From positions 62,001-126,000 of the forward strand of contig CAJXSL010000012.1 in NCBI GenBank assembly GCA_913060875.1: a stretch of DNA of 64,000 bases. The letters run 5' to 3'. Origin of the DNA: an uncultured Desulfobacteraceae bacterium. GTDB taxonomy: Bacteria > Desulfobacterota > Desulfobacteria > Desulfobacterales > UBA5852. The position numbers and the translations under genes were made by a program. Shown in pieces: positions 1-64,000 of this stretch. How positions within the stretch are numbered: the first letter of the stretch is position 1; the number at the start of each line of letters is the position of its first letter. Under the pieces are notes generated by a model, which made no database searches, was not told where the DNA came from, and saw only the letters and a list, made by a program, of their open reading frames with translations.

Positions 1-140
1 GCAATGCAGTCGTAGCCCGCCGGTACGGGGGCGTCATCCACCGCCACCATCTGCTTTTCGCCCGGCAAGGCCGTATAGACCGTCATGGCCAGTTTAAGGG
101 TGTTGCCGGTTTGGCTGGAATACACGATGAGGGATTTCAT
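1..140 (-). CDS. Flavodoxin family protein, N-terminal part (runs off the left edge)
   Basis: The minus-strand reading begins MKSLIVYSSQTGNT, the first beta strand and FMN-phosphate-binding loop (S-x-T-G-N-T) of flavodoxins. About 46 residues are visible before the window ends. An AGGAGG ribosome binding site lies just upstream of the ATG at 138-140. Flavodoxins are small cytoplasmic one-electron carriers. Two sigma-54-type promoters upstream (about 249-263 and 450-464) point at this gene, suggesting the same nitrogen/redox-type control as the cytochrome operon at 2.2-6.7 kb. The C-terminal half is not visible, so a flavodoxin domain inside a larger protein cannot be excluded. Confidence 0.75.
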   Translation of the reverse strand, partial: MKSLIVYSSQTGNTLKLAMTVYTALPGEKQMVAVDDAPVPAGYDCI

Positions 141-247
141 GCGGAGCCTCCTTTGCGAAAAAAGTTGTTTTTATTTGTCTCGAGGAAACACGGCCGGGTC
201 GATTCCGGCCCTTTTTCGACGAAACTGCCATTTTGATCATGCGAAGT

Positions 248-263
248 TTCAAGAAATGTGCCA
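248..263 (-). promoter_or_regulatory. Possible sigma-54 (-24/-12) promoter for the flavodoxin gene
   Basis: On the minus strand the sequence is TGGCACA-TTTC-TTGAA. It has the -24 GG and the right spacing, but GA instead of GC at -12. It lies about 110 nt before the flavodoxin start. It is weaker than the site at 449-464. Confidence 0.4.
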
Positions 264-353
264 TAACTATCTGGCAGTCGGGGGGTGCATTTCAGGCGGA
301 ATGGATGGTTCGATCGGGGATTAAAAGAGGGTGCAAGGCCCAAAAGATCACAA

Positions 354-376
354 CCCTGGCGGACTATCCGCCAGGG
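354..376 (-). terminator. Strong hairpin, possible terminator of a short sigma-54 transcript
   Basis: CCCTGGCGGA and TCCGCCAGGG form a perfect 10-bp stem with a 3-nt loop. On the minus strand it is followed by a T-rich stretch (TTGTGATCTTTT), not a clean T run. It could end a small RNA started at the promoter near 450-464. It matches no riboswitch I know. Confidence 0.35.
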
Positions 377-448
377 CCGTGTGCTAGGAGGTGAGAGCAA
401 GACAACAGCTGATGGAGGGGTTGCCAAGCTTACTCTGGGAATAGTTAA

Positions 449-464
449 AGCAAATGGTGTGCCA
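449..464 (-). promoter_or_regulatory. Sigma-54 (-24/-12) promoter, near-consensus
   Basis: The minus strand reads TGGCACA-CCAT-TTGCT, matching the sigma-54 consensus with GG at -24 and GC at -12 in exact register. Transcription would start near 438 and run left toward the flavodoxin gene at 140. The sigma-54 activator gene lies immediately upstream (604-1992) on the same strand, which supports real use. Confidence 0.7.
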
Positions 465-603
465 TAATTGAACCGGAAGAAAAAAATATCGTTGCGGTTA
501 AATTCGCCGGTGTGGATGGGAACGTCTTCTGGGGTGAATCCGCCCGGTTCGGCATCGACCTGTCACGGCATTTCCGGACCAAGCCATTGGGCCTGCGGTC
601 CTG

Positions 604-1992
604 TCAGGCGTCGATGACTTTATTGAGATCGATGCCGTATTTGCGCATCCGGTTCCATACCGTGACCCGGTTGATGCCCAGGAGGCGGGCGGCCTGGGTC
701 TGGTTGCCGCCGGTTTGGCGCAGGGCGTCGACCAGGGCCTGTTTTTCCGCCCCTGCTCCGCCCGGTCGGCCGCCCCCCTGGATGCTGAGGGTTGAAGGTG
801 TCTCCGCAGCCGGTGTCGGAAGGTGCTCGAGGTCGATCTTGCCCTTCTCCGCAATCACGAAGGCGTATTCCAGCGCACTTTTGAGTTCGCGCACGTTGCC
901 CGGCCAGGTGTAGTCCATCAGGTGCCGCAGGGCGCCGGACGTCAGGCCGGTGATGGCTTTTCCGGTGCGTCCCCTTAGCCGCTGGACAAAGCTGTTGACC
1001 AGCAGCGGGATGTCTTCCCGCCGTTCCCGCAGGGGGGGGATGCGTATGGGGATCACATTGATCCGGAAATACAAATCCTCACGAAACTGCTGCTGTTCGA
1101 TCAAGCTGACCAGGTTCTGGTGGGTGGCCGATATGATGCGGACATCCACATCCACGGAGCGGTGGTCGCCCACCCGTTCGATCTGCTTGTTTTCAAGCAC
1201 CCGCAGCAGCTTGACCTGGACCGACAGAGGGATATCACCGATTTCGTCCAGGAAGATCGACCCGCCGTCCGCGGCCTCAAAGCGTCCCGTACGATGGCGA
1301 TAGGCGCCTGTGAAGGCGCCCTTGATATGGCCGAAGAGTTCGCTTTCCAGCAGCGCGGCATTCAGGGCGGCGCAATTGAGCTGGACATAGGGGCCTTTTT
1401 TACGGTGTCCCCGTTCATGGATGGCCCGGGCTACCAACTCCTTGCCGGTGCCGCTTTCCCCTAAGATGATCACCGGCGCGTTGCTCTGGGCCGCCTTTTC
1501 CACCACCTGGAACACCTTGCGGATGGCGGGCGAGGTGCCGATGATGCCATGCTGCTCCCGATAGTCGTTCAACTGACGGGAGAGGAGTTCCACCTGCTGG
1601 TCCAACCGGTCGATTTCGCTGATGTCGGTGATGGTTTCCACGGCGCCGAGAACCGTACCGTCATCGTCTCGCAGGACCGATGCGTTTTTGAGGGCCGGCA
1701 GGCAGGTGCCGTCCTTGCGGACGATGCCGCAGCGGCAGCGGCGCATATCCGGGTGGTTGGGCAGGAACAGTTTGCACCATTCGCCGGGCCGGTTGTGGAG
1801 GGTCTGCTCACAGGCATCGCACTCCAAAAGGGTGCAGGACTTGCCGATGGCTTCGCCGGCACTGTAGCCGGTCAGGCGCTCGAAGGATTTGTTGACCATC
1901 AAAATGGTCCCTTCCGCGCTGATCAGCATCAGGCCGTCATTCATGGTGTTGATGATGCGCTTCCAGTAGCGGCTGATGTCTTCGCTCTTCAT
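604..1992 (-). CDS. Sigma-54-dependent transcriptional activator with Cys-rich PAS domain
   Basis: This is a 462-residue bacterial enhancer-binding protein. An N-terminal PAS domain (about 8-125) is followed by a short coiled linker, then the AAA+ domain with Walker A GESGTGKE (about 178), the sigma-54-contacting GAFTGA loop (about 224) and Walker B. A Fis-type helix-turn-helix lies at the C-terminus (about 420-455). The PAS domain carries seven cysteines in 45 residues (C53, C58, C61, C73, C86, C88, C97), which suggests a metal, Fe-S or thiol redox sensor. It is divergent from the redox operon starting near 2.2 kb, which has a -24/-12 promoter and phased upstream boxes. It is therefore the likely activator of that operon and perhaps of the flavodoxin gene to the left. 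Family assignment is secure; signal and targets are inferred. Confidence 0.93.
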   Translation of the reverse strand: MKSEDISRYWKRIINTMNDGLMLISAEGTILMVNKSFERLTGYSAGEAIGKSCTLLECDACEQTLHNRPGEWCKLFLPNHPDMRRCRCGIVRKDGTCLPALKNASVLRDDDGTVLGAVETITDISEIDRLDQQVELLSRQLNDYREQHGIIGTSPAIRKVFQVVEKAAQSNAPVIILGESGTGKELVARAIHERGHRKKGPYVQLNCAALNAALLESELFGHIKGAFTGAYRHRTGRFEAADGGSIFLDEIGDIPLSVQVKLLRVLENKQIERVGDHRSVDVDVRIISATHQNLVSLIEQQQFREDLYFRINVIPIRIPPLRERREDIPLLVNSFVQRLRGRTGKAITGLTSGALRHLMDYTWPGNVRELKSALEYAFVIAEKGKIDLEHLPTPAAETPSTLSIQGGGRPGGAGAEKQALVDALRQTGGNQTQAARLLGINRVTVWNRMRKYGIDLNKVIDA

Positions 1993-2031
1993 TATAGTTC
2001 CCCGTCAGGTTTGGCTGTATAGATACAACAC

Positions 2032-2061
2032 TGTTTAAACGTGTTTAAATAAGTGTTTAAA
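2032..2061. repeat. Three phased TGTTTAAA boxes, candidate activator binding sites
   Basis: TGTTTAAA occurs at 2032-2039, 2042-2049 and 2054-2061, at centre spacings of 10 and 12 bp (about one helical turn). The boxes lie about 95-125 bp upstream of the -24 element at 2158, the usual place for enhancer-binding-protein sites. They may also act on the activator's own promoter, since its start codon is at 1992. Confidence 0.5.
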
Positions 2062-2156
2062 TACCATTAGCGGCCGAGCAGATCAACCCGGTTGTATGAA
2101 GCCAAAAAAATACGTTATTTCTATAGTTTATAAATTTATTCGGTTTAGCGTCATGG

Positions 2157-2172
2157 CGGCACGATTATTGTT
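2157..2172 (+). promoter_or_regulatory. Sigma-54 (-24/-12) promoter of the cytochrome operon
   Basis: CGGCACG-ATTA-TTGTT has GG at 2158-2159 and TTGT in exact -12 register (GT where the consensus has GC). Transcription would start near 2183, just before the first small gene. With the divergent sigma-54 activator and the boxes at 2032-2061, this makes a consistent regulatory unit. Confidence 0.6.
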
Positions 2173-2204
2173 ATTATCCTTGTCAAGCTGGGATGATATG
2201 GGAT

Positions 2205-2420
2205 ATGGACCATAATATGCCGGATATTGACGGACTGGTCGGCCTGCTGAAATATACCGCCGCCCTCAGGCAGCTGCCTTTGGGCGATACCCTCTGTTTT
2301 ACTGTCCGGGATGCGGATGTTTATGAGGCCCTGGTCCGGATTGTCGAGAACGATAGACACTGCCGGATGAGGGTGGCCGAAACAGCGGAAGGCCGTCGCA
2401 TGAGGGTGACCAGGATCTAG
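2205..2420 (+). CDS. Small TusA-like protein, first gene of the redox operon
   Basis: This is a roughly 71-residue cytoplasmic protein; the frame is open from an ATG at 2193. The order of helix ([12 protein letters not shown]), turn with LGDTL, strand, second helix and final strand resembles the TusA/SirA sulfur-carrier fold. It lacks the Cys-Pro active-site motif near the N-terminus, and its only cysteines are further along. If the sigma-54 promoter is used, transcription starts near 2183, so the ATG at 2205 or 2217 is more likely than 2193. It sits 50 nt before the ferredoxin gene. TusA-like genes are common beside sulfur redox enzymes, but this family call is tentative. Confidence 0.5.
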
Positions 2421-2469
2421 ATCGGACCGCATTTTCCTTGTGAGCGGGTTAAACGACGGGAGGATATAT

Positions 2470-3390
2470 ATGGATTTGAGCCGAAGAGGGTTTTTTAAAG
2501 TCATGGGGGCCACCGGGGCGGGCCTGGCGGCTTCAAACCGACCGGCCCGGGCCTGGCAGTCGCGGGCGCCGGAGGACCCCTACGGATGCCTGGTGGATCT
2601 GACCCGCTGCATCGGCTGCCGCAAATGCGAGCAGGCCTGCCAGGCGGTCAATGGCCTGCCGGAACCCGAAATGCCGTTTGATGATCTGACGGTTCTGGAC
2701 CGCAAGCGCCGGCCGGATGAAAAGAGCTTCACAGTGGTCAATCGCTACTACTCCGGCAAGATCGACGAGCGCGACCAGCTGATCCCCACCTTTGTCAAGA
2801 TCCAGTGCATGCACTGCCAGGATCCGGCCTGTGCCTCGGCCTGCATCGTGGGTGCCTTGACGAAAAAAGAAAACGGTGCCGTGGCCTACGACGCCAGCAA
2901 GTGTATCGGGTGCCGTTACTGCATGGTGGCCTGCCCCTTCGAGATCCCGGCCTATGAATATCACGATCCGATAACGCCCCGGGTGATGAAGTGCACCTTC
3001 TGCTACGAGCGGGTCGCCGAGGAGGGCAAGCTGCCTGGTTGCGCCCAGATCTGTCCGGTGGAGGCCATCACCTTCGGCAAACGGTCCACTCTGCTGGAAG
3101 TCGGCCACAAGCGCATCAAAGACAACCCCGGGCGTTACATCGATCATGTTTATGGTGAACATGAAGTGGGTGGCACCAGCTGGATGTATATTTCAGATCA
3201 GCCCTTCGAGAACCTCGGGTTCATCCAGGTGCCGGAAAAGCCCCTGCCTCAGTTGGCCGAAACCATCCAGCATTCCCTCTTCAGCTACCTCTGGTCCCCC
3301 ATCGTCCTTTTCGGCATGTTGAGCGGCGTCATGTGGGGGTTCCGGAACAAAGGCGACCGTGACATCGACCATGAAGGAGAGAATTCATGA
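2470..3390 (+). CDS. HybA-like periplasmic ferredoxin subunit with Tat signal and C-terminal anchor
   Basis: This is a 306-residue electron-transfer subunit. The start at 2470 has a GGGAGGA ribosome binding site; an ATG 30 nt upstream in the same frame has none. The N-terminus is a twin-arginine signal ([15 protein letters not shown]). Four cysteine groups follow (C-x2-C-x2-C-x3-C types near [35 protein letters not shown], and CTFC with GCAQIC), enough for four [4Fe-4S] clusters as in HybA/DmsB proteins. A hydrophobic segment near the C-terminus ([17 protein letters not shown]) would anchor it in the inner membrane. It overlaps the NrfD-like gene by 4 nt. It likely passes electrons between the quinone-interacting membrane subunit and the multihaem cytochrome downstream. 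Confidence 0.9.
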
Positions 3391-4592
3391 GCCATTCCTC
3401 AAGCCCGATACGGGCCAAGTTCTGGACACCCGGCGTGGTCGTGCTGGCCTTCCTGATGGCCGCCGGGGCCGTGACCATCGTTGCCCGCTATATCGGCGGC
3501 ATCGGCTATGTTTCCAATTTAACCACGGCACGCCCCTGGGGATTGTGGATCGGCGTGGATGTGGCTTCCGGTGTGGCCCTGGCGGCCGGCGGCTTCACCA
3601 CCGCCTTTCTGGCCCACATCGTCAGCCGCCACTACTATGAACCCGTGGTGCGGCCGGCCCTGCTGACCGCCATGCTGGGGTACACTTTCGTTGTCCTGGG
3701 GCTGCTGGTGGACATCGGCCGCTCCTGGGCCATCTGGAAGCCCATGGTGTTCTGGAACCCGAACTCGGTGTTGTTCGAGGTGGCCATGTGCGTCATGTTT
3801 TACCTCAACGTGCTCTACCTGGAGTTCGTGCCCATCGTGGTGGAGCAGTACAAGGGACGGGTCAATCTGCCCGGACCCCTGGCCGCGCTCAACGGTCCGG
3901 CCGAGGGGCTGCTGAAAATCGCCGACCTGATTACCGGCAAACTGATGTGGATATTCATTATCCTCGGGGTGGTGCTCTCCTGCATGCACCAGTCCAGTCT
4001 GGGCTCCCTGATGTTGATTGCCCCGACCAAATTGCATCCCCTCTGGTACACGCCGATCTTGCCGCTGCTTTTTCTGACCTCGGCCATTGCGGTGGGCTAT
4101 CCCATGGTGGTGTTCGAAACCACGCTGGTGACATCCTCCCTCAAACTGGATTCCGAGATGGACATCCTGGCGCCCCTGACCCGTTTTACCGTATTTTTGC
4201 TCGGGCTCTACCTGGCCCTGAAAATTGGCGACTTGGGGGTGCGCGGCACCTACGTCTATCTGCTCGACGGCACGGCCCAGACCAACGCCTTTCTGGCGGA
4301 GATCATCCTGGGGGTGATCGTGCCCTGGGTCATGCTCGTGCTGCCCAGGGTGCGCCAGTCCCGACGCGGCCTTTTTATCGCCAGCAGCCTGATCGTGGGC
4401 GGTGTGCTCTTGAATCGCGTTAATGTCTTCGTGGTGGGTTACCGTCCGCCCATCAGCGAGGCCAACTACGCGCCGGCCTTCGGCGAAATCCTGGTTACCG
4501 TCGGGCTCATCGCGGGCCTGATGTTCCTATACCGTTTTCTGGTGACCTATCTGCCGGTGTTGAACCGACCGAAACAGGAGGTGTCGGCATGA
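3387..4592 (+). CDS. NrfD/HybB-type integral membrane subunit
   Basis: This 401-residue protein has about ten hydrophobic segments and the family pattern of HybB/NrfD quinone-interacting subunits ([20 protein letters not shown] near residue 45-65, and a conserved [17 protein letters not shown]-like region). These proteins exchange electrons and sometimes protons between menaquinone and a periplasmic ferredoxin subunit. Its ATG overlaps the previous gene (ATGA), and its stop overlaps the start of the cytochrome gene, so the three are almost certainly translationally coupled into one complex. Direction of electron flow cannot be read from the sequence. Confidence 0.9.
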
Positions 4593-6694
4593 TCAACAAG
4601 TCGTCTATCGTTTTATGTTTAATGCTCCTGGTGGGAATCAACGGCGGCCTGGTCGCCCTCCCGCCGGGCAGTCCCGGAAGTGTTGCGGCCTATGCCGCAG
4701 CGGCCCAGGACAAGCCTGCGCCGGAGCCGGAGGCCAAGGCCTGGACCGCCCCCGACCAGGAAGCCGCCCTGGCGCGCGCCGCCGAGACGGTGCCCTTCGT
4801 CGAGGCCGTGATGGACGAGTGCAAGCTTTGCCGTCAGATGCGGCTGCGTGAAACGGGTTTGAGCACCAAGGACATCACGCACAGCTACTTCGTCCTCAAC
4901 AGCCCTATCATCAACAAGGTCGAGGACCACTACGGGCCGGTGCGCTTCATGCACAGCAAGCATGCCGCGCAAATCCAGGATTGCGCCATGTGCCACCATT
5001 ACCGTCCCCTGGATGCCGACGCCAAGGAAACCACCCGTTGCTCGGCCTGCCACCAGGAAGCCTTCCGCCCGGAGCACCCCGAACGCATCGGTCTGAAGGC
5101 CGCCTATCATCAGCAGTGCATGGAATGCCATCGGGACATGAACCAGGGACCGGTGGACTGCATCGGCTGCCACAACAAGAACGTGCCCGACCACAAGGAC
5201 AAGGTCCAGCTGGCCGCCAATCCGACGCCGTTCCAGGTGACGGCCGAGTGCCTGCGCTGCCACGAGGCGGCCGGCCAGGATATGCTCAAAACCGCCCATT
5301 GGCTATTGAAAGGCCCGTCCCCCTACACGTTGGGCCACCGAAAGGAGGTTGAGATCGGCAAAAGCACCATTGCCACCAACAACTTCTGAATGAGCATCGC
5401 CAGCAACGAGGCTCGTTGCACCAGTTGTCACGTCGGCTATGGATGGAAAGACGAAACTTTTGACCACACGGATATGACCAAGATCGATTGCCTGGTGTGT
5501 CATGACACCACCGGCACCTACAAAAAAAACCCGACAGCGGCAGGCATGCCCGATCCCAAAGTGGATCTGGTAAAGGTGGCTAAAAACGTGGGGCCCACCT
5601 CCCGGCGCTCCTGCGGCGAATGTCACTTCAACGGCGGCGGCGGCGAGGCGGTCAAGCACGCCGATCTCTCCCGCCAGTTGCTGACGCCGGACCGCAATTG
5701 CGACGTTCACATGGGTGGTTACGATTTTCAGTGCACCGAGTGCCATCGCACCCGCAATCACAAGATCGCCGGACGCAGCTCTTCCGTGGCTGTGGTGGAG
5801 GGCAGTTTTTCCTGCGAAAAATGCCACACCAGCAGCCCCCACCACGGGGATGATCTGCTGGATCATCACCTGAACAAACACAGTCAGACCATCGCCTGCA
5901 ATACCTGCCACTCACCGGTCTATGCCAAGTGCAAGCCCACCAAGGTCTCCTGGGACTGGTCCAAGGCCGGCGACAAGGAGCGCAAACCCAAGAAAGATAA
6001 ATACGGCATGAAGGACTACCACTGGAAAAAGGGTGAGTTTCGGTGGAAAGAGTCTGCCAAGCCCGTCTACACCTGGGACAGCGGCTTTACGAAGCGCGTG
6101 CTGATTGGAGACAAGGTGGATTGGCGGTCGGGGCCGGTCAACATCTCGGAGCCCGTCGGTTCCATCAACGATCCCAACTCCAAGATCGCGCCTTTCAAGA
6201 TCATGGCGGGGGTCCAGGCCGTGGATGCCGAACACGACTACCTCCTCGTCCCCCATCTCTTCCCCCGCGACAAGGAGGATAAGACCGCCTACTGGAAAAA
6301 CCTTGACTGGCAGAAGTCATTCGCCGACGGGATGAAGGCCGCCGGCCTGAAATACAGCGGCAAATACGAGTGGACCTCTTCGCAGATGTACTGGCGGGTG
6401 GAGCACGAAGTCATGCCCGCCCAATCGGCCCTCTCCTGTGTCCAGTGCCACGCCAGCCTGCAATCCGAGCGCACCTGCGACCGCTGCCACCAGGACAGCC
6501 GTGAGGTGGACTTCAAGAAGATTGCCCACAAGGGGACCGACTTCAGCTACATGGCCTCCCGGGGGCGTGATGTCAGCGATCTGATCGGTACGACGGACTA
6601 TATCGACTTCAAGGCCCTGGGCTACAAGGGCGATCCCATTATTCACGGCGGCCGTTTCAAGAAGCTGCCCATGGGGTATAAAGCTAAAAAATAA
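4589..6694 (+). CDS. Multihaem cytochrome c selenoprotein, octahaem tetrathionate reductase-like (in-frame TGA read as Sec267)
   Basis: Two ORFs (4589-5389 and 5390-6694) lie in the same frame, separated by a single TGA. Read through, they give 701 residues with a signal peptide and 13 CXXCH motifs. The N-terminal part (about 85-220) has four CXXCH (CAMCH, CSACH, CMECH, CIGCH) in a class III cytochrome-like pattern with upstream histidines. The rest, starting at CLRCH, resembles the octahaem tetrathionate reductase (OTR) family, including N-N-F-X-M-S-I and CTSCHVGYGW around the TGA. As I remember the family, a Cys usually occupies position X, so TGA would encode selenocysteine in its place. 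A SECIS-like hairpin follows at 5403-5419. The second half alone would start at an ATG with no ribosome binding site or signal peptide, which argues against two genes. The protein is probably periplasmic or exported, and may reduce a sulfur or nitrogen oxyanion; the substrate is unknown. Confidence 0.85.
5387..5419 (+). promoter_or_regulatory. In-frame TGA (Sec codon) and SECIS-like hairpin
   Basis: TGA at 5387-5389 is followed at 5403-5409 and 5413-5419 by GCAACGA and TCGTTGC, a perfect 7-bp stem with loop GGC (5410-5412). The loop starts 20 nt after the TGA and begins with G, as expected of bacterial SECIS elements (small G-containing apical loop roughly 16-37 nt after UGA). The stem lies inside the coding sequence for SNEARC, just before the CTSCH haem motif. 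Confidence 0.8.
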
Positions 6695-6740
6695 AAAGCT
6701 GTGACGGGGTGTACCCCCCGCGCGGTCGGTCAAAAAAGCG

Positions 6741-6773
6741 AACCGGACCATCCCGTTACGGGAGGTCCGGTTT
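6741..6773. terminator. Bidirectional terminator between the cytochrome and M48 peptidase genes
   Basis: AACCGGACC pairs with GGTCCGGTT, with an inner TCCCG-TTA-CGGGA stem and one bulged A. On the minus side it is followed by a CTTTTTT run, and on the plus side by TTTG. It separates two convergent genes. Confidence 0.75.
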
Positions 6774-6790
6774 GTGCGTTCAGGCGATCG

Positions 6791-7756
6791 TCATGGACAG
6801 TAGCCATAAGTGCGGCACAGGTCCAACCGGGTTCCCGGAACCGGCCGGCGGTAAGGCCGCCGCAATGTCCCCGGCCGCATCGGCAATGCGTCGGGCATGC
6901 GGTCAACGTCCTTTATGGTCATCAAGCGGCGCACCCGTTCCCGGGTGGGGGGGTGGGAGCGCAGGAGCGAATCTTTGGAAGGTGCTGCCAGCGGCCATCG
7001 GAAAAAGCGACGCTGCAGCAGACGGTTGTGGTGCTCGATCCTGACCAGAGCGGCGACAAGGGGTTGTGACGTTCCGAGCATCGCGGCGGCTTCCATGTCG
7101 GCCAGGTACTCCCGGGAGCGGGAAAGGGCCAGCTGTAAAAGAAAGCCGATGTAAGGCGCCAGGATAAGCATCAGGATGCCGCCCATGCTCAGGAAGTGGT
7201 GCCCGGCCAGAATCAACGGCAGGTTGACGATCAGCAGCAGCTGGCCGAAGAAGGACATCCCCTGGATGAGCTGGGAGAGCAGGGCGGCAAATCCCATGAC
7301 ACGGGTATCGTCGTTTTTAAGGTGGGCCATTTCATGGGACAGCACCGCGGCCACTTCATCGTGTTCCAGATGCCGCAGCAGCGCATCGGTGACCCCGATG
7401 ACCGCATGGTGGCCCGTGCCCATGGCAAAGGCGTTCATCACCCCGCCGGGCAGGTAATACAGCTGGGGCGGGTTGGGCAAACGCGCCCTGCGGGACAGTT
7501 CCGCCACCATCTGGTGCAGTTGCGGAGCTTCCGGCGGCGTCAAGGGCCGACCGCCCTGGACGCGCAGCATCATTTTGGGAGCCAGGATGGGCTGCAGCGC
7601 ATAGAGCAGAACGACCGCTGTGAAAACGGCCAGAGCCATCGTGACACCCCCCAGCAGCCCGCCGGTGAAGCCCAGCATAAGCGCCATAGCGGCCACGAGG
7701 GCAAAGGCCTGCAAGCGTGACGATAGTCGATATTTCCAAGTAGACGTTGATTTCAT
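6791..7756 (-). CDS. M48 family membrane zinc metallopeptidase (HtpX-like)
   Basis: This protein of about 321 residues has two N-terminal transmembrane segments, then a zinc-binding HEMAHLKNDD motif (HEXXH) preceded by the A-V-L-S strand typical of M48 peptidases, and two further hydrophobic segments. A downstream SRSREYLADMEAA motif carries the third zinc ligand Glu (E-x-x-A-D). HtpX-type enzymes degrade damaged inner-membrane proteins. The ATG at 7756 has a good GGAG ribosome binding site; the frame extends eight codons further upstream without one. The C-terminus has an Arg/Pro-rich tail of about 40 residues. The gene is monocistronic, convergent with the cytochrome operon and bounded by a terminator. 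Confidence 0.92.
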   Translation of the reverse strand: MKSTSTWKYRLSSRLQAFALVAAMALMLGFTGGLLGGVTMALAVFTAVVLLYALQPILAPKMMLRVQGGRPLTPPEAPQLHQMVAELSRRARLPNPPQLYYLPGGVMNAFAMGTGHHAVIGVTDALLRHLEHDEVAAVLSHEMAHLKNDDTRVMGFAALLSQLIQGMSFFGQLLLIVNLPLILAGHHFLSMGGILMLILAPYIGFLLQLALSRSREYLADMEAAAMLGTSQPLVAALVRIEHHNRLLQRRFFRWPLAAPSKDSLLRSHPPTRERVRRLMTIKDVDRMPDALPMRPGTLRRPYRRPVPGTRLDLCRTYGYCP

Positions 7757-7920
7757 CGAACACTCCTGCGTATCGAACATTACTAATTACTATCTTATCA
7801 ATATGGTAATGAATAATGCCAATAAATCAAGTCATGCGGCGAAGGGCGCCGCCGGTGGGTGTTTTATATCCTGATCCGGTCCGTTTCGGATGTGCTTTTC
7901 AGAAGGGCCGCCGTCGAACG

Positions 7921-9306
7921 TCAGCCCTGGGTATGGAACCGGTAGCCGGTCTTTTTTTTCAGGCGTTCGAGTTCCTGCTTCAGGGCATCGGCCTGGGCAG
8001 CCCCTTCCGGCGTATCCATCAGGTTGGTCATCTCGCGCGGATCGGCCTGCAGATCGAAGAGTTCGCGCGGCCTGAGGTTGTTCTGGTACTCCACATATTT
8101 GAAGTGCTCGGTACGGATGGCGGTGATGCCGGGGATGGGGATTGGAAAGACCGGGAAGTGTTCGTAGAGCCAGGCGCTGCGGCCGGAGGTGGCGGCATTT
8201 TCAAGAACGGGAACGAGGCTGCGGCCCTGCATGGTGTCCGGTGGGGTGAGGCCGGCCAGCTCGAGCAAGGTGGGCGCCAGGTCGATGTTGAGCGCCATTT
8301 GCAGGGCCCGGCGGCCGGGATCGCGGATGCGGCCGGGGTAGCGCACGATGAAGGGGATCCGGATGGACTCTTCATAGGCCAGGCGTTTGTCATAGAGGCC
8401 GTGTTCCCCCCAGAAATGCCCGTTGTCCCCCGCATAGACCACCACGGTGTTCTCCGCAAGCCCGCCAGTATCCAGGGCGTCCAGGATGCGCCCTACCTGT
8501 TCGTCCACCGAAACCACGGTTTCGCAGTAATGGCGGTAGAGAAGATCCATCGGAAAGATGGCGCCCACAAACGGGTGGCCGTTGGTGTAGGTAATCCAGG
8601 GGTCGGATTCCGGCGGCAGGGCCAGGTCCACATCGCGGTAGTGCCCCTTCAAGTGGGGCGGGGGGCGAAAGCCGAAGTGGACCGCCTTGTGGGAGAGATA
8701 CAGACAGAATGGTTTGTGGCGTTTCTTGGAGATGAAGTCCAGGGCCAGATCGGTCAGGTCTTCGGTGATATAGCGGCCCGGGCGTTCGGTTTCCACGCCA
8801 TCGATGATCAGGGGGCAGTCGTAGTAAACACCCTGGCCCCCTTCCCGGGTAAAGGAGACAAAACGGTCGACGCCGCGCAGATCCGGCAGCCCATCGCCGG
8901 GCATGTGCCACTTGCCGATGAAAGCGGTTTCGTAGCCGGCGGCGTTCAAGTGTTCGAGGAACGTGACGTTGCGGTTGTCCCAGGGCGTGTGATTGGTCAC
9001 GACCCCATGGGTGTGGGCGTACTGTCCGGTCAGGAAGCTGGCCCGGGACGGGCTGCACAGGGATGTGGTGACGAAGGCGCTTTCAAACAGGATGCCCTCG
9101 TCGGCCAGTCGATCCAGGTTCGGTGTTTCCAGGAAGGGATGGCCCATGGCGCTCAAAGCATCCCAGCGGTGATCGTCGGTAAGGATGAAAATGATGTTGG
9201 GGGGTGCCGTATCCGCGGCCCGCACCGGACCCGCCGCCAGACTGGCGGCTGCTAGCCCAACCGCGAGGAGCGCTCGAAAGCAAAACCGGCCTGATGGAAT
9301 CGTCAT
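7921..9306 (-). CDS. Exported type I sulfatase
   Basis: This is a 461-residue sulfatase of the alkaline-phosphatase superfamily. A signal peptide (about 1-30, ending VRAA) precedes NIIFILTDDHRWD, which supplies metal-binding aspartates. The sulfatase signature C-S-P-S-R (Cys84) is the residue converted to formylglycine, here by an anaerobic radical-SAM maturase or FGE encoded elsewhere. G-K-W-H and the later G-D-N-G-H motifs complete the active site. The substrate is unknown; sulfated glycans or choline/aryl sulfates are possible. It is 9 nt downstream of the membrane protein gene at 9316-9873 and probably co-transcribed with it. Confidence 0.93.
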   Translation of the reverse strand: MTIPSGRFCFRALLAVGLAAASLAAGPVRAADTAPPNIIFILTDDHRWDALSAMGHPFLETPNLDRLADEGILFESAFVTTSLCSPSRASFLTGQYAHTHGVVTNHTPWDNRNVTFLEHLNAAGYETAFIGKWHMPGDGLPDLRGVDRFVSFTREGGQGVYYDCPLIIDGVETERPGRYITEDLTDLALDFISKKRHKPFCLYLSHKAVHFGFRPPPHLKGHYRDVDLALPPESDPWITYTNGHPFVGAIFPMDLLYRHYCETVVSVDEQVGRILDALDTGGLAENTVVVYAGDNGHFWGEHGLYDKRLAYEESIRIPFIVRYPGRIRDPGRRALQMALNIDLAPTLLELAGLTPPDTMQGRSLVPVLENAATSGRSAWLYEHFPVFPIPIPGITAIRTEHFKYVEYQNNLRPRELFDLQADPREMTNLMDTPEGAAQADALKQELERLKKKTGYRFHTQG

Positions 9307-9315
9307 GGAAGCCCC

Positions 9316-9873
9316 CTATAAGAAGATTTTGGTGTAGAGATCCATATACCCGTAGTAGTAGGTGTGGCCGCCCTTCCAGAGCATCATCACCACCAGGGCC
9401 AGACTGACCACCAGGGTGACGGTGTTTTGCCAGGCGAACACGCGTATCACAGGGCCGCCGGTCCTTCGCCGGGCGATCGCCCGGCAGAGGGTTTCGGACA
9501 GGGCCATGCAGAGCAGGGAAACCAGCGGGGCCCCCAGCACGAGATGGTGAAGGAAGAGAAATGCAAATTCGCCCGGTGAGTAGATACCGGCAAAGCGTGC
9601 CAGGATCGTGGCGCTCCAGATGATGGCGGTGGCCGTTCCTGCCAGCATCCGTTCGGCATATCCGGCGCCCCGGAAGAAAGCGATGGGATGGGCGATGAAG
9701 GCCCCCAGCCAGATGGTGGTGAACATCCCGGCGGCGCCGGCATGCGCCAGACCATTGTGAAGCACTTGGTTTGGAAGGGTACGCGAAAAATCGTACACCA
9801 GGGAAGATCCCACCATGATCCCCGTCACCAGGGCGATGGGAAACAGCAGGCGCCGCGTCAGGCTTTGTTTCAT
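9316..9873 (-). CDS. Hypothetical multi-pass membrane protein upstream of sulfatase
   Basis: This is a 185-residue protein with about five hydrophobic segments (near 10-30, 45-65, 80-98, 108-130 and 150-170). I recognise no family motif. An AAAGG ribosome binding site precedes the ATG. It is directly upstream of the sulfatase and likely in the same transcript; the pairing may be functional, but nothing in the sequence shows how. Confidence 0.75.
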   Translation of the reverse strand: MKQSLTRRLLFPIALVTGIMVGSSLVYDFSRTLPNQVLHNGLAHAGAAGMFTTIWLGAFIAHPIAFFRGAGYAERMLAGTATAIIWSATILARFAGIYSPGEFAFLFLHHLVLGAPLVSLLCMALSETLCRAIARRRTGGPVIRVFAWQNTVTLVVSLALVVMMLWKGGHTYYYGYMDLYTKIFL

Positions 9874-9971
9874 GGGTGACCTTTCGCAGTTAGGGGGTAG
9901 GGTTACACTTCAATGCCGTCGGGTTCAAACGTCGAAGACCTGTAAATCTGGCAACGCATAATCCAAACCCA

Positions 9972-10048
9972 CGTCATCCCGGCGAAAGCCGGGATCGCGT
10001 CGCATGCCGTTCCGTTTCCAAAAGATTCCGGCCTGCGCCGGAATGACG
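9972..10048. repeat. Pair of REP-like palindromes
   Basis: Two hairpins of the widespread cgtcat-CCGGC-n-GCCGG-at type occur at 9972-9995 (CCCGGCgaaaGCCGGG core) and 10024-10048 (ATTCCGGCctgcGCCGGAAT core, ending tgacg). They are oriented head to head, like bacterial REP/BIME elements, in the 250-nt gap between the membrane protein gene and the flavoprotein gene that ends the glycyl radical operon. Confidence 0.7.
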
Positions 10049-10125
10049 ACCCTAACTGAATACCAGCCCAATAAAACGAGCGTTCAACGCCGATATGGCG
10101 CCAAAAGGCTTTTTTACGATGGCTT

Positions 10126-10974
10126 CTAAAAGTCCGTTACCGGCTCCAGAGGCACCTCCGGGTAGATCTGGCCGTGGGCCGGCGGCATGGAGTTGTAGAC
10201 CCACGCGATGTCCACCGTACCCAATGTTATCAGGCGGTGGCGCTTGAAGCCGCGAAAGGTGCCCCGGATCAGGACGTCTTCCATGCCCATGGTCAGGCAG
10301 AATACGGCCACTTCGGTGCCTGCCGGGATGCGGTGCAACTCCCGGCCGAAGGCCAGGGGGGCGAAGGCCAGGCGCCGGCTGTCGGCCGCCTGGCACTGGA
10401 CCACGGGCACCAGTTCGGGAAAGCCGTCCGCCCCGACGTAGCTGATGAATTTCAGCGATCCCATCTGGTTGAAAAGACTTTCGGCAAAGGGTTTTAAAAT
10501 TCGCTGCGAGTGCCGGGTGGCCGCGGCGCTTTTGGCGAGGCGCGTCAGCAGGGCGCCGGCCACAATGCCGGGCATGGGCAGGGGCATGGAATCCGACGTT
10601 TCCAGCAAATCCAGGTAGTGAACCGTGTTGATCCCGAAGTAGGTATTATAGCGAAACATGGGAATGTCGTTGTAGCGCTGGTATTCGGGACCCTCCTGAC
10701 GCAGGTGGGTCCAGCGCGCCCGCCCGCGCCAGAGGCGGCGGTCCATGGTCATGACCAGGAAAGCGATGCAGGGATTCTGCTGGATATACTGTTTGCTGAG
10801 CCCGCGGCAGAACTCTCCCAGGGTGAGCTGATTCGGCTGGGGCGCCATGATGGAGGTGATCAGGGAAACGTGCGGCTGGCCGTCCGGATTGACGCAGGCC
10901 ACGATGCCGATTTTTTCGGCAGGTTCGAAGGCTTTTTGGTCCTCGGGGGTGAATGTGGTTCGGGTGGCGGTCAT
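10126..10974 (-). CDS. FMN-binding split-barrel (pyridoxamine phosphate oxidase-like) protein of the glycyl radical operon
   Basis: This 282-residue protein is probably cytoplasmic. The N-terminal part (KIGIVACVNPDGQPHVSLITS and later CIAFLVMTMD) has the split-barrel FMN-binding pattern of the pyridoxamine 5'-phosphate oxidase-like superfamily. A second region (about 175-265) repeats the pattern in weaker form (MGSLKFISYVGADGFPELVPVVQC), suggesting two barrels in one chain. It is the last gene of the operon that encodes the glycyl radical enzyme and its activase, 26 nt after the activase. A role as an auxiliary flavoprotein reductase or product-handling enzyme is inference only. Confidence 0.75.
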   Translation of the reverse strand: MTATRTTFTPEDQKAFEPAEKIGIVACVNPDGQPHVSLITSIMAPQPNQLTLGEFCRGLSKQYIQQNPCIAFLVMTMDRRLWRGRARWTHLRQEGPEYQRYNDIPMFRYNTYFGINTVHYLDLLETSDSMPLPMPGIVAGALLTRLAKSAAATRHSQRILKPFAESLFNQMGSLKFISYVGADGFPELVPVVQCQAADSRRLAFAPLAFGRELHRIPAGTEVAVFCLTMGMEDVLIRGTFRGFKRHRLITLGTVDIAWVYNSMPPAHGQIYPEVPLEPVTDF

Positions 10975-11000
10975 ATAACGTCGTCCCTCCTGCTGTATGA

Positions 11001-12047
11001 TCAGGCCGTGCTCATTTGGGGTGATGGGTCGGTCCGGCCGTGTTGCTTCGCTGCCGGCATGCGGGTGTTGCCGCTCCAGTGCACAGTATCCGGATCGACC
11101 CCCGAATGTCGGGCCGCATCGGCCAGGCGTTCCATGGTGTCCTGGGTGAGGAGCGGCTGGTGTTTATACGGCCAGTCGCGATCCAGACGCTGGTACTTGT
11201 CCTGGCAAAGATTGTTGAAGGCGCACAGTTCCCAGCGGGCGACAAGCCCTGGTAGATGCGCGCCTATCCACTGCCCGATGCCGACGATGCTGGCGGCTGT
11301 CGCCGTGGCGTCCGGGATGACCGGCGTGCGGATCCACAATTCCTGCGGGGAAACACCGGATTCCATGCGGGTCCCGATGGTTCGCAGGTTGTCCAGAATC
11401 TGTTCGTTGGAGCGGCCGGTGAACCGGCGGTGGCGCTCCGGATCGATTTCTTTCAGGTCGTAGAGCACCAGATCGGTATGGGGCAGGACATCCGCCAGGG
11501 CCGCCGCCGGAAAACACCCGCAGGTATCCACGGCCGTGTGGACACCCTCCTGCTTCAGGGCTTTCAGAAAGGCGGACAGGAAGGGCGCCTGGAGGAGGGG
11601 TTCGCCGCCGCTGGCCGTGACACCGCCATTCGACCGGGCGAAATAGGCGCGGTCTTTGAGAACTTCCCGCACCAGATCATCCAGGCCCCAGCGGGTGCCG
11701 ATTATTTCCATGGCGGTGGACGGACACTCGGCGGCGCATTCGCCGCACAGGGTGCAGCGGCCGCGGTCGATCACGATACCTTCGGCCGTAAGGTCCAGGG
11801 CTGACTCTGGGCAGACGGTGCAACAGGTGCCGCATCCGATACAGCGGCTGGCCAGCCAGTGCAGTTGCGGCCGGGCGGAAATGCTTTCCGGATTGTGGCA
11901 CCAGGCGCAGGCCAGGCTGCAGCCCTTGAAAAAGACGGTGGTGCGGATGCCCGGACCGTCCTCGGTGGATAGCCGCTGGATTTCGAACAGCATGGCGTCC
12001 GGACCGGTTGGTTTGCGGCTGGATCGATGAAGATCGTTTGCATGCAT
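11001..12047 (-). CDS. Glycyl radical enzyme activase (radical SAM)
   Basis: This 348-residue protein generates the glycyl radical on its partner using S-adenosylmethionine. The radical-SAM motif C43-x3-C47-x2-C50 follows DGPGIRTTVFFKGC, the standard activase signature. A ferredoxin-like insertion with two cysteine groups (CIGCGTCCTVC and CTLCGECAAEC, about residues 70-115) carries two auxiliary [4Fe-4S] clusters, as in activases of glycerol dehydratase or decarboxylase type enzymes and unlike PFL activase. The SAM-binding ASGGEPLLQ motif is present. It lies 25 nt downstream of the glycyl radical enzyme, with CAGGAAA as ribosome binding site. Confidence 0.95.
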   Translation of the reverse strand: MHANDLHRSSRKPTGPDAMLFEIQRLSTEDGPGIRTTVFFKGCSLACAWCHNPESISARPQLHWLASRCIGCGTCCTVCPESALDLTAEGIVIDRGRCTLCGECAAECPSTAMEIIGTRWGLDDLVREVLKDRAYFARSNGGVTASGGEPLLQAPFLSAFLKALKQEGVHTAVDTCGCFPAAALADVLPHTDLVLYDLKEIDPERHRRFTGRSNEQILDNLRTIGTRMESGVSPQELWIRTPVIPDATATAASIVGIGQWIGAHLPGLVARWELCAFNNLCQDKYQRLDRDWPYKHQPLLTQDTMERLADAARHSGVDPDTVHWSGNTRMPAAKQHGRTDPSPQMSTA

Positions 12048-12072
12048 GATGGTTTCCTGCCGGAGCCCTCGG

Positions 12073-14589
12073 TTAATACCCCTGATGGCTCACCCGTTCG
12101 ATGACTTCGTTTTGCAGCTCCTTGCCGATAGCGGTGAAATAGGCATTGTAGCCGGTGATACGCACCAGCAGATGGGGGTAGTCCTGGGGATTCTGCTGGG
12201 CATCCCGCAGCATGTCCGGATCGAGCATGTTGACCTGGAGGCAGGTGCCCCCGTTTTCGGCATAGCCCTGGAGAAAGGCTTTGAACTTGGCCTGATGTTC
12301 GGGATCGCGGATGATGGCCGGGTGAAAGGTGATGGTATGGCTGGCACCGTTGGGCAGACAGTTGAAGGTATCGCCCCAGTCCGCCCGTCCGTCCCCTGAC
12401 CGTCCGCCCAGGACCTTGCCCACCGAATTGGCATTGGCCGTCGGTCCCTTGATGTCGGCCCCGTTGGACGGGCAAATGGCGTTGGACAGGAACTGTCCCC
12501 GGGGGCGGCCGTCGGCGCTGGCGGCCATGACGAATCCGTCGCCGGCCCAGTAATTCCAGCTCAGCATGCCGGGCCGGAACTGGCGCTTGGTGGATTGGGT
12601 GCGGTGCTGCCAGGTCAGGTCACACCAAAGATCCATCACCTTGCGGGCCATGACGTCGGCCGCGTCATCGTCCCGGCCGTATTTGGGCGCTTTGTTGCGG
12701 GCCGTGGCCTGGAGCACTTCAAACCCCTGCCAGTTGGCTTTCAAGGCGTCGATCAGTTCGGCCAGGGTGCATTTATGGTTATCGAAAACCAGGTATTTAA
12801 TGGCCAGCAGGGAGTCCACGGTGGTTGCGAACGTTACGGCTTCCAAGGTGGTAAAGCTCAGTTCCGCGCCACCCCGGGTAACGTCCAATCCTTTTTCGGC
12901 GCAGCCCCGGACCAGGCAGGAGAGGTAGGGGGTGGGAAAAAAGCGCGCCCGGGCGGATTCCGAAGCCTCGTAGGTATCCACGCATTTGCGGATAATATAG
13001 TCGGTCTGGGCCTCGTAGGCGTTCCAGAAATCTTCCCATCGGTCAAAAGTTGCGGCGTCCCCGGTGGCGGGGCCGTCCTGTTGAATCGGTTCGGTCTTGC
13101 CGGTCATGGGGTTGGTGAAAGGCAGCAGGTCCCGGCCGCCGGTGAGGGCCAGCTCCACGGCCTTCAACAGATTGAGATTGTTGTCCACCGTACCGGAGCG
13201 GTCGTTGCCCACCATGGTGTTTTCCAGGCATCCCACCGGAGCGTAGTCATGGACGTTGTCCGGGCGGATCATGTGGCGGCAGCCGCCGCGTTCGGCCTCG
13301 CGCATCATGCCGGCCATGGCGCGTTCATCGAAGTTGAGCAGAAAGGGGGCGCCCTGGCTGCCGGAAATCATGCCGACCACCTTGTCCAGAAGCTCCGGCG
13401 GTGAGTTGCGGTGCAGGCGGACATTGGGCTTGGGCTCCAGGATGGGGGACATTTCGTCGATAACCTCGAGGATGGCATAGGTCAGATCGTTGGTCATGTC
13501 CTGGCCGTCGGGTCCCAGTCCGGCCAGGGTGATCAACTGGCCGAAGCCCGAGGTGATGCCCTGGCGGCCGTTGCGGATCATGGCGTCGTACACCGTGTTG
13601 CAGTGGATCCAGAAGCACTTCAGGACTTCCTTGCCGAACGCGCGGTCCATGCCTTCCTTCAGGGCGGTTTGCCAGTAGGGCAGCAGGTATTGGTCGATGC
13701 GGCCGAAGGAGACGCCGGGGCCGGGGTAGTTTTCGTCGCTCATGATCAGCATGTGATTGAGCCACAGGGCCTGCACCGCTTCCCAGAAGGTGCGCGGCGG
13801 TTCCCAGGGAACCCGTTTCAGATTGGCGGCCATCTGGCGCAGTTCCTCTCGCCGCTGGTCATCGGTGGCTGTTTGGGCCATTTGACGGCAAAGGTCGCCA
13901 TAGGCCGCCGCCAGGTCACGCGGCATGGTGGCGGCCGCCATCATGGCCCGCAGCTGGGCGCCCCGGGGCCCCATCTGGTCTTCCGGGCTGAGGCTTTCGT
14001 AGCAACGGGACAAATCCGCATGGATGCCCTGCCAGCCGATTTGCAGGGCCCGGGCGTGGTCCGGCACGAGATGTCCGCTGGTGGCGCCGGTGTTGCCGTA
14101 GCCGTGATCATGAAACCATTTCATGCGGGCCCGGGCGCCGTTACTCCCCAGAAGGGCCTCGTCGAAGGTCTTCTGTTCCGTTTTGGTAAGGCACAGGGAG
14201 GTTTGCAGGTTGAAGCGGGCGCCGGCCAGAAGATCGCCGGGGAGAATTTCACGGGGGACGTGGTTGACCATGACCTCCCGGACGAACCAGGCTCGCCGCT
14301 CGGGCAGTGACCAGGACCAGAATGCCTCCGGAAGATCGACGTCGCGGGCGGCCTGGCGGAAGGACCCCCGCAGGGTTTGCAGCAGGGTATAGGTTTCCGG
14401 AACGATGTAGAAGGTCATCTCGTTGAACTGCACGTCCCAGGGCGTTCCGGTGGACCAGGCCAGAAACTGGTTGTTCCACTTCCGGTCGGCGCCCTTGAAA
14501 TAATATTCCCGCAGCCACGCGATGCGCGGCGACAGCTGACCGGGCGCTTTCAGCGGGGGGCTTTCCTGGAATTGAACGGCGGTTGTCAT
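12073..14589 (-). CDS. Glycyl radical enzyme of unassigned substrate (CxE type)
   Basis: This 838-residue enzyme has the PFL-like domain and a C-terminal glycyl loop (V-R-I-T-G-Y-N, radical Gly813). The active-site cysteine loop reads V-R-G-C563-A-E565-K-G. The C-x-E arrangement is typical of glycyl radical dehydratases, lyases and decarboxylases (choline lyase, propanediol/glycerol dehydratase, 4-hydroxyphenylacetate decarboxylase), not of pyruvate formate-lyase (C-C). No HpdC-like small subunit is encoded nearby, so hydroxyphenylacetate decarboxylase is unlikely; arylacetate decarboxylases or C-S/C-N/C-O lyases remain possible. An AGGAGGTG ribosome binding site precedes the ATG. It is preceded by a GntR/FCD regulator and followed by its activase and a flavoprotein, giving a substrate-inducible catabolic operon. 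Confidence 0.92.
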   Translation of the reverse strand: MTTAVQFQESPPLKAPGQLSPRIAWLREYYFKGADRKWNNQFLAWSTGTPWDVQFNEMTFYIVPETYTLLQTLRGSFRQAARDVDLPEAFWSWSLPERRAWFVREVMVNHVPREILPGDLLAGARFNLQTSLCLTKTEQKTFDEALLGSNGARARMKWFHDHGYGNTGATSGHLVPDHARALQIGWQGIHADLSRCYESLSPEDQMGPRGAQLRAMMAAATMPRDLAAAYGDLCRQMAQTATDDQRREELRQMAANLKRVPWEPPRTFWEAVQALWLNHMLIMSDENYPGPGVSFGRIDQYLLPYWQTALKEGMDRAFGKEVLKCFWIHCNTVYDAMIRNGRQGITSGFGQLITLAGLGPDGQDMTNDLTYAILEVIDEMSPILEPKPNVRLHRNSPPELLDKVVGMISGSQGAPFLLNFDERAMAGMMREAERGGCRHMIRPDNVHDYAPVGCLENTMVGNDRSGTVDNNLNLLKAVELALTGGRDLLPFTNPMTGKTEPIQQDGPATGDAATFDRWEDFWNAYEAQTDYIIRKCVDTYEASESARARFFPTPYLSCLVRGCAEKGLDVTRGGAELSFTTLEAVTFATTVDSLLAIKYLVFDNHKCTLAELIDALKANWQGFEVLQATARNKAPKYGRDDDAADVMARKVMDLWCDLTWQHRTQSTKRQFRPGMLSWNYWAGDGFVMAASADGRPRGQFLSNAICPSNGADIKGPTANANSVGKVLGGRSGDGRADWGDTFNCLPNGASHTITFHPAIIRDPEHQAKFKAFLQGYAENGGTCLQVNMLDPDMLRDAQQNPQDYPHLLVRITGYNAYFTAIGKELQNEVIERVSHQGY

Positions 14590-14629
14590 GGGGCACCTCC
14601 TGGCCGGAGATCAATTTGGACCGGGCGGG

Positions 14630-15361
14630 TCAGCCATCATGCCCGGCGGATATTTTCTGCAGATGATCGGCCCCGTGGGCCAGCATCTGCTCCATGATCG
14701 CTGTGGCCGCATCTGCATCCCGGCGATCGACGGCGACGAACATCCGGCGATGAAACGCCTGCACGGTTTTCACCACGGCGGGATCTTCGAAAAACTGGGC
14801 CGCCAGGTTCAGGTAAACCTGCTTGAAAGAGTTGAGCAGCAAAGGATAGACACGATTGCCGGAGGCCAGGGCCAGCAGGTGATGGAAGCGGAAGTCCAGG
14901 GCGGCGATGCGGGCCACATCCTTAGGCCGGACCGTATGTTCGTCTTCGATAACGGTTTGCAGGGCGTTCAGATGCGCCGTTTCCCGGGAGAGGGCGGCCA
15001 GGCGGGCGGTTTCCACTTCGAACAGGCGGCGCACGTCCAGGAGACTGGTCTGGAGGTCCGACTCCAGCCGTCCCTTCTGGTAGGTCACGAGCGAATTCAG
15101 CAACGCCAGGGAGCCTTCCCGGCGGTAATCGGCCACCACCGCGCCCACCCGGGGCTTCAGGGTGACCAGCCCCTTGGCCTCGAGGTCCACAAGTCCGTTA
15201 TGGACCACGGGCCGGCTGACATTGAGCTGGAGCGCCAGCTCGCGCTCGGAGGGCAGTTTCTGGCCGATTTTGAGCTGTCCGGATAAGATAAGGGCTTCAA
15301 ATTGTTCAATGAACGCGTCTTTGAGACTCGGGGTTTGGATGGGAGCGAGCAATTCCTGCAT
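14630..15361 (-). CDS. GntR family transcriptional regulator, FCD domain
   Basis: This regulator of about 243 residues has an N-terminal winged helix (I-L-S-G-Q-L-K-I-G-Q-K-L-P-S-E-R-E-L, then V-S-R-P-V-V-H) and an all-helical FCD ligand domain with the metal-binding histidine pattern (D-F-R-F-H...H-R-R-M). FCD regulators usually sense small carboxylates. The ATG at 15361 is preceded by AGAGGA; the frame continues 13 codons further up without a site. It is the first gene of the glycyl radical operon, 40 nt before the enzyme gene. A TGGT-AAT-ACCA operator lies 19 nt upstream of its start, so the protein probably represses its own operon until the substrate binds. Confidence 0.92.
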   Translation of the reverse strand: MQELLAPIQTPSLKDAFIEQFEALILSGQLKIGQKLPSERELALQLNVSRPVVHNGLVDLEAKGLVTLKPRVGAVVADYRREGSLALLNSLVTYQKGRLESDLQTSLLDVRRLFEVETARLAALSRETAHLNALQTVIEDEHTVRPKDVARIAALDFRFHHLLALASGNRVYPLLLNSFKQVYLNLAAQFFEDPAVVKTVQAFHRRMFVAVDRRDADAATAIMEQMLAHGADHLQKISAGHDG

Positions 15362-15379
15362 GGGGTCCTCTATGGCTGT

Positions 15380-15390
15380 TGGTAATACCA
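15380..15390. promoter_or_regulatory. GntR/FCD-type operator upstream of the glycyl radical operon
   Basis: TGGTAATACCA is a perfect inverted repeat of the TGGT-N3-ACCA type bound by FadR/PdhR/LldR-like regulators, here extended to TTGGTAATACCAG. It lies between the regulator start (15361) and the divergent enoyl-CoA hydratase gene, so it could control either or both. Confidence 0.7.
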
Positions 15391-15556
15391 GTTGCCACAT
15401 TAGGCCGATAAGGGATAAGCTGTCAAGCCTTTACGTCATGATGAGTGCCCGTTGAATTTAGGCGGGTCGACTGCTATGGCCTCTTTGTCGCGGGTACAAA
15501 GGGTCTTTAAGAACGGTGTCCGGAAAAACGGATTCGACGCCAGGGAGAGTGCGATC

Positions 15557-16366
15557 ATGGAGCAGGAGCACATTGCGGTAGAACAAAAGGACAATCTGGC
15601 CGTGGTGACGATCGGGCGTCCGGAACGCCTGAATGCGTTTAACCAGAAAATGTTTGCAGCGTTGGCGGCGGTCGCGGCCAAGCTTGCCGGCGATCCCGGA
15701 CTGCGGGCGGTGGTCATCACCGGCGCCGGAGATGCCTTCAGCGCCGGTTTTGACGTCAATCCGGACAATCCCATGGTGGCGGCCATGGCAGGTGCCCTGG
15801 AGCAACAGGAACGCGAGCCCATCGAACGGGCCATTGCCGACCTGCGCCAAAGCGTGGACCGTTTCGTGGACTTGCCGGTGCCGGTCATTGCGGCCATCAA
15901 CGGGCAGGCTTTCGGCGGCGGTGCCGAACTGGCCGTGCGCTGTGATTTGCGGGTGATGGATCCGGCGGCCGAAATCTGTTTCGCCGAGGTGAAGCTGGGC
16001 CTGATGCCGGATTGGGGCGGCGGTGCCACCCTAGCCAGTCTCATCGGGCCGGCGGCGGCCGCCGACCTGGTCCTGACGGCCCGCCGGGTCGGGGCGGACG
16101 AGGCTCTCCGGCTGGGATTGGTCAATCGCATCAGTGCCCCGGGGGACGCCCTGGTCTGTGCAGTGGGAATGGCGGCGATGATTGCCCGGAACGGTCCCCG
16201 GGCCGTGCGGAGTGCCCTGAAAGTGATTCGGGCGGGTCGCAATCTTCCCCTGCAGGACGCTCTCGACCTGGAACAGCAGACGGCCGTGGACCTGATTGCT
16301 TCCGGAGAATGTTTGCACGGTATCGGGGCTTTCCTCGAGGGCCGGGTGCCGGATTTTCCCTCTTAA
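15557..16366 (+). CDS. Enoyl-CoA hydratase/isomerase family protein
   Basis: This is a 269-residue crotonase-fold protein. The oxyanion-hole regions are visible: G-D-A-F-S-A-G-F-D-V near residue 62 and A-I-N-G-Q-A-F-G-G-G-A-E-L near 115. The next region has E-V-K-L-G-L-M-P-D-W, with an acid where many hydratases have the second catalytic Glu. The start at 15557 has a GGGAGA ribosome binding site; an upstream frame extension of 35 codons has none. It is divergent from the glycyl radical operon and could process a CoA ester downstream of it, but crotonase paralogues are common and the substrate is unknown. Confidence 0.88.
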   Translation: MEQEHIAVEQKDNLAVVTIGRPERLNAFNQKMFAALAAVAAKLAGDPGLRAVVITGAGDAFSAGFDVNPDNPMVAAMAGALEQQEREPIERAIADLRQSVDRFVDLPVPVIAAINGQAFGGGAELAVRCDLRVMDPAAEICFAEVKLGLMPDWGGGATLASLIGPAAAADLVLTARRVGADEALRLGLVNRISAPGDALVCAVGMAAMIARNGPRAVRSALKVIRAGRNLPLQDALDLEQQTAVDLIASGECLHGIGAFLEGRVPDFPS

Positions 16367-16486
16367 CCGGAAGCAAGTCGACCATCGGCCTAATTTGCCT
16401 TCCGCGGATGAGATGATATAACGCTGTAGACAGGCGCTCACAAATGGGGGGCATCCCCATGGAAAGGGAATCGATAGAGGTAAGCA

Positions 16487-17770
16487 ATGGCCGATCAAAC
16501 ATATCAGGTTGTATTCCGTGGGCAAATCGTTCCCGACCATAACCGTGACGCGGTGAAAGCCAACCTGGCGAAGCTGTTTAAAACCGATGCGGCCCGCATC
16601 GAACGCCTGTTTACGGGCCAAGCCGTGGTGCTCAAAAAGGGCCTGGGCCGTGAGGAGGGCGAGCGCTATTGTGCGCTTTTGCAAAAAGCGGGCGCACTGT
16701 GCGAGCTCGTGGCGACATCCGCGACCCCGCCGCCCCCTCCGGTCGCACACCAATCGCGGCAACATGCCGACATTGCCCCGCAAAGGGATGCCGGCGATTC
16801 CGCGGCTCCAGCGGTTAAAAATCCTGCTGTTTCGGCTGAGGCACCGAGTGGAAACCAGCGGGGCGCCGCAACAGAGGACAAGGCCAAAAGAGTTCAGACC
16901 GGCGATCTCCAGCAAACCCTGGGCACTCTCAAGAAAAAGGTGCGGGATATCGATTCCGAGGAGGCCGGCCGCAAGATGGCGTCGCTGGTGGAAGGCGCCG
17001 CCGCCTCAATCCAGTCCGAAAGGGTGAAAACGGGTGTCGCCGCCATTAAACAGAACAAGATTGCCTGGGCGGCGGCCGGTATGGCCATCATCGTTCTTAC
17101 TGTCCTGGTGTTGACCCTTGGCGGCAGTTCCAAACCCATGCCGATCGAAGCCGACGTGTTCACCCCTTTCATGCAGCAATACAACCGGGAAATTCGAAAT
17201 GCCGATCTTGGCAGCGCCGGCACCATGTCGCTCATCGCTCTGGCCCGGGATGTCGTCGAGGATATGGGGTATGATTTCGACCGCACCCTTCTTTTCTGGC
17301 TGCTCCATAAAGACCTTGTGGAAACCAAGGGGGGGATGGATGTCTATGCCGCCATTCTGGTCGAACCGGCAGCGGTGGCGGTTGCCGCCGACCTGTCCGG
17401 CATCGGGGAACTCATTGCACCGGAAACCCAACAGGTTTTCAAAAAGGTGACCGATCTCCCCCAGGGCGTGGACCTGCTGCCGATTCGTATGGTCAAGGCC
17501 TGTCCGGCAACGGGGGCGTTGCTCAAACAAGCGGATATGCTCAACGTGATGGAAGACAATGGGGTGGCCATCAATGCCGCGCAGCCGGATCTGGCGATCG
17601 CCGACACCTTTTTCGGGCTGGAGCGGGCCGGCCTGATCAAGATTCACCGTCGCTGGGATGACGACGTCCAGTACAGTGATATTGAAATCCTGGACAGGGA
17701 CACCCTGAACACCCTTGAAGGGAAACTGGTCTACATGGAAGCAATGCGGAAGGAATTCGTCGGCCGGTAG
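16487..17770 (+). CDS. Hypothetical single-pass membrane protein with N-terminal alpha/beta domain
   Basis: This is a 427-residue protein. Residues 1-75 form a compact domain (YQVVFRGQIVPDH, then A-N-L-A-K-L-F-K and V-V-L-K-K-G-L) that I associate with the N-termini of various proteobacterial membrane proteins but cannot name. A Pro/Ala-rich linker (about 76-140) and a charged helical stretch follow, then one transmembrane segment (about 188-208), then a C-terminal domain of about 215 residues with no motif I recognise. The topology suggests a cytoplasmic N-domain and a periplasmic C-domain. It is 17 nt upstream of the DUF457-like gene. Confidence 0.8.
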   Translation: MADQTYQVVFRGQIVPDHNRDAVKANLAKLFKTDAARIERLFTGQAVVLKKGLGREEGERYCALLQKAGALCELVATSATPPPPPVAHQSRQHADIAPQRDAGDSAAPAVKNPAVSAEAPSGNQRGAATEDKAKRVQTGDLQQTLGTLKKKVRDIDSEEAGRKMASLVEGAAASIQSERVKTGVAAIKQNKIAWAAAGMAIIVLTVLVLTLGGSSKPMPIEADVFTPFMQQYNREIRNADLGSAGTMSLIALARDVVEDMGYDFDRTLLFWLLHKDLVETKGGMDVYAAILVEPAAVAVAADLSGIGELIAPETQQVFKKVTDLPQGVDLLPIRMVKACPATGALLKQADMLNVMEDNGVAINAAQPDLAIADTFFGLERAGLIKIHRRWDDDVQYSDIEILDRDTLNTLEGKLVYMEAMRKEFVGR

Positions 17771-17787
17771 GAAGGCGCAATACGCTC

Positions 17788-18348
17788 ATGACCTTTATCG
17801 GCCACAGCCTGGTGGGGGCCTCCCTGGCCCAGGCCACCATCCCTGCCGGGGCTTCCTGGAAACAATGGGTCTTCATTATCAACCTCTATGTGCTTGTGGC
17901 CTTTTTCCCCGACCTCCCCTTTCCCGGCTGGGGGCATTTCCGCTACGATTTCAGTCATAGCCTGTTTGTGAATCTGGCCCTGATCATACCCCTGACCCTG
18001 CTGGGCTGCTATTACCGATCCCGGAAAGACTTTGCGTCTTATCCGCTGCTGTTGGGAGCGGCCCTGGCCTGGTTGACCCATTTCCCTCTGGATGCCATGT
18101 ACAACCACGGTCGCGGCGTGGCCATATACTGGCCGTTTTCGGAGGCGGCCCTCAATTTGCCGCTGCCCTGGTTCGCCACCCTGGATATGAGCCAGCCGTT
18201 GACGTCAGCCTACAATGCGCGGGTGTTTCTGGTGGAGGCCCTGTTCTATCTGCCGGTACTGGCGACCGCCATTCTGGCGCGCTATTTATGGCTGAGGCGG
18301 AGACGGCCGACCGGGCATGCTGCCGGATCGTCGGGCCATTCAAGGTGA
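17788..18348 (+). CDS. YdjM/DUF457-like membrane protein (putative metal-dependent hydrolase)
   Basis: This 186-residue protein has four to five hydrophobic segments and dispersed His/Asp residues typical of the YdjM/DUF457 membrane-bound putative hydrolases: H6 near the N-terminus, F-F-P-D-L-P-F, S-H-S-L-F, and T-H-F-P-L-D-A-M-Y-N-H-G. The spacing fits a metal site at the membrane face. Substrate unknown. It is closely linked to the preceding gene and is followed after 8 nt by the DUF1571/LolA-like gene, so all three may be co-transcribed. Confidence 0.75.
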   Translation: MTFIGHSLVGASLAQATIPAGASWKQWVFIINLYVLVAFFPDLPFPGWGHFRYDFSHSLFVNLALIIPLTLLGCYYRSRKDFASYPLLLGAALAWLTHFPLDAMYNHGRGVAIYWPFSEAALNLPLPWFATLDMSQPLTSAYNARVFLVEALFYLPVLATAILARYLWLRRRRPTGHAAGSSGHSR

Positions 18349-18356
18349 GCAATACG

Positions 18357-19115
18357 ATGTCAATGGATCATGGGGCTCCTTTTGGACGGTTTGAACGCAT
18401 GCGATGTGCAATGGCATATCTTTTGAGCTGTTTGCTGTTGCTGCCTACCGCTACGGCGTCAGCCGGCGCCCCGGGCTTTGCAACGGTGCTGGCCGGCATG
18501 AAAGCCAAGATGACCGCCACCAACGACTACCAGTGTCGCTTGGAAACCCGGTCGGCCAAGGGCAATGAGACACGGGATGTCGTTCTGGCCTACTTCTACC
18601 GCCGACCGGCACGCATTCGAATGGAAGTGCTGGAAGGGCCCTATTCCGGATCCCTTCTGATCTACAATGGCGAAACGGATGCCGGCAAAGTGCGCGTCCT
18701 GGCCGGCAACCGCCTGGTGGCCTTTCTCCAGCGGATGCTCTACGGGGAATATTTCGCGGTGGATCACGAATGGGTCGTGGACTTGCGGGGCAATGGCATC
18801 CATGAATCCCACTGGCCGCATTTTATCAAGACCCATGAAGCCTACCTGAGTAAGGGGACCAGTCGGTTTATGCGAGAAGAGGTGTTGGATGGCCGTGTGG
18901 TGTATGTCTACCGACTCGTTTCGGATTCCCCGGAGGAGACTATGGCCGTCAAACGGGAAGACCTCTGGGTGGATGCGGAATCCTTTTTCCCGGTCCGGTA
19001 TTTTCAGTACGACGAGGCCGGCCGGTTGATTCGGAAGGCCGTCACTAAGAAATTGCGTTTCAACACCGGGATCAATGAGCGGCTTTTTATAGAATTTTAC
19101 CCTGACATGGATTAG
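18357..19115 (+). CDS. DUF1571 / LolA-like exported protein
   Basis: This protein of about 252 residues has an N-terminal signal sequence (hydrophobic core LLSCLLLLPTATASA) and a pattern resembling the LolA/LolB-like lipoprotein-carrier fold: alternating strands with YQCRLETRSAKG, Y-F-Y-R-R-P-A-R-I-R-M-E and G-S-L-L-I-Y-N-G. This matches my recollection of DUF1571. It would be periplasmic and bind a lipid or lipid-like ligand. The start chosen at 18357 follows AAGGTGAG, eight nt after the previous stop; the frame extends further upstream into the previous gene. Confidence 0.75.
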   Translation: MSMDHGAPFGRFERMRCAMAYLLSCLLLLPTATASAGAPGFATVLAGMKAKMTATNDYQCRLETRSAKGNETRDVVLAYFYRRPARIRMEVLEGPYSGSLLIYNGETDAGKVRVLAGNRLVAFLQRMLYGEYFAVDHEWVVDLRGNGIHESHWPHFIKTHEAYLSKGTSRFMREEVLDGRVVYVYRLVSDSPEETMAVKREDLWVDAESFFPVRYFQYDEAGRLIRKAVTKKLRFNTGINERLFIEFYPDMD

Positions 19116-19207
19116 CGCCTATCATAAAATACGGATTTTGAACCCACGATGATACAGAATTAATCGCGTTTTCGACCTGACCTCTACCTGTTAGAAAGGA
19201 ACCTGAG

Positions 19208-20212
19208 ATGACCTTGCGCGCCTACCAGCGACCCTTGCTGCTGACGACCTTTTTGGTGCTAATTACATGCCTTGCCGCCCATGCCGAAGACACGGCTCTG
19301 GGTGAAAACGGATTCGCTCGCTTGGATGTGGGCAAAACCTATGTGAATCTTCCATCCGAAGGCGCGGTGATCACGTGGTTTTTGGAACCCTACGGTGAGA
19401 CCGAAAATCGACTCTGGGGCGAGAATATCGAGGTTGCCGGTGGGGTGCGGCTGAGAGGTCTTGATACAACCCCCGAAGACAACACCCGCTTCGAGGCGGA
19501 GTTTAACTACCTGGCGGCCGATGCCACAAATAGAGAAACGGGTTATCTGGTGTTGCCCGGACTTACGATACCGCTCGGTTTTTTTGCCATCGACGGTTCG
19601 GGGGGCGCCAACGGCACCTTAGGCATCATCAATACCGCCGTGTTCGAAACAGACTATTCGCAGTGGGGGGTTGACCTTAAACTGGCCAGAGATATGGACG
19701 TTGCCGGTGCAAAGTCCCTGACCTTTTACACGGGGTTGACCTATTTCAACACGGAGCTGTCTAATGATTTTGACCTCATCGAAGACGGTGTCACGATTCC
19801 CGTCTATCTCGAAGACGAAATCGACACGGACTACTACGGGTGTATGGTTGGGATTGACGCCGCTTTCCCTCTGGCAGACGGGCTGGTGTTCGACATCGGT
19901 GGGCGCCTGGACTTGCTCTATGCCGATGCCCAAATGACCGCGCGCCAGAACCTGAATTTTTTTCCTCCCGTCAATGTTATAAGGGTCGACGATTCCGAGG
20001 ATAAGCTGGCCGGACGGGTGCAGGCCCACATGGGTTTTCGCTATGATTGGCACCCCGCAGTATTCGGCATCGGTGCATCGGCCAGCTATCTTTCCTATCA
20101 GCCTTATGCCGAGCATCCTAACTCTGTTAACACGGCGCTGACCCCCTCCCATATCGAAGATGACGACATGTTAAGTTTTGCCTTCAATATTTCCATGTGT
20201 GTTACCTTTTAG
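19208..20212 (+). CDS. Outer-membrane beta-barrel protein
   Basis: This 334-residue protein begins with a signal peptide (cleaved near AHA-ED). The rest is alternating hydrophobic/polar strands separated by acidic loops, ending in an aromatic C-terminal residue (C-V-T-F), as expected of a beta-barrel assembled by BAM. No porin or TonB motif is visible. The function could be an adhesin, porin or envelope-stability protein. Its own GAAAGGA ribosome binding site and a 92-nt gap separate it from the DUF1571 gene. Confidence 0.8.
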   Translation: MTLRAYQRPLLLTTFLVLITCLAAHAEDTALGENGFARLDVGKTYVNLPSEGAVITWFLEPYGETENRLWGENIEVAGGVRLRGLDTTPEDNTRFEAEFNYLAADATNRETGYLVLPGLTIPLGFFAIDGSGGANGTLGIINTAVFETDYSQWGVDLKLARDMDVAGAKSLTFYTGLTYFNTELSNDFDLIEDGVTIPVYLEDEIDTDYYGCMVGIDAAFPLADGLVFDIGGRLDLLYADAQMTARQNLNFFPPVNVIRVDDSEDKLAGRVQAHMGFRYDWHPAVFGIGASASYLSYQPYAEHPNSVNTALTPSHIEDDDMLSFAFNISMCVTF

Positions 20213-20283
20213 GCGGAGGTGTCGAATTTCGGAGAGAAGGTAGCTGATATTGTTAAAAAGATTTTACGAATAGGTGCCTCGAT

Positions 20284-21186
20284 ATGCCGCTGACCGGACC
20301 ATCACCAGATCTGACGGGAGCCGCCTTGATTCTTGAGGGCGGCGGCCTGCGGGGTAACTACACTGCCGGTGTTTTACGGTATTTCATGGACCAGGGGCTC
20401 TACTTCCCCTACGTGGTCGGGGTGTCCATGGGGGCCTGCAATGGCTCCAATTATGTGGCCCGGCAGCCGGAGCGCAACCGCATCGTCAACACCCGTTTCG
20501 TCAGGGATTCCCGTTTTCTCAGTTATCGGCGGCTGCTGGCCGGCGGTGGTCTCTTCGGGATGCCGTTTGTCTTCGGCACCATTCCCTTAAAGCTGGTCCC
20601 TTTTGATTTCGACCAATTTTTTGCCAATGATCAGCGGCATGTTATCACGGTGACCGATTGCGCCACGGGTGCCCCGCGTTATTACGAAAAAAAGGATCTC
20701 GGACGACGGCATTTTTTGCGTATCCTCCAGGCCGGCTGCAGCCTGCCGCTTCTGCAGAAGCCCGTGCGGTTCGATGGCCGCGTGTTGATGGACGGCGGCA
20801 TCGCCGACCCCATCCCTTTGGGCCAAAGCATGGCCGACGGCAATACCCGCCATGTCCTGATCCTGACCCAGCCCCGGGGCTACATCAAGAAAGCATCTCC
20901 TTTTGCCGCCTTCGTCCGCCTGCGCTACGGGCATTATCCGGCCCTGGTCCATTCGTTTGCCCATCGGCACCAGCGTTACAACGAAACCATGACCCGGCTG
21001 GACGAGCTCGAAGCGCGCGCGGCCATTTTTACCATACGCCCGAAGGCTCCCCTGGCGGTTGGGCGAGCCGAGCGCAACAAAGACAAACTCTACGCCATCT
21101 ATGATATGGGGTACCATGATGCGGCGGCGCAATATGATGCCCTGAAGGGCTATCTGAGTCGGCCGCCTGAGGGGGGCCGCCCGTAA
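20284..21186 (+). CDS. Patatin-like phospholipase
   Basis: This is a 300-residue protein of the patatin family. The oxyanion hole G-G-G-L-R-G (about 19-24), the nucleophile elbow G-V-S48-M-G and the catalytic Asp170 in D-G-G form the Ser-Asp dyad. Such enzymes hydrolyse membrane phospholipids or other acyl esters. No signal peptide is visible, so it is probably cytoplasmic or inner-membrane associated. It lies 71 nt after the beta-barrel gene. Confidence 0.92.
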   Translation: MPLTGPSPDLTGAALILEGGGLRGNYTAGVLRYFMDQGLYFPYVVGVSMGACNGSNYVARQPERNRIVNTRFVRDSRFLSYRRLLAGGGLFGMPFVFGTIPLKLVPFDFDQFFANDQRHVITVTDCATGAPRYYEKKDLGRRHFLRILQAGCSLPLLQKPVRFDGRVLMDGGIADPIPLGQSMADGNTRHVLILTQPRGYIKKASPFAAFVRLRYGHYPALVHSFAHRHQRYNETMTRLDELEARAAIFTIRPKAPLAVGRAERNKDKLYAIYDMGYHDAAAQYDALKGYLSRPPEGGRP

Positions 21187-21241
21187 TTCTGGGGTATCGA
21201 GACGGCCGACATGAAGGGCAGAAATCCAAAGAATTTTGCCA

Positions 21242-23887
21242 TCATATGATTTCGCGGATTTTCTGGGATATGGCGTCCAGGGTAAACGGCTTCTGGATAA
21301 ACCCGTTGCAACCGCTTTTCAGAATCTCCGCCGCCTGGCCGTCGATGCTGTACCCGCTGGACAAGAGGGTTTTGACTTCCGGATCGATGGTCTTGAGGTG
21401 CTCAAATAGCTCGCGGCCGCTCATTCCCGGCATGATCATGTCCAGAATGACCAGGGCGATGGCATTTTTGTTACGGTGGTAGATATCGATGGCTTCCTGG
21501 CCCGTGCGGGCGGTCAGCATGGTGTAGCCCAGTCGCTCCAGCATCTGGGTGCCGACGCTTAAAATCATTTCCTCGTCATCCACCAGAAGAAGTGTTTCAT
21601 TTCCGACCAGTCGTTCCGCCGTTTGACTGGATTTTACGACGGCGGGCTGATTTGAGGCCGGCAGAAAGATGGTAAAGGTGGTTCCCCGGGATTCGCCACT
21701 AGATACTTCGATGATGCCTTGGTGGTTGGTGACGATCCCGTAGGCCGAAGCCAGGCCCAACCCTGTGCCGGCGCCCACCTCCTTGGTGGTAAAAAAGGGA
21801 TCGAAAATGCGTTGCTGGGTTTCGGCATCCATGCCGATGCCGGTATCGGACACCGTGATTTCGACATAGCGTCCCGGCTTGAGATTGTAGGCCGCCACCC
21901 GTTTGGTGTCCAGGTCGGCCAAGCCGGTTGTTATTGTCAGGGTCCCGCCCTGAGGCATGGCCTGCCATGCGTTGACGAACAGGTTGAGCAGCACCTGTTC
22001 CAGTTGGCCTTCATCCGCTTCCACGGTGGGAATATCCGGCTGGCAGTGCGTTTGGATGGTGAGTTCTTTCTTGGTGCGACCAAAGAGTGCCACCGTGTGA
22101 TCAACGAGCCGGTTGATATCGATGGGTTGGATTTCGTACTTGCCCTCCCGGGCAAATCCCAGGAGACGATTGGTCAATTCCACGGCGCGTTGAAGATAGC
22201 CTTCGATTTCCTCGAGACGACCGGCTTGCGGATGCTGCATGGGAAGGTCGTCAAGCAGGAGGCCGACGGTTCCCTGAATGCCCATCAGCAGGTTGTTGAA
22301 GTCGTGGGCCACCCCGCCGGCAAGGGTGCCGATGGCCTCCAGGCGCTGAGCGCGCTGGAGTTGGGCTTCGGTGCGCTGGCGTTCTTCCTCCAGGCGTTTC
22401 ACTTCGGTAATATCGGTGGCCATTTCCAGCATGACATAGCGGTTGTTCAGCCATTTGATGGCGCGATCGTAGTTGATAAACCACTTGCCGGTGGTGGGGT
22501 TCTGGGATTCGTAGGCAATGGTGCCGCTGGGCTGGCCGTTGGCATCGAGCAATTCGTCCACGCGGCAATCACTGCAGGGGGAATCGACCTCCCGCAGGGC
22601 CTTCCAACATTTTTCCCCCACCAGGTTTTCCCCATAATGCTCCCGCATATAACGGTTGCAAAAAAGAATTTCCCGGGTTTCCAGATCCGTCACATGGATG
22701 ACCGCTTCGATGCCATCCAGAACGGTCAGGAGGGTTTTGTGGGAGTCCCGCAGGGCCGCCTCGGCGCTCAGCCGGTTGGTGATATCGCGGGCCAATACCA
22801 GAACGGCCTTTTCCTCTTTCAGCTCGATGATGCCGAGGCGCATTTCCACCGGCAGAAACCTTCCGTCTTTTTTCAGCAGGTTCGATTGGTGGGTCAGTTG
22901 CTTGTGGCGGATCAGCTCATCCATGGTGGCGTCAAAGCCCTGTCCGTCGTAGCGGGTATCGATTTGGGCGAACGACATGGACAGCATCGTCTCCCGGCGA
23001 TACCCCAAAGCCGTGCAGGCCTGCTGATTGATGTCCAGAAAGCGGCCGTTCAAATCGTGAACGAAGATAGCGTCGGCCGCCTGGTTGATCAGGGCCCGGA
23101 ACCGTTCTTCACTCTGGCGGAGGGCGATTTCCGCTTCCCGGCGCTCCTTGATTTCGTCTTCCAACTGGCGGTTGGCATTTTCGAGCGATCGCTGGCGCGT
23201 CTGCACTTTATCGCCCATGGCGCGGAACTTGGCCACGATGGTGCGCATTTCCAGCTGCTTAAACTTAGGGAAGGTATAGGCATAGTTGCCCTGGGACAGT
23301 TTTTCGATCCCCTGGATCAGGAGATTGAGGGGATGACGCAGGTAACGGCGGACGAAAAGGCTGGTGATGACGGTCAGTATGACGACAATGAGCAGTGTAT
23401 TGCGCAGATTGGACCACAGGAGGGTCCGCAGGCGGTTTTGATAAGGGCGGGGCGTCAGCCCGACCGTCACGCTGCCGATGACCCGCTGATTGAAGATGAT
23501 GGGGCGCTCTTTGAAGAGCAGTTGATCCATATCGATTTCATGTGCTTCGAACAATACCTGTTGATTCGTGGTGTCTTTAATGCGCATCAACGCCACCAGA
23601 TCCCCGCGCATGAAAGAGTCGGCAATCCGGCGCACACCTTCCTCATCCATGGACCAGACCGGCAGGGCCAGGCTGTCGACGAGATAAGATACGTATTCCT
23701 CGGCCTTTTCCTCAAGCTCGGTATGGGCGCTGCGGGAGACAAACCAGTAAGTCAAACCATAAAGCAGGGCGGATGGCACCAGAACGGCCAGGACAAGGCT
23801 GATGGTCAGGTCTCGCGTTATGGTATGCTGCAGGAACGATGTTTTTGTGTTGTTCAGCCCCGATGCTGAACCCTTGGTTTGATTCAT
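21242..23887 (-). CDS. Hybrid sensor histidine kinase/response regulator with two PAS domains
   Basis: This 881-residue protein has two transmembrane helices (about 28-50 and 165-187) around a periplasmic sensor of about 115 residues, a HAMP-like linker, PAS domains (about 260-385 and 385-505), a HisKA domain with phosphorylated His in A-H-D-F-N-N-L-L, a HATPase domain (N, G1 and G2 boxes, with D-T-G-I-G-M and G-A-G-T-G-L-G-L-A-S-A) and a C-terminal receiver (about 760-880, phosphoacceptor Asp in I-L-D-M-I-M-P-G). The second PAS contains several cysteines (CW...C-S-D-C). No DNA-binding partner gene is adjacent, so its output acts through another protein. It is convergent with the patatin gene. 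Confidence 0.93.
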   Translation of the reverse strand: MNQTKGSASGLNNTKTSFLQHTITRDLTISLVLAVLVPSALLYGLTYWFVSRSAHTELEEKAEEYVSYLVDSLALPVWSMDEEGVRRIADSFMRGDLVALMRIKDTTNQQVLFEAHEIDMDQLLFKERPIIFNQRVIGSVTVGLTPRPYQNRLRTLLWSNLRNTLLIVVILTVITSLFVRRYLRHPLNLLIQGIEKLSQGNYAYTFPKFKQLEMRTIVAKFRAMGDKVQTRQRSLENANRQLEDEIKERREAEIALRQSEERFRALINQAADAIFVHDLNGRFLDINQQACTALGYRRETMLSMSFAQIDTRYDGQGFDATMDELIRHKQLTHQSNLLKKDGRFLPVEMRLGIIELKEEKAVLVLARDITNRLSAEAALRDSHKTLLTVLDGIEAVIHVTDLETREILFCNRYMREHYGENLVGEKCWKALREVDSPCSDCRVDELLDANGQPSGTIAYESQNPTTGKWFINYDRAIKWLNNRYVMLEMATDITEVKRLEEERQRTEAQLQRAQRLEAIGTLAGGVAHDFNNLLMGIQGTVGLLLDDLPMQHPQAGRLEEIEGYLQRAVELTNRLLGFAREGKYEIQPIDINRLVDHTVALFGRTKKELTIQTHCQPDIPTVEADEGQLEQVLLNLFVNAWQAMPQGGTLTITTGLADLDTKRVAAYNLKPGRYVEITVSDTGIGMDAETQQRIFDPFFTTKEVGAGTGLGLASAYGIVTNHQGIIEVSSGESRGTTFTIFLPASNQPAVVKSSQTAERLVGNETLLLVDDEEMILSVGTQMLERLGYTMLTARTGQEAIDIYHRNKNAIALVILDMIMPGMSGRELFEHLKTIDPEVKTLLSSGYSIDGQAAEILKSGCNGFIQKPFTLDAISQKIREII

Positions 23888-24160
23888 ATGGCGTCTCTGG
23901 GGACAAATTCCATGGCTGGCGTTCCCGAATGCCGCCGGTGATGTTTTGGGTTGACGGTGTCATGACGGGCGCCGGATGTTGAATAGCGTGCCTGTGGCTA
24001 CCCTTTGCAGTTACCACAAAGCGGCCCGGGGTTCAATTGGCCGGTGTTGGGTTGAGGGACGGAACTATTTTAATCTGCTGGTTTTTATGCTTATATGCAG
24101 CGGCGACCATCATCGCGCACGTCCATTTCCAACCTCTAACTGTTTTCCGAGGGCTATTTC

Positions 24161-26323
24161 ATGCAAGCAAACTTCAGTGTCTGGAGATGTCAGAACGGGA
24201 TACCTCATGTGGAAGCCGCCGACGTCGTTGGTATGTACCAGGGGCAGGGTTATGTGCATGCCCGAGACCGCGGCATGCAGCTGTTGCTGATGCGCATTCT
24301 GGGACAGGGCCGCGCTTCGGAATTCCTGGATGCCAGCGAGGAAATGCTGGCCGTGGACACCTTCTTCCGCCGCATGAACTGGGGCGGGAATCCTCAAAAG
24401 GTCCTCGATGCGCTGGGGCCGGAGGAGCGGCGTCAGTTGGAGGCCTATTGCGAGGGCGTCAATATGGGCCTCAAAGAAAAATTGCCCTGGGAATATAAGC
24501 TGTTGGGGTACCGTCCGGATCCGTGGTCGCCGGATGATGTCGTTCTCCTGTTTCGCATGGTGGGCTACCTGACGCTGGCCCAGTCCCAGACCGAGGTGGA
24601 GCGGCTGTTGGTGGAAATGGTGCAGGCCGGCCTTCCCCTGGAGAGGCTGGAAGAGCTGTTTCCGGGGAATCTCGAGGGGCTGGATGTCGACCTTTTGAAA
24701 AGGGTCAGGCTTGGCGAGCGTATCGTGCCCCCGGACGCGTTGTGGGCCATTGCCGCCCCGCGCATGATGGCTTCCAACAACTGGGTGGTGTCCGGCCGCA
24801 AGACGGCCAGCGGCAAACCCATCCTGGCCAACGACCCCCACCTGGAGGCGAACCGGCTGCCAAATGTCTGGTGCGAACTGGTGCTGACCTGCGATGAGCG
24901 GTCAGTCATGGGGGCCTCCATGCCTGGGATGCCAGGCATGCTGGTGGGGCGCAGCCCGGATCTGGCCTGGGGGGCCACCTATGCCTTCGCGGACGCATCG
25001 GACAGTTGGATCGAGCATTGCCGCAACGGATGTTGTTATCGTGAAAAAGACGACACCTGGCAGCCCTTTCAGGTCCGTAAAGAAACGGTCAAACGCAAGA
25101 AGAAGCCGCCGGTGGAAATCACCTTCTATGAAAACGAGCACGGCGTCCTGGACGGCGACCCCAACCAGGAGGGCTACTACCTGGCCACGCGCTGGGCGCC
25201 GGGCGAACGCGGGGATGCCGCACTGAAGGCCGTTTTCGAGATCGGTCAAACCGATTCAGTGGTGGACGCCATGACGTCCTTTGGAAAAATTGAAAGCGCC
25301 TGGAGTTATGTTTTTGTGGACCGTCACGGCGATATCGGCTACCAGATGACCGGGCTGGTGCCCCGCCGCCGTGCCGGCGTCAGCGGCTTCGTGCCCCTGC
25401 CGGGCTGGGTGGCGGACAATGACTGGCAGGGGTTTTTGAGCCCCGAGGAGATGCCCCGGGCCCTGAATCCCGACGAAGGCTTCATCGCCACAGCCAACCA
25501 GGACCTCAATGCCCTGGGGACGGCCAACCCCATCAACATTCCCATGGGCGCCTACCGGGCCGAACGCATCGAAGATCTGCTCCGGCAGGGCGACAATTTC
25601 ACCGTGGCCGATATGACCGCCATGCATTTCGACCTCTATTCCCTCCAGGCGGAGCGTTTCATGGCGATCCTGGAGCCCCTGCTGCCGGCAACCCCCCAGG
25701 GCGAAATACTCAAAGGCTGGGATTATTGCTACGATGCAAAATCCAAGGGGGCCTTCCTTTTCGAACGCTTCTACCAGGCGTTGTACCGGGAGGTCTTTGG
25801 CCGGTGCGGTATGGGGGAAAAGGTGATTGATTACATGGCCGCGCACACGGGGGTCTTTGTTGATTTTTACGAGAATTTCGACCGGATATTGTTGGCTGAG
25901 GAATCCAGCTGGTTTGGCGGGCAGACCCGGGAAGCCATCTACCGGAAGGCGGCCGCGCAGGCGCTTACGGTCGAACCCCGGGAGTGGGCACAGGATCGCC
26001 GGGTCATGATGGCCCATATCCTGCTGGGGGGCAAGCTGCCGGGATTTGCCGGTTTCGACCGGGGGCCCCTGATCGGCATCGGCGGTCGGGCCACCGTCCA
26101 CCAAGGGCAGATTTACGAAAGCGGGGGGCGCGTGACGACCTTCATGCCCTCCCTCCGCTGGGTGACGGACATGGCCGAGGCCGATCTACATTCCAACCTG
26201 GCCGGAGGACCGTCGGACCGGCGGTTTTCCAAATGGTATGTTTCCGATCTGGCCAACTGGCAGGCGGGCCGTTACAAGACGGTTTCGCCGGATGGCGATG
26301 GGGCACGGTTGCCTTTCCCATGA
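24161..26323 (+). CDS. Penicillin acylase family (Ntn hydrolase) protein without signal peptide
   Basis: This 720-residue protein of the S45 family opens with W-R-C-Q-N-G-I-P-H-V-E-A-A and contains the autocatalytic cleavage site A-S-N-N-W-V-V-S-G. Ser205 would become the N-terminal nucleophile, with Asn and N-D-P-H-L nearby. Known members (penicillin G acylase, homoserine-lactone acylases) are usually exported; here no signal sequence is visible after the start at 24161 (GAGGG ribosome binding site). It may therefore be cytoplasmic, or the true start lies elsewhere. It overlaps the HAD phosphatase gene by 4 nt, implying coupled translation. The substrate is unknown. Confidence 0.9.
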   Translation: MQANFSVWRCQNGIPHVEAADVVGMYQGQGYVHARDRGMQLLLMRILGQGRASEFLDASEEMLAVDTFFRRMNWGGNPQKVLDALGPEERRQLEAYCEGVNMGLKEKLPWEYKLLGYRPDPWSPDDVVLLFRMVGYLTLAQSQTEVERLLVEMVQAGLPLERLEELFPGNLEGLDVDLLKRVRLGERIVPPDALWAIAAPRMMASNNWVVSGRKTASGKPILANDPHLEANRLPNVWCELVLTCDERSVMGASMPGMPGMLVGRSPDLAWGATYAFADASDSWIEHCRNGCCYREKDDTWQPFQVRKETVKRKKKPPVEITFYENEHGVLDGDPNQEGYYLATRWAPGERGDAALKAVFEIGQTDSVVDAMTSFGKIESAWSYVFVDRHGDIGYQMTGLVPRRRAGVSGFVPLPGWVADNDWQGFLSPEEMPRALNPDEGFIATANQDLNALGTANPINIPMGAYRAERIEDLLRQGDNFTVADMTAMHFDLYSLQAERFMAILEPLLPATPQGEILKGWDYCYDAKSKGAFLFERFYQALYREVFGRCGMGEKVIDYMAAHTGVFVDFYENFDRILLAEESSWFGGQTREAIYRKAAAQALTVEPREWAQDRRVMMAHILLGGKLPGFAGFDRGPLIGIGGRATVHQGQIYESGGRVTTFMPSLRWVTDMAEADLHSNLAGGPSDRRFSKWYVSDLANWQAGRYKTVSPDGDGARLPFP

Positions 26324-26985
26324 CAGCGACCGCCATTGCCGCATTTTTCGATTTCGACCAGACGCTCCTGGAAGTGGAGAGCGGGCACATGGGCATCCGC
26401 ATGCTCCAGGAACAGAAGCGGCTGCCCCTCGGCTATTTCCTGAAAGTCTGGATCGCCAACCTTTTCTATCAGCGGCAGCTGCTTTCGGAAGCGGGTATGG
26501 CCCGTGTCCTGCTGACCTATTACCGTCGACGCCGTTTGGCGGAATTCGAAGCCACGGCCGAAGATTTTTATCGGATCTACCTGAAACCCCACCTGGCGCC
26601 CCGTATCATGGGCCGTCTGGAAGACCACCGTAGGGAGGGGCACTGGCTGGTGCTCATTTCCGGATCGGTGCGCTACATGCTCGATCCGGTGGTGCGGGAT
26701 CTGAGGTTCGACCGGTTATTTTGCACGGACCTTGAGATCGGGCATCGAGGCCTTCTGACAGGCCGCTCCAAAGGGCCCATATGTGTGGACAAGGCCAAAG
26801 AAGACTATGCCCGGAAGTTTGCTGTGGAGGAAAACATCGATCTTGCGGCGTCCTATGCCTATGGCAACCATCCGGCGGATTTGCCCATGCTGGAGGCCGT
26901 CGGTCACCCCCATGTGGTGGAACCCACCCGGGCCCTGGCCCGGATTGCCGCCAGGCGGTCCTGGCCGGTGCTGTCTTTCCGGTGA
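26320..26985 (+). CDS. HAD-IB family hydrolase (SerB-like)
   Basis: This 221-residue phosphatase has the HAD motif I D-F-D-Q-T-L near the N-terminus, motif II L-I-S-G-S, and a motif IV region reading Y-G-N-H-P-A-D-L-P-M-L. Family members usually have G-D-S-x-x-D there, so the first acidic residue is replaced by Asn. It belongs to the HAD-IB group (phosphoserine phosphatase-like, often a lipid- or small-molecule-phosphate phosphatase). Its ATG overlaps the stop of the acylase gene (ATGA). Confidence 0.88.
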   Translation: MTATAIAAFFDFDQTLLEVESGHMGIRMLQEQKRLPLGYFLKVWIANLFYQRQLLSEAGMARVLLTYYRRRRLAEFEATAEDFYRIYLKPHLAPRIMGRLEDHRREGHWLVLISGSVRYMLDPVVRDLRFDRLFCTDLEIGHRGLLTGRSKGPICVDKAKEDYARKFAVEENIDLAASYAYGNHPADLPMLEAVGHPHVVEPTRALARIAARRSWPVLSFR

Positions 26986-27037
26986 AGACCGATTTTCCGA
27001 TAAAAGTCATCATCCATCTCTAACTGAAGGAGGCCCC

Positions 27038-27475
27038 ATGAAATCTGTTCGCGCTCGAATTTTTCTACTGGCAATTCTGTTGACGTTGACCCTGCTGGCG
27101 GCCTGCGGCGGTGACAAATACGCCGATGCCCGGGATATCATGAAGGCCCACGCCGATGTGATGGAAGCCTACATTACCGGTCTGGAGAAAGCCGACAGCG
27201 CTTCCGAGTGCGCGTCCGTGATCGATGCCTACACGGCCGGCATGGAGGACTTGATTCCGCGCCTGAAGGCTTTCCGGGAGAAGTACCCGGAACTGGCCGC
27301 GGAAAACAGTGATGCCGAAATCCCGGCCGAAGTGGAAAAAGAAGGCCAGCGAATGAGAGAACTCGCCGCACGCATGCCCGCGGCTACCATGAACATGATG
27401 AAATACATGGCCGATGCCGAAGTCCAGGCCGCCATGCAGCGCATGAGCCAGGCCATGGAGAAGATGGGAAGTTAA
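27038..27475 (+). CDS. Small periplasmic lipoprotein
   Basis: This is a 145-residue protein with a lipobox L-L-A-A-C at the end of a signal sequence, followed by a helical, Ala/Glu/Met-rich chain of about 120 residues. I recognise no family. GAAGGAGG precedes the ATG; the frame is open upstream but without a site. It lies 52 nt after the HAD gene and is followed by a strong terminator, so it ends the acylase transcript. Confidence 0.8.
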   Translation: MKSVRARIFLLAILLTLTLLAACGGDKYADARDIMKAHADVMEAYITGLEKADSASECASVIDAYTAGMEDLIPRLKAFREKYPELAAENSDAEIPAEVEKEGQRMRELAARMPAATMNMMKYMADAEVQAAMQRMSQAMEKMGS

Positions 27476-27555
27476 CCGGAACGATCCGGCAATCGATATA
27501 ATATAGTGAAGCCTGGAGGTATTCTGGGTTGCCCTTATTACAGACGCTCCATGCG

Positions 27556-27589
27556 AAAGGCCAACCACTGTAAATTGTGGTTGGCCTTT
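27556..27589 (+). terminator. Rho-independent terminator
   Basis: AAAGGCCAACCAC pairs perfectly with GTGGTTGGCCTTT around an 8-nt loop. The 3' side ends in TTTC-GGGTTT. It lies about 80 nt after the lipoprotein gene. The stem is symmetrical, so it may also act on the minus strand. Confidence 0.8.
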
Positions 27590-27741
27590 CGGGTTTAATA
27601 TGTGCTGCAAGTTACCTACAGATAGCAGATACCACCGGTCTCACAAACCGATTTCACATTCAGTTTCCACAAATTTTGCTATGCTATCCGGACATGGTTG
27701 TAATGCGCCGCCTGAAGGGCCGCCACATCCCTGAACGACAG

Positions 27742-29010
27742 TTACTCGAATTCGATCGTTGCCGGTGGCTTGATGCTGATATCGTACGCCACCCTCGCCG
27801 CGCCGGTGTGCGCGGCTATCTTTTTGCCTATCTCAAAGAGTGCCGCCTCGTCTATCCGAACCGGAAACGCCAGCTTCGCTGCCGCGCTCTCGACCGCCCG
27901 CATGCCGACGACGTACCTGGTTTTTGGCGCATCGTTCGCGCAAAGCTCGATAAGAATGCGTGGAAGCTGGAGCTTACGCCACGCCTCGACGCAGAGTGCA
28001 TTCAATTTGTCATAGTCGATATCGCCGGCGAACTTTATCCACGAGACCGGTTTGTAGATAGGAACCTCGGGGCGCGTTCCCTCTTCGGGGACGACCGTTG
28101 TCTGGCTATCCATTCGGAAGCACTCCGCGTTCGCCCCGAGAGTGCTGCGGGTAAGGTCTGACAAGGCCGGATCGGGTTCCATGTTCGGGTCGAGCGCCAT
28201 TCCGAAGTACTGAAAGGGCGTCCGGATGCCGGTAGCTTCGTCGTAAAGGTAGGGTTTACCGTGTTTCTCAGTGTAGTACTTTTCAATCTCCTGCTCGATG
28301 ATATCGGACGCGAGCTGGCCCGTACGGAGCTTCTCTTCATTGAATTCGCCGACAGTTCTGATGATTTGCGCGGGACCGGGACAGGGGATCCGATGCGTGA
28401 ATGACGGCGGGAGGTCGAGATACTCGCCGACCTTCCTGACCTGAGGCTTCGCAAGCGACGCCAGCGGCTCGATCTTCCCAACAGAGTAATTCCAGCCGAC
28501 GTTATGCTGGCTCTTGAAGCCGCCTTCGGTTTCGATTATGTCTGGCGCGATCGTGCCGTCCGCGATCCAGGCGGCGCCCACCTGGTCAATATGCCTGTCC
28601 GATACTTTCCTGTAGTTGCCGATAAACGTCTTGCGTTTCTCTTCACCGTCGGAAAGCCCTACCAGGGGCGGGAGAATCTCGTCCCTCACCTCCAGGACAG
28701 CGAAATTCAACTTGCTGAAGATTTCACGCGTTACCTCCCCCTCGGGCTCGTTGTTTATGAGGCGACGGCAGCCGTCTTCGATGAAGAACGCATAGAGGTC
28801 TTTGCCGACGATACGGTCGAGAAGAAACGCGGCGATCGTACTGTCGACGCCCCCGGACGCGGAAAGGGCGATTTTCTCGCCCGGTTTCACCAGGCTTTTC
28901 ACCCAGGAAATCGCTTTTTCTACAAAGTCCGCGGGATTGAAATCGGCGGGATTCTCGGGAGTGGCGTATTCAAATCTGTGCGTCTGGATCTTATTGGCCT
29001 GATTCGACAT
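27742..29010 (-). CDS. GMP synthase-like ATP pyrophosphatase without a glutaminase domain
   Basis: This is a 422-residue protein homologous to the C-terminal two thirds of GMP synthase. The N-type ATP-pyrophosphatase loop S-G-G-V-D-S-T, the G-T-I-A-P-D-I-I-E-T and K-S-Q-H-N-V-G regions, and the C-terminal dimerisation end K-P-P-A-T-I-E all correspond to GuaA. No class I glutaminase domain is attached or encoded next door. It is longer than the stand-alone archaeal GuaAb subunit. It uses CTC/CTT leucine codons far more than its CTG-rich neighbours, suggesting transfer from another lineage. It could be a split GMP synthase or an enzyme that adenylates another substrate. AGGAGG precedes the ATG at 29010. 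Confidence 0.85.
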   Translation of the reverse strand: MSNQANKIQTHRFEYATPENPADFNPADFVEKAISWVKSLVKPGEKIALSASGGVDSTIAAFLLDRIVGKDLYAFFIEDGCRRLINNEPEGEVTREIFSKLNFAVLEVRDEILPPLVGLSDGEEKRKTFIGNYRKVSDRHIDQVGAAWIADGTIAPDIIETEGGFKSQHNVGWNYSVGKIEPLASLAKPQVRKVGEYLDLPPSFTHRIPCPGPAQIIRTVGEFNEEKLRTGQLASDIIEQEIEKYYTEKHGKPYLYDEATGIRTPFQYFGMALDPNMEPDPALSDLTRSTLGANAECFRMDSQTTVVPEEGTRPEVPIYKPVSWIKFAGDIDYDKLNALCVEAWRKLQLPRILIELCANDAPKTRYVVGMRAVESAAAKLAFPVRIDEAALFEIGKKIAAHTGAARVAYDISIKPPATIEFE

Positions 29011-29255
29011 GTTGCCTCCTGTTTGGATGGGTGGATGGAGATAGCTAATATCACAAATCAGCCCCAATTGAATCTATTTCGCCATAAGCTATCGACAGAT
29101 TACGTGCCGCCATCTGGCAATGGAAGAATTCAAAGGGACATCACGATATGGTGGTTGGCTGGCAGGTTGCCGGGTCATAGATCCCATCATAATAGCGCTG
29201 GCTGGCCATTGCTCCTGTTGAAGCACGGCACATCCTCGCTAAGGTTGGGGCCCGT

Positions 29256-29999
29256 TCACAGCCGCCGGTTGACCTTGGCGATCGATGATTTGAAAAACTG
29301 CATGCCGCCGCCTTCACTGACAATTTGGAGCAGCGCGTCAGGTTTCTTCACAACAATGCCGGATAGCAGGGTTACGCCCGTGCCCTCGAAAACGTCTGGG
29401 CAGAGGGGGGTGGAAGCGCCCAGAACGACAACCTTCCGGCAGGCGGCGGCCAGGGACAGCAGGTGCTCCGCGGTCTGGTTGATGATGGCGGTGGCGGTCA
29501 GCAGGGCGATCTGGCACTGGGGCAACAGCTGGTCGGCCATGGCCGTCGGGAGCAAGTGGCCCTGGGGTTGATCGATCTGTTCAAATACATGCAACTCCCG
29601 GGCCTGCTGGCGAATGGCGGGTATCAGGGGGGCAAAATTGCCCACCATGCCCACCCGGTCCTCCGGCTGGATGTGTAGATGAGCGAGGATATCCCCCTGG
29701 TGGTGGGATTCGTCCGGCCGGTTGAAAAGCGCATTGGCCGTCGCCAGGGCGAGGGTTGTTTCAATGCTGCCGCCGACATCGAACAGCGCCAGGAGATCCG
29801 CGGCGGGGCGGCCGGCCAGGGGGCGTATATTGCGGTAAACCGAACAGCCGCCCCTATTCTCCCGAAAGGTATAGGCCGTGCCGGCATGGCCGTCATCCAA
29901 CAAAACGGCTGTGTATCCCAGGCCGATGCGGACATCGGATACGTTTACGCCCTGGGCCAGTGGAAGCGCGGCGCGCTGAATAGCCTTTTCAATGCTCAT
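29256..29999 (-). CDS. DUF364/DUF4213 (putative heavy-metal chelation) protein
   Basis: This is a 248-residue cytoplasmic protein matching the DUF4213 (N-terminal) plus DUF364 (C-terminal Rossmann-like) pattern: G-L-G-Y-T-A-V-L-L-D-D-G near residue 26, V-G-M-V-G-N-F-A-P-L-I in the middle, and V-V-V-L-G-A-S-T-P-L-C-P-D near 190. The family is annotated as putative heavy-metal chelation from structure; its reaction is unknown. The ATG at 29999 overlaps the end of the TetR gene, so the two are translated together. It shares the TetR control region with the divergent RND pump. Confidence 0.8.
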   Translation of the reverse strand: MSIEKAIQRAALPLAQGVNVSDVRIGLGYTAVLLDDGHAGTAYTFRENRGGCSVYRNIRPLAGRPAADLLALFDVGGSIETTLALATANALFNRPDESHHQGDILAHLHIQPEDRVGMVGNFAPLIPAIRQQARELHVFEQIDQPQGHLLPTAMADQLLPQCQIALLTATAIINQTAEHLLSLAAACRKVVVLGASTPLCPDVFEGTGVTLLSGIVVKKPDALLQIVSEGGGMQFFKSSIAKVNRRL

Positions 30000-30642
30000 T
30001 TTCTCTTCGCTTTTCAAGATCATGAATGGCCTTGATGCCGGCCAAAGAGAATTGGACGGTGTGTTCGGCGATCTGCTCCACGCGTTCCGATGTGAGCTGT
30101 TCGCCCTCCAGGAAATCAAGGTTTTCCATAGGCAGTACCATATACCCCCGACACTGGTTGACAATACTCAGTTCGCACAACTGGACGGTCGTTTCCGTTG
30201 CCTCGGGGCCCATGATTTGACGTATCAGGTCGGACATCTCCTTCTGGCGGGGGGCGATCTCTTCCTGCCAGGCCTCATTGATCAGTCCGGTGGGATTGGC
30301 CAACTCCATCAATTCCAGTCGGCGCATATGGCTCCTGTCCTTGTCACTGGACAACATTTTGCGGATGAATCCATGGATTATATAGCGAAACTGCTCTTCA
30401 GGCGGAAAGTCTTCCGGCGGTTGATCAACGGAGTCTAAAAACATCCGCATGGCCTGCCGCCAGGCCGCCACATAGAGCGAGTCCTTATCTCCGAAATAAT
30501 AGTTTACCGCTGCCACGTTGGCGCCGGCGCGTCGGCAGATTTCCGTGACAGTTGCCCCTTGGAACCCCTTTTCCGCAAACACCTCACAAGCGGCATCCAG
30601 CAGCTTCTGCTTGGTTGCTTTGCCGTCTTTTCGCTTGGCCAT
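29989..30642 (-). CDS. TetR family transcriptional regulator
   Basis: This 217-residue regulator has an N-terminal TetR helix-turn-helix (K-Q-K-L-L-D-A-A-C-E-V-F-A-E-K-G-F, then T-V-T-E-I-C-R-R-A-G-A-N-V-A-A-V-N-Y-Y-F-G-D-K) and a C-terminal ligand domain resembling the AcrR/CerR-type (helical, about 90-210). It is divergent from an RND efflux operon with an AT-rich 210-nt spacer, so it probably represses the pump and its own operon, and is released by a pump substrate. Confidence 0.92.
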   Translation of the reverse strand: MAKRKDGKATKQKLLDAACEVFAEKGFQGATVTEICRRAGANVAAVNYYFGDKDSLYVAAWRQAMRMFLDSVDQPPEDFPPEEQFRYIIHGFIRKMLSSDKDRSHMRRLELMELANPTGLINEAWQEEIAPRQKEMSDLIRQIMGPEATETTVQLCELSIVNQCRGYMVLPMENLDFLEGEQLTSERVEQIAEHTVQFSLAGIKAIHDLEKRRENEH

Positions 30643-30854
30643 ATCAGAAATCCAATATTTGTAAGTGATTCATATTTTGTTTAGTTTAGGTTTAAATTTA
30701 AAATGAGTTTTTAAAAAATTCATTTGATATTGTCAATCGGTTTTGTTATACCCGCCGCTGTCGTTGGCATTATGGCGGCGTGGTAATTTTTGGAAAACCA
30801 TATTGGCCATAATATCAAACAGTAAACAACCAGGGGAAGATGCAAGAGGATCCC
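30643..30854. promoter_or_regulatory. AT-rich divergent promoter region between TetR and RND operons
   Basis: This is an AT-rich stretch in a GC-rich region, notably 30670-30730, with TTTAAATTTAAA-like repeats. It must hold the promoters of both operons and the TetR operator, but I cannot identify the operator by eye. Confidence 0.4.
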
Positions 30855-32054
30855 ATGCGACTGAAAGATCGAATGACGTTGAGAAAATGGGTGGCACTCG
30901 GTGCGGTTGTCATTCTGACGATGGCCGGCTGCCAGAGCTCGAAACAAGAAACGCCTCCGCCGGCCCCGACAGCCCAGGTGTCGGTGGTGACCATCGCGCC
31001 GCGCGCCATCATGCTGACCACGGAATTGCCCGGAAGGACATCGGCGTATCGGACCGCCGAGATCCGGCCCCAGGTCAACGGCCTTGTCCAAAAGCGGCTG
31101 TTCACCGAAGGGGCCGACGTGAAGGCCGGCCAGGTTCTTTATCAGATCGACCCGGCCCCTTTCCAGGCGGCCCTCAGGAATGCCGAGGCGGCATTGGCCC
31201 GATCCAAAGCCAATCTGCCGGCCGTTCAGTTCCGCGTGGCGCGCTACGAGGAACTGTTGGCCGATAAAGCCGTCAGCCAGCAGGACTACGACGATGCCGC
31301 CGCCGCCCTCCATCAGGCCGAAGCCGATATCCAGTGCGGGCAGGCCACGGTGGAGACCGCCCGCATCAACCTGGCCTACACCCGTATCACGGCTCCCATT
31401 TCCGGTCGCATCGGTCGGTCCAGCGTGACCGAAGGGGCCATTGTAACCGCCTACCAGCCACAGGCCCTGGCCACTATCCAGCAATTGGATCCTATTTATG
31501 TGGATGTGCCCCAGTCCGCCACCGAACTGCTGCGCCTAAAACAGCGCCTGGCCGAAGGGCAGATCAACCGCAAGGACGCCAGCCATGAGACGGTTTCTCT
31601 CACCATGCCGGACGGCACAGCCTACCCCCGGGAAGGAACCTTGCAGTTTCAGGAGGTCACCGTTGATCCCACCACCGGTTCGGTGACCCTGCGGGTGGTG
31701 TTCCCCAATCCGGAGGGTTCGCTGCTGCCGGGCATGTTTGTTCAAACCCTTATCAAAGAAGGCGTCAACAAGGCGGCCATCCTGGTCCCCCAGCAGGGGG
31801 TCTCCCGGGACCGGAAAGGAAACCCCACGGCGCTGATCGTCGATGCTGAAAACAAGACCGCGCTGCGCATGCTTACCGTGGACCGTACCGTGGGGGATCA
31901 ATGGCTGGTTTCGGACGGATTGGCCTCCGGCGACCGCGTCATCGTCGAGGGGCTGAAAATGCTGCGGCCCGGGACCACGGTCGAGGCCGTTCCCTTCCGT
32001 GCAAACGGTGTCCAGACGGCCCACACGAACCAGCCGGCCGGCGGATCCAACTAA
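30855..32054 (+). CDS. RND efflux periplasmic adaptor lipoprotein (membrane fusion protein)
   Basis: This is about 399 residues. A short signal sequence ends in a lipobox (L-T-M-A-G-C), so it is an inner-membrane-anchored lipoprotein. The order of barrel-sandwich (R-P-Q-V-N-G-L-V, T-E-G-A-D-V-K-A-G-Q-V-L-Y-Q-I-D), coiled-coil hairpin (about 95-165, A-L-A-R-S-K-A-N), second lipoyl half (I-T-A-P-I-S-G-R-I-G) and beta-barrel matches AcrA/MexA. It links the RND permease to the outer-membrane channel. The start is uncertain between 30840 and 30855. It is first in a three-gene operon. Confidence 0.93.
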   Translation: MRLKDRMTLRKWVALGAVVILTMAGCQSSKQETPPPAPTAQVSVVTIAPRAIMLTTELPGRTSAYRTAEIRPQVNGLVQKRLFTEGADVKAGQVLYQIDPAPFQAALRNAEAALARSKANLPAVQFRVARYEELLADKAVSQQDYDDAAAALHQAEADIQCGQATVETARINLAYTRITAPISGRIGRSSVTEGAIVTAYQPQALATIQQLDPIYVDVPQSATELLRLKQRLAEGQINRKDASHETVSLTMPDGTAYPREGTLQFQEVTVDPTTGSVTLRVVFPNPEGSLLPGMFVQTLIKEGVNKAAILVPQQGVSRDRKGNPTALIVDAENKTALRMLTVDRTVGDQWLVSDGLASGDRVIVEGLKMLRPGTTVEAVPFRANGVQTAHTNQPAGGSN

Positions 32055-32066
32055 GGGAGGCATCCG

Positions 32067-35000
32067 ATGTTATCGAAATTTTTTCTGGATCGGCCGGTCT
32101 TCGCCTGGGTGATCGCCATCGTCATGATGTCCGCCGGCGGCCTGGCCATCTACAACCTGCCCATATCCCAGTATCCGCCCATTGCCCCGCCGTCCATCGC
32201 CATCGAATCCTATTATCCCGGCGCGTCGGCGGAGACCGTGGAAAACACGGTGACCCAGATCATCGAGCAGAAAATGACCGGCCTGGCCGGCATGCTCTAT
32301 CTTTCCGGGTCAAGCTCGTCCTCTGGCACCTCACGGATCGAACTGACCTTCGAGCCGGGCACCGACCCCGACCTGGCCTGGTCCAAGGTGCAGAACAAGC
32401 TCCAGCTCGCCATGGCCAGCCTGCCTGACGTGGTCCAGCGCCAGGGCGTCGAGGTCAGCAAATCCACCCGCAACTACCTGATCATCATCGGGCTGATATC
32501 CGAAGACGGCAGCATGAACGGTGACGATCTGCGCGACTACGCCCAGTCCAACCTGGAAAAAATTCTCTCCCGGGTGCCGGGGGTGGGTGAGGTCGAAGCC
32601 TTCGGCAGTCAATACGCCATGCGGGTCTGGGTTGACCCGGACAAACTGACCAATTTTCACCTGACCATGGAAGACGTCATCGGGGCGCTGCAGGTTTACA
32701 ACGTAGAGGTTTCCGCCGGGCAGTTCGGCGGGGCCCCGGCCGTGGAAGGCCAGCGCCTGAATGCGGCCATCGTGGTCCAGCACCTGCTCCAGACACCGGA
32801 GGAGTTTGCCGCCATCCCGATCGTGACCAATCCCGATGGGTCGGTGGTCCGGATCAAGGATATTGGACGCACCGAGCTGGGCACCGAGCGCTACGACGTG
32901 GTGGCCAAGAACAATGGCATGCCGGCTGCCGCCATGGCGATCCGCCAGGCCGCCGGCGCCAATGCGTTGGACACGGCCGAGGCCGTCAAGGCGAAAATGG
33001 AGGAGATGAGCCGTTATTTCCCGCCCGGCATGAAGGTGGTTTATCCCTACGACACCACCCCCTTCACCGAGGTGGCCATCCACGAGGTGGTCAAGACCCT
33101 TTTCGAGGCGGTTTTTCTGGTTTTCGTGATCATGTATCTCTTCATGGGGACCTTTCGGGCCACCCTGATCCCCACCATCGCCGTGCCGGTGGTATTGCTG
33201 GGGACTTTTGCCGTTTTGGGGCTGTTCGGGTTTTCCATCAACATGCTCACCATGTTCGCCATGGTGCTGGCCATCGGCCTGCTGGTGGACGATGCCATCG
33301 TGGTGGTGGAAAACGTGGAGCGCATCATGGCCGAAGAAGGGCTCTCGCCCCGGGAGGCCACAGCCAAGTCCATGGACCAGATCACCAGCGCGCTTATCGG
33401 CATCGGCCTGGTGCTGGCAGCGGTTTTCGGTCCCATGGCTTTTTTCCCCGGGTCCACCGGCGTGATCTACCGCCAGTTTTCCCTTACCATCGCCGCGGCC
33501 ATGCTGTTGTCCGTGGTGGTGGCCCTGATCCTGACGCCGGTGCTCTGCGCCGCGTTGCTCAAACCGGTGCCGGCCGGACATCAGCCTTCCGACGGCGCCG
33601 TGTTTTTCCTGCGCCCCTTTTTCCGGTGGTTCGACCGGGCCTTTGCCGGCTTCCGGGACCTGTACGTGAAACTGGTGGGCCGGGTGCTGGCCAAAAAACT
33701 GCGCTATCTGCTGGTGTTTGTTTTGATCGTGGGCGCCATGGGGGTGCTGTTCCAGCGCATGCCCACGGACTACCTGCCCAACGAAGACCAGGGGATCATG
33801 CTGGTCCAGGCCGTGCTGCCGGGAAATGCCACTCTGGAACAGACCAGCGCGGTCATGGACAAGGTCCGGGAGCATCTTCTGACCCGTGAAAAAGAGGCCG
33901 TGGATTCGATCATGACCATTCCGGGGATCAGTTTCGGCGGCCAGGGGCAGAACATGGGGCTGGCGTTTGTCAAGCTAAGGGACTGGGACCTGCGCCAGCG
34001 GCCGGATTTGAAGGTAACGGCCGTGGCCGGCCGGGCCATGGGTTCCTTTTCACAGATCAAGGAAGCCATGGTCTTCGCCTTTCCGCCGCCGGCGGTACTG
34101 GAACTGGGCAACGCCACCGGGTTTGACTTCCAACTTCAGGACCGCGGCGGCGTGGGCCATGCCAAACTCATCGAGGCCCGCAACCAGCTCCTGGGCATGG
34201 CCGCCCAGGACCCGCGCCTGGTGAAAGTGCGGCCCAACGGCATGGAGGACGTGCCTGAATACCGCATCGACGTCGACTGGGACAAGGCCGGCGCCCTGGG
34301 CGTTCCCATCTCCAGCATCCATACCACCATTGCCGCGGCCTTCGGCAGTTCCTATGTCAACGATTTTATCCAGGCCGGGCGCGTCAAGCGGGTTTTCGTC
34401 CAGGCCGACGCCCCGGACCGCATGCTGCCCGAAGACCTGAACAAGCTCTATGTGCGCAACACGGCCGGCAAAATGGTCCCCTTTGCCTCTTTTGCCTCGG
34501 GGCACTGGACCCAGGCGTCGCCGCGGTTGGAGCGCTACAACGCCTTCCCCTCCATCAATATCTGGGGCGAGCCGGCCCCGGGGCGCAGTTCGGGCGAAGC
34601 CATGGCGGCCATGGAAGAGATTGTGGCCAAGCTGCCCCAGGGGATCGGCTTCGACTGGACCGGCCTGTCCTACCAGGAGCGCATGGCCGGCTCCCAGGCG
34701 CCGCTGCTCTACGCATTTTCCATCTTTGTCATTTTCCTGTGTCTGGCCGCCCTTTACGAGAGCTGGCCGATTCCCATCGCGATTCTGCTGACCCTGCCGC
34801 TGGGGGCCATCGGCGGGGTGATCGCCTCCACCTGGCGGGGGATGCCCAACGACGTCTATTTCCAGATCGGGCTGCTGACCACCATGGGGCTGACCACCAA
34901 AAACGCCATTCTCATCGTCCAGTTTGCCCGGGCGAGGGTGGATGAGGGCGCCCGGCTCACCGCGGCCACCCTGGAAGCAGCCAAGCTGCGGCTGCGCCCC

Positions 35001-35246
35001 ATCATCATGACCTCCCTGGCCTTCGGGTTCGGCGTCCTGCCCTTGTTTTTGGCCAGCGGAGCCGGGGCCGGGGCGCAGCGGGCCATCGGCACCGGGGTGT
35101 TGGGCGGCATGGTCACGTCCACAGTGCTGGTGACGATTTTCGCCCCGCTTTTCTACGTCATCATTTACAAAGCGTTGGGAAGACACCGCAAGCGGGTGAC
35201 CATGAAGCACATTGTTGAAAACGGATCAGGAGGGGCCGTCGCATGA
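32067..35246 (+). CDS. RND multidrug efflux permease (AcrB/HAE1 family)
   Basis: This 1059-residue inner-membrane transporter has the N-terminal F-F-L-D-R-P-V-F-A-W signature, twelve transmembrane helices and two large periplasmic loops. The proton-relay aspartates in TM4 (L-V-D-D-A-I-V-V-V-E-N) are present, as is the Y-E-S-W region near TM8. It exports hydrophobic drugs, solvents or bile-like compounds in exchange for protons. It lies 12 nt after the adaptor gene and overlaps the channel gene by 4 nt. Confidence 0.95.
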   Translation: MLSKFFLDRPVFAWVIAIVMMSAGGLAIYNLPISQYPPIAPPSIAIESYYPGASAETVENTVTQIIEQKMTGLAGMLYLSGSSSSSGTSRIELTFEPGTDPDLAWSKVQNKLQLAMASLPDVVQRQGVEVSKSTRNYLIIIGLISEDGSMNGDDLRDYAQSNLEKILSRVPGVGEVEAFGSQYAMRVWVDPDKLTNFHLTMEDVIGALQVYNVEVSAGQFGGAPAVEGQRLNAAIVVQHLLQTPEEFAAIPIVTNPDGSVVRIKDIGRTELGTERYDVVAKNNGMPAAAMAIRQAAGANALDTAEAVKAKMEEMSRYFPPGMKVVYPYDTTPFTEVAIHEVVKTLFEAVFLVFVIMYLFMGTFRATLIPTIAVPVVLLGTFAVLGLFGFSINMLTMFAMVLAIGLLVDDAIVVVENVERIMAEEGLSPREATAKSMDQITSALIGIGLVLAAVFGPMAFFPGSTGVIYRQFSLTIAAAMLLSVVVALILTPVLCAALLKPVPAGHQPSDGAVFFLRPFFRWFDRAFAGFRDLYVKLVGRVLAKKLRYLLVFVLIVGAMGVLFQRMPTDYLPNEDQGIMLVQAVLPGNATLEQTSAVMDKVREHLLTREKEAVDSIMTIPGISFGGQGQNMGLAFVKLRDWDLRQRPDLKVTAVAGRAMGSFSQIKEAMVFAFPPPAVLELGNATGFDFQLQDRGGVGHAKLIEARNQLLGMAAQDPRLVKVRPNGMEDVPEYRIDVDWDKAGALGVPISSIHTTIAAAFGSSYVNDFIQAGRVKRVFVQADAPDRMLPEDLNKLYVRNTAGKMVPFASFASGHWTQASPRLERYNAFPSINIWGEPAPGRSSGEAMAAMEEIVAKLPQGIGFDWTGLSYQERMAGSQAPLLYAFSIFVIFLCLAALYESWPIPIAILLTLPLGAIGGVIASTWRGMPNDVYFQIGLLTTMGLTTKNAILIVQFARARVDEGARLTAATLEAAKLRLRPIIMTSLAFGFGVLPLFLASGAGAGAQRAIGTGVLGGMVTSTVLVTIFAPLFYVIIYKALGRHRKRVTMKHIVENGSGGAVA

Positions 35247-36658
35247 ACAGATATCTTATGATCCTATGGGCCGGCATCGTCCTGCTGCTGGGGGCCTGTT
35301 CCCTGGCCCCCTCCTATACCCGCCCCGAACCGCCGGTAGCGGACGCCTGGCCCCAGGGGCCGGCGTATGCACAGGCCGGGACCCAGTCCGAAACGCTCGG
35401 TGCGGCCGATATCGCCTGGCAGGAATTCTACACGGATGAACGCCTGCAAAAAGTCATCGCCGCGGCGCTGGAAAACAACCGCGATCTCAGGCTGGCGGCT
35501 CTCAACGTGCAGAGGGCCCGGGGGATCTACGGTGTCCAGCGCTCGGCCCTCTATCCGGCCGTGGATGCCACGGCCAACGGCAGCAAACAGCGGACTCCGG
35601 CCGATTTATCTTCGACTGGCGACGTCCAATACCCGGAACGCTATGATGTCAACCTGGGGGTATTCGGATGGGAGATCGATTTTTTCGGCCGCATTCGCAG
35701 CCTGAGAGATCAAGCCCTGGAATCCTACCTGGCTACGGAGCAGGCCCGCCGCAGTACGCAGATTCTGCTCGTTTCCAGTGTTGCCGATGTCTATCTGGCC
35801 CTGGCAGCGGATCGGGAGAATTTGTTCCTTTCCCAGGCGACTTTGAAAGACCAGCAGGCGTCCTACCAGCTGATCAAACGGCGCTACGAGGTCGGCCTGG
35901 CCACGGAACTGGACCTCAACCGGGCCAAGACCCAGGTGGCCACGGCGCGACGCAACATCGCCCGCTACACCCTGCTGGTGGCCCAGGATGCCAATGCCCT
36001 GCAGCTTCTTGTCGGCTCTCCGGCGGAGGTGCCGAAAACCCTTTTGCCCACTGACCTGGCAAGTGTTCGGCCGCCGGAACCGATAACGGTCGTCCTGTCT
36101 TCGGACGTGCTTTTGGTGCGGCCGGACATTCTGCAGGCGGAGCACCAGCTCAAGGCGGCCAATGCCAATATCGGTGCGGCCCGGGCCGCGTTGTTTCCCC
36201 GTATTTCTCTGACCACGAGCGTGGGAACCGCCAGTGCCGAATTGTCCGGCCTGTTCGATGCCGGGTCGGGCACCTGGCTGTTCAACCCCCAGGTTGCCAT
36301 GCCGGTTTTCGATGCCCGGCTGTGGTCGGCCCTGGATGTGGCTAAAGCCGAAAACGAAATTGCCCTGGTGGCCTATGAAAGTGCGATCCAAACAGCTTTC
36401 CGGGAAGTGGCCGATGTCCTGGCCGCCAATGGCACCATCGACGAGCGCCTGGCCGCCCAGCAAATGTTTGTCGATGCCGCGGCGGAAACCTACCGGCTTT
36501 CGGAGATGCGTTATACCAAAGGGGTCGACAGCTACCTCAGCGTTTTGGATGCCCATCGCTCGCTCTATGCCGCCCAACAGGTGCTGGTGGAGCTGAAACG
36601 GGAGAAACTCGCCAGCCAGGTGCGGCTCTACGCCGTGTTGGGCGGCGGCGGGGAGTAG
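35243..36658 (+). CDS. Outer-membrane efflux channel lipoprotein (NodT/OprM family)
   Basis: This 471-residue protein has a lipobox L-L-L-G-A-C, and S-Y-T-R-P-E-P-P immediately after as in OprM/NodT proteins. Two structural repeats follow (about 60-260 and 270-470), giving the TolC-type alpha/beta barrel. It completes the tripartite pump encoded by this operon; the ATG overlaps the permease stop. Confidence 0.94.
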   Translation: MNRYLMILWAGIVLLLGACSLAPSYTRPEPPVADAWPQGPAYAQAGTQSETLGAADIAWQEFYTDERLQKVIAAALENNRDLRLAALNVQRARGIYGVQRSALYPAVDATANGSKQRTPADLSSTGDVQYPERYDVNLGVFGWEIDFFGRIRSLRDQALESYLATEQARRSTQILLVSSVADVYLALAADRENLFLSQATLKDQQASYQLIKRRYEVGLATELDLNRAKTQVATARRNIARYTLLVAQDANALQLLVGSPAEVPKTLLPTDLASVRPPEPITVVLSSDVLLVRPDILQAEHQLKAANANIGAARAALFPRISLTTSVGTASAELSGLFDAGSGTWLFNPQVAMPVFDARLWSALDVAKAENEIALVAYESAIQTAFREVADVLAANGTIDERLAAQQMFVDAAAETYRLSEMRYTKGVDSYLSVLDAHRSLYAAQQVLVELKREKLASQVRLYAVLGGGGE

Positions 36659-36745
36659 ATCTGAAGCCTGGTCATACCGATGATGACGCAAAGAAAATGG
36701 CGCGTTATTGACGGCCTGATTGTGCCTGGAGGAAATTGAACGGCA

Positions 36746-38668
36746 TCACCCCCGGGGCAGATGGATGGTGATGGTGCAGCCCGGGCCGTCGTTGTTGGCG
36801 GCGGTCACTTTGCCGTCCATGGCCGTCGCGAATTTTTTGACCAGGGACAGACCGATGCCGGTGCCGCCGGTGGTGTGCGTGAGGGGATCCTCCACACGGT
36901 AGAAATCGTCGAAGACTTTTTTCAGGGCCTGGCGGGGAATGCCGGGACCGGTATCGGCGACCCGAATGGCCACTTGCGTGTCTGTGGCTTCCAGGCTGAC
37001 GGTGATGCGGCGAATCTTGGATTGCCGGCCGAATTTGATGCTGTTTTCGATCAGATTGATCAGCAGCTGAACCATGACTTCGCGATCGTAGGGAAAAGCG
37101 GGGACGTCGAAGGGAGGAACGCTCAGGGTAAAGCCCTCCTGACGCAGCTTTTCCGCCATGACCGCTTGGACTTCGTCCAGAACTTCCTTAAAATTTCCCG
37201 GCCGCATGTCAAACCGGCGCTGATTGTTTTCCAGCCGTGACAACTCCAGAACATTGTTGATCAGCCGCGACAGCCGGGCACTTTCCGAACCCACCACCCG
37301 GAGATAATCCTGCTCCCGGTCCGTGTCCCGGGCCACACCCTGTTCGAGCATTTCGATATACAGGCGAATGTTGGTCAAGGGCGTTTTCAGTTCGTGAGTG
37401 ACCGAGGATACGAAGCGGTTGCGGCGTTCGGAGAGGTCCACCATGGCATGGGCACTGCGATAGATGGCCCCGAGGCCCAACAGGAAAACAGCCGCCAGGA
37501 AAATCAGAATGATATTCAACGTTCCCCGGGTCGCCACCGCCGGGATTTCCTTACAGGTCAAACGGGCGTCGAGAAAATCGAAGGGGGCGGGGAACCGCCG
37601 CTCCAGGGCGAAGCGGACTTGCTGAACAGCCGCACCGGCCTGGACCACCGTGGCCGGACTGTCCGTTTCGGCGATCTTCAGTTGCAGGTGGGCGAAGCGG
37701 GCCATGGGCTGGGTGAGGAAATAGTTTTCGGCCAGGTAATGGAGAAACGGTTGAATTCCCAATACGAAGCCCTGCCGGTAAATGCGGCTGTCGATCGCGA
37801 TCCGTCGAAAAATGAAGATCTGTTCCCTGTTGATGAACACGGACTGGAGCGGCGCCACTTCAACCTGGAAGCGGGTGGGAAGATCGTCGATCGATTTTTC
37901 GGTTTCCCGGTCGAGGATATCTTCCGTCAGTGGATCTGCGACTTCGTCCGACAATGCAGATGCTGTCCTGCCAGCCGTTTCTGCGGGGGGCACGGGCGAA
38001 GACGCAAGGGAGGATGATGGTTTTTCGCTGCGAGAGGACGTGTCGTCCCGGCGTGCCACGTTCAAGGCCTGCTGCGCCGTGATTTCTTCCGTGCGCTGGG
38101 TTTGGCGTCCCAGATACGTATCCGATGCGCGCTTGCGGCTGAAATCAAGAAACTTTCCGGCAAAAGAAGTCTTGGTTTCCTCCTTCGGTTGTTCCGCCTT
38201 TTTGGCCGGCAGGGAAGACTTTGGCGTCGGGGGCGAAGGGGTCATTTTTCCCCGATTGAACTGGCGGTTGATGTCTTCGAGCTGTTGGACGATGCCTTCC
38301 AGTTCCCTCGATGGGCGCTTTTCGTTGCTGGTGAGAGGGGTTTGAAAGGATCCGTCCGGATTGTTTTGCAGATACCCGAGAATGTAGGGTTCGGTGGGCG
38401 GAGTCGCCAGGGGAGAGATGCTTTGTCCGCCGCCCTTGTCCGCGGTGACCGTAACCGTATGATGATAGGCGTCCACGGGCCGGCTTTCTTCCAGTTCAAC
38501 CCGGTCGGCCAGCGCGGTTTCGATGGTGTCGAAAAGGGCCTCGGCAAAAAACCGCATGCGCGCGGTTTCTTCCCGGGCAACGCCCTGGTAGGTGCGCACC
38601 ACCACATAGACCATGGGAATGGCCGTGGCGACGGCAAACAGGAGAATGATCAGCCTCAGCCTCTTCAT
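36746..38668 (-). CDS. Sensor histidine kinase with long Ser/Pro/Lys-rich periplasmic region
   Basis: This 640-residue kinase has an N-terminal transmembrane helix (about 5-25) and a periplasmic region of about 350 residues, including a low-complexity, charged stretch (about 125-230: Pro/Ser/Lys/Glu-rich, with QQ and TS runs). A second transmembrane helix (about 390) is followed by HisKA with phosphorylated His in T-H-E-L-K-T-P-L-T-N, then HATPase (N box N-L-I-E-N-S-I-K, D-T-G-P-G-I, G-T-G-I-G-L). It is 3 nt downstream of its response regulator and forms a two-component pair with it. The ligand is unknown. Confidence 0.93.
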   Translation of the reverse strand: MKRLRLIILLFAVATAIPMVYVVVRTYQGVAREETARMRFFAEALFDTIETALADRVELEESRPVDAYHHTVTVTADKGGGQSISPLATPPTEPYILGYLQNNPDGSFQTPLTSNEKRPSRELEGIVQQLEDINRQFNRGKMTPSPPTPKSSLPAKKAEQPKEETKTSFAGKFLDFSRKRASDTYLGRQTQRTEEITAQQALNVARRDDTSSRSEKPSSSLASSPVPPAETAGRTASALSDEVADPLTEDILDRETEKSIDDLPTRFQVEVAPLQSVFINREQIFIFRRIAIDSRIYRQGFVLGIQPFLHYLAENYFLTQPMARFAHLQLKIAETDSPATVVQAGAAVQQVRFALERRFPAPFDFLDARLTCKEIPAVATRGTLNIILIFLAAVFLLGLGAIYRSAHAMVDLSERRNRFVSSVTHELKTPLTNIRLYIEMLEQGVARDTDREQDYLRVVGSESARLSRLINNVLELSRLENNQRRFDMRPGNFKEVLDEVQAVMAEKLRQEGFTLSVPPFDVPAFPYDREVMVQLLINLIENSIKFGRQSKIRRITVSLEATDTQVAIRVADTGPGIPRQALKKVFDDFYRVEDPLTHTTGGTGIGLSLVKKFATAMDGKVTAANNDGPGCTITIHLPRG

Positions 38669-38671
38669 GTC

Positions 38672-39370
38672 TCAGGCGTCTTTTTCCAGGCGATACCCCT
38701 GCCCCCGCACTGTTTGTAAAAACGGGGTGTCGCCAATCAGTGCACTGATTTTTTTACGCAGTTTGAGCATGTGAATATCGACCGTGCGCGTTTCAATATC
38801 CGCATCGGCGTAGTGCCAAACTTCGGTCAGCAGTTCCTTTTTGGACACGATGCGGTCCTGGTGGCGGAAAAGATAGGTGATGATGTCCATCTCCTTCCGC
38901 GTCAGCGGGCTTGTCTTCTCGCCGCATTGGGCTTCGAGGGTTTGGCCCTGGAAACAGATGCCCCTGTGGTGAATTTTTGCCTCGCCGGCGAGTTTTCCCG
39001 CCCGGCGCAGAAGGGCTTCCACCCGGACCATCAATTCCCTCAAGGAAAACGGTTTGCTGACATAATCGTCGGCCCCGGCTTTGAATCCCGTCACCACGTC
39101 GTCTTCCGCCCCCTTGGCCGTGAGCATGAGAATAGCCTGTCCGGGACGGCGCGCCCTCACCCGTTGGCAGATGGCGAAGCCGTCCAGGGACGGCAGCATG
39201 ACATCCAGAATGATTAGGTCAAAGCTGTTTTGCAGAGCGCTTTGCAGACCTTCCTGGCCATCGTCGACGCCCTTCACCCCATATCCATTGAATACCAGGA
39301 CGTCCATGAGGCCATTTAAAATTGCCGGATCGTCTTCCACCACCAGGATATGGGCTTTGAGAGATGACAT
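38672..39370 (-). CDS. OmpR-family response regulator
   Basis: This protein of about 232 residues has an N-terminal receiver (acidic pocket V-V-E-D-D, phosphoacceptor Asp in I-I-L-D-V-M-L-P, Lys in K-P-F) and a C-terminal winged-helix DNA-binding domain (L-T-R-K-E-M-D-I-I-T-Y-L, R-T-V-D-I-H-M-L-K-L-R-K-K). The ATG at 39370 has AAGGA at good spacing; another in-frame ATG lies three codons upstream. It is divergent from the vWA gene, whose promoter it might control. Confidence 0.94.
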   Translation of the reverse strand: MSSLKAHILVVEDDPAILNGLMDVLVFNGYGVKGVDDGQEGLQSALQNSFDLIILDVMLPSLDGFAICQRVRARRPGQAILMLTAKGAEDDVVTGFKAGADDYVSKPFSLRELMVRVEALLRRAGKLAGEAKIHHRGICFQGQTLEAQCGEKTSPLTRKEMDIITYLFRHQDRIVSKKELLTEVWHYADADIETRTVDIHMLKLRKKISALIGDTPFLQTVRGQGYRLEKDA

Positions 39371-39570
39371 GCGGTTCATCCTTTCTCAGCGCGCTGCGGT
39401 TGGATCATAAGTATGGATTAATTTATACCATCCCCTTCCAAAACCAAAGCAAAACTTATGTAAAAAACCAGGCTTCTTCTTTTGCCGTTCTTTGAATTGT
39501 CTTCTGGCAGGTGGCTGTTAGGGTGGCAGGCATGTGAATTTAACGGCATGATGACCAAAGGAGGTCTGCC

Positions 39571-41007
39571 ATGAAGACACCCAATCGCACGCCCTTGCTG
39601 TTCGTCGGGGGCCTTATTCTGATAACGGGACTGATCATGGGCGTCATTGGCCCTGCGCAAGACAGTGATGCCCGGCGGGTTGCGGGTGCGGCCTTCCCTG
39701 CCGATCCGGCAGGCAGCCCGCTGGCCATCAGCGCGCAGCTGGTTCAGGACAAGGTGCTGCGTGGTTCCGAGGGCACGGTTAACCTGGCGTTGACTCTGGC
39801 GGCACCGGCGGTTGAGCCGTCGGAGGCTGGCCCACGGCATGCCGTAGACCTGATGGTGGTTTTGGACCGCAGCGGCTCCATGAACGGGCAGAAGATCGGT
39901 GATGCCCGTCGGGCAGTGCAGCGGCTGATCCGTACGCTTGCGCCCCGGGATCGCCTGGGTATTGTCACTTACAGCAGCACGGCCGAGACCTTGGCCGGCC
40001 TTCTACCCATGACGGCGCCCAATCGACAGGAACTGTCCTCGTTGGTCGGTGGCATCCAGCCGGGCGGCGGCACCAATCTTGGCGCCGGCCTGGAAGCTGG
40101 TCTCCGGACTTTTGACGATACGCCCCCAGGGGGACGCCATCGCAAACTCATCCTTATTTCCGACGGACTGGCCAACCACGGCGTCACCGATCCTTACGCT
40201 CTGGGTCGCATGGCCGCCAGGGGGGTGGCCAATGACTGGGTGGTGAGCACGGTGGGGGTTGGCCATGAATTTAACGAACACCTTATGGCCACCCTGGCCG
40301 ATCACGGTGCCGGCACCTACTACTACCTGGAAGATCCGGTGGCCTTCGCATCGGTCTTCGAACGGGAGTATCGCCATACCGCATCGGCGGCGGCATCGGG
40401 GCTATCCGTCAGTGTCCCCTTGCATGACGACATGCGCCTGGTCGATGCGGGGGGGTACCCGATAACGATCCAAGACGGCCGGGCAAGTTTCCGTCCGGGC
40501 AACCTGCGTTTCGGGCAGCGCCGCACCTTCTATCTCTCCCTGGCCATTCCAACCGGGACACCGCACGAAGTGAATGTCAAAGGCCTCCAGGTCCGTTACC
40601 GCACCCCGGCGGGGATCATCACCGCCATGCTGCCGGAAACCTTTACCATTGCCTGTGTCGAAAACCCTGAAGACGTCATGGCGTCCATACGCAAGGATGC
40701 CTGGACGGCGAAAACCCTGCAGGAAGACTTCAGCCGTCTGAAACAGGCTGTCGCCGTAGCCATCCGCGACGGTGATGAACAGAAAGCCATGCAGCGGATT
40801 CAATCCTACCGGCAGGAGAAAGCGGCTGTGAACAAGGTGGTGGCATCTCCCCGGGTGGCCGAAAACCTGGACGAAGAGGTCGATGCTCTGGGGACTTATG
40901 TCCGGGAGACATTTGCAGGTAAACCGGCGGCCGTGGTTGAGAAGCAGAAACAGAACGCTAAAATTCTTCAGTATGAAGCCTATCAGAAGCGGCGGGCGAA
41001 ACAGTAA
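39571..41007 (+). CDS. Exported von Willebrand factor A domain protein
   Basis: This 478-residue protein has an N-terminal membrane segment (LLFVGGLILITGLIMGVIG) that serves as signal or anchor. A vWA domain (about 85-265) has the MIDAS metal site D-R-S-G-S-M and the later T and D ligands. The C-terminal part (about 285-478) is less recognisable and ends in charged helices. Proteins of this type often organise periplasmic complexes. GGAGG precedes the ATG. The next two genes are a PspA-like and a membrane protein, and the divergent two-component genes lie upstream. Confidence 0.88.
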   Translation: MKTPNRTPLLFVGGLILITGLIMGVIGPAQDSDARRVAGAAFPADPAGSPLAISAQLVQDKVLRGSEGTVNLALTLAAPAVEPSEAGPRHAVDLMVVLDRSGSMNGQKIGDARRAVQRLIRTLAPRDRLGIVTYSSTAETLAGLLPMTAPNRQELSSLVGGIQPGGGTNLGAGLEAGLRTFDDTPPGGRHRKLILISDGLANHGVTDPYALGRMAARGVANDWVVSTVGVGHEFNEHLMATLADHGAGTYYYLEDPVAFASVFEREYRHTASAAASGLSVSVPLHDDMRLVDAGGYPITIQDGRASFRPGNLRFGQRRTFYLSLAIPTGTPHEVNVKGLQVRYRTPAGIITAMLPETFTIACVENPEDVMASIRKDAWTAKTLQEDFSRLKQAVAVAIRDGDEQKAMQRIQSYRQEKAAVNKVVASPRVAENLDEEVDALGTYVRETFAGKPAAVVEKQKQNAKILQYEAYQKRRAKQ

Positions 41008-41160
41008 AGAATATGGCTGCCGGGAGACAATTTCCTGAGGGCCGGAACCCCCGCGGCCGGGGATGTATAGTGGACGAACCAAAGTCTGTAGGCCGCATCC
41101 TGATTCCCGGTACCGTCCTTGCCGATACATCTTGAGAATGACCGAAAATAGGAGGATTTT

Positions 41161-41721
41161 ATGGGCCTATTGTCGCGGATTATCCGCATTTGCCAAGCGG
41201 ATTTGCACGGTGTCATGGATCACATCGAGGACCGAGATTTGCTGCTCAAACAACACCTGCGGGAAATGCAGACGGCCATGGCCGCCAAACAGGCCCGCAT
41301 CGACCAACTTGAAGAAACTGCCCGAACAGCGCAGCGCCAATTGACGGGCTATGCCCGGCAGCTCAAGACGGTTGAAGAAGAACTGGACCAGGCGGTGGCC
41401 AGGGACAAGGATGCTGTCGCCCGGAGGCTGATCCGCAAACGGCGGTCCTTGCAACAGTGTGCTGCGAACCTGGACAACCAGATCCGGGATTTGACCGCAA
41501 CCCTGGCCGAAGCGCGCGAACGACGGGCCGCGCAAACCATGACCTATGACGAACTGCGTCTCCGTGTGGCGGCTGTTCAGGAGCGCTCCCGGCGGGGCTT
41601 ATCCCTGGCGGCCCCTTTGGGCGGTGGCCTCATGCCGGGGCAGCTGGAACCGAGCGACGAAGAAATTGATTGGGAACTCTTGCAGCGCAAGGAGGCTCTG
41701 GCCTCCGGGAGGGCGCAGTGA
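41161..41721 (+). CDS. PspA/IM30-like coiled-coil protein
   Basis: This 186-residue protein begins with M-G-L-L-S-R-I, followed by a long coiled coil (about 25-150). The pattern fits the PspA/Vipp1 family but is shorter than E. coli PspA (about 220). PspA-like proteins bind stressed inner membrane and form helical rods. AGGAGG precedes the start. Its stop overlaps the GTG start of the membrane-protein gene, pointing to a functional unit. Confidence 0.8.
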   Translation: MGLLSRIIRICQADLHGVMDHIEDRDLLLKQHLREMQTAMAAKQARIDQLEETARTAQRQLTGYARQLKTVEEELDQAVARDKDAVARRLIRKRRSLQQCAANLDNQIRDLTATLAEARERRAAQTMTYDELRLRVAAVQERSRRGLSLAAPLGGGLMPGQLEPSDEEIDWELLQRKEALASGRAQ

Positions 41722-42269
41722 AGAACGAACAGCAGGCGGTCAGATCCACGATTATTCTGGGCGGCCTTGGCGCCCTGGCCTGGTTTCTGGCGGCATCGAC
41801 CCTTGCGTGGCACCGGTATTGGCCTTGGGCGGCTTTTGGTATCGTCTGGCTTATGACAGCGGTGTACGCACTCATGCTTGTGCGATGGAGCGGCCGCCGC
41901 TTTGCGGCCGTTCTTTTCCCTATAATGGTGCTGGCCTTGAGCGGCGTTGTCATGCCCCGATCCGTTTTGGCCTCTGGAATGGCGATCGCCATCCTGGGTT
42001 GGATTCGCAGCGGTGTTTGCTTCCCCCAAACGGTGGGCCAATCGGTTGGGCGTGAGCTGGTGTTAGGGGCCGGTGGCGGGATGGCCATTCTTTGGTGGGG
42101 ACCGTCGACACCCTTGTCAGGGGCACTGTGCCTGTGGTTGTTCAGCCTGGTTCAGGCCCTGTTTTTTATCTTGTTTGAATCCGAGGTGGTTTTCACGCCG
42201 GCCGGTTCCGCCCCCGACCCGTTCGATCGGGCGGCACGCCGGGTCGAAGATCTTTTAGACGGTCTGTAA
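41718..42269 (+). CDS. Hypothetical multi-pass membrane protein coupled to PspA-like gene
   Basis: This 183-residue protein has about five hydrophobic segments and no motif I recognise. The likely start is GTG at 41718, overlapping the previous stop (GTGA); the frame continues further upstream. It may recruit the PspA-like protein to the membrane, by analogy with PspB/PspC, but this is inference. Confidence 0.75.
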   Translation: MKNEQQAVRSTIILGGLGALAWFLAASTLAWHRYWPWAAFGIVWLMTAVYALMLVRWSGRRFAAVLFPIMVLALSGVVMPRSVLASGMAIAILGWIRSGVCFPQTVGQSVGRELVLGAGGGMAILWWGPSTPLSGALCLWLFSLVQALFFILFESEVVFTPAGSAPDPFDRAARRVEDLLDGL

Positions 42270-42483
42270 AAACGGGTTGCCAGAGTGCGATGGCGGATGC
42301 ATTTTTTTGCGTGGGATTGCGTGTGAAGTTGCGGATGTGGCCGAGGCCATTTATCAGGGCTGATGAACGGCCGCCTTCCGGTTCGGCAGGTCGACGCCAT
42401 TTTGAGGCTTGACCGCAGGCCTGTCAGGTGGGTTATTATCCTGCGTGCCAATAACCCAACCTGAAGACGGGAGACTTTTGACC

Positions 42484-43083
42484 ATGCGCCGCCGCCAATG
42501 TGAAATTACTGATCCGCAGGAAATCAGCCGGATTCTGTCCGCTGCCACCATCGGCCGTATGGCCACATCGGGCGCGGACGGCTATCCCTATATCACCCCC
42601 GTCAATTTTGTTTATTTCAACGGAAATATCTATTTTCACTGTGCCCGGAAGGGTGAAAAACTGGACAATATCGTCCGGGATGATCGGGTCTGTTTCCAGG
42701 TGGATATCCCGTTGGCCTACCTCGATCTGGACGCCACGCCGAACGGCGGGTCCTGCAACCTCCACCAGTTGTATCATTGCGTGATCATCCGGGGGCGGGC
42801 CCGGGTGGTGCCGGACGGCGATCTCAAAACCGATGCGCTCAATGCCCTCGTGGCGGCCCATGAACCTGGCCGGACACCGCCGCCCGTGCCAGCGGATACG
42901 CCGGCGTACCAGGCTTGTGCCGTGGTGGAAATCCGGCCGGAGAACCTCTCCGCCAAGAGTGATCTGGCCCAAAAAAAATCACCGGCGGAACGTGAAGCCC
43001 TGGCCCGTTATCTGGCGCAGCGGAACCGTCCCGGGGATTCGGAGACGGTGAAGGCCATGGGGCTCAGGGCGGGAGCGAAGTGA
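42484..43083 (+). CDS. NimA-like FMN-binding pyridoxamine 5'-phosphate oxidase family protein
   Basis: This 199-residue split-barrel protein is related to the nitroimidazole-resistance NimA group: M-R-R-R-x-C-E-I, I-G-R-M-A-T-S-G-A-D-G-Y-P-Y-I-T-P-V-N-F-V-Y and I-Y-F-H-C-A-R-K-G-E-K-L, with C-F-Q-V-D following. It probably binds FMN or haem and reduces or detoxifies small molecules. The start at 42484 has a GGGAGA site; the frame runs further up to 42409. It is monocistronic or linked to the thioesterase 33 nt downstream. Confidence 0.88.
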   Translation: MRRRQCEITDPQEISRILSAATIGRMATSGADGYPYITPVNFVYFNGNIYFHCARKGEKLDNIVRDDRVCFQVDIPLAYLDLDATPNGGSCNLHQLYHCVIIRGRARVVPDGDLKTDALNALVAAHEPGRTPPPVPADTPAYQACAVVEIRPENLSAKSDLAQKKSPAEREALARYLAQRNRPGDSETVKAMGLRAGAK

Positions 43084-43116
43084 AACCACATTTTTCAGGG
43101 GAGGGTTTAACCATCC

Positions 43117-44007
43117 ATGAGCGTCTGCGTCGAAGGCAATGTGTTGCAGGAGTTGCTGAAGCTTTTAAAGCTGGAAAAAATTGAAGAGAATATCTTCCGG
43201 GGACAAAGCCAGGATCTAGGATTCGGCAATGTGTTCGGGGGCCAGGTGCTTGGGCAGGCGCTTTCCGCGGCAAGCCAGACCGTGCCGTCGGACCGACGCG
43301 CTCACAGCATGCACGCCTACTTCATGCGGCCCGGGGATGCCCGCATGCCTATCGTTTATTCGGTGGACTGCATCCGGGACGGCCGCAGCTTTACCACCCG
43401 GCGGATCAAGGCCGTCCAGAAGGGGCGGGCCATCTTCAGTATGAGTGCTTCCTTTCAAATCGATGAGCCCGGTTTTGACCACCAGGACGAGATGCCGAAC
43501 GTTCCCGGTCCGGAGGGGCTCGAACGCGAGATCGACCGGGCACGGATTCTGGCCCCCAAAATACCGGCCGGCCTGCGGGAAAAGCTGTTGTGCACAAAGC
43601 CCATCGAAATCCGTCACGTGAATCCGGTGGACCCCTTCCAGCCCGAAAAGAAAGATCCCGTCAAATACGTTTGGTTCAGGGCCATCGACAAAATGCCGGA
43701 CGATCCGGCCGCCCAGCAGTATATGCTGGCCTATGCCAGTGATTTCAATCTGGTGGCCACCACCCTGTATCCGCACGGGCATACTTTCTGGCAACCGGAG
43801 ATGCAGGTGGCCAGTCTGGACCATGGCATGTGGTTTCACCGGGAGGTCCGCCTGGACGACTGGCTTCTCTATGCCATGGAGAGCCCCAATGCCCATAAAG
43901 CCCGGGGGCTTGCCATCGGCCGTATTTTTTCCCAGGCAGGGCAGCTGGTGGCCACCGTGGCCCAGGAAGGGTTGATCCGCTTCCGGGGAACATCCACAAA
44001 GGATTAA
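43117..44007 (+). CDS. tesB: Acyl-CoA thioesterase II (TesB family)
   Basis: This 296-residue enzyme is a double hot-dog protein. N-terminal F-R-G-Q-S-Q-D and N-V-F-G-G-Q-V-L-G-Q-A-L, and C-terminal D-H-G-M-W-F-H with Asp235, match the Asp-Gln-Thr catalytic triad of TesB. It hydrolyses medium- and long-chain acyl-CoA to fatty acid and CoA in the cytoplasm. A GGGGAGGG site lies upstream of the ATG. Confidence 0.92.
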   Translation: MSVCVEGNVLQELLKLLKLEKIEENIFRGQSQDLGFGNVFGGQVLGQALSAASQTVPSDRRAHSMHAYFMRPGDARMPIVYSVDCIRDGRSFTTRRIKAVQKGRAIFSMSASFQIDEPGFDHQDEMPNVPGPEGLEREIDRARILAPKIPAGLREKLLCTKPIEIRHVNPVDPFQPEKKDPVKYVWFRAIDKMPDDPAAQQYMLAYASDFNLVATTLYPHGHTFWQPEMQVASLDHGMWFHREVRLDDWLLYAMESPNAHKARGLAIGRIFSQAGQLVATVAQEGLIRFRGTSTKD

Positions 44008-44056
44008 GGCTTGTGCTTGGCTCGCCTTTCCGTGTGGAGACGGTCTTATTCTTCCC

Positions 44057-44075
44057 GCCCCAAAGGTGGGGCTTT
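44057..44075 (+). terminator. Probable terminator after tesB
   Basis: GCCCCA and TGGGGC form a 6-bp GC stem with an AAGG loop, followed by TTT. The stem is short and the T run brief. The rest of the 44008-44303 gap shows no gene. Confidence 0.45.
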
Positions 44076-44303
44076 GCCCCCCTGTTCCGGGGTGCCTTCT
44101 CTGGCGCCTCTGTTGCCGTCTTTCTTCCTGCAACTCCCGATAGGATGACAGTTGTTCCGATGTTCAAGCAGTGTCGGGCTGAAAATAGCCGGGTATGTAA
44201 CTTTCGCTTGGTTGCCTCCGACTCAACTTATGAGCGCTCGAAAACAATTCCCCTTTGAAGGGGGTTTGAAACCAATTTGATTTAATTCATTCTGGAGGTC
44301 ACT

Positions 44304-44831
44304 ATGAAAAATTCGGTAAAGACGCCTATATACTGTTTGCTGGTCAGTTTGGTGGTTTTGGGCAGTTGGGGCATGGCCAATTTTGCCTGGGCCCGGGGCG
44401 GGCATGGCGAGGGGGGCGGCATGCCGCTCAAGATGCTCTGGAACCTTGATCTTTCCACCGAACAAAAGGCGGCCGTCCATAAGCTGTTACCGGCCTATCG
44501 CACGGAAAAGGAAGCTTTGAGGGAAAAGATGCATGCGGCCCGGGAAACCATGCACGCCTTCATGACAGCCGATGCCCTGGATGAAGACGGCATCCGCGAA
44601 GCCTCACGCAACATGGCGCCCATCATGGAGGATATGGCTGTTTTGCGGGCCCGTTTCCTGTTCGATCTCAAAGACATCCTGTCCCCGGAACAGGTGCAGA
44701 AGCTCCGGGAGCGGCACCAGGGGGCCACCCATCGCCGGGAAAAGAACCGCCGGTTCCGGCAGGAGATGATGGACACCTGGCTGCAGATGCCCGCCGGCGA
44801 TGCATCCGATGTTGCTGGATCCCAGCCCTGA
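44304..44831 (+). CDS. Spy/ZraP-like periplasmic protein
   Basis: This 175-residue protein has a signal peptide (cleaved near A-W-A-R) and a helical body with L-D-L-S-T-E-Q-K-A-A-V-H-K-L and several H/M-rich stretches. It resembles Spy, CpxP and ZraP chaperones, which have LTxxQ repeats; here one L-S-T-E-Q and one L-S-P-E-Q are visible. It probably binds unfolded proteins or metal in the periplasm. GGAGG precedes the start. A similar protein lies at 45974-46423 after the sigma/anti-sigma pair. Confidence 0.82.
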   Translation: MKNSVKTPIYCLLVSLVVLGSWGMANFAWARGGHGEGGGMPLKMLWNLDLSTEQKAAVHKLLPAYRTEKEALREKMHAARETMHAFMTADALDEDGIREASRNMAPIMEDMAVLRARFLFDLKDILSPEQVQKLRERHQGATHRREKNRRFRQEMMDTWLQMPAGDASDVAGSQP

Positions 44832-45035
44832 GCATGCGATGGGGCTTTGATCTGGATGGGACGTATTGACATGGCTTAGGGGTTTTGCAGTGGCTGCCAT
44901 TAGGCCCCGCAACGTCCTGCAGGCAAAACGTTCCATTCAGATCGTGATCTTCAGAAAATTTTTAACCGATTAAGATGCACAACACGCCTTGCGTGTCGGA
45001 ACCGGACATAAGCGAGGAGTCGACAGGATTTGAGA

Positions 45036-45644
45036 ATGCCCCTTGGAAACGCCGAGCCTGAACCCGTTGCGCCCGACGATCAAGATGTGGTGCAAAGGGT
45101 CCTGGCTGGTGACGTCAATGCCTTTGCGCTTCTGATGGAGCGTTACCAGGAATACGTCCTGGCCATCATAAGGCGCCACGCGCCGCCAAACCAGGTGGAG
45201 GAACTGGCCCAGGAGGTTTTTATCAAGGCCTTTAAATCCCTGGGGGGATGGCGCCGAAGCGGCCGCTTCCGGTCCTGGCTGGCATCCATTGCCGTGCGCA
45301 CCTGCTATGATTTCTGGCGGAAACATTATCGCACCCGGGAAGTTCCCCTGAGCGCGCTTTCGGAAGCCCACCGCGAATGGCTGGACAGAGCCTTGACGGA
45401 CGCCTCGGAAACATCCTGGCAGGACATCGCCCGGCAGCAGGAAGCCCGGGAGATTCTCGATTGGGCCCTGGATCAGTTGTCCGCCGCCGACCGCATGGTT
45501 CTGGAACTGGTCTATCTCGAAGAGCGACCGGTGAAAGAGGCGGCGCGCCTTCTGGGGTGGACGGTGTCCAATGTCAAGGTTCGCAGTTTCCGGGCCCGGC
45601 GGAAAATCAATCAACTCCTTTTGCAAGAGGGGAGGCATTCATGA
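45036..45644 (+). CDS. ECF RNA polymerase sigma factor
   Basis: This is a sigma-70-family factor of about 202 residues with region 2 (Y-Q-E-Y-V-L, E-E-L-A-Q-E-V-F-I-K-A-F-K-S-L, S-W-L-A-S-I-A-V-R-T-C-Y-D) and region 4 (L-D-Q-L-S-A-A-D-R-M-V-L-E-L-V-Y-L-E, V-S-N-V-K-V-R-S-F-R-A-R). It lacks regions 1 and 3, as ECF factors do. The start could be the ATG at 45036 or a TTG at 45030. Its ATGA stop overlaps the next gene, a probable anti-sigma factor; the pair probably controls an envelope or metal stress response. Confidence 0.93.
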   Translation: MPLGNAEPEPVAPDDQDVVQRVLAGDVNAFALLMERYQEYVLAIIRRHAPPNQVEELAQEVFIKAFKSLGGWRRSGRFRSWLASIAVRTCYDFWRKHYRTREVPLSALSEAHREWLDRALTDASETSWQDIARQQEAREILDWALDQLSAADRMVLELVYLEERPVKEAARLLGWTVSNVKVRSFRARRKINQLLLQEGRHS

Positions 45645-45964
45645 CATCAACGCCCCAACAGTCGGAAAGGTTACGCAACCTGCTGCAGGAAACCCATCAT
45701 GCACGTGAAAACCTGCCTGGAGACACCCTGTGGGCCCGGCAGACCATGCGGCAAATACGTCATTTGGCGGTTTCCGGCCGCACCAGATCCGCGGCCGATT
45801 TTCTGGAACCTTATTTTTGGCGATGGTTCACGGCCGGCGGAGTGGCCACCGCTGTCATGGCGTTGCTGCTGCTCAATTTCCAATTTGTACCGGATGCCGA
45901 CCTTTGGTCTTTCCTGGTATACGAAAACGAAACCATCAACATGTTTCAGGCATTGCTGTATTGA
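45641..45964 (+). CDS. Probable anti-sigma factor (single-pass membrane protein)
   Basis: This 107-residue protein has a cytoplasmic N-terminal part (about 70 residues) and one transmembrane segment (about 68-88, T-A-G-G-V-A-T-A-V-M-A-L-L-L-L-N-F). Its ATG overlaps the sigma-factor stop. Context and topology point to an anti-sigma factor; no zinc-binding H-x3-C-x2-C motif is visible, so the family is not one of the classical ZAS proteins. Confidence 0.75.
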   Translation: MTSTPQQSERLRNLLQETHHARENLPGDTLWARQTMRQIRHLAVSGRTRSAADFLEPYFWRWFTAGGVATAVMALLLLNFQFVPDADLWSFLVYENETINMFQALLY

Positions 45965-45973
45965 GGTGGCATC

Positions 45974-46423
45974 ATGAAAAAAACGAAAATCATTGCCGGT
46001 CTTATCATGATTTTTATTCTGGGCGCACTCTCGGGAGCGCTGGGCACCGGCGTTGTGCTGAAGCGTCATCACCCCTTTTTCAGCGGTAAACCGGAGGGGC
46101 GCAAAGCCTTCATCCTCAAACGGTTGACCCGGGAACTGGATCTCAGTGCGGAGCAGCGGGTCCGGGTTGCGGCGATCATTGACCGGGTCCAGTCTGAAAC
46201 ATTCACGCAACTGAGGGAAGGGCGGCGTTTGATGCGACAGAAACTGGAAAGTGGATTTGCCGAAATCAGGAAGGAGCTTACCCCGGACCAGCAACGCCGC
46301 TTTGACGAAATGAAGGCGGAGCAGGAACGCCGCCGCAAAGAACGCGACAGGCGTTTCCACGGCCTCTGGCCTCCTCCGCCCCACCATGACCCTTTGATGC
46401 CGCCGCCCGAAGAGAGGCCCTGA
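45974..46423 (+). CDS. Membrane-anchored Spy/CnrX-like periplasmic protein
   Basis: This 149-residue protein has one N-terminal transmembrane helix and a periplasmic helical domain with L-D-L-S-A-E-Q-R-V-R-V and L-T-P-D-Q-Q-R-R-F-D-E-M, the two-repeat pattern of Spy/CpxP/CnrX-type sensors. It ends with a Pro/His-rich tail. It lies 9 nt after the anti-sigma gene and may act as its periplasmic sensor, as in the CnrYXH metal system; that link is inferred. Confidence 0.8.
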   Translation: MKKTKIIAGLIMIFILGALSGALGTGVVLKRHHPFFSGKPEGRKAFILKRLTRELDLSAEQRVRVAAIIDRVQSETFTQLREGRRLMRQKLESGFAEIRKELTPDQQRRFDEMKAEQERRRKERDRRFHGLWPPPPHHDPLMPPPEERP

Positions 46424-46428
46424 AAACG

Positions 46429-46866
46429 GTGTTCACCGGTCGCTATGCCCCGTGGATGTCCGCCAGACATCCACGGCTTCCAGCCGGCAGGATTGTGCTC
46501 ATTGACATTTATGGAATGCAGGAGGCCCTTGTCACCGGCGCCGGGCGCATCGCGGCCGACCATGGTTTGCCCTATATCCCTGTCGTGCACTGCTTCCTGT
46601 CGGATGGCCACAGCCGTGTGGATCTGACGGAAGGCAACCGCAACGGCAAAAACGGTCCCATCGACAAGTTTCTTTTCACCCGCCAGGTGCCGGCGGACAT
46701 TTCGGAAAAAGATGAATACCGCCTCTATCGCCAGACCCTTCAAACCCATGTCCTGACCTTTGACGACATGGCCGGCATCGATCTCAAAACCATATTGCGG
46801 GCCCGTGAAGCCGCCCTCGCCCTGCTCAAGACCAACATGCAGCGGCAACAGGCCCGGTTGGCGTAA
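46429..46866 (+). CDS. Hypothetical protein after the sigma module
   Basis: This frame is open from GTG at 46429 and has good coding character towards its end (Leu/Ala-rich helix L-K-T-I-L-R-A-R-E-A-A-L-A-L-L-K). The start is uncertain; GTG at 46495 and ATG at 46516 are alternatives. I recognise no family. A longer minus-strand ORF overlaps it but looks like shadow reading. Confidence 0.6.
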   Translation: MFTGRYAPWMSARHPRLPAGRIVLIDIYGMQEALVTGAGRIAADHGLPYIPVVHCFLSDGHSRVDLTEGNRNGKNGPIDKFLFTRQVPADISEKDEYRLYRQTLQTHVLTFDDMAGIDLKTILRAREAALALLKTNMQRQQARLA

Positions 46867-46938
46867 GAACACCGCCCAACGTCCCCCGCAGCCGGCCCCG
46901 CGCTGGCGATCTGCCCTTGATAGCGCCTGATGCCGGTG

Positions 46939-46956
46939 TGTCCATCCCGTTGGACA
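46939..46956. promoter_or_regulatory. Small inverted repeat upstream of cupin gene
   Basis: TGTCCA-N6-TGGACA is a perfect 6-bp inverted repeat in the 219-nt gap before the cupin gene. It may be an operator, but nothing else supports that. Confidence 0.3.
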
Positions 46957-47085
46957 GGCGTCTGCCTGGATCCCACCCATCCTTCCGCAACCATTCGTCC
47001 TATAAAGCCAGAGGTGCCTTGCCAAACCATCGCCAAGTGGATTAATCATGATGGGGTAACGCGGACATGCGAAAGGAGTATAGGG

Positions 47086-47409
47086 ATGTTTGCCCACAAG
47101 ATTACGGATGGCTACAAAGCCGTGATGGACAAGGTCCGGATGAAAACCCTGGTGCATGGCGACAAGACGCTGATGGTGGAATTTCGTTTGGATAAAGGCG
47201 CTGATCTGCCGGTCCACGACCATCCCCACGAGCAAACGGGCTATTTGGTTGCCGGCCGGATCACCCTCACCATCGATGGCCGCGATCACGATGTTCGCCC
47301 CGGTGGCAGTTGGTGCATTCCCGGAGGAATTTCACATGCGGCGGTGGCCCACGAGGATTCCGTGGCGTTGGAAGTTTTTGCCCCGGTGCGGGAAGATTAC
47401 CTGCCCTGA
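47086..47409 (+). CDS. Cupin domain protein
   Basis: This 107-residue protein is a single cupin. Motif 1 is V-H-D-H-P-H-E-Q-T-G-Y-L-V-A-G and motif 2 G-G-S-W-C-I-P-G-G-I-S-H, so a metal-binding His2-Glu-His arrangement is likely. It may be a sugar-binding protein or a small oxygenase/isomerase. GAAAGGAG precedes the ATG at 47086; the frame runs further up without a site. Confidence 0.88.
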   Translation: MFAHKITDGYKAVMDKVRMKTLVHGDKTLMVEFRLDKGADLPVHDHPHEQTGYLVAGRITLTIDGRDHDVRPGGSWCIPGGISHAAVAHEDSVALEVFAPVREDYLP

Positions 47410-47550
47410 CCGCCTGTGTCGGACGGAGGCTTTGACGCCGTCACCATTTTTTTAAATTCCCAGCGGACATCGCCAGGGGTGTTATGATTGGCGATGACGG
47501 CGTCGGGTGGTGGACCCATACGACACCCATGAAAGCAGAAGGGGGACAAC

Positions 47551-48462
47551 ATGATTACGCTTTTGGCATGCCCTCAGATGGCGGTTCTGGCCGAACGCAT
47601 TGCCGCCGGCCGCGCGGACATTCATTTGGGCTATATCCGGTGGGACACCTTTGATGACGGCTACCCGAATATCCTCATCGACAATATCGAGGCCATCCGC
47701 AACCATGATGTGGGCTTTTTGGCCTCTTTCGACACGCCGGGCGATATTTTTCCCCAATTGTCGGCCATATACGAAATTCCGCGCTATTCCGTGAAATCGT
47801 TCAAGATCGTTTTACCCTATTACCCTACCGGAACCATGGAGCGGGTGGACCGCGACGGCCAGATCGCCACGGCGGCAACTTTGGCAAAAATGGTGTCGAA
47901 CGTCCCCATGACCCTCGCGGGTCCGGCTCAGATTATCATTTTCGATATTCATGCCCTGCAGGAGCGCTTTTATTTTTCGGATCAGGTGATTCCAAGGCTT
48001 GAATCCGGTGTTCCGCTTCTGCGGGAAAAGCTGCATAGACTGGAGCAGCCGGCCGTGGCTTTTCCGGATGAAGGTGCTTTAAAACGTTTTGGCAAGTGGT
48101 TCGAAGAATTCCCCCTCATTGTCTGCCACAAGGTGCGCGAAGGCCGCAAACGCCGGGTGACGGTGCGCGAGGGGCATGCCCGGGAGCGTCACGTGGTGGT
48201 TGTGGACGATTTGGCCATGAGCGGTGGTACCCTGCTCGAATGCCGCCGTGCATTGCGGGACAACGGGGCCCGGGCGGTCAGTGCTTATGTGACCCACGGG
48301 GTTTTCCCCCAGGAAGCCTGGCGGCGTTTTCTGGATGCCGGATTCGATCATTTCTGGGTGACGGATTCCGTGCCGCGGCAGGCGGCCCAATTAGAAGGGC
48401 AGGCTCCCTTTGAAGTCTTGTCTCTCGAAGGGACGATTGCCAGTCTGCTGGCGGGCCCATGA
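47551..48462 (+). CDS. Ribose-phosphate pyrophosphokinase homologue, plant class II type
   Basis: This 303-residue protein has two Rossmann-like halves and the PRPP-binding loop V-V-V-V-D-D-L-A-M-S-G-G-T. The sequence P-T-G-T-M-E-R-V, D-I-H-A-L-Q-E-R-F-Y-F and A-Y-V-T-H-G-V-F-P closely resembles, from memory, plant phosphate-independent PRPP synthetases (PRS3/PRS4) rather than the bacterial Prs, which has R-Q-D-K in the ATP loop and H-x-Q-I-Q-G-F-F. It would make phosphoribosyl pyrophosphate from ribose-5-phosphate and ATP, or have a related role. A canonical prs is expected elsewhere. GGGGGAC precedes the ATG. Confidence 0.85.
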   Translation: MITLLACPQMAVLAERIAAGRADIHLGYIRWDTFDDGYPNILIDNIEAIRNHDVGFLASFDTPGDIFPQLSAIYEIPRYSVKSFKIVLPYYPTGTMERVDRDGQIATAATLAKMVSNVPMTLAGPAQIIIFDIHALQERFYFSDQVIPRLESGVPLLREKLHRLEQPAVAFPDEGALKRFGKWFEEFPLIVCHKVREGRKRRVTVREGHARERHVVVVDDLAMSGGTLLECRRALRDNGARAVSAYVTHGVFPQEAWRRFLDAGFDHFWVTDSVPRQAAQLEGQAPFEVLSLEGTIASLLAGP

Positions 48463-48633
48463 CACCCAGCGGAGCTGAGTTTTTATGGTGGTGGGGGCAT
48501 CATTGCCCGGTCATGGGTCGCCACCGCAGATCACGTGCTGCCGCGGCCCAACCAAAGGTTTTGACCGAACCCAGAATTGCGATGGGGCGTAAGTCAATTG
48601 CGTTCCCTGCATGGCGTATGTGAGGACATGGTG

Positions 48634-51237
48634 ATGCCAATGATGTCATCCCTGAGAAACCTGCTGGACCGCTTCCTCCAGGGGAGTTGCGATCATTACA
48701 GCTGGCATCTGCCGGCGCCTCTGGGCCCTGGCGGACGATTGATGATGAAACTGCTCTTTGCGCATGTTTCCATCGAGGAAGATCAACTGGATCTCATTCG
48801 CAAACTGCCGGACAACGCAGCGATCGTATATGTCACCAAACACAAAAGTCGGCTGGAGCGGCTGTTTTTTCATTACTACACGAACCGTCACGGCTTGCCG
48901 TGTCCGGAAATCGGTTTTTACTATCGCAGCTATCTCGGGCAGCCTTTGGTACGCCTGCTGCGTATCATAGCGGCGCATCTGGTTTATTTCCGGCGCCACG
49001 TCAAAAGCCCCGATCCGTTTGCCGGCGGCTACATTGCCCGCCAGATGGCCGCCGGGCAACCGGTCATGCTTTCGCTGGTGGAATCCAACGAGTTCTACCG
49101 GCGTTATGTCCGATCCCAGACGGATCCGCTGCGATTTCTGGTGGAACTGGAAAAGAATATCGGGCGTCCCATATGGCTGGTTCCGCAATTGATTTTTTAT
49201 GGCACGCGACCGGTATCAGCGCTTTCCGCGCCCCTGGTGGGGTCGGATCCCCGGCCGAGCCTGGTGCGCAAATTATGGAAGCTCGTCTTTAATCCCGAAA
49301 AGATTTTGGTGGAAATATCCGAACCCATCAACCTCCAACGGTTTCTGATCAAAACCGGCCGCGAGGACAGATCGATAGATGCCCAGGCCATGGTGCTGCG
49401 GCATCGCCTGCTCAGCCAGATTACCCGGCACCGCCAGAGCATCACGGGGCCGATTCTCAAACCGGCCGAAGAGATCAAACAGCATCTCCTGACCAATGAA
49501 CGGCTGAGGGCGTTTATGACGTCATGGGCCCGTCGGCGGAAGATGTCGATTCCCAAGGTACAGCGCGAAGCCCTGGGTTATGTGGAGGAAATCGCCGCCA
49601 AACCCAATCCACTGGTGGTCAAGATGGGTATGGGAGCGGTGCGCTGGATGCTGGACAACATGTTCGAAGGCGTGGACTTCAACCAGGAAGGGTTCAATGC
49701 CGTGCGCAGGGCCTCACGCAACGGTCCCCTGATCCTGATTCCCTGCCATAAAAGCCATGTGGACTACCTGGTGATTTCTTACCTTATGCATCGGAACAAC
49801 CTGCCGTGCCCGCATACCTTTGCCGGTGCCAATCTGGCGTTTTGGCCCATGGGGCCCGTCTTTCGCCGCGTGGGCGCTTTTTTCGTGCGGCGCTCCTTCA
49901 GCGGGGCTATATTTTACGCCAAAGTATTTTCCGAATACATTCACATGCTTCTGGAACAAGGGTTCAATATCGAGGTGTTCATCGAGGGAACCCGCAGCCG
50001 CAACGGCAAGCTGTTGCTTCCCAAGCTGGGAATGCTCTCGATTCTCCTGACGGCTATCCAGAACCGGGCATGCCCCCATGTTACCTTTGTTCCGATCTAT
50101 ATCGGCTACGACCGGGTGCCTGAGGTCAATGCCTATCTCCAGGAAGTGGAAGGGGGGGCCAAGGAACCGGAGAGCTTTTGGCAGATGATTCGCGCCCGGA
50201 GGGTGCTGAAGAAGCGATTCGGCAAGATTTATATCAAGTTTTGCGATCCCATCGCTCTGCGGGACCTGGAAAACGCGTATGGTTCGCCGGTGCCGGACAT
50301 GCGTGCCAAGGACATCCGGATGCTTACCCGGGACCTCGGCGACCGAGTTTTGCGCGCCATCGATCGCCACACCGTGGTCACCCCCCAGGCGCTTGTGGCG
50401 GCCGCCGTCTTGAACAGCGCTCATAAAGTCATCAGCCGCGAACAAATTGACTTCAATATCGATACCTTTATGAGCTACATGGAAGCCATGAACGTATCGC
50501 GGGCGGAAACGCTGCTGGCGGACACGCCCCATGCCGTGTCCCATATCCTGAGCGGTCTGGTGCAGCAGAAAATACTGCGTCCCGTGACCAAAGGAGAGGA
50601 TATCAACGGCCGGGAGGCCCATTTCCACCTGAATGTGGGCAAACGATCAACCCTTGATTACTATAAGAACAGTGGCATCGGGCCCTTCGTGCCGGCGGCC
50701 ATGACCGCCCTGTCGATTCTGGCCCGGGATGCCTTTCAGTTTGCATCCAACGATATCCATAGCCACTTTTATTTTCTTCAGAACCTTTTCCAGAATGAGT
50801 TCGCTTCCGGCAATGGGGCTGAAATGGATGTCCGTATCCGCAAGACCATCAAAGCGTTTATCGCCGATGCCATTTTGGTACCGCATCCCAAACTGCCGGA
50901 CACCTACAATCTTACCTCGGAAGGATTCCGCAAGCTCAAATGCTTTGCCGGTTTTCTGGCACCGTTTCTGGAGTCCTATCTCGTGGCGCTCACATATTTC
51001 AGAGATACGGCCAATCCACCTGAAGACGGCGCCGCCCGGTTGAAACAGATCCTGCATTTAGGCGGAAAATTCTACAAGCGCCAGGAAGTCGTTCGCCAGG
51101 AAGGCGTTTCCAAGATCAATTACCTCAACGCGGTTGATTTGTACCTGAAAGGCGGTATTCGCAAGGGTGAAAACGGTATGACGCTGGCAACCACCATCGA
51201 AGCCATCCAAACCTATATGAAGCATCTGCCACTGTAA
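48634..51237 (+). CDS. PlsB-like glycerol-3-phosphate acyltransferase with two acyltransferase domains
   Basis: This protein of about 867 residues has a catalytic acyltransferase domain with H372-K-S-H-V-D377 (HX4D), F-I-E-G-T-R-S-R and V-P-I-Y-I-G-Y-D, matching PlsB. The N-terminal third (about 60-290) looks like a second acyltransferase domain whose motif reads H70-K-S-R-L-E75, so the catalytic Asp is Glu and it may be inactive or regulatory. PlsB transfers a fatty acyl chain to sn-glycerol-3-phosphate at the inner membrane. The start is chosen after GAGGA; alternatives are ATG 48628 and TTG 48577. C-terminal 300 residues are PlsB-like. Confidence 0.85.
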   Translation: MPMMSSLRNLLDRFLQGSCDHYSWHLPAPLGPGGRLMMKLLFAHVSIEEDQLDLIRKLPDNAAIVYVTKHKSRLERLFFHYYTNRHGLPCPEIGFYYRSYLGQPLVRLLRIIAAHLVYFRRHVKSPDPFAGGYIARQMAAGQPVMLSLVESNEFYRRYVRSQTDPLRFLVELEKNIGRPIWLVPQLIFYGTRPVSALSAPLVGSDPRPSLVRKLWKLVFNPEKILVEISEPINLQRFLIKTGREDRSIDAQAMVLRHRLLSQITRHRQSITGPILKPAEEIKQHLLTNERLRAFMTSWARRRKMSIPKVQREALGYVEEIAAKPNPLVVKMGMGAVRWMLDNMFEGVDFNQEGFNAVRRASRNGPLILIPCHKSHVDYLVISYLMHRNNLPCPHTFAGANLAFWPMGPVFRRVGAFFVRRSFSGAIFYAKVFSEYIHMLLEQGFNIEVFIEGTRSRNGKLLLPKLGMLSILLTAIQNRACPHVTFVPIYIGYDRVPEVNAYLQEVEGGAKEPESFWQMIRARRVLKKRFGKIYIKFCDPIALRDLENAYGSPVPDMRAKDIRMLTRDLGDRVLRAIDRHTVVTPQALVAAAVLNSAHKVISREQIDFNIDTFMSYMEAMNVSRAETLLADTPHAVSHILSGLVQQKILRPVTKGEDINGREAHFHLNVGKRSTLDYYKNSGIGPFVPAAMTALSILARDAFQFASNDIHSHFYFLQNLFQNEFASGNGAEMDVRIRKTIKAFIADAILVPHPKLPDTYNLTSEGFRKLKCFAGFLAPFLESYLVALTYFRDTANPPEDGAARLKQILHLGGKFYKRQEVVRQEGVSKINYLNAVDLYLKGGIRKGENGMTLATTIEAIQTYMKHLPL

Positions 51238-51450
51238 GCCCGCGGCCGGTTTTGCCAAGTCCGGGATCCTGTGTTAAAAGACTTGACGGCGGTTTCCCAT
51301 GGTTCCGACAGCTTAAACGACAATCGCGTCATCATTGGCCTTGGTGGTTTCCTGTGCATTTAGGTTGGCGATAACGGCGAGGATCGTTTGCCAGGTGGCA
51401 AACCGTCTGCAACCGGATATCCATACGCTTCCATACGATAGGATTAACCG

Positions 51451-52788
51451 ATGATGAGGGCATCTTCTCCTGCGCTATCCGATCCACCTTCGCCTGTCGA
51501 AATTCTTCAAAAGCTGATCCGCTTCGATACCACCAACCCGCCCGGTGATGAAAGGGCGTGTATCCTCTATATCCGGGATTTACTCCAATCTTTCGGTATC
51601 CAAACCCATATTCTGGCCAAAGAGGAGAACCGGGCCAATCTGGTGGCCCGGATTCCGGGGCGCGGCAAGGCCCCCACCTTGATGCTCTATGGCCATGTCG
51701 ATGTCGTTACAACCACCCATCAGGAATGGACTTACCCCCCGTTCGAAGGCAAGCTGGCCGATGGCTATGTATGGGGACGGGGCGCCCTGGATATGAAGGG
51801 CGGCCTTTCCATGATGCTGCACGCGGTTTTGGATGTCGTGGCCAAGGGTTGCCCGCCGGCCGGGGATATTTTGCTGGTGATTTTGAGCGACGAAGAAAGC
51901 GGTGGCCGCATGGGCGCCGGGTTTTTGGTGGACCAGTATCCCGAAACCTTCGACGGGGTCCGTTATGCCCTCGGTGAATTCGGGGGGCATACGAACTACA
52001 TCGGATCCCGGCGTTTTTATCCGATCCAAATTGCCGAAAAGCAATTGTGCTGGATGAAGGCAACCGTCCGCGGTCCGGGCGGGCACGGCGCCCGGCCCAT
52101 GCGCAATGGCGCCATGGCCCGGTTGGGAAAGATGCTGACGGCCCTTGACCGGCGGCGGTTGCCCCTTCATGTGACCCCTGTGGCCAGACAGATGGTGAAA
52201 ACCATGGCAGATAACCTGCCGGGACTGCGCGGGGTTGCCCTGCGTCAGTTGTGCAACCCCTGTTTAACCGATTTTTTGATGAAACTGATGGGGGAGAACG
52301 GGAAGACGCTCGAGCCGCTTTTTCACAACACCGTGAATGCCACAATCGTTCGCGGCGGCGAAAAGATCAATGTGGTTCCCAGTGAAATTATGGTGAATCT
52401 GGATGTCCGTCTTCTGCCGGGGTTCAAACCGGAAGATGCTATCAGGGAACTGCGGCGGATCATCGGGACGGATATCGTGTTGGAAGTGACCCGTTTTGAT
52501 CCCTGCCCTTCAAAGCCGGATATGAATATGTTTGCGTTTCTCGGCGATGTGATCCGGCAAATCGACCCTGACGGCGTGCCCGTCCCCCTCCTGATGCCCG
52601 CCGTAACGGATGCGCGCCATTTCGCCCGGCTGGGGATCCAGACCTACGGGTTTACACCGATGAAATTGCCGCCGGATTTCAATTATTTTGAGACCATACA
52701 CGGGGCGGACGAACGCATTCCCGTGTCCGCCCTGGCGTTTGGGGCGCGCGCTTTGCGGGAAGTCATTCTAGAGTACGCTGCTTGCTGA
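51451..52788 (+). CDS. M20 family metallopeptidase (ArgE/DapE type)
   Basis: This 445-residue enzyme has the zinc motifs L-Y-G-H-V-D-V-V, W-G-R-G-A-L-D-M-K-G-G and S-D-E-E-S-G-G with a dimerisation domain in the middle (about 195-330) and the final His region near T-I-H-G-A-D-E-R. Members remove acyl or amino-acid groups from peptides and amino-acid derivatives. Cytoplasmic. No signal peptide. Confidence 0.93.
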   Translation: MMRASSPALSDPPSPVEILQKLIRFDTTNPPGDERACILYIRDLLQSFGIQTHILAKEENRANLVARIPGRGKAPTLMLYGHVDVVTTTHQEWTYPPFEGKLADGYVWGRGALDMKGGLSMMLHAVLDVVAKGCPPAGDILLVILSDEESGGRMGAGFLVDQYPETFDGVRYALGEFGGHTNYIGSRRFYPIQIAEKQLCWMKATVRGPGGHGARPMRNGAMARLGKMLTALDRRRLPLHVTPVARQMVKTMADNLPGLRGVALRQLCNPCLTDFLMKLMGENGKTLEPLFHNTVNATIVRGGEKINVVPSEIMVNLDVRLLPGFKPEDAIRELRRIIGTDIVLEVTRFDPCPSKPDMNMFAFLGDVIRQIDPDGVPVPLLMPAVTDARHFARLGIQTYGFTPMKLPPDFNYFETIHGADERIPVSALAFGARALREVILEYAAC

Positions 52789-53120
52789 AGTAATTGGGAG
52801 GCGCGCCAAACGAACCCGGCGATTCTTCTTGGCATGGATGGCGCCACCCCGTACGGCTGTAACTGTCGATCCCCTGTTGTTTCCCTGTGCGGCGGAACCG
52901 CTGGCCATTCTGGTGTCAGCTCCACCTCGGACAAACGCGTTGGCTTGGTATGGCCCATTATGGGGCTGGGTCACAGGCCGGACCGTTGGTGGTGTTCTGC
53001 GTACCTGGCCCAGGGGTGATCAAAGTCCGTTTGCGCCGGCGGGGAAAGTCTGGCATAAATAGGGCCAATGCCTTTCAACCGCATCCCACCTTGGGATGCA
53101 AGCCCAATAAGGAACCATCC
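52789..53120. other. Gap before the enoyl-ACP reductase gene
   Basis: No gene is recognised in these 332 nt; the ORFs that extend through it lack start signals. The only clear structure is an inverted repeat at 53081-53099, just upstream of the enoyl-ACP reductase gene. Confidence 0.5.
53081..53099. promoter_or_regulatory. Inverted repeat 22 nt upstream of fabI
   Basis: GCATCCCA and TGGGATGC form a perfect 8-bp repeat with a 3-nt centre. A TATA-like CATAAAT lies at 53053-53060. The repeat could be a repressor operator or a leader hairpin that occludes the ribosome binding site. Confidence 0.4.
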
Positions 53121-54020
53121 ATGCTCCCCATTGATCTTCAAGGCCGCCGTGCCCTGGTGGCCGGCGTCGCCGATGATAAAGGCTATGGTTTCGCCATTGC
53201 CAAGGCGCTGGCCGAGGCGGGGGCTTCCGTATCCGTCGGCACTTGGCCGCCGACCTGGAATATTTTCGCCAAGCTTATGGAGCGCGGTAAACTGGACCGC
53301 TCACGTAAGATGCGCGACGGTCGTCTCCTTGAGTTTGAGCGCATCTATCCGCTGGATGCGGCTTTCGACACCCTTGACGATGTCCCGGAAGATATCCGCA
53401 CCAACAAACGTTATCAGAATGTCGGCGATTATACCATTTCAGGCCTGGTCTCCCGCTGGCGCCAGGATTTTGGCGAAGAATCCCTTGATATCGTTGTGCA
53501 CTCATTGGCCAACGGTCCCGAAGTACGAAATGCCCTGATCGACACGAGCCGCAGGGGGTACCTGGCGGCTGTCAGTGTCAGCGCCTATTCCCTGGTGGCC
53601 ATGGTGCGCCAGCTGGCACCGTTGATGGCCCCTGGCGGCGTTTTTATGGCCTTGTCCTATCTGGCCGGCCAGCGGGTCATCCCGGGATATGGGGGGGGGA
53701 TGAGTTCTGCCAAGGCAGCTTTGGAAAGCGATGTACGGGTTCTGGCCCATGAGGCCGGCCGTCGTTTCGGGTTGCGGATCAACTGCATCTCCGCCGGCCC
53801 CCTGGCCTCCCGGGCGGCTTCGGCCATTGGGGAAATCGATCGCATGGTGGATTATGTAGCTCGCAACACACCCCTGACCGCGTCGCTGCAATCGGATGAA
53901 GTCGGTCAGGCCGCGGCGTTTCTGTGCAGCCCGCTGGCCAGCGGAATTACCGGTACCGTGGTTTATGTGGACAAGGGGTACCATGCCATGGGAATGCCGG
54001 TGGACCAGGATTTGCTGTAA
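53121..54020 (+). CDS. fabI: Enoyl-ACP reductase, plant/FabI type
   Basis: This 299-residue NADH-dependent reductase catalyses the last step of fatty-acid elongation. It has G-V-A-D-D-K-G-Y-G-F-A-I near residue 13, a long insertion around 38-90 and Y190-x7-K198 (GYGGGMSSAK). The extra residue between Tyr and Lys, and the insertion, match chloroplast and apicomplexan reductases rather than E. coli FabI (Y-x6-K). The start is ATG at 53121 preceded by AAGGAA; the frame extends 78 codons further up without a site. Confidence 0.93.
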   Translation: MLPIDLQGRRALVAGVADDKGYGFAIAKALAEAGASVSVGTWPPTWNIFAKLMERGKLDRSRKMRDGRLLEFERIYPLDAAFDTLDDVPEDIRTNKRYQNVGDYTISGLVSRWRQDFGEESLDIVVHSLANGPEVRNALIDTSRRGYLAAVSVSAYSLVAMVRQLAPLMAPGGVFMALSYLAGQRVIPGYGGGMSSAKAALESDVRVLAHEAGRRFGLRINCISAGPLASRAASAIGEIDRMVDYVARNTPLTASLQSDEVGQAAAFLCSPLASGITGTVVYVDKGYHAMGMPVDQDLL

Positions 54021-54053
54021 TTTTTTGGTATTTAAGAAGGAGGAAAATCGGTT

Positions 54054-54473
54054 ATGACGATGCGGTGGAACGCTTCCGGCCGATGGGGTCTTGTGACGAT
54101 GGTATGGGTGCTGCTGTTGGGTTTGCCGGCTGCGGCCTGGTCGCAAGGCGAGCCTTTTGCGGTGACCCGCTTTGTGGTTTGTGAAAATGTCCATGATCGC
54201 TCCCCCGTCAATGTGTTGGATATCTTCCCGGCGGGAACCGAAACGGTCTATTGTTTTCTCGAGGCCCGGGATATCCCGGAACCTACGGAAGTCACAATGG
54301 TCTGGTATCACGAGGAGCAGGAGCTGGCCAGGGTCGCCCTGGCGGTCGGCCAGGGGCCCCGTTGGCGGACGTACACCCGTAAAAAGACGATGGGCCTGAC
54401 AGGCAACTGGAAAGTCTATCTGCTGGACAGCGCCGAGAATACCCTCGCCTCGGTTCAGTTCGTGCTGGAATAG
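54054..54473 (+). CDS. DUF2914 domain protein
   Basis: This 139-residue protein has a signal peptide (cleaved near A-W-S-Q) and the DUF2914 pattern with F-L-E-A-R-D, W-Y-H-E-E-Q-E and T-G-N-W-K-V-Y-L-L-D. It is a small all-beta periplasmic protein of unknown role. AGGAGG precedes it, 33 nt after fabI, so the two may be one transcript. Confidence 0.85.
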   Translation: MTMRWNASGRWGLVTMVWVLLLGLPAAAWSQGEPFAVTRFVVCENVHDRSPVNVLDIFPAGTETVYCFLEARDIPEPTEVTMVWYHEEQELARVALAVGQGPRWRTYTRKKTMGLTGNWKVYLLDSAENTLASVQFVLE

Positions 54474-54580
54474 GACGTCAAACCGGTCCTTCGCCGGGGG
54501 TCTGTATTTCTGAGGTCGGGCAGCAGCCATGCTAGCGATCATCGCCGATACGGCTAACGTGGGAGGGCAGCTTTTTTCGC

Positions 54581-55420
54581 ATGCGTGATGATTTACAGGG
54601 CCAAAGCCGGCTCATCATCCTGGCCATCGGATTGGCGTCGGCCGCCGTGGTGGGGATCCTGGACGACCTGACGGGAAGTCATTTCACATTGACCGCCATC
54701 TACCTGGTCCCGGTCTATTTTGTGGCATGGCATGCCGGTGCGGGGGCCGGGTTACTGGTATCCTTCTTTTGTGCGGCGGTTTGGCTGGCGGCCGGATTCT
54801 ATTCCGGACGTCCGTTGCCCGCCCCTTGGATCATGCTGTGGCAGTTCTTTTCGCTGCTGGCCATCGCCGGCGCTTTCGCCATCCTTCTGGCTCGTCTGCG
54901 CAAAGCTCAGTCCCGCACACGGGCCCTGTCTCTGGTTGATTTTTTGACCGGCGCCCTGAACAGTCGCGCTTTCTATAACCTTGTGGAAAACGAGCACCGC
55001 AAGAGCGTGCGCTATCAACGCCCGGTGACACTGGCCTATGTCGGGCTGGACAATTTTAAACACGTGAACAGCCGGTTCGGCCATACCGTTGGTGACACGC
55101 TGCTGCGCAAAGTGGCGCGGGTCATGATGAAATGCCTGCGGGCGACCGACCGCGTCGCACGTCTCGGAGGGGACGAGTTTGCCGTCCTGCTGCCCGAAAC
55201 CGACCTTGAAGCCGCCAAAATCATCCTGCCCAAAATCCGTGACCGGCTGGCGGATGAAATGGAGGACAATGGCTGGCCGATAACGTTCAGCGTGTCCGTC
55301 ATTACATTTTCCAAAGTGCCGCCCTCGGCCCGGGCCATGATCAAGATGTCCGAAAAGCTGATGTGGGCCGTTAAAAAAGACGGTAAAAATGCCGTTCGCT
55401 ATGCATCTTACAACGGCTAA
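54581..55420 (+). CDS. GGDEF diguanylate cyclase with N-terminal membrane domain
   Basis: This is 279 residues. Four hydrophobic segments (about 11-110) form a membrane sensor; the GGDEF domain follows (about 125-279), with an intact R-L-G-G-D-E-F active site, so it should make cyclic di-GMP. No obvious inhibitory RxxD site is present. Confidence 0.9.
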   Translation: MRDDLQGQSRLIILAIGLASAAVVGILDDLTGSHFTLTAIYLVPVYFVAWHAGAGAGLLVSFFCAAVWLAAGFYSGRPLPAPWIMLWQFFSLLAIAGAFAILLARLRKAQSRTRALSLVDFLTGALNSRAFYNLVENEHRKSVRYQRPVTLAYVGLDNFKHVNSRFGHTVGDTLLRKVARVMMKCLRATDRVARLGGDEFAVLLPETDLEAAKIILPKIRDRLADEMEDNGWPITFSVSVITFSKVPPSARAMIKMSEKLMWAVKKDGKNAVRYASYNG

Positions 55421-55423
55421 CCC

Positions 55424-55443
55424 GAATATTTCATGAAATATTC
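55424..55443. repeat. Perfect 20-bp palindrome between convergent genes
   Basis: GAATATTTCA followed by its exact complement TGAAATATTC. It lies in the 30-nt gap between the GGDEF stop and the end of cydC. It may be a bidirectional transcription stop or a protein-binding site. Confidence 0.5.
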
Positions 55444-55450
55444 AGGCTGA

Positions 55451-57196
55451 TCATCCGCCAAACATACCCAGTTGCGGATACCGCCCATTGGCCTTGAGAA
55501 GATCCTGATGGTGGCCTTCCTCCACAATGCGGCCCTGTTCCAGGATGGCGATACGGTCCAGCTGTTCAAGCGCCACCGGCCGGTGGGTGATCAGCAGCAT
55601 GGTGCGTTTCCGGGTTAAGGCCAGGAGCGTAACCATCAGGGCCCTTTCATTGGTGCTGTCAAGGCCTTCGGTGGGTTCATCCAACAGCCATATCGGGGCA
55701 TCGCGCAGTACGGCCTGGGCAACCGCCAGGCGACGTGCTTCACCACCCGACAGCCGCTGGCCGGCTTCGCCGATCCAGGTGTCCAACTGTTCTGGGAGGG
55801 CGGATACAAAACGATCCAGACGGGCCGCCTGCAGCGCCGACCAGAGTTGATGGTCGCCGGCCTCGGGGCAGGCCAATTGGAGATTGGAGCGGAGGGTGCC
55901 ATTGAACAGGTGGGACTGCTGGGACACAACCGCCATGGCCCTGCGCAGGTCTGCTTCACTCAAGATCCGGATATCCTGCCCCCCAATACGTATCCGCCCG
56001 GCCACCGGGTCCCAGAAGCGGACCAGCAAATGGAACAGCGTTGATTTGCCGGCCCCGGTGGCTCCCATAAGGGCCACCCGTTCGCCCGGTCCGACCCGCA
56101 GGTTGAAGTCTTTGATAACGTCGGGCTCCTCCCGGTCATAGCGAAAGGTAATATTCTCGAAAGTCAGGCCATAATGCTTCGGTGGGACGGACTCGGTCGG
56201 GAATGTCACCGGCGGTGATTGGGAGACGATTTCCGTCAGGCGCCGGGAGGCCTCTCGCGTACGGCTGAGATACTGAAATGCGGCCGGCAATGACCAGAGG
56301 ACATCGAAGGCGGCCAGGGCGGCAAAGACCATCATGGCCAGGATGGCTCCATCCAGTTGCGCCTTTTCCACGCCACTGGCTCCCAGATAGAGCACGACGC
56401 CCACAGTGGCACCGGACAGCAGCGTCATGCCGGCCGATGCGGCACCGCTGATGCGGCTCATGGTGCCCTGGGCCCGCAACAATGCATTATGGTCCCGGGC
56501 GATTTTGGACTGATGTTGATCGGCGGCATTGAAGACCAGCAGTTCGGCCAGGCCTTGAAGCCCTTCGACCGTGTGAATGCGCAGCCGGGCGGAATGCCGG
56601 GCCAGAGATTCCCCCGACCGGGTGCCGGCGCGGTCGGCGGCCAATGGCAGTGCGAAGCCAACCAGAACCATACCCGCAAAAAGTGTGATGGCCACCCCCT
56701 GGTGATAGGACCAGAACACGCCCGGCACCAGCATGGTCACGGCCAGGGCCACCATGCACGGGGTCAGCACCCGGATGTAGAGATTGTCCAGGGCATCGAT
56801 ATCCGCAATGATGCGGCTGAGAATGTCCCCGGAACGATAGGCGGCCAACCGTGCCGGCGCCAGGGGTTCCAGGCGAAGGTAAAACCATATCCGCAAACTC
56901 TCCAGGATCCGGAACGTAATGTCATGGTTGACAATGCGTTCGGCATAGCGGGCGGCCGTGCGCGTAATCGCAAAGATGCGAATGCCGACACTGGGATGAA
57001 ACAGGTTGAATAGGTGGGCGGTCAGCGGGGTCAGGCCGGCCAGGGCGGATGCCGAGATGAACCAGCCCGCCAGGCCGAGGAGACCGATCCCGGCGGCACC
57101 TGCCAAAAATGACAGGGCAATGCCCAGCACCATCCAATAACGGTGGGGTCGCAACAACCGAATGAAGGGGCCGAAAGTCCCTGGTGGCTTATTCAT
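55451..57196 (-). CDS. cydC: Thiol/glutathione ABC exporter subunit CydC
   Basis: This 581-residue half-transporter has six transmembrane helices (about 15-300) and an ATPase domain with Walker A G-A-T-G-A-G-K-S-T, signature L-S-G-G-E-A-R-R and Walker B W-L-L-D-E-P-T. The ATG at 57196 overlaps the stop of cydD (ATGA). CydDC exports cysteine and glutathione to the periplasm, which is needed to assemble cytochrome bd. The gene pair is divergent from cydABX. Confidence 0.92.
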   Translation of the reverse strand: MNKPPGTFGPFIRLLRPHRYWMVLGIALSFLAGAAGIGLLGLAGWFISASALAGLTPLTAHLFNLFHPSVGIRIFAITRTAARYAERIVNHDITFRILESLRIWFYLRLEPLAPARLAAYRSGDILSRIIADIDALDNLYIRVLTPCMVALAVTMLVPGVFWSYHQGVAITLFAGMVLVGFALPLAADRAGTRSGESLARHSARLRIHTVEGLQGLAELLVFNAADQHQSKIARDHNALLRAQGTMSRISGAASAGMTLLSGATVGVVLYLGASGVEKAQLDGAILAMMVFAALAAFDVLWSLPAAFQYLSRTREASRRLTEIVSQSPPVTFPTESVPPKHYGLTFENITFRYDREEPDVIKDFNLRVGPGERVALMGATGAGKSTLFHLLVRFWDPVAGRIRIGGQDIRILSEADLRRAMAVVSQQSHLFNGTLRSNLQLACPEAGDHQLWSALQAARLDRFVSALPEQLDTWIGEAGQRLSGGEARRLAVAQAVLRDAPIWLLDEPTEGLDSTNERALMVTLLALTRKRTMLLITHRPVALEQLDRIAILEQGRIVEEGHHQDLLKANGRYPQLGMFGG

Positions 57197-58983
57197 GGTG
57201 CCGCCCCTCCCGTTGCGGGCTGGTGCAACAGATGGTAGAGGGCGCCGCGGGCCGCCAGGAGGTCCTGAAAGCACCCCTCCTCGGCAATGCCGCCGTCAGC
57301 CAGGACCAGCACGCGATCCGCGCTATGGACATTGGTCATGCGATGGGTCACCATGATGACGGTCCGACCGCGGCTCAAAGCTTCGATGGCGCTGACCACC
57401 AGGCGTTCGTTGACGCTGTCCAGACCGGCCGTGGGTTCGTCCAGCAGCAGCAGGGGGGCGTCGGCCAGGAAGGCCCGTGCCAGGGCCACCCGCTGGGCCT
57501 GGCCGCGGGAGAGGCGCCGGCCCTGCTCTCCGACAGGCGCGTCGAGGCCGGCGGGCATTCGATCGGCGAACTCCAGCACTTTGGCGGCCCGTGCCGCTGC
57601 GATGATTGCCGCTTCGCCGGCTTCCGGCCGACCCAAACGGATATTGTCACGCAAGGAACCGTGAAACAGGACCGGCTGCTGCCCGACCCACGCCATTTGA
57701 TCGCGCCACTGGGCGCAATCCATGCTCGCCATTGGGAAACCGTTGACCAGGATTTTGCCCCCGGTGGGCTGATGGAACCCCATGAGCAAGTCCAGGAGCG
57801 TGGTTTTCCCGGCGCCGCTGGCGCCGGCCAGCACCACTTTCTCACCCGCCCGGACCGTGAACGAAACGTTTTCCAGCAGGTTGGGCGCATCACCGTTGAA
57901 GGCAAACGTCACCCTGTCGAATTGGATGCCCAGGGGTTGGATGATACGAACGGGGGCATCCGAGGGCTGCAGCTGAGAAATCGGTGTCCGGAGGATTTGC
58001 ATGATGGCTTCGGCGGCGCCGGCAGCCTCTGCCCGGGCATGGTAGTGGGTGCCCAAATCACGCAGGGGAAGATAGAAATCGGGGGACAGGATAAGGATGA
58101 AAAGCCCGGCCCCTAACGTCAACGGGCTGCCATAGGTGCCGAAATCGATATAGCCGAGGAAATGTGTGCCCAGGTAAACCGCCACCAGGGCGATGGATAC
58201 CGAACTGAAAAACTCCAGCACGGCGGAAGACAGGAAGGCGACGCGCAACACCTGCATGGTCCGTTGCCGATAGGTCCGGGAAGTCTCGGCCACCCGGTCG
58301 GCTTCCGCCTTGCTGCGCTGGAAGATTTTCAGGGTCGGCAGGCCCTGAAGAACGTCCAGGAAATAGGCACTCATGCGGGACAGGGCCTGGAACTGCCGTT
58401 GGCTGATGGATTCGGCGCCCATTCCGACAATGACCATGAACAGCGGTATCAGGGGTGCCGTCAGGGCCAAAATGGCGCCGGCGGTCCAGCTGACGGGGAA
58501 CACCACCGCCAGAATGCTGAGTGGCACGAGGACAGCCAGGCCCAGTTGGGGCAGGTAATGGGCAAAGAAGTTGTGCAGGGCCTCCACCTGTTCCACAACA
58601 ATGCTGGCGAGCGCGCCGCTTTGTTTATGGCGTGTGAAGGCCGGCCCGGCGGCGGTCAGGTGCGCCACCAAGTCTAACCGTACTTCGGTCCGGACCCGGG
58701 TGCCGGCCTGAAAACCGGCCATTTCGCGCGCCCAGGCCATGCCGGCCCGCCCTACAACGATTAGGATAAACAGGCCGAAATAGGGTGTCAGTTCGGACCG
58801 CGGTGTGGTTTCGATAAAAGCGGCATGGATCAGGTGGGCGATCAGGGCGGCCTGGGCGATCAGCAGCAATCCGCTGGCGAACCCCAGCCCGACGGCGAGC
58901 ATGATCCAGCTCCGTGCCGTGCGGGCGCGGCCGAACAACCATTTGAGCGCCGGCTTGGTATGTTGGGTCGATGCGGGTTTCAT
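57193..58983 (-). CDS. cydD: Thiol/glutathione ABC exporter subunit CydD
   Basis: This 596-residue half-transporter partners with CydC. Six transmembrane segments and an ATPase with Walker A G-A-S-G-A-G-K-T-T, signature L-S-R-G-Q-A-Q-R (Arg replacing the usual Gly in LSGGQ) and Walker B L-L-L-L-D-E-P-T. The start codon has no clear ribosome binding site. It shares a 240-nt control region with the divergent cydA. Confidence 0.92.
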   Translation of the reverse strand: MKPASTQHTKPALKWLFGRARTARSWIMLAVGLGFASGLLLIAQAALIAHLIHAAFIETTPRSELTPYFGLFILIVVGRAGMAWAREMAGFQAGTRVRTEVRLDLVAHLTAAGPAFTRHKQSGALASIVVEQVEALHNFFAHYLPQLGLAVLVPLSILAVVFPVSWTAGAILALTAPLIPLFMVIVGMGAESISQRQFQALSRMSAYFLDVLQGLPTLKIFQRSKAEADRVAETSRTYRQRTMQVLRVAFLSSAVLEFFSSVSIALVAVYLGTHFLGYIDFGTYGSPLTLGAGLFILILSPDFYLPLRDLGTHYHARAEAAGAAEAIMQILRTPISQLQPSDAPVRIIQPLGIQFDRVTFAFNGDAPNLLENVSFTVRAGEKVVLAGASGAGKTTLLDLLMGFHQPTGGKILVNGFPMASMDCAQWRDQMAWVGQQPVLFHGSLRDNIRLGRPEAGEAAIIAAARAAKVLEFADRMPAGLDAPVGEQGRRLSRGQAQRVALARAFLADAPLLLLDEPTAGLDSVNERLVVSAIEALSRGRTVIMVTHRMTNVHSADRVLVLADGGIAEEGCFQDLLAARGALYHLLHQPATGGAAP

Positions 58984-59223
58984 AGGAAAATATTTGACAG
59001 TTATTCATAGGTTATAATACAAAATTTGCCAACAAAACTCATCTTGCATGCAGAAAAAGGTGTGGCCGGATATTGTGTAATAAATCCGCGCACCGGTTTC
59101 CGCCATCCCCGAAAACGTTTTTCCGCCCTGCCGACACGGCCATTTTCCGATGGTGCCCGGCGCTCGGTGGCGAGATGCCATTGCCCGCCCCGGCGGTCAT
59201 CTTTTGGATCAAGGAGTTGACAG

Positions 59224-60789
59224 ATGCTACCAGTTGATGGGTTGGTCGAGTTATCCCGCTGGCAATTTGCCATTACCGCCATGTATCATTTTCTGTTTGT
59301 GCCGCTTACCCTGGGGCTTTCCTGGATTCTGTTCATCATGGAGTCGGTTTATGTCATGACCGGGAAGGTCATTTACCGGGACATGACGCGTTTCTGGGGC
59401 AAGCTTTTCGGCATCAATTTCGCTCTGGGTGTGACCACGGGGCTGACCATGGAATTCCAGTTCGGCACCAACTGGGCCTACTACTCCCACTATGTGGGCG
59501 ACATTTTTGGCGCCCCCCTGGCCATCGAAGGGCTGATGGCCTTTTTTCTGGAGTCGACTTTTGTAGGGTTGTTTTTTTTCGGCTGGGATAAACTGAGCAA
59601 GCGCGCCCATCTGGCCACCACGTTTCTGGTGGCCCTGGGCTCCAATCTATCCGCGCTCTGGATTCTGGTGGCCAACGGCTGGATGGGTTACCCGGCCGGC
59701 GCCGAGTTCAACTTCGAAACCATGCGCATGGAGCTGACCAGTTTCGCGGACCTGTTTTTCAATCCGGTCGCCCAGGTGAAATTCGTGCACACCGTAGGGG
59801 CGGGCTATGTAACGGCCACCATGTTTGTCCTGGCCGTCAGTTCCTACTACATCCTGCGGGGGCGCGACCTGGCCTTCGCCCGGCGGTCGTTTGCCGTGGC
59901 CACAGGGTTCGGGCTGGCCTCCATCCTTTCCGTCATCGTCCTGGGGGATGAGAGCGGGGTGGTGACCGGTCAGGTGCAAAAGGTCAAATTGGCGGCCATG
60001 GAGGCCCATTGGGAAACCGACGAAGCCCCCAGCAGTCTGACGTTGATCGGCTTTCCCGACCAGGACGCCCAGAAAACCCATGCGGCTGTTAAAATCCCCT
60101 GGATTGGCGGACTCATGATTACCCGCTCCATCGACACCCCCATTCCGGGGATCAAGGAACTGGTGGCCGAAAACGAAGCCCGCATCCGCAACGGCATGAT
60201 CGCCTACGGTCTCTTGGAACAATTGCGGCAGGGGGATCGATCCGCGCCGGTCAAAGCGGCTTTCCGGGAGCGCCAGGACGATCTGGGCTACGGCCTGCTG
60301 CTGAAGCGCTACACGCCTGACGTGGTCGATGCCAGCGAGGAGCAGATCAAACAGGCCGCCCTGGATACCATTCCCCGCGTGGCGCCCATGTTCTGGTCAT
60401 TCCGGATCATGGTGGGGCTGGGTTTCTGGATGCTGGCTCTGATCGCCGTGGCCTTTTACTATTGCATCACCCGTGTTTTCGATCAGAAAAAATGGCTGCT
60501 CAAATTGCTGATCCTATCCGCTCCGGCCCCCTGGATCGCCGCCGAACTGGGGTGGTTTGTGGCCGAATACGGCCGGCAGCCCTGGTCCATCGGCGATATC
60601 CTGCCGACCTTTTTGTCCATATCTTCGCTGACCCGGGGGGATTTGATCGGCAGCATAGCGGGTTTCGTGCTGCTCTACACCGGGCTGCTGATCGCCGAAG
60701 TGTACCTGATGCAGAAATACATCCGCCGGGGGCCCAGCAGCCTGCATACGGGGCGCTACCATTTCGAACACGAAGCCGCAGCCTCATAG
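59224..60789 (+). CDS. cydA: Cytochrome bd ubiquinol/menaquinol oxidase subunit I
   Basis: This 521-residue protein has nine transmembrane helices. Haem-ligand His near the N-terminus ([11 protein letters not shown]), the [12 protein letters not shown] region and a long Q-loop that ends in [11 protein letters not shown] are very similar to E. coli CydA (522 aa), including the C-terminal R-Y-H-F-E. The oxidase reduces oxygen to water with quinol at high affinity. In an anaerobe it would serve oxygen defence. Confidence 0.97.
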
Positions 60790-60826
60790 GCGGACTTGCG
60801 GATACCGGTCATAGGAGATTCGCGCC

Positions 60827-61969
60827 ATGTTCATTGATTATGAAACACTGAAACTGATCTGGTGGCTTTTTATCGGGGTGTTGCTGATCGGCTTTGCCCT
60901 CTTGGACGGCTTCGACCTGGGCGTGGGCACCCTGCTCCCCTTTGTCGGCCGTACGGATGACCAGCGCCGGGTGGTCCTCAATGCCATCGGGCCGACCTGG
61001 GAAGGGAACCAAGTGTGGTTTATCACCGCCGGTGGCGCCCTATTCGCTGCCTGGCCGGTGGTTTATGCCACGGCCTTTTCCGGCTTCTATTGGGCCATGC
61101 TGCTGGTTTTGTTCGCCCTCTTTTTCCGGCCGGTGGGGTTCGAATACCGCAGCAAGGTGGATGACCCCCGTTGGCGCACGGCCTGGGACTGGGGCTTGTT
61201 TGTGGGCGGCAGCGTTCCGGCCCTGGTGTTCGGTGTGGCTTTCGGCAATCTGCTCCAGGGCGTACCTTTCCATTTCGATGCGTTTATGAGGCCTTTTTAT
61301 ACGGGGAGTTTCTGGGGGCTGCTCAACCCCTTCGCCCTCCTGGCCGGCGTGGTGAGTCTGACCATGCTGATTTTTCACGGCGCCATCTATTTACAGATGC
61401 GAACCGAGGGAGAGGTGTACCAGCGGGCCCGGAAAGCCGCCACCCTGTTTGGGATGCTATTCCTGGCCGCTTTCGGAATCGCCGGTGTCTGGCAGGCCTA
61501 TGGCATAGACGGTTTCCGTATTGTCGCCATGCCCGATCCGGGATCGGTGATGACACCGCTCGACAAAACGGTGGAGATCGCCACGGGGGCCTGGCTGACC
61601 AATTTCAGCCGTTATTCCTGGATGATGGCGGCGCCGGCGGTGGTTTTTCTGGGAGGGCTGGCGGCCATTTTGATGAGCCGATCCCATCGGCCGGGATTGG
61701 GATTCATTTGCAGCGGAACGGCTCTGGCCGGTGTCATTCTGACCGCGGGGTTTGCCATGTTCCCGTTTGTCATGCCGTCCAGCACCCAACCGAACAGCAG
61801 CCTGACGGTTTTTGACGCCACCTCCAGCCATCGCACCCTCATGCTGATGTTCGGGGCGGTTGTCGTGTTTCTCCCCCTTGTCATGGCCTACACCAGTTGG
61901 GTCTATCGTGTGCTGAGGGGCAAATCGACGGAAGAAAACATCCGGGCCAACACCCATTCGGTCTATTAA
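60827..61969 (+). CDS. cydB: Cytochrome bd oxidase subunit II
   Basis: This 380-residue membrane subunit starts [13 protein letters not shown] and has [17 protein letters not shown] and M-F-P-F-V-M-P-S, as in other CydB proteins. It supports haem binding by CydA. It lies 37 nt after cydA. Confidence 0.97.
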
Positions 61970-62042
61970 CCGTTCAACACCATAACCCCGGAGGTCGAAC
62001 GCTTTGCCGACGCGGTTCAAATGGTAGGGAGCTTATGACATC

Positions 62043-62156
62043 ATGTGGTATTTTTCATGGATATTGGGCGTATTGCTGGCATGTGCCTTCGGCATCATCA
62101 ATGTGATGTGGATGGAAACAGAGGAGATCCTGGGGTCGGAGGAAGAAAATCCATGA
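62043..62156 (+). CDS. cydX: Cytochrome bd small subunit CydX
   Basis: This is a 37-residue single-helix protein: M-W-Y-F-S-W-I-L-G-V-L-L-A-C, followed by F-G-I-I-N, and an acidic tail. It is a textbook CydX (E. coli M-W-Y-F-A-W-I-L-G). It stabilises the bd oxidase. It follows cydB by 73 nt, in the order cydA-cydB-cydX of proteobacteria. Confidence 0.92.
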   Translation: MWYFSWILGVLLACAFGIINVMWMETEEILGSEEENP

Positions 62157-62180
62157 TCCCCGAACTTTGGACCGTATAGG

Positions 62181-62945
62181 GTGCGCCCTTCATTCCATGG
62201 CGTCCAGACGCCGCAGGACAATCATCGGCAACCCCTGGTGCTGATAGCGGATGCGCATATCAGCGAGCCTTTGGGGAACGCCGATGTTTTTTTCCAGATG
62301 CTGACCGCTTTGGAGCGCGGGGCCGCCGACGTGATGTTCCTGGGCGACATTTTTGACCTCTGGATCGCCCTTCCGCGCTATGAGAAGGCCTTGCACCACG
62401 CCTTTCTGGCCTGGTGCCGACGGCAAAAAATGCATCGCCGCATCGGTTTCATCGAAGGGAATCATGAATTCTTTCTTGCCCAAAACCATCTTGAGGCGTT
62501 TACCTGGTGTACCCATCGACCCTGGTGGCGGGATGACGAGGGGAACCTGTACTGCCATGGAGATCGCATCAACCGCCTTGACCGCCGCTATATTGCTTTC
62601 CGGAAACTGACCAAAAATCCGATCTCCCGGGCTGTCATCCGCTGGCTTCCGCTTGGGCCTTCCTTGGTACAACACGTTAAAAGCCGTATGAAAGGAACCA
62701 ACCAGGCGTTTCGTAAAACCCTGCCCCTGGATGCTTTGCGGGCGTTTGGGGAGGCGCGATTTGCGGAAGGTGTGGATCGGGTATTCCTGGGCCATTTTCA
62801 CCACCGCTTTGATTACCAGGGGGCCCGCGGAGGGGAGCTCCATACGCTGCCGGACTGGTTTTCACAGGGATGGATCAGTGTTTTAACGGCGGATCGCAGC
62901 GATCTCCGACAGGGTCCGTGGCGCGATATCCTGCCGTTGGCCTAA
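62181..62945 (+). CDS. Metallophosphoesterase, LpxH-like
   Basis: This 254-residue enzyme has the calcineurin-like motifs L-I-A-D-A-H, F-L-G-D-I-F-D-L-W, E-G-N-H-E, H-G-D and G-H-F-H-H. It resembles LpxH, which cleaves UDP-2,3-diacylglucosamine in lipid A synthesis, but the D-x-H of LpxH motif I is followed by a different stretch and the protein may belong to an LpxH paralogue. GTG at 62181 is the likely but unproven start. A terminator follows. Confidence 0.85.
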   Translation: MRPSFHGVQTPQDNHRQPLVLIADAHISEPLGNADVFFQMLTALERGAADVMFLGDIFDLWIALPRYEKALHHAFLAWCRRQKMHRRIGFIEGNHEFFLAQNHLEAFTWCTHRPWWRDDEGNLYCHGDRINRLDRRYIAFRKLTKNPISRAVIRWLPLGPSLVQHVKSRMKGTNQAFRKTLPLDALRAFGEARFAEGVDRVFLGHFHHRFDYQGARGGELHTLPDWFSQGWISVLTADRSDLRQGPWRDILPLA

Positions 62946-62950
62946 AATGG

Positions 62951-62980
62951 GGGCGGCTTCCGGCGCTCTTTTTATTTTTC
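62951..62980 (+). terminator. Rho-independent terminator
   Basis: GGGCG pairs with CGCTC around a short loop, followed by TTTTTATTTTT. It lies just after the LpxH-like gene. Confidence 0.6.
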
Positions 62981-62998
62981 CTTAAATATCAGACAGTC

Positions 62999-63027
62999 TT
63001 GACTCCAAGCCGGCATCATAATAAATT
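62999..63027 (+). promoter_or_regulatory. Sigma-70-type promoter for the protease gene
   Basis: TTGACT (62999-63004), a 17-nt spacer, and TAAATT (63022-63027) make a reasonable -35/-10 pair. It lies upstream of the protease gene at 63164, giving a leader of about 130 nt. Confidence 0.55.
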
Positions 63028-63163
63028 TGACAGGCGAGTGTTCAAATAGTTCACGCGGGGTAAACTGTGGTACAGGATGCTTCCGGGGAGGATTGCTATG
63101 CTGAAAAGAAGTTCGCAACAACGGGTTCGAATAACCAGCCTGCGGTTTCATCGAGGGGGATTC

Positions 63164-64000
63164 ATGAAATTTGCCGGTTTAGGGGTGGTTTTCCTGGCTT
63201 TGGGCATATGCTTTTTACTGTCGCCGGATTATGGAACCGCCGGCGTCTACAAGTACAAAGACAAAAATGGAGTCTGGCATTTTACGGATACGCCGGACGA
63301 AGACGTTTACAAGGAAGCCGAACAATACATCAAGGACGAGAAGGCGGCGGGCCGGAAACCCGACATGGCCAGCAGTGCCCCGGTGGGAGAGGATTTGCAG
63401 GCGCATTTTAAGAAAAATCTGCCGCCGGCCAACAAGATCGAAGAAGCGCGCAATGCCACCGTTTCGATCAAGATGGCACTGGGGTCCGGTTCGGGCTTTT
63501 TTATTTCGGAGACCGGCTATATCGTCACCAACCGCCATGTGATCGATTCTTCCTATGGTCAGAAGGAAGATACCGCCGACCAGATCGAAAATATGAAAAA
63601 GCAGATCGAATACCAGGACAAGCTCCTCGACCAGGAGGAACGTCAGTTGCGCAAACAAAAGGCACAACTGCGTCGTCAGCGGCGACAAATGCAACCGGAG
63701 GAGTACCGGCATTGGAAAGATCAGTTGGAACGCCGGGAGGAAATATTGCGCCAGCGACGCTACCAGTTTGACGAACAGCGGCGTCAGTTCGACGAGGCTT
63801 ACGACAAATATGAACAGCGTCTGATCAGTGACCTGGCCCAAAGCGGTTATACCATTGTCCTGGCGGACAAAACCGAACTGCAGGCCGAAAAGGTCACGAT
63901 CAGTGAGCGCTACGACCTGGCGCTGTTGCGTCTGAAGGGTTACAAAACCCCCTTTATCCCACGGGGTAATGCCCACGGTTTACATCACGGCCAACCCCTG
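63164..64000 (+). CDS. Trypsin-like (HtrA-type) serine protease with DUF4124 and coiled-coil insertion (runs off right edge)
   Basis: Only the first 279 residues are visible. A signal/anchor segment is followed by a DUF4124-like domain (V-Y-K-Y-K-D-K-N-G-V-W-H-F-T-D-T-P), then the start of a trypsin-fold domain with G-S-G-S-G-F-F-I-S and the catalytic His in T-N-R-H-V-I. An insertion of about 80 residues, rich in Gln, Arg, Glu and Lys (about 130-210), forms a coiled coil before the Asp strand Y-D-L-A-L-L-R-L. The active-site Ser lies beyond the window. An ATG at 63098 in the same frame is a less likely start; GAGGGGGA precedes 63164. Probably periplasmic. Confidence 0.82.
   Translation, partial: MKFAGLGVVFLALGICFLLSPDYGTAGVYKYKDKNGVWHFTDTPDEDVYKEAEQYIKDEKAAGRKPDMASSAPVGEDLQAHFKKNLPPANKIEEARNATVSIKMALGSGSGFFISETGYIVTNRHVIDSSYGQKEDTADQIENMKKQIEYQDKLLDQEERQLRKQKAQLRRQRRQMQPEEYRHWKDQLERREEILRQRRYQFDEQRRQFDEAYDKYEQRLISDLAQSGYTIVLADKTELQAEKVTISERYDLALLRLKGYKTPFIPRGNAHGLHHGQPL

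Follow-up and report, generated by a model that had tools for sequence, protein, structure and literature searches.

The cytochrome locus described here raises the question of whether a single in-frame TGA ends one gene and precedes another, or whether it is a codon within one gene, and, in the latter case, what the residue inserted at this position does in the protein. We examined it in the window, which is the whole analysed stretch of 64,000 nucleotides from an uncultured Desulfobacteraceae bacterium, together with relatives from public genomes.

One reading frame across a TGA

Two open reading frames share one frame, at 4589-5389 (266 aa) and 5390-6694 (434 aa), and their sole divider is the TGA (Table 1). 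As the frame is otherwise open from 4589 to 6694, the first-pass annotation was right in describing one gene split in frame by a single TGA, and translation and motif counting reproduced the 701 residues and 13 CXXCH motifs that it had given for the read-through product. A strong ribosome binding site, AGGAGGTG, lies ahead of the gene, the start of which overlaps the stop of the upstream NrfD-type gene. In a profile search, the protein scored 494 bits with the octahaem tetrathionate reductase (OTR) family TIGR04315, for which the cut-off is 375, so that the family named in the earlier annotation was the correct one. The homology to the Shewanella OTR (1SP3) spans residues 202-622 with an E value of 7e-117. 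Eight CXXCH motifs belong to the OTR region (residues 221, 277, 301, 342, 382, 409, 437, and 617), and an extra one is found at residue 630. The stretch from 4589 to 6694 is thus one gene, in which a c3-like tetrahaem domain is fused to an OTR domain and which encodes 13 CXXCH motifs. An annotation stopping at the UGA would cut such a protein into two pieces.

Table 1. Coordinates of the features discussed in the text, given as positions in the window.
Feature	Position	Strand	Basis and remarks
Divergent PAS sigma-54 activator	604..1992	-	Sigma54_activat, PAS, HTH_8; kept in many relatives
HmcB/HybA-like ferredoxin subunit	2440..3390	+	HmcB model 365.9 bits (cut-off 420); kept in relatives
HmcC/HybB-like NrfD-type membrane subunit	3387..4592	+	NrfD domain; HmcC (267.7 bits, cut-off 550) and HybB-type models below cut-off; kept in relatives
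Whole predicted selenoprotein gene	4589..6694	+	701 residues with TGA read as Sec; c3-like domain and OTR domain
c3-like tetrahaem domain	4889..5188	+	approx. residues 101-200; Pfam Cytochrom_CIII; resembles the last (C-terminal) domain of HmcA
OTR domain	5192..6457	+	approx. residues 202-623; TIGR04315; 1SP3, E 7e-117
UGA codon, predicted Sec267	5387..5389	+	aligned with Cys64 of Shewanella OTR (1SP3)
Type I SECIS hairpin GCAACGA-GGC-TCGTTGC	5403..5419	+	encodes SNEARC; agrees with the SECIS rules
CTSCH attachment motif of haem 2 (catalytic in OTR)	5417..5431	+	1SP3 alignment; the hairpin 3' arm ends with its first codon, TGC

An arrangement of two separate genes, in which the TGA would be a true stop and a second cytochrome would start by termination-reinitiation, could make use of the ATG that follows immediately 3' of the TGA, at 5390. 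However, relatives encode Ile, Val, or Met directly behind the TGA, and this second start is therefore not conserved. Moreover, the TIGR04315 domain continues across the TGA, the Cys homologues are single proteins, the second part would be devoid of a signal peptide, and the conserved hairpin downstream of the TGA would be left unexplained. We therefore consider two separate genes very improbable.

The predicted selenocysteine codon and its hairpins

In the alignment with 1SP3, the TGA stands opposite Cys64, within the motif NNFC and ten residues ahead of the second haem motif, CTSCH. We take Cys64 to be located at the active site of the Shewanella enzyme. When the relatives were examined codon by codon, the aligned codon was TGA in 75 and TGC or TGT in 83 genes of the confident set, to which these counts refer; the whole survey also held a few distant or partial matches, one of them with Ala. 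An alignment to OTR-family cytochromes had been proposed as a check, and it placed Cys opposite the TGA in the relatives as well as in 1SP3, not another residue that would have spoken against selenocysteine (Sec). A pseudogene or a sequencing error, with the TGA arising from a recent nonsense mutation or from faulty assembly, has nothing specific in its favour, apart from the fact that single in-frame stops are common in pseudogenes. It is at odds with the recurrence of the identical TGA in dozens of independent genomes and assemblies, where the sequence is conserved to either side of it, and neither TAA nor TAG was seen at this site in the confident set. We regard this explanation as extremely improbable.

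The genome also encodes the machinery for which the first-pass annotation had suggested a search: a tRNA-Sec (75.6 bits, TCA anticodon), selA, a selB above the cut-off, and two selD genes (L076 and L077). Each of these selD genes contains an in-frame TGA, and their products are probably selenoproteins themselves. Judged by comparison with the relatives, UGA 267 is almost certainly decoded as selenocysteine. Two distant OTR-like matches in two further genomes (L173 and L174), in which a TGA is present but the NNF motif and both of the hairpins described below are missing, were set aside; they represent a different Sec site or broken frames.

A hairpin of 7 bp with a GGC loop had been reported 20 nt after the TGA. 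The hairpin itself stands, whereas the 20 nt are the distance to its loop, and the stem begins 13 nt after the TGA. The bacterial SECIS model, as set out in a 2026 review, comprises a loop of 3-9 nt, a stem of 4-16 bp, a G in the first two loop positions, a spacing of 16-37 nt, and an MFE of <= -7.5 (PMC13188914). The hairpin of the window, termed type I, agrees with every one of these rules by its 3-nt loop starting with G, its 7 bp, and its spacing of 20 nt, and the 48 nt that follow the Sec codon have an MFE of -10.5 kcal/mol. The claim of a bacterial SECIS geometry was thus confirmed.

The type I hairpin is identical in 41 of the 42 genes of this type. As covariation says little about an invariant stem, we used synonymous-site entropy in place of base-pair covariation. 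Six out of 137 conserved degenerate codons had zero entropy, i.e., no synonymous variation, and these six are precisely the hairpin codons (S, N, E, A, R, and C). Across 116 genomes, there are 19 copies of the 17-mer that forms the hairpin, each of them in an OTR gene and with a TGA 13 nt upstream (19/19), and the reversed control pattern of the 17-mer was found in none of these 116 genomes. The hairpin is far beyond chance.

Other Sec-OTRs (33 genes) have a different hairpin, CTGGTGC-AGGT-GCACCAG, with an onset four bases further on than in type I. This type II hairpin is unrelated to type I by sequence and serves the same Sec site in other lineages. One compensatory change, from C-G to U-A, was found in the clade L116-L118, and one genome (G064) has a gene of each type (L087 and L117). 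The 3' arm of either hairpin is built from codons of the haem motif, namely TGC for type I and TGC ACC AG for type II. The 5' side goes together with residues that are rare in the Cys forms (SNEARC or NWCRC versus SNEPRC or NWPRC). The residue encoded by the loop follows the state of the site, being mostly Pro in Cys forms and Ala or Cys in Sec forms. A hairpin that sits on haem-attachment codons and is accompanied by the exchange of a neighbouring Pro to Ala or Cys would be a case of an RNA shaping a protein.

With respect to the position of the residue in the enzyme, the second haem of OTR, which is the catalytic one, has a conserved Lys as its ligand (PMC11024163). The equivalent residue of the window protein, K356, a putative haem 2 ligand, is aligned with the AVK of 1SP3 and is invariant in 14 aligned sequences. 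Sec267 is very likely located at the catalytic haem, its proximity to haem 2 being read from the 1SP3 alignment, and homology would make it redox-active beside this haem. An AlphaFold prediction based on 14 aligned homologues had a mean pLDDT of 41 and was too poor to use. Almost every member of the family has either Cys or Sec here, which suggests a chemical role.

Exchange between selenocysteine and cysteine

After masking of the Sec region, the tree shows at least seven exchanges between Sec and Cys on well-supported branches and ten by parsimony, and the type II hairpin requires at least two changes. Desulfobacter vibrioformis and Desulfospira (L020 and L021) have Cys inside a Sec clade. 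In another gene (L106, genome G261), a TGT codon for Cys is followed by a perfect type I hairpin, which probably reflects a recent change from Sec to Cys that left a fossil SECIS. With its at least seven alternations in organisms of which almost all retain the Sec machinery, two unrelated hairpins, and one Cys gene with a perfect hairpin, the family constitutes a natural experiment on the reasons for using selenocysteine.

Loss of the Sec machinery was considered as the cause of the Cys forms and rejected. A selA gene was found in 49 of 53 genomes with a Sec-OTR and in 71 of 74 genomes with Cys-OTRs only; the four genomes with a TGA-OTR and no selA match are all drafts of 81-92% completeness. 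As the Cys-only genomes keep selA as often, machinery loss does not explain the choice between Sec and Cys.

A tentative and rather doubtful idea is that Sec and hairpin form a short transplantable cassette. A tract of approx. 45 bp, with the Sec codon, the SECIS, and the catalytic haem motif, may have been copied between paralogous OTR genes, so that a Cys enzyme would become a Sec enzyme in a single step, and elsewhere the same site would have gained an unrelated hairpin. One Sec gene among Cys sisters (L096) is 98% identical to the clade of the window over 15 codons around the site and 82% identical to its sisters, and it alone of the 44 genes in its clade uses an AGY serine codon in CTSCH; another gene (L019) shows the reverse pattern. 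As identity gains of similar size were found elsewhere in some genes, these patterns are suggestive only.

Paralogues also exist in the genome of the window itself. A second Sec-OTR (L078:6373-8000, contig C8) has no c3 domain and carries the same type I hairpin; this locus possesses its own divergent sigma-54 activator and, downstream, a gene for a thiosulfate-reductase-like cytochrome b. A third OTR paralogue (L079, contig C16:74390-75697) has Cys at the site.

Operon, proposed reaction, and known systems

The genes for the ferredoxin subunit and the NrfD-type membrane subunit directly precede the cytochrome gene, and most relatives that share its architecture and have sufficient flanking sequence retain this arrangement, regardless of whether they contain Sec or Cys. 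The partners resemble HmcB and HmcC of the Hmc complex, and the c3-like domain resembles the final one of HmcA; an OTR domain, however, stands where the Hmc complex has the 16-haem HmcA. The HmcA model matched 91 residues only, with 68 bits against a cut-off of 400, and as the HmcA, HmcB, and HmcC models all scored below their cut-offs, we refer to the operon as Hmc-like and not as Hmc. The divergent sigma-54 activator is likely the regulator of the operon. Its PAS domain contains a cysteine cluster that is possibly a redox or metal sensor, and a similar-looking cluster is present in the activator beside the second Sec-OTR. Elsewhere in the window, at 11001-14589 on the minus strand, there are genes for a glycyl radical enzyme and the corresponding activase, and an arylsulfatase-like gene is located close by. 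The enzyme and the activase fit no named equivalog; the nearest ones, such as sulfopropanediol and hydroxyproline dehydratases, are far below the cut-off.

Taking codon, hairpin, gene order, and alignment together, we think that the best explanation, with a probability of roughly 0.9, is a secreted Sec-containing cytochrome with hairpin-directed decoding that would belong to an Hmc/Hyb-like quinol complex and carry Sec at catalytic haem 2. SelB and tRNA-Sec would decode UGA 267, directed by the downstream hairpin, and the comparative data point to one secreted cytochrome as the product. Gene order and families suggest that this cytochrome is probably the periplasmic catalytic subunit of the complex, and that electrons could pass from menaquinol to the NrfD-type subunit, the ferredoxin subunit, the c3-like domain, the OTR haems, and finally the substrate. 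Sec267 would replace the conserved Cys of the family beside the Lys-ligated haem 2. It would probably act as a nucleophile or redox partner that attacks an S-S bond, such as that of tetrathionate, and the resulting Se-S adduct could be re-reduced via haem 2. We propose this attack on a polythionate sulfur because of the analogy to the Cys-based tetrathionate chemistry of TsdA, the reaction of which is described as passing through a cysteine S-thiosulfonate intermediate (PMC4423706). We give a polythionate-type substrate an even chance.

Alternatively, the UGA could encode Sec while Sec267 is not a catalytic nucleophile but an axial ligand of a haem or a protectant against oxidants, the substrate being nitrite, hydroxylamine, or another compound. 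Besides tetrathionate, the Shewanella OTR also reduces nitrite and hydroxylamine (PMC4484225), its physiological role has been termed cryptic (PMC11024163), and Sec alternates freely with Cys, all of which would fit such a role. However, Lys already serves as a ligand of the catalytic haem in OTR and has an invariant counterpart in the alignment with the window protein. Sec267 is therefore less likely a haem ligand than a nucleophile adjoining the haem, and the near-universal Cys or Sec at the site also speaks against this alternative. We consider this alternative possible and rather unlikely.

Sec-bearing members of TIGR04315 are already known but barely described, and the gene of the window is a well-supported further member. 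The 2026 review lists TIGR04315 as a selenoprotein family, 'GenBank annotated', with WP_331457571.1 as an example that shares the family and the single Sec with the window protein (PMC13188914); this entry is a table line, and the line itself is silent on architecture, hairpin types, operon, and any exchange of Cys and Sec. In the papers searched, neither the two hairpins nor the repeated Sec/Cys exchange, the fossil SECIS, or the fused quinol complex was described. The Sec-OTR variant is common in sulfate-reducing bacteria, and the cultured relatives Desulfosarcina widdelii and D. alkanivorans (L011/L012) have the same gene. It would place selenium beside the catalytic haem of a respiratory cytochrome that is widespread in Desulfobacterota.

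Among known SECIS elements, that of E. coli fdhF (GGTTGCAGGTCTGCACC) has GGTGCAGGT...GCACC in common with the type II hairpin, whereas the type I hairpin of the window is unrelated to it in sequence; both OTR types differ from fdhF by a 3' arm made of haem-motif codons. An earlier predicted Sec-containing multihaem cytochrome is ExtKL of Geobacter (GSU2937-2936), which is likewise a c-type selenoprotein encoded by a gene split by a stop codon (PMC5877670). ExtKL differs from the window protein in having five haems and in belonging to another family (NF040886) and another gene cluster. The OTR of Shewanella oneidensis is homologous and shares the eight OTR haem motifs and the conserved Lys. It has Cys64 where the window protein has the predicted Sec, whereas the window protein adds an N-terminal c3 domain and a further haem motif and is encoded together with a quinone subunit of the NrfD type and with a ferredoxin subunit.

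Follow-up and report, generated by a model that had tools for sequence, protein, structure and literature searches.

A hairpin 3' of an in-frame UGA is very probably the bacterial SECIS element of a multihaem cytochrome gene in an uncultured Desulfobacteraceae bacterium

A 17-nt hairpin inside the coding sequence of a multihaem cytochrome gene, in a bacterium of sulfate-reducer type, is very probably a bacterial SECIS (bSECIS) element, a reading to which we assign a probability of about 95%. The gene lies in a 64,000-nt stretch of contig CAJXSL010000012.1 (here called the window), and from sequence comparison we infer SelB-dependent insertion of selenocysteine (Sec) at the UGA upstream of the hairpin (Table 1). 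The comparison lends support to a selenoprotein family that is otherwise listed, in the papers that we found, only as a GenBank annotation.

Table 1. Coordinates of the cytochrome gene, its putative recoding signals and its likely operon partners (window positions)
Feature	Position	Strand	Remarks
HmcB-like ferredoxin subunit	2440..3390	+	likely operon partner, 5' of the cytochrome gene
NrfD/HmcC-like membrane subunit	3387..4592	+	4-nt overlap with the cytochrome gene; likely operon partner
Predicted selenoprotein gene	4589..6694	+	signal peptide, four-CxxCH HmcA/c3-like domain, octahaem OTR-like domain; 701 aa, 13 CxxCH, one in-frame UGA
Putative Sec codon UGA, residue 267	5387..5389	+	aligned with Cys64 of Shewanella OTR (1SP3); TGC/TGT in Cys homologues
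Spacer, 13 nt	5390..5402	+	sequence variable, length fixed in all type-A homologues
Putative bSECIS hairpin, type A	5403..5419	+	stem 5403-5409 with 5413-5419, loop GGC 5410-5412
Loop G-[G/U]	5410..5411	+	probable SelB contact; second base would force Pro to Ala or Ser; consensus in PMC13188914

With the UGA read as a residue, the frame is continuous and the translation is one 701-aa protein, which corrects a gene model of two products of 266 and 434 residues. Its C-terminal part belongs to TIGR04315 (tetrathionate reductase family octahaem cytochrome), with a score of 494.1 bits against a cut-off of 375 for a match that spans the UGA; the N-terminal part is HmcA/c3-like, and eight of the CxxCH motifs lie 3' of the UGA. 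The protein also matches the octahaem tetrathionate reductase (OTR) of Shewanella (PDB 1SP3; E 7e-117), and the alignment places Sec on the residue corresponding to Cys64. A literature search on Cys64 of OTR found nothing usable. Lys356 of the cytochrome aligns with Lys153 of 1SP3, which we take to be the unusual ligand of the active-site haem, so Sec267 probably sits near the catalytic haem and may have a catalytic role there. Given the HmcB-like and NrfD/HmcC-like genes upstream, the cytochrome probably serves as the periplasmic subunit of a redox complex in the membrane. Divergent to these three genes is an open reading frame (604-1992, minus strand) that by eye resembles the gene of a sigma-54-dependent regulator with PAS and AAA domains and that may control them. 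The region gave no hit in a plasmid search.

We searched 395 genomes of the phylum, 389 genomes of the order and named genomes, and gathered 138 distinct homologues. The codon at the UGA site was TGA in 72 of them, TGC or TGT in 65 and ACT in one; the Thr encoded by this last gene (L082) indicates that neither Sec nor Cys is absolutely required at the site. The UGA could instead be a true stop, followed by a restart at the ATG at 5390 that would yield two proteins. That ATG directly follows the TGA in the window, and the downstream reading frame alone scores 443.9 bits to TIGR04315. We regard a restart as very unlikely, however: ATG follows the UGA in a minority of homologues, with ATC or ATT often in its place, and the interrupting codon is always TGA, never TAA or TAG, among the matches listed. 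The second product would also have no signal peptide, which is needed for periplasmic haem attachment.

The first-pass annotation, made from this sequence alone, had described a perfect 7-bp stem whose loop begins with G and lies 20 nt from the UGA, and all of this proved exact: GCAACGA pairs with TCGTTGC around GGC. The same bases can be drawn as GCAACG-AGGCU-CGUUGC, with a 5-nt loop. The hairpin does encode S-N-E-A-R-C, as had been noted, but it overlaps the haem site rather than standing just before it, TGC at 5417-5419 being the first Cys of the CTSCH motif. In the bSECIS model (PMC13188914), a loop of 3 to 9 nt tops an upper stem of 4 to 16 bp, a G occupies one of the first two loop positions and is usually followed by G or U, the UGA-to-loop distance is 16 to 37 nt, and the energy is at or below -7.5 kcal/mol. 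Here the loop is 3 nt, the stem is 7 bp, the loop G is followed by G or U, the spacing is 20 nt (24 nt in a second hairpin type, described below), and the energy is -7.5 to -9.0 kcal/mol.

The hairpin was further said to be uncommon by chance at this precise place. It is uncommon, but in a single sequence it is only mildly improbable (about 0.5 to 1%) and not compelling; comparison with homologues takes it far beyond chance. A bSECIS rule that demands 7 bp or more in the stem is passed by 0.46% of synonymous re-encodings, at about 1% of all window positions, at 22 of the 1,829 TGA trinucleotides in the window and at 15 of 681 codon positions of the cytochrome gene, and the 64-kb window holds 12 perfect 7-3-7 hairpins. 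An Rfam scan of the window found nothing at the gathering threshold, a result that says little about bSECIS elements.

A 44-nt mRNA segment that runs from the UGA shows, when folded, no excess stability (z about -0.5), and it prefers a competing, slightly better hairpin just 3' of the UGA (AAUGAGC with GCUCGUU). It is highly improbable that this minimum-free-energy structure is the functional fold. It is broken in relatives, with 76.9% of cells paired and one pair lost in 30 of 32 sequences, and RNAalifold on those sequences returns exactly the pairs of the reported hairpin instead. It would also overlap the mRNA channel of the ribosome, in which the bases just 3' of a decoded UGA lie. When the first 8 to 13 nt 3' of the UGA are omitted, the reported hairpin is the best fold (-9.0 kcal/mol, the value with flanks; the bare 17-mer has -7.5). 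We propose that, once the UGA occupies the A site of the ribosome, roughly the first twelve bases after it would be inside the mRNA channel, where the competing 5' pairing would melt. This would leave the reported hairpin, which spans 14 to 30 nt 3' of the UGA, free to fold, and SelB carrying Sec-tRNA(Sec) would bind the GG-containing loop. Selenocysteine would thus be inserted at residue 267, and translation would go on through the remaining 434 residues, with eight of the 13 haem sites.

A search for UGA homologues without any comparable hairpin found none (0 of 72), which supports the SECIS reading. When G-U pairs were allowed, 72 of 72 UGA genes versus 2 of 65 Cys genes had a stem of 7 bp or more in one of two registers (loop at 20 or 24 nt); the registers themselves were derived from the data that were counted. 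The two Cys genes look like relics. A general bSECIS rule, independent of the two registers, gave 7 to 9 Watson-Crick pairs in 67 of 68 distinct UGA sequences and 7 pairs with one G-U allowed in the remaining one, versus mostly 2 to 4 in Cys genes. On a tree with eight independent Sec/Cys contrasts, the hairpin went with Sec in 7.4 on average, the rest being ties and none reversed (median sign-test p of 0.016).

Codon usage bears on a different reading, in which the palindrome arises from the codons chosen for the conserved SNEARC beside the haem site and has no function as RNA. The first-pass annotation had itself pointed to constraint at the protein level, and the peptide is indeed conserved and overlaps a haem Cys; with a chance of about 0.5%, a single sequence would leave room for such an origin. 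As an explanation it fails in the comparison, and we consider it extremely improbable. Among 38 genes with the window's hairpin type (type A), 100 columns of conserved residues have a synonymous choice, and only five are codon-invariant, namely the five of the hairpin. Cys genes have no such column, and those with SNE.RC vary freely there. By enumeration, only 2 of 1,152 SNEARC encodings give a full Watson-Crick stem; the two differ in an unpaired loop base, and one alone is used in every SNEARC Sec gene examined. The peptide itself also differs between Sec and Cys genes. A pseudogene or a sequencing error at the TGA is almost out of the question, common as premature stops in single genes are in draft genomes, since the 72 UGA-bearing homologues are spread over many genera, some lie on complete chromosomes (that of Desulfosarcina widdelii, for example), and the downstream frame is intact in them.

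Across the 389 genomes of the order, the exact 17-mer was found 70 times, always in this cytochrome gene; 69 copies lie 13 nt after an in-frame UGA and one after TGT. The 17-mer as a general SECIS common to other selenoprotein genes is thereby ruled out. In the window's genome, allowing up to two mismatches, it is found only in this gene and in a TIGR04315 paralogue (L017; G000:C8) that has a UGA and the identical 17-mer. A further TIGR04315 paralogue in that genome (L062; G000:C16) has Cys and a quite different motif (NNFCISANRMEDKSC).

UGA homologues carry one of two unrelated hairpins. Type A (GCAACGA-GGC-UCGUUGC) has its loop 20 nt from the UGA and type B (CUGGUGC-AGGU-GCACCAG) 24 nt from it; type B is found mostly in genes that encode SNWCRCTSCH. 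Both occur in both deep subfamilies of the tree. One genome (G134) has type A in one cytochrome subfamily and type B in the other (L016, L060), and its recoding system presumably accepts both. The type-B loop is AGGU or AGUU, and type-B pairing beats all slid controls. One type-B pair changes from C-G to U-A, a compensated change, in five sequences, which form one clade and so may reflect a single event; another becomes G-U in two sequences.

The type-A stem shows zero variation among 32 distinct sequences, hence no covariation, and its loop is GGC in 31 of these and GUC in one. Compensatory third-base changes, which had been suggested as a check, are impossible in the type-A register because no third codon base in the stem is paired with another third base; its partner is always a first or second one. 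Type-A Sec genes examined had neither AGT, AAT and TGT, synonyms with which G-U pairs would preserve the stem, nor GAA, with which the loop would retain a G. The identical 17-mer stands between unrelated flanks in two cytochrome subfamilies that are about 40% identical, and codon identity at their shared residues is 47% outside the hairpin versus 100% inside it. It is conceivable, if doubtful, that the type-A element is recognized partly by its sequence, beyond shape alone. If so, SelB may contact stem bases, or very short conversion tracts may have spread the element between paralogues.

The RNA also appears to have shaped the protein. At one position within the hairpin, most Cys homologues (54 of 65) have Pro, where Sec homologues carry Ala, Ser or Cys and never Pro. 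In the type-A register, a Pro codon (CCT) would turn the loop into GCC, whereas Ala (GCT) gives GGC and Ser (TCT, in L129) gives GUC, and the latter two fit the published G-[G/U] rule for bSECIS loops (PMC13188914). In the type-B register, no encoding that contains Pro forms the stem, and Cys stands in for Pro. These patterns indicate that the strict conservation of the hairpin has altered the protein itself, with Pro giving way to Ala, Ser or Cys so as to fit the RNA, and they make this a clear natural case of an RNA signal inside a gene dictating amino acids.

Some Cys genes that seemingly descended from Sec genes still carry decaying hairpins. Among those keeping SNEAR, the hairpin is intact in one (L106) and partly decayed in three (L098, L103 and L163), and all four are apparent fossil SECIS elements left by Sec-to-Cys reversion. 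Remnant SECIS structures in such revertants have been described for FdhA and HesB-like proteins (PMC1794560). The four genes likewise have Cys with an intact or decaying hairpin, here of type A, but they belong to another protein family and form a graded series of decay.

The idea of Sec in the TIGR04315 family is not new: a 2026 review lists selenoproteins of this family by GenBank annotation only (WP_331457571.1; PMC13188914). The cytochrome described here scores above the family cut-off across the UGA, and other members have Cys at the site. Since the review gives no Sec position, the likeness holds at the level of the family; in the window's copy, an HmcA/c3-like four-haem domain is joined on by fusion, and HmcB/HmcC-like subunits are encoded alongside. 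Shewanella OTR has a homologous octahaem domain, in which Cys64 corresponds to Sec267 and Lys153 to Lys356, but it has Cys instead of Sec and is without the N-terminal cytochrome domain. No description of SECIS elements of the TIGR04315 family was found in the literature searched. As in the type case of bSECIS elements, the formate dehydrogenase genes of Escherichia coli, an in-frame UGA is followed just downstream by a coding-region hairpin with a short G-[G/U] loop. Here, by contrast, one gene alone carries a 17-nt sequence that is all but invariant between genera, and two unrelated hairpin types serve one protein family.

The window's genome encodes components of the machinery for Sec insertion: a tRNA-Sec (75.6 bits), SelB and SelA. 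Among its other selenoprotein genes, we sampled formate-dehydrogenase-type genes with one UGA each, and a 7-bp hairpin, its loop at 19 nt, follows the UGA in two of them. In a further gene (L197), a UGA near position 346, in the motif VGG*HIGDCHYLYGNH, precedes a 6-bp hairpin with the loop UGUAC. This gene seems to encode one more selenoprotein of that genome, associated with a hydrogenase.
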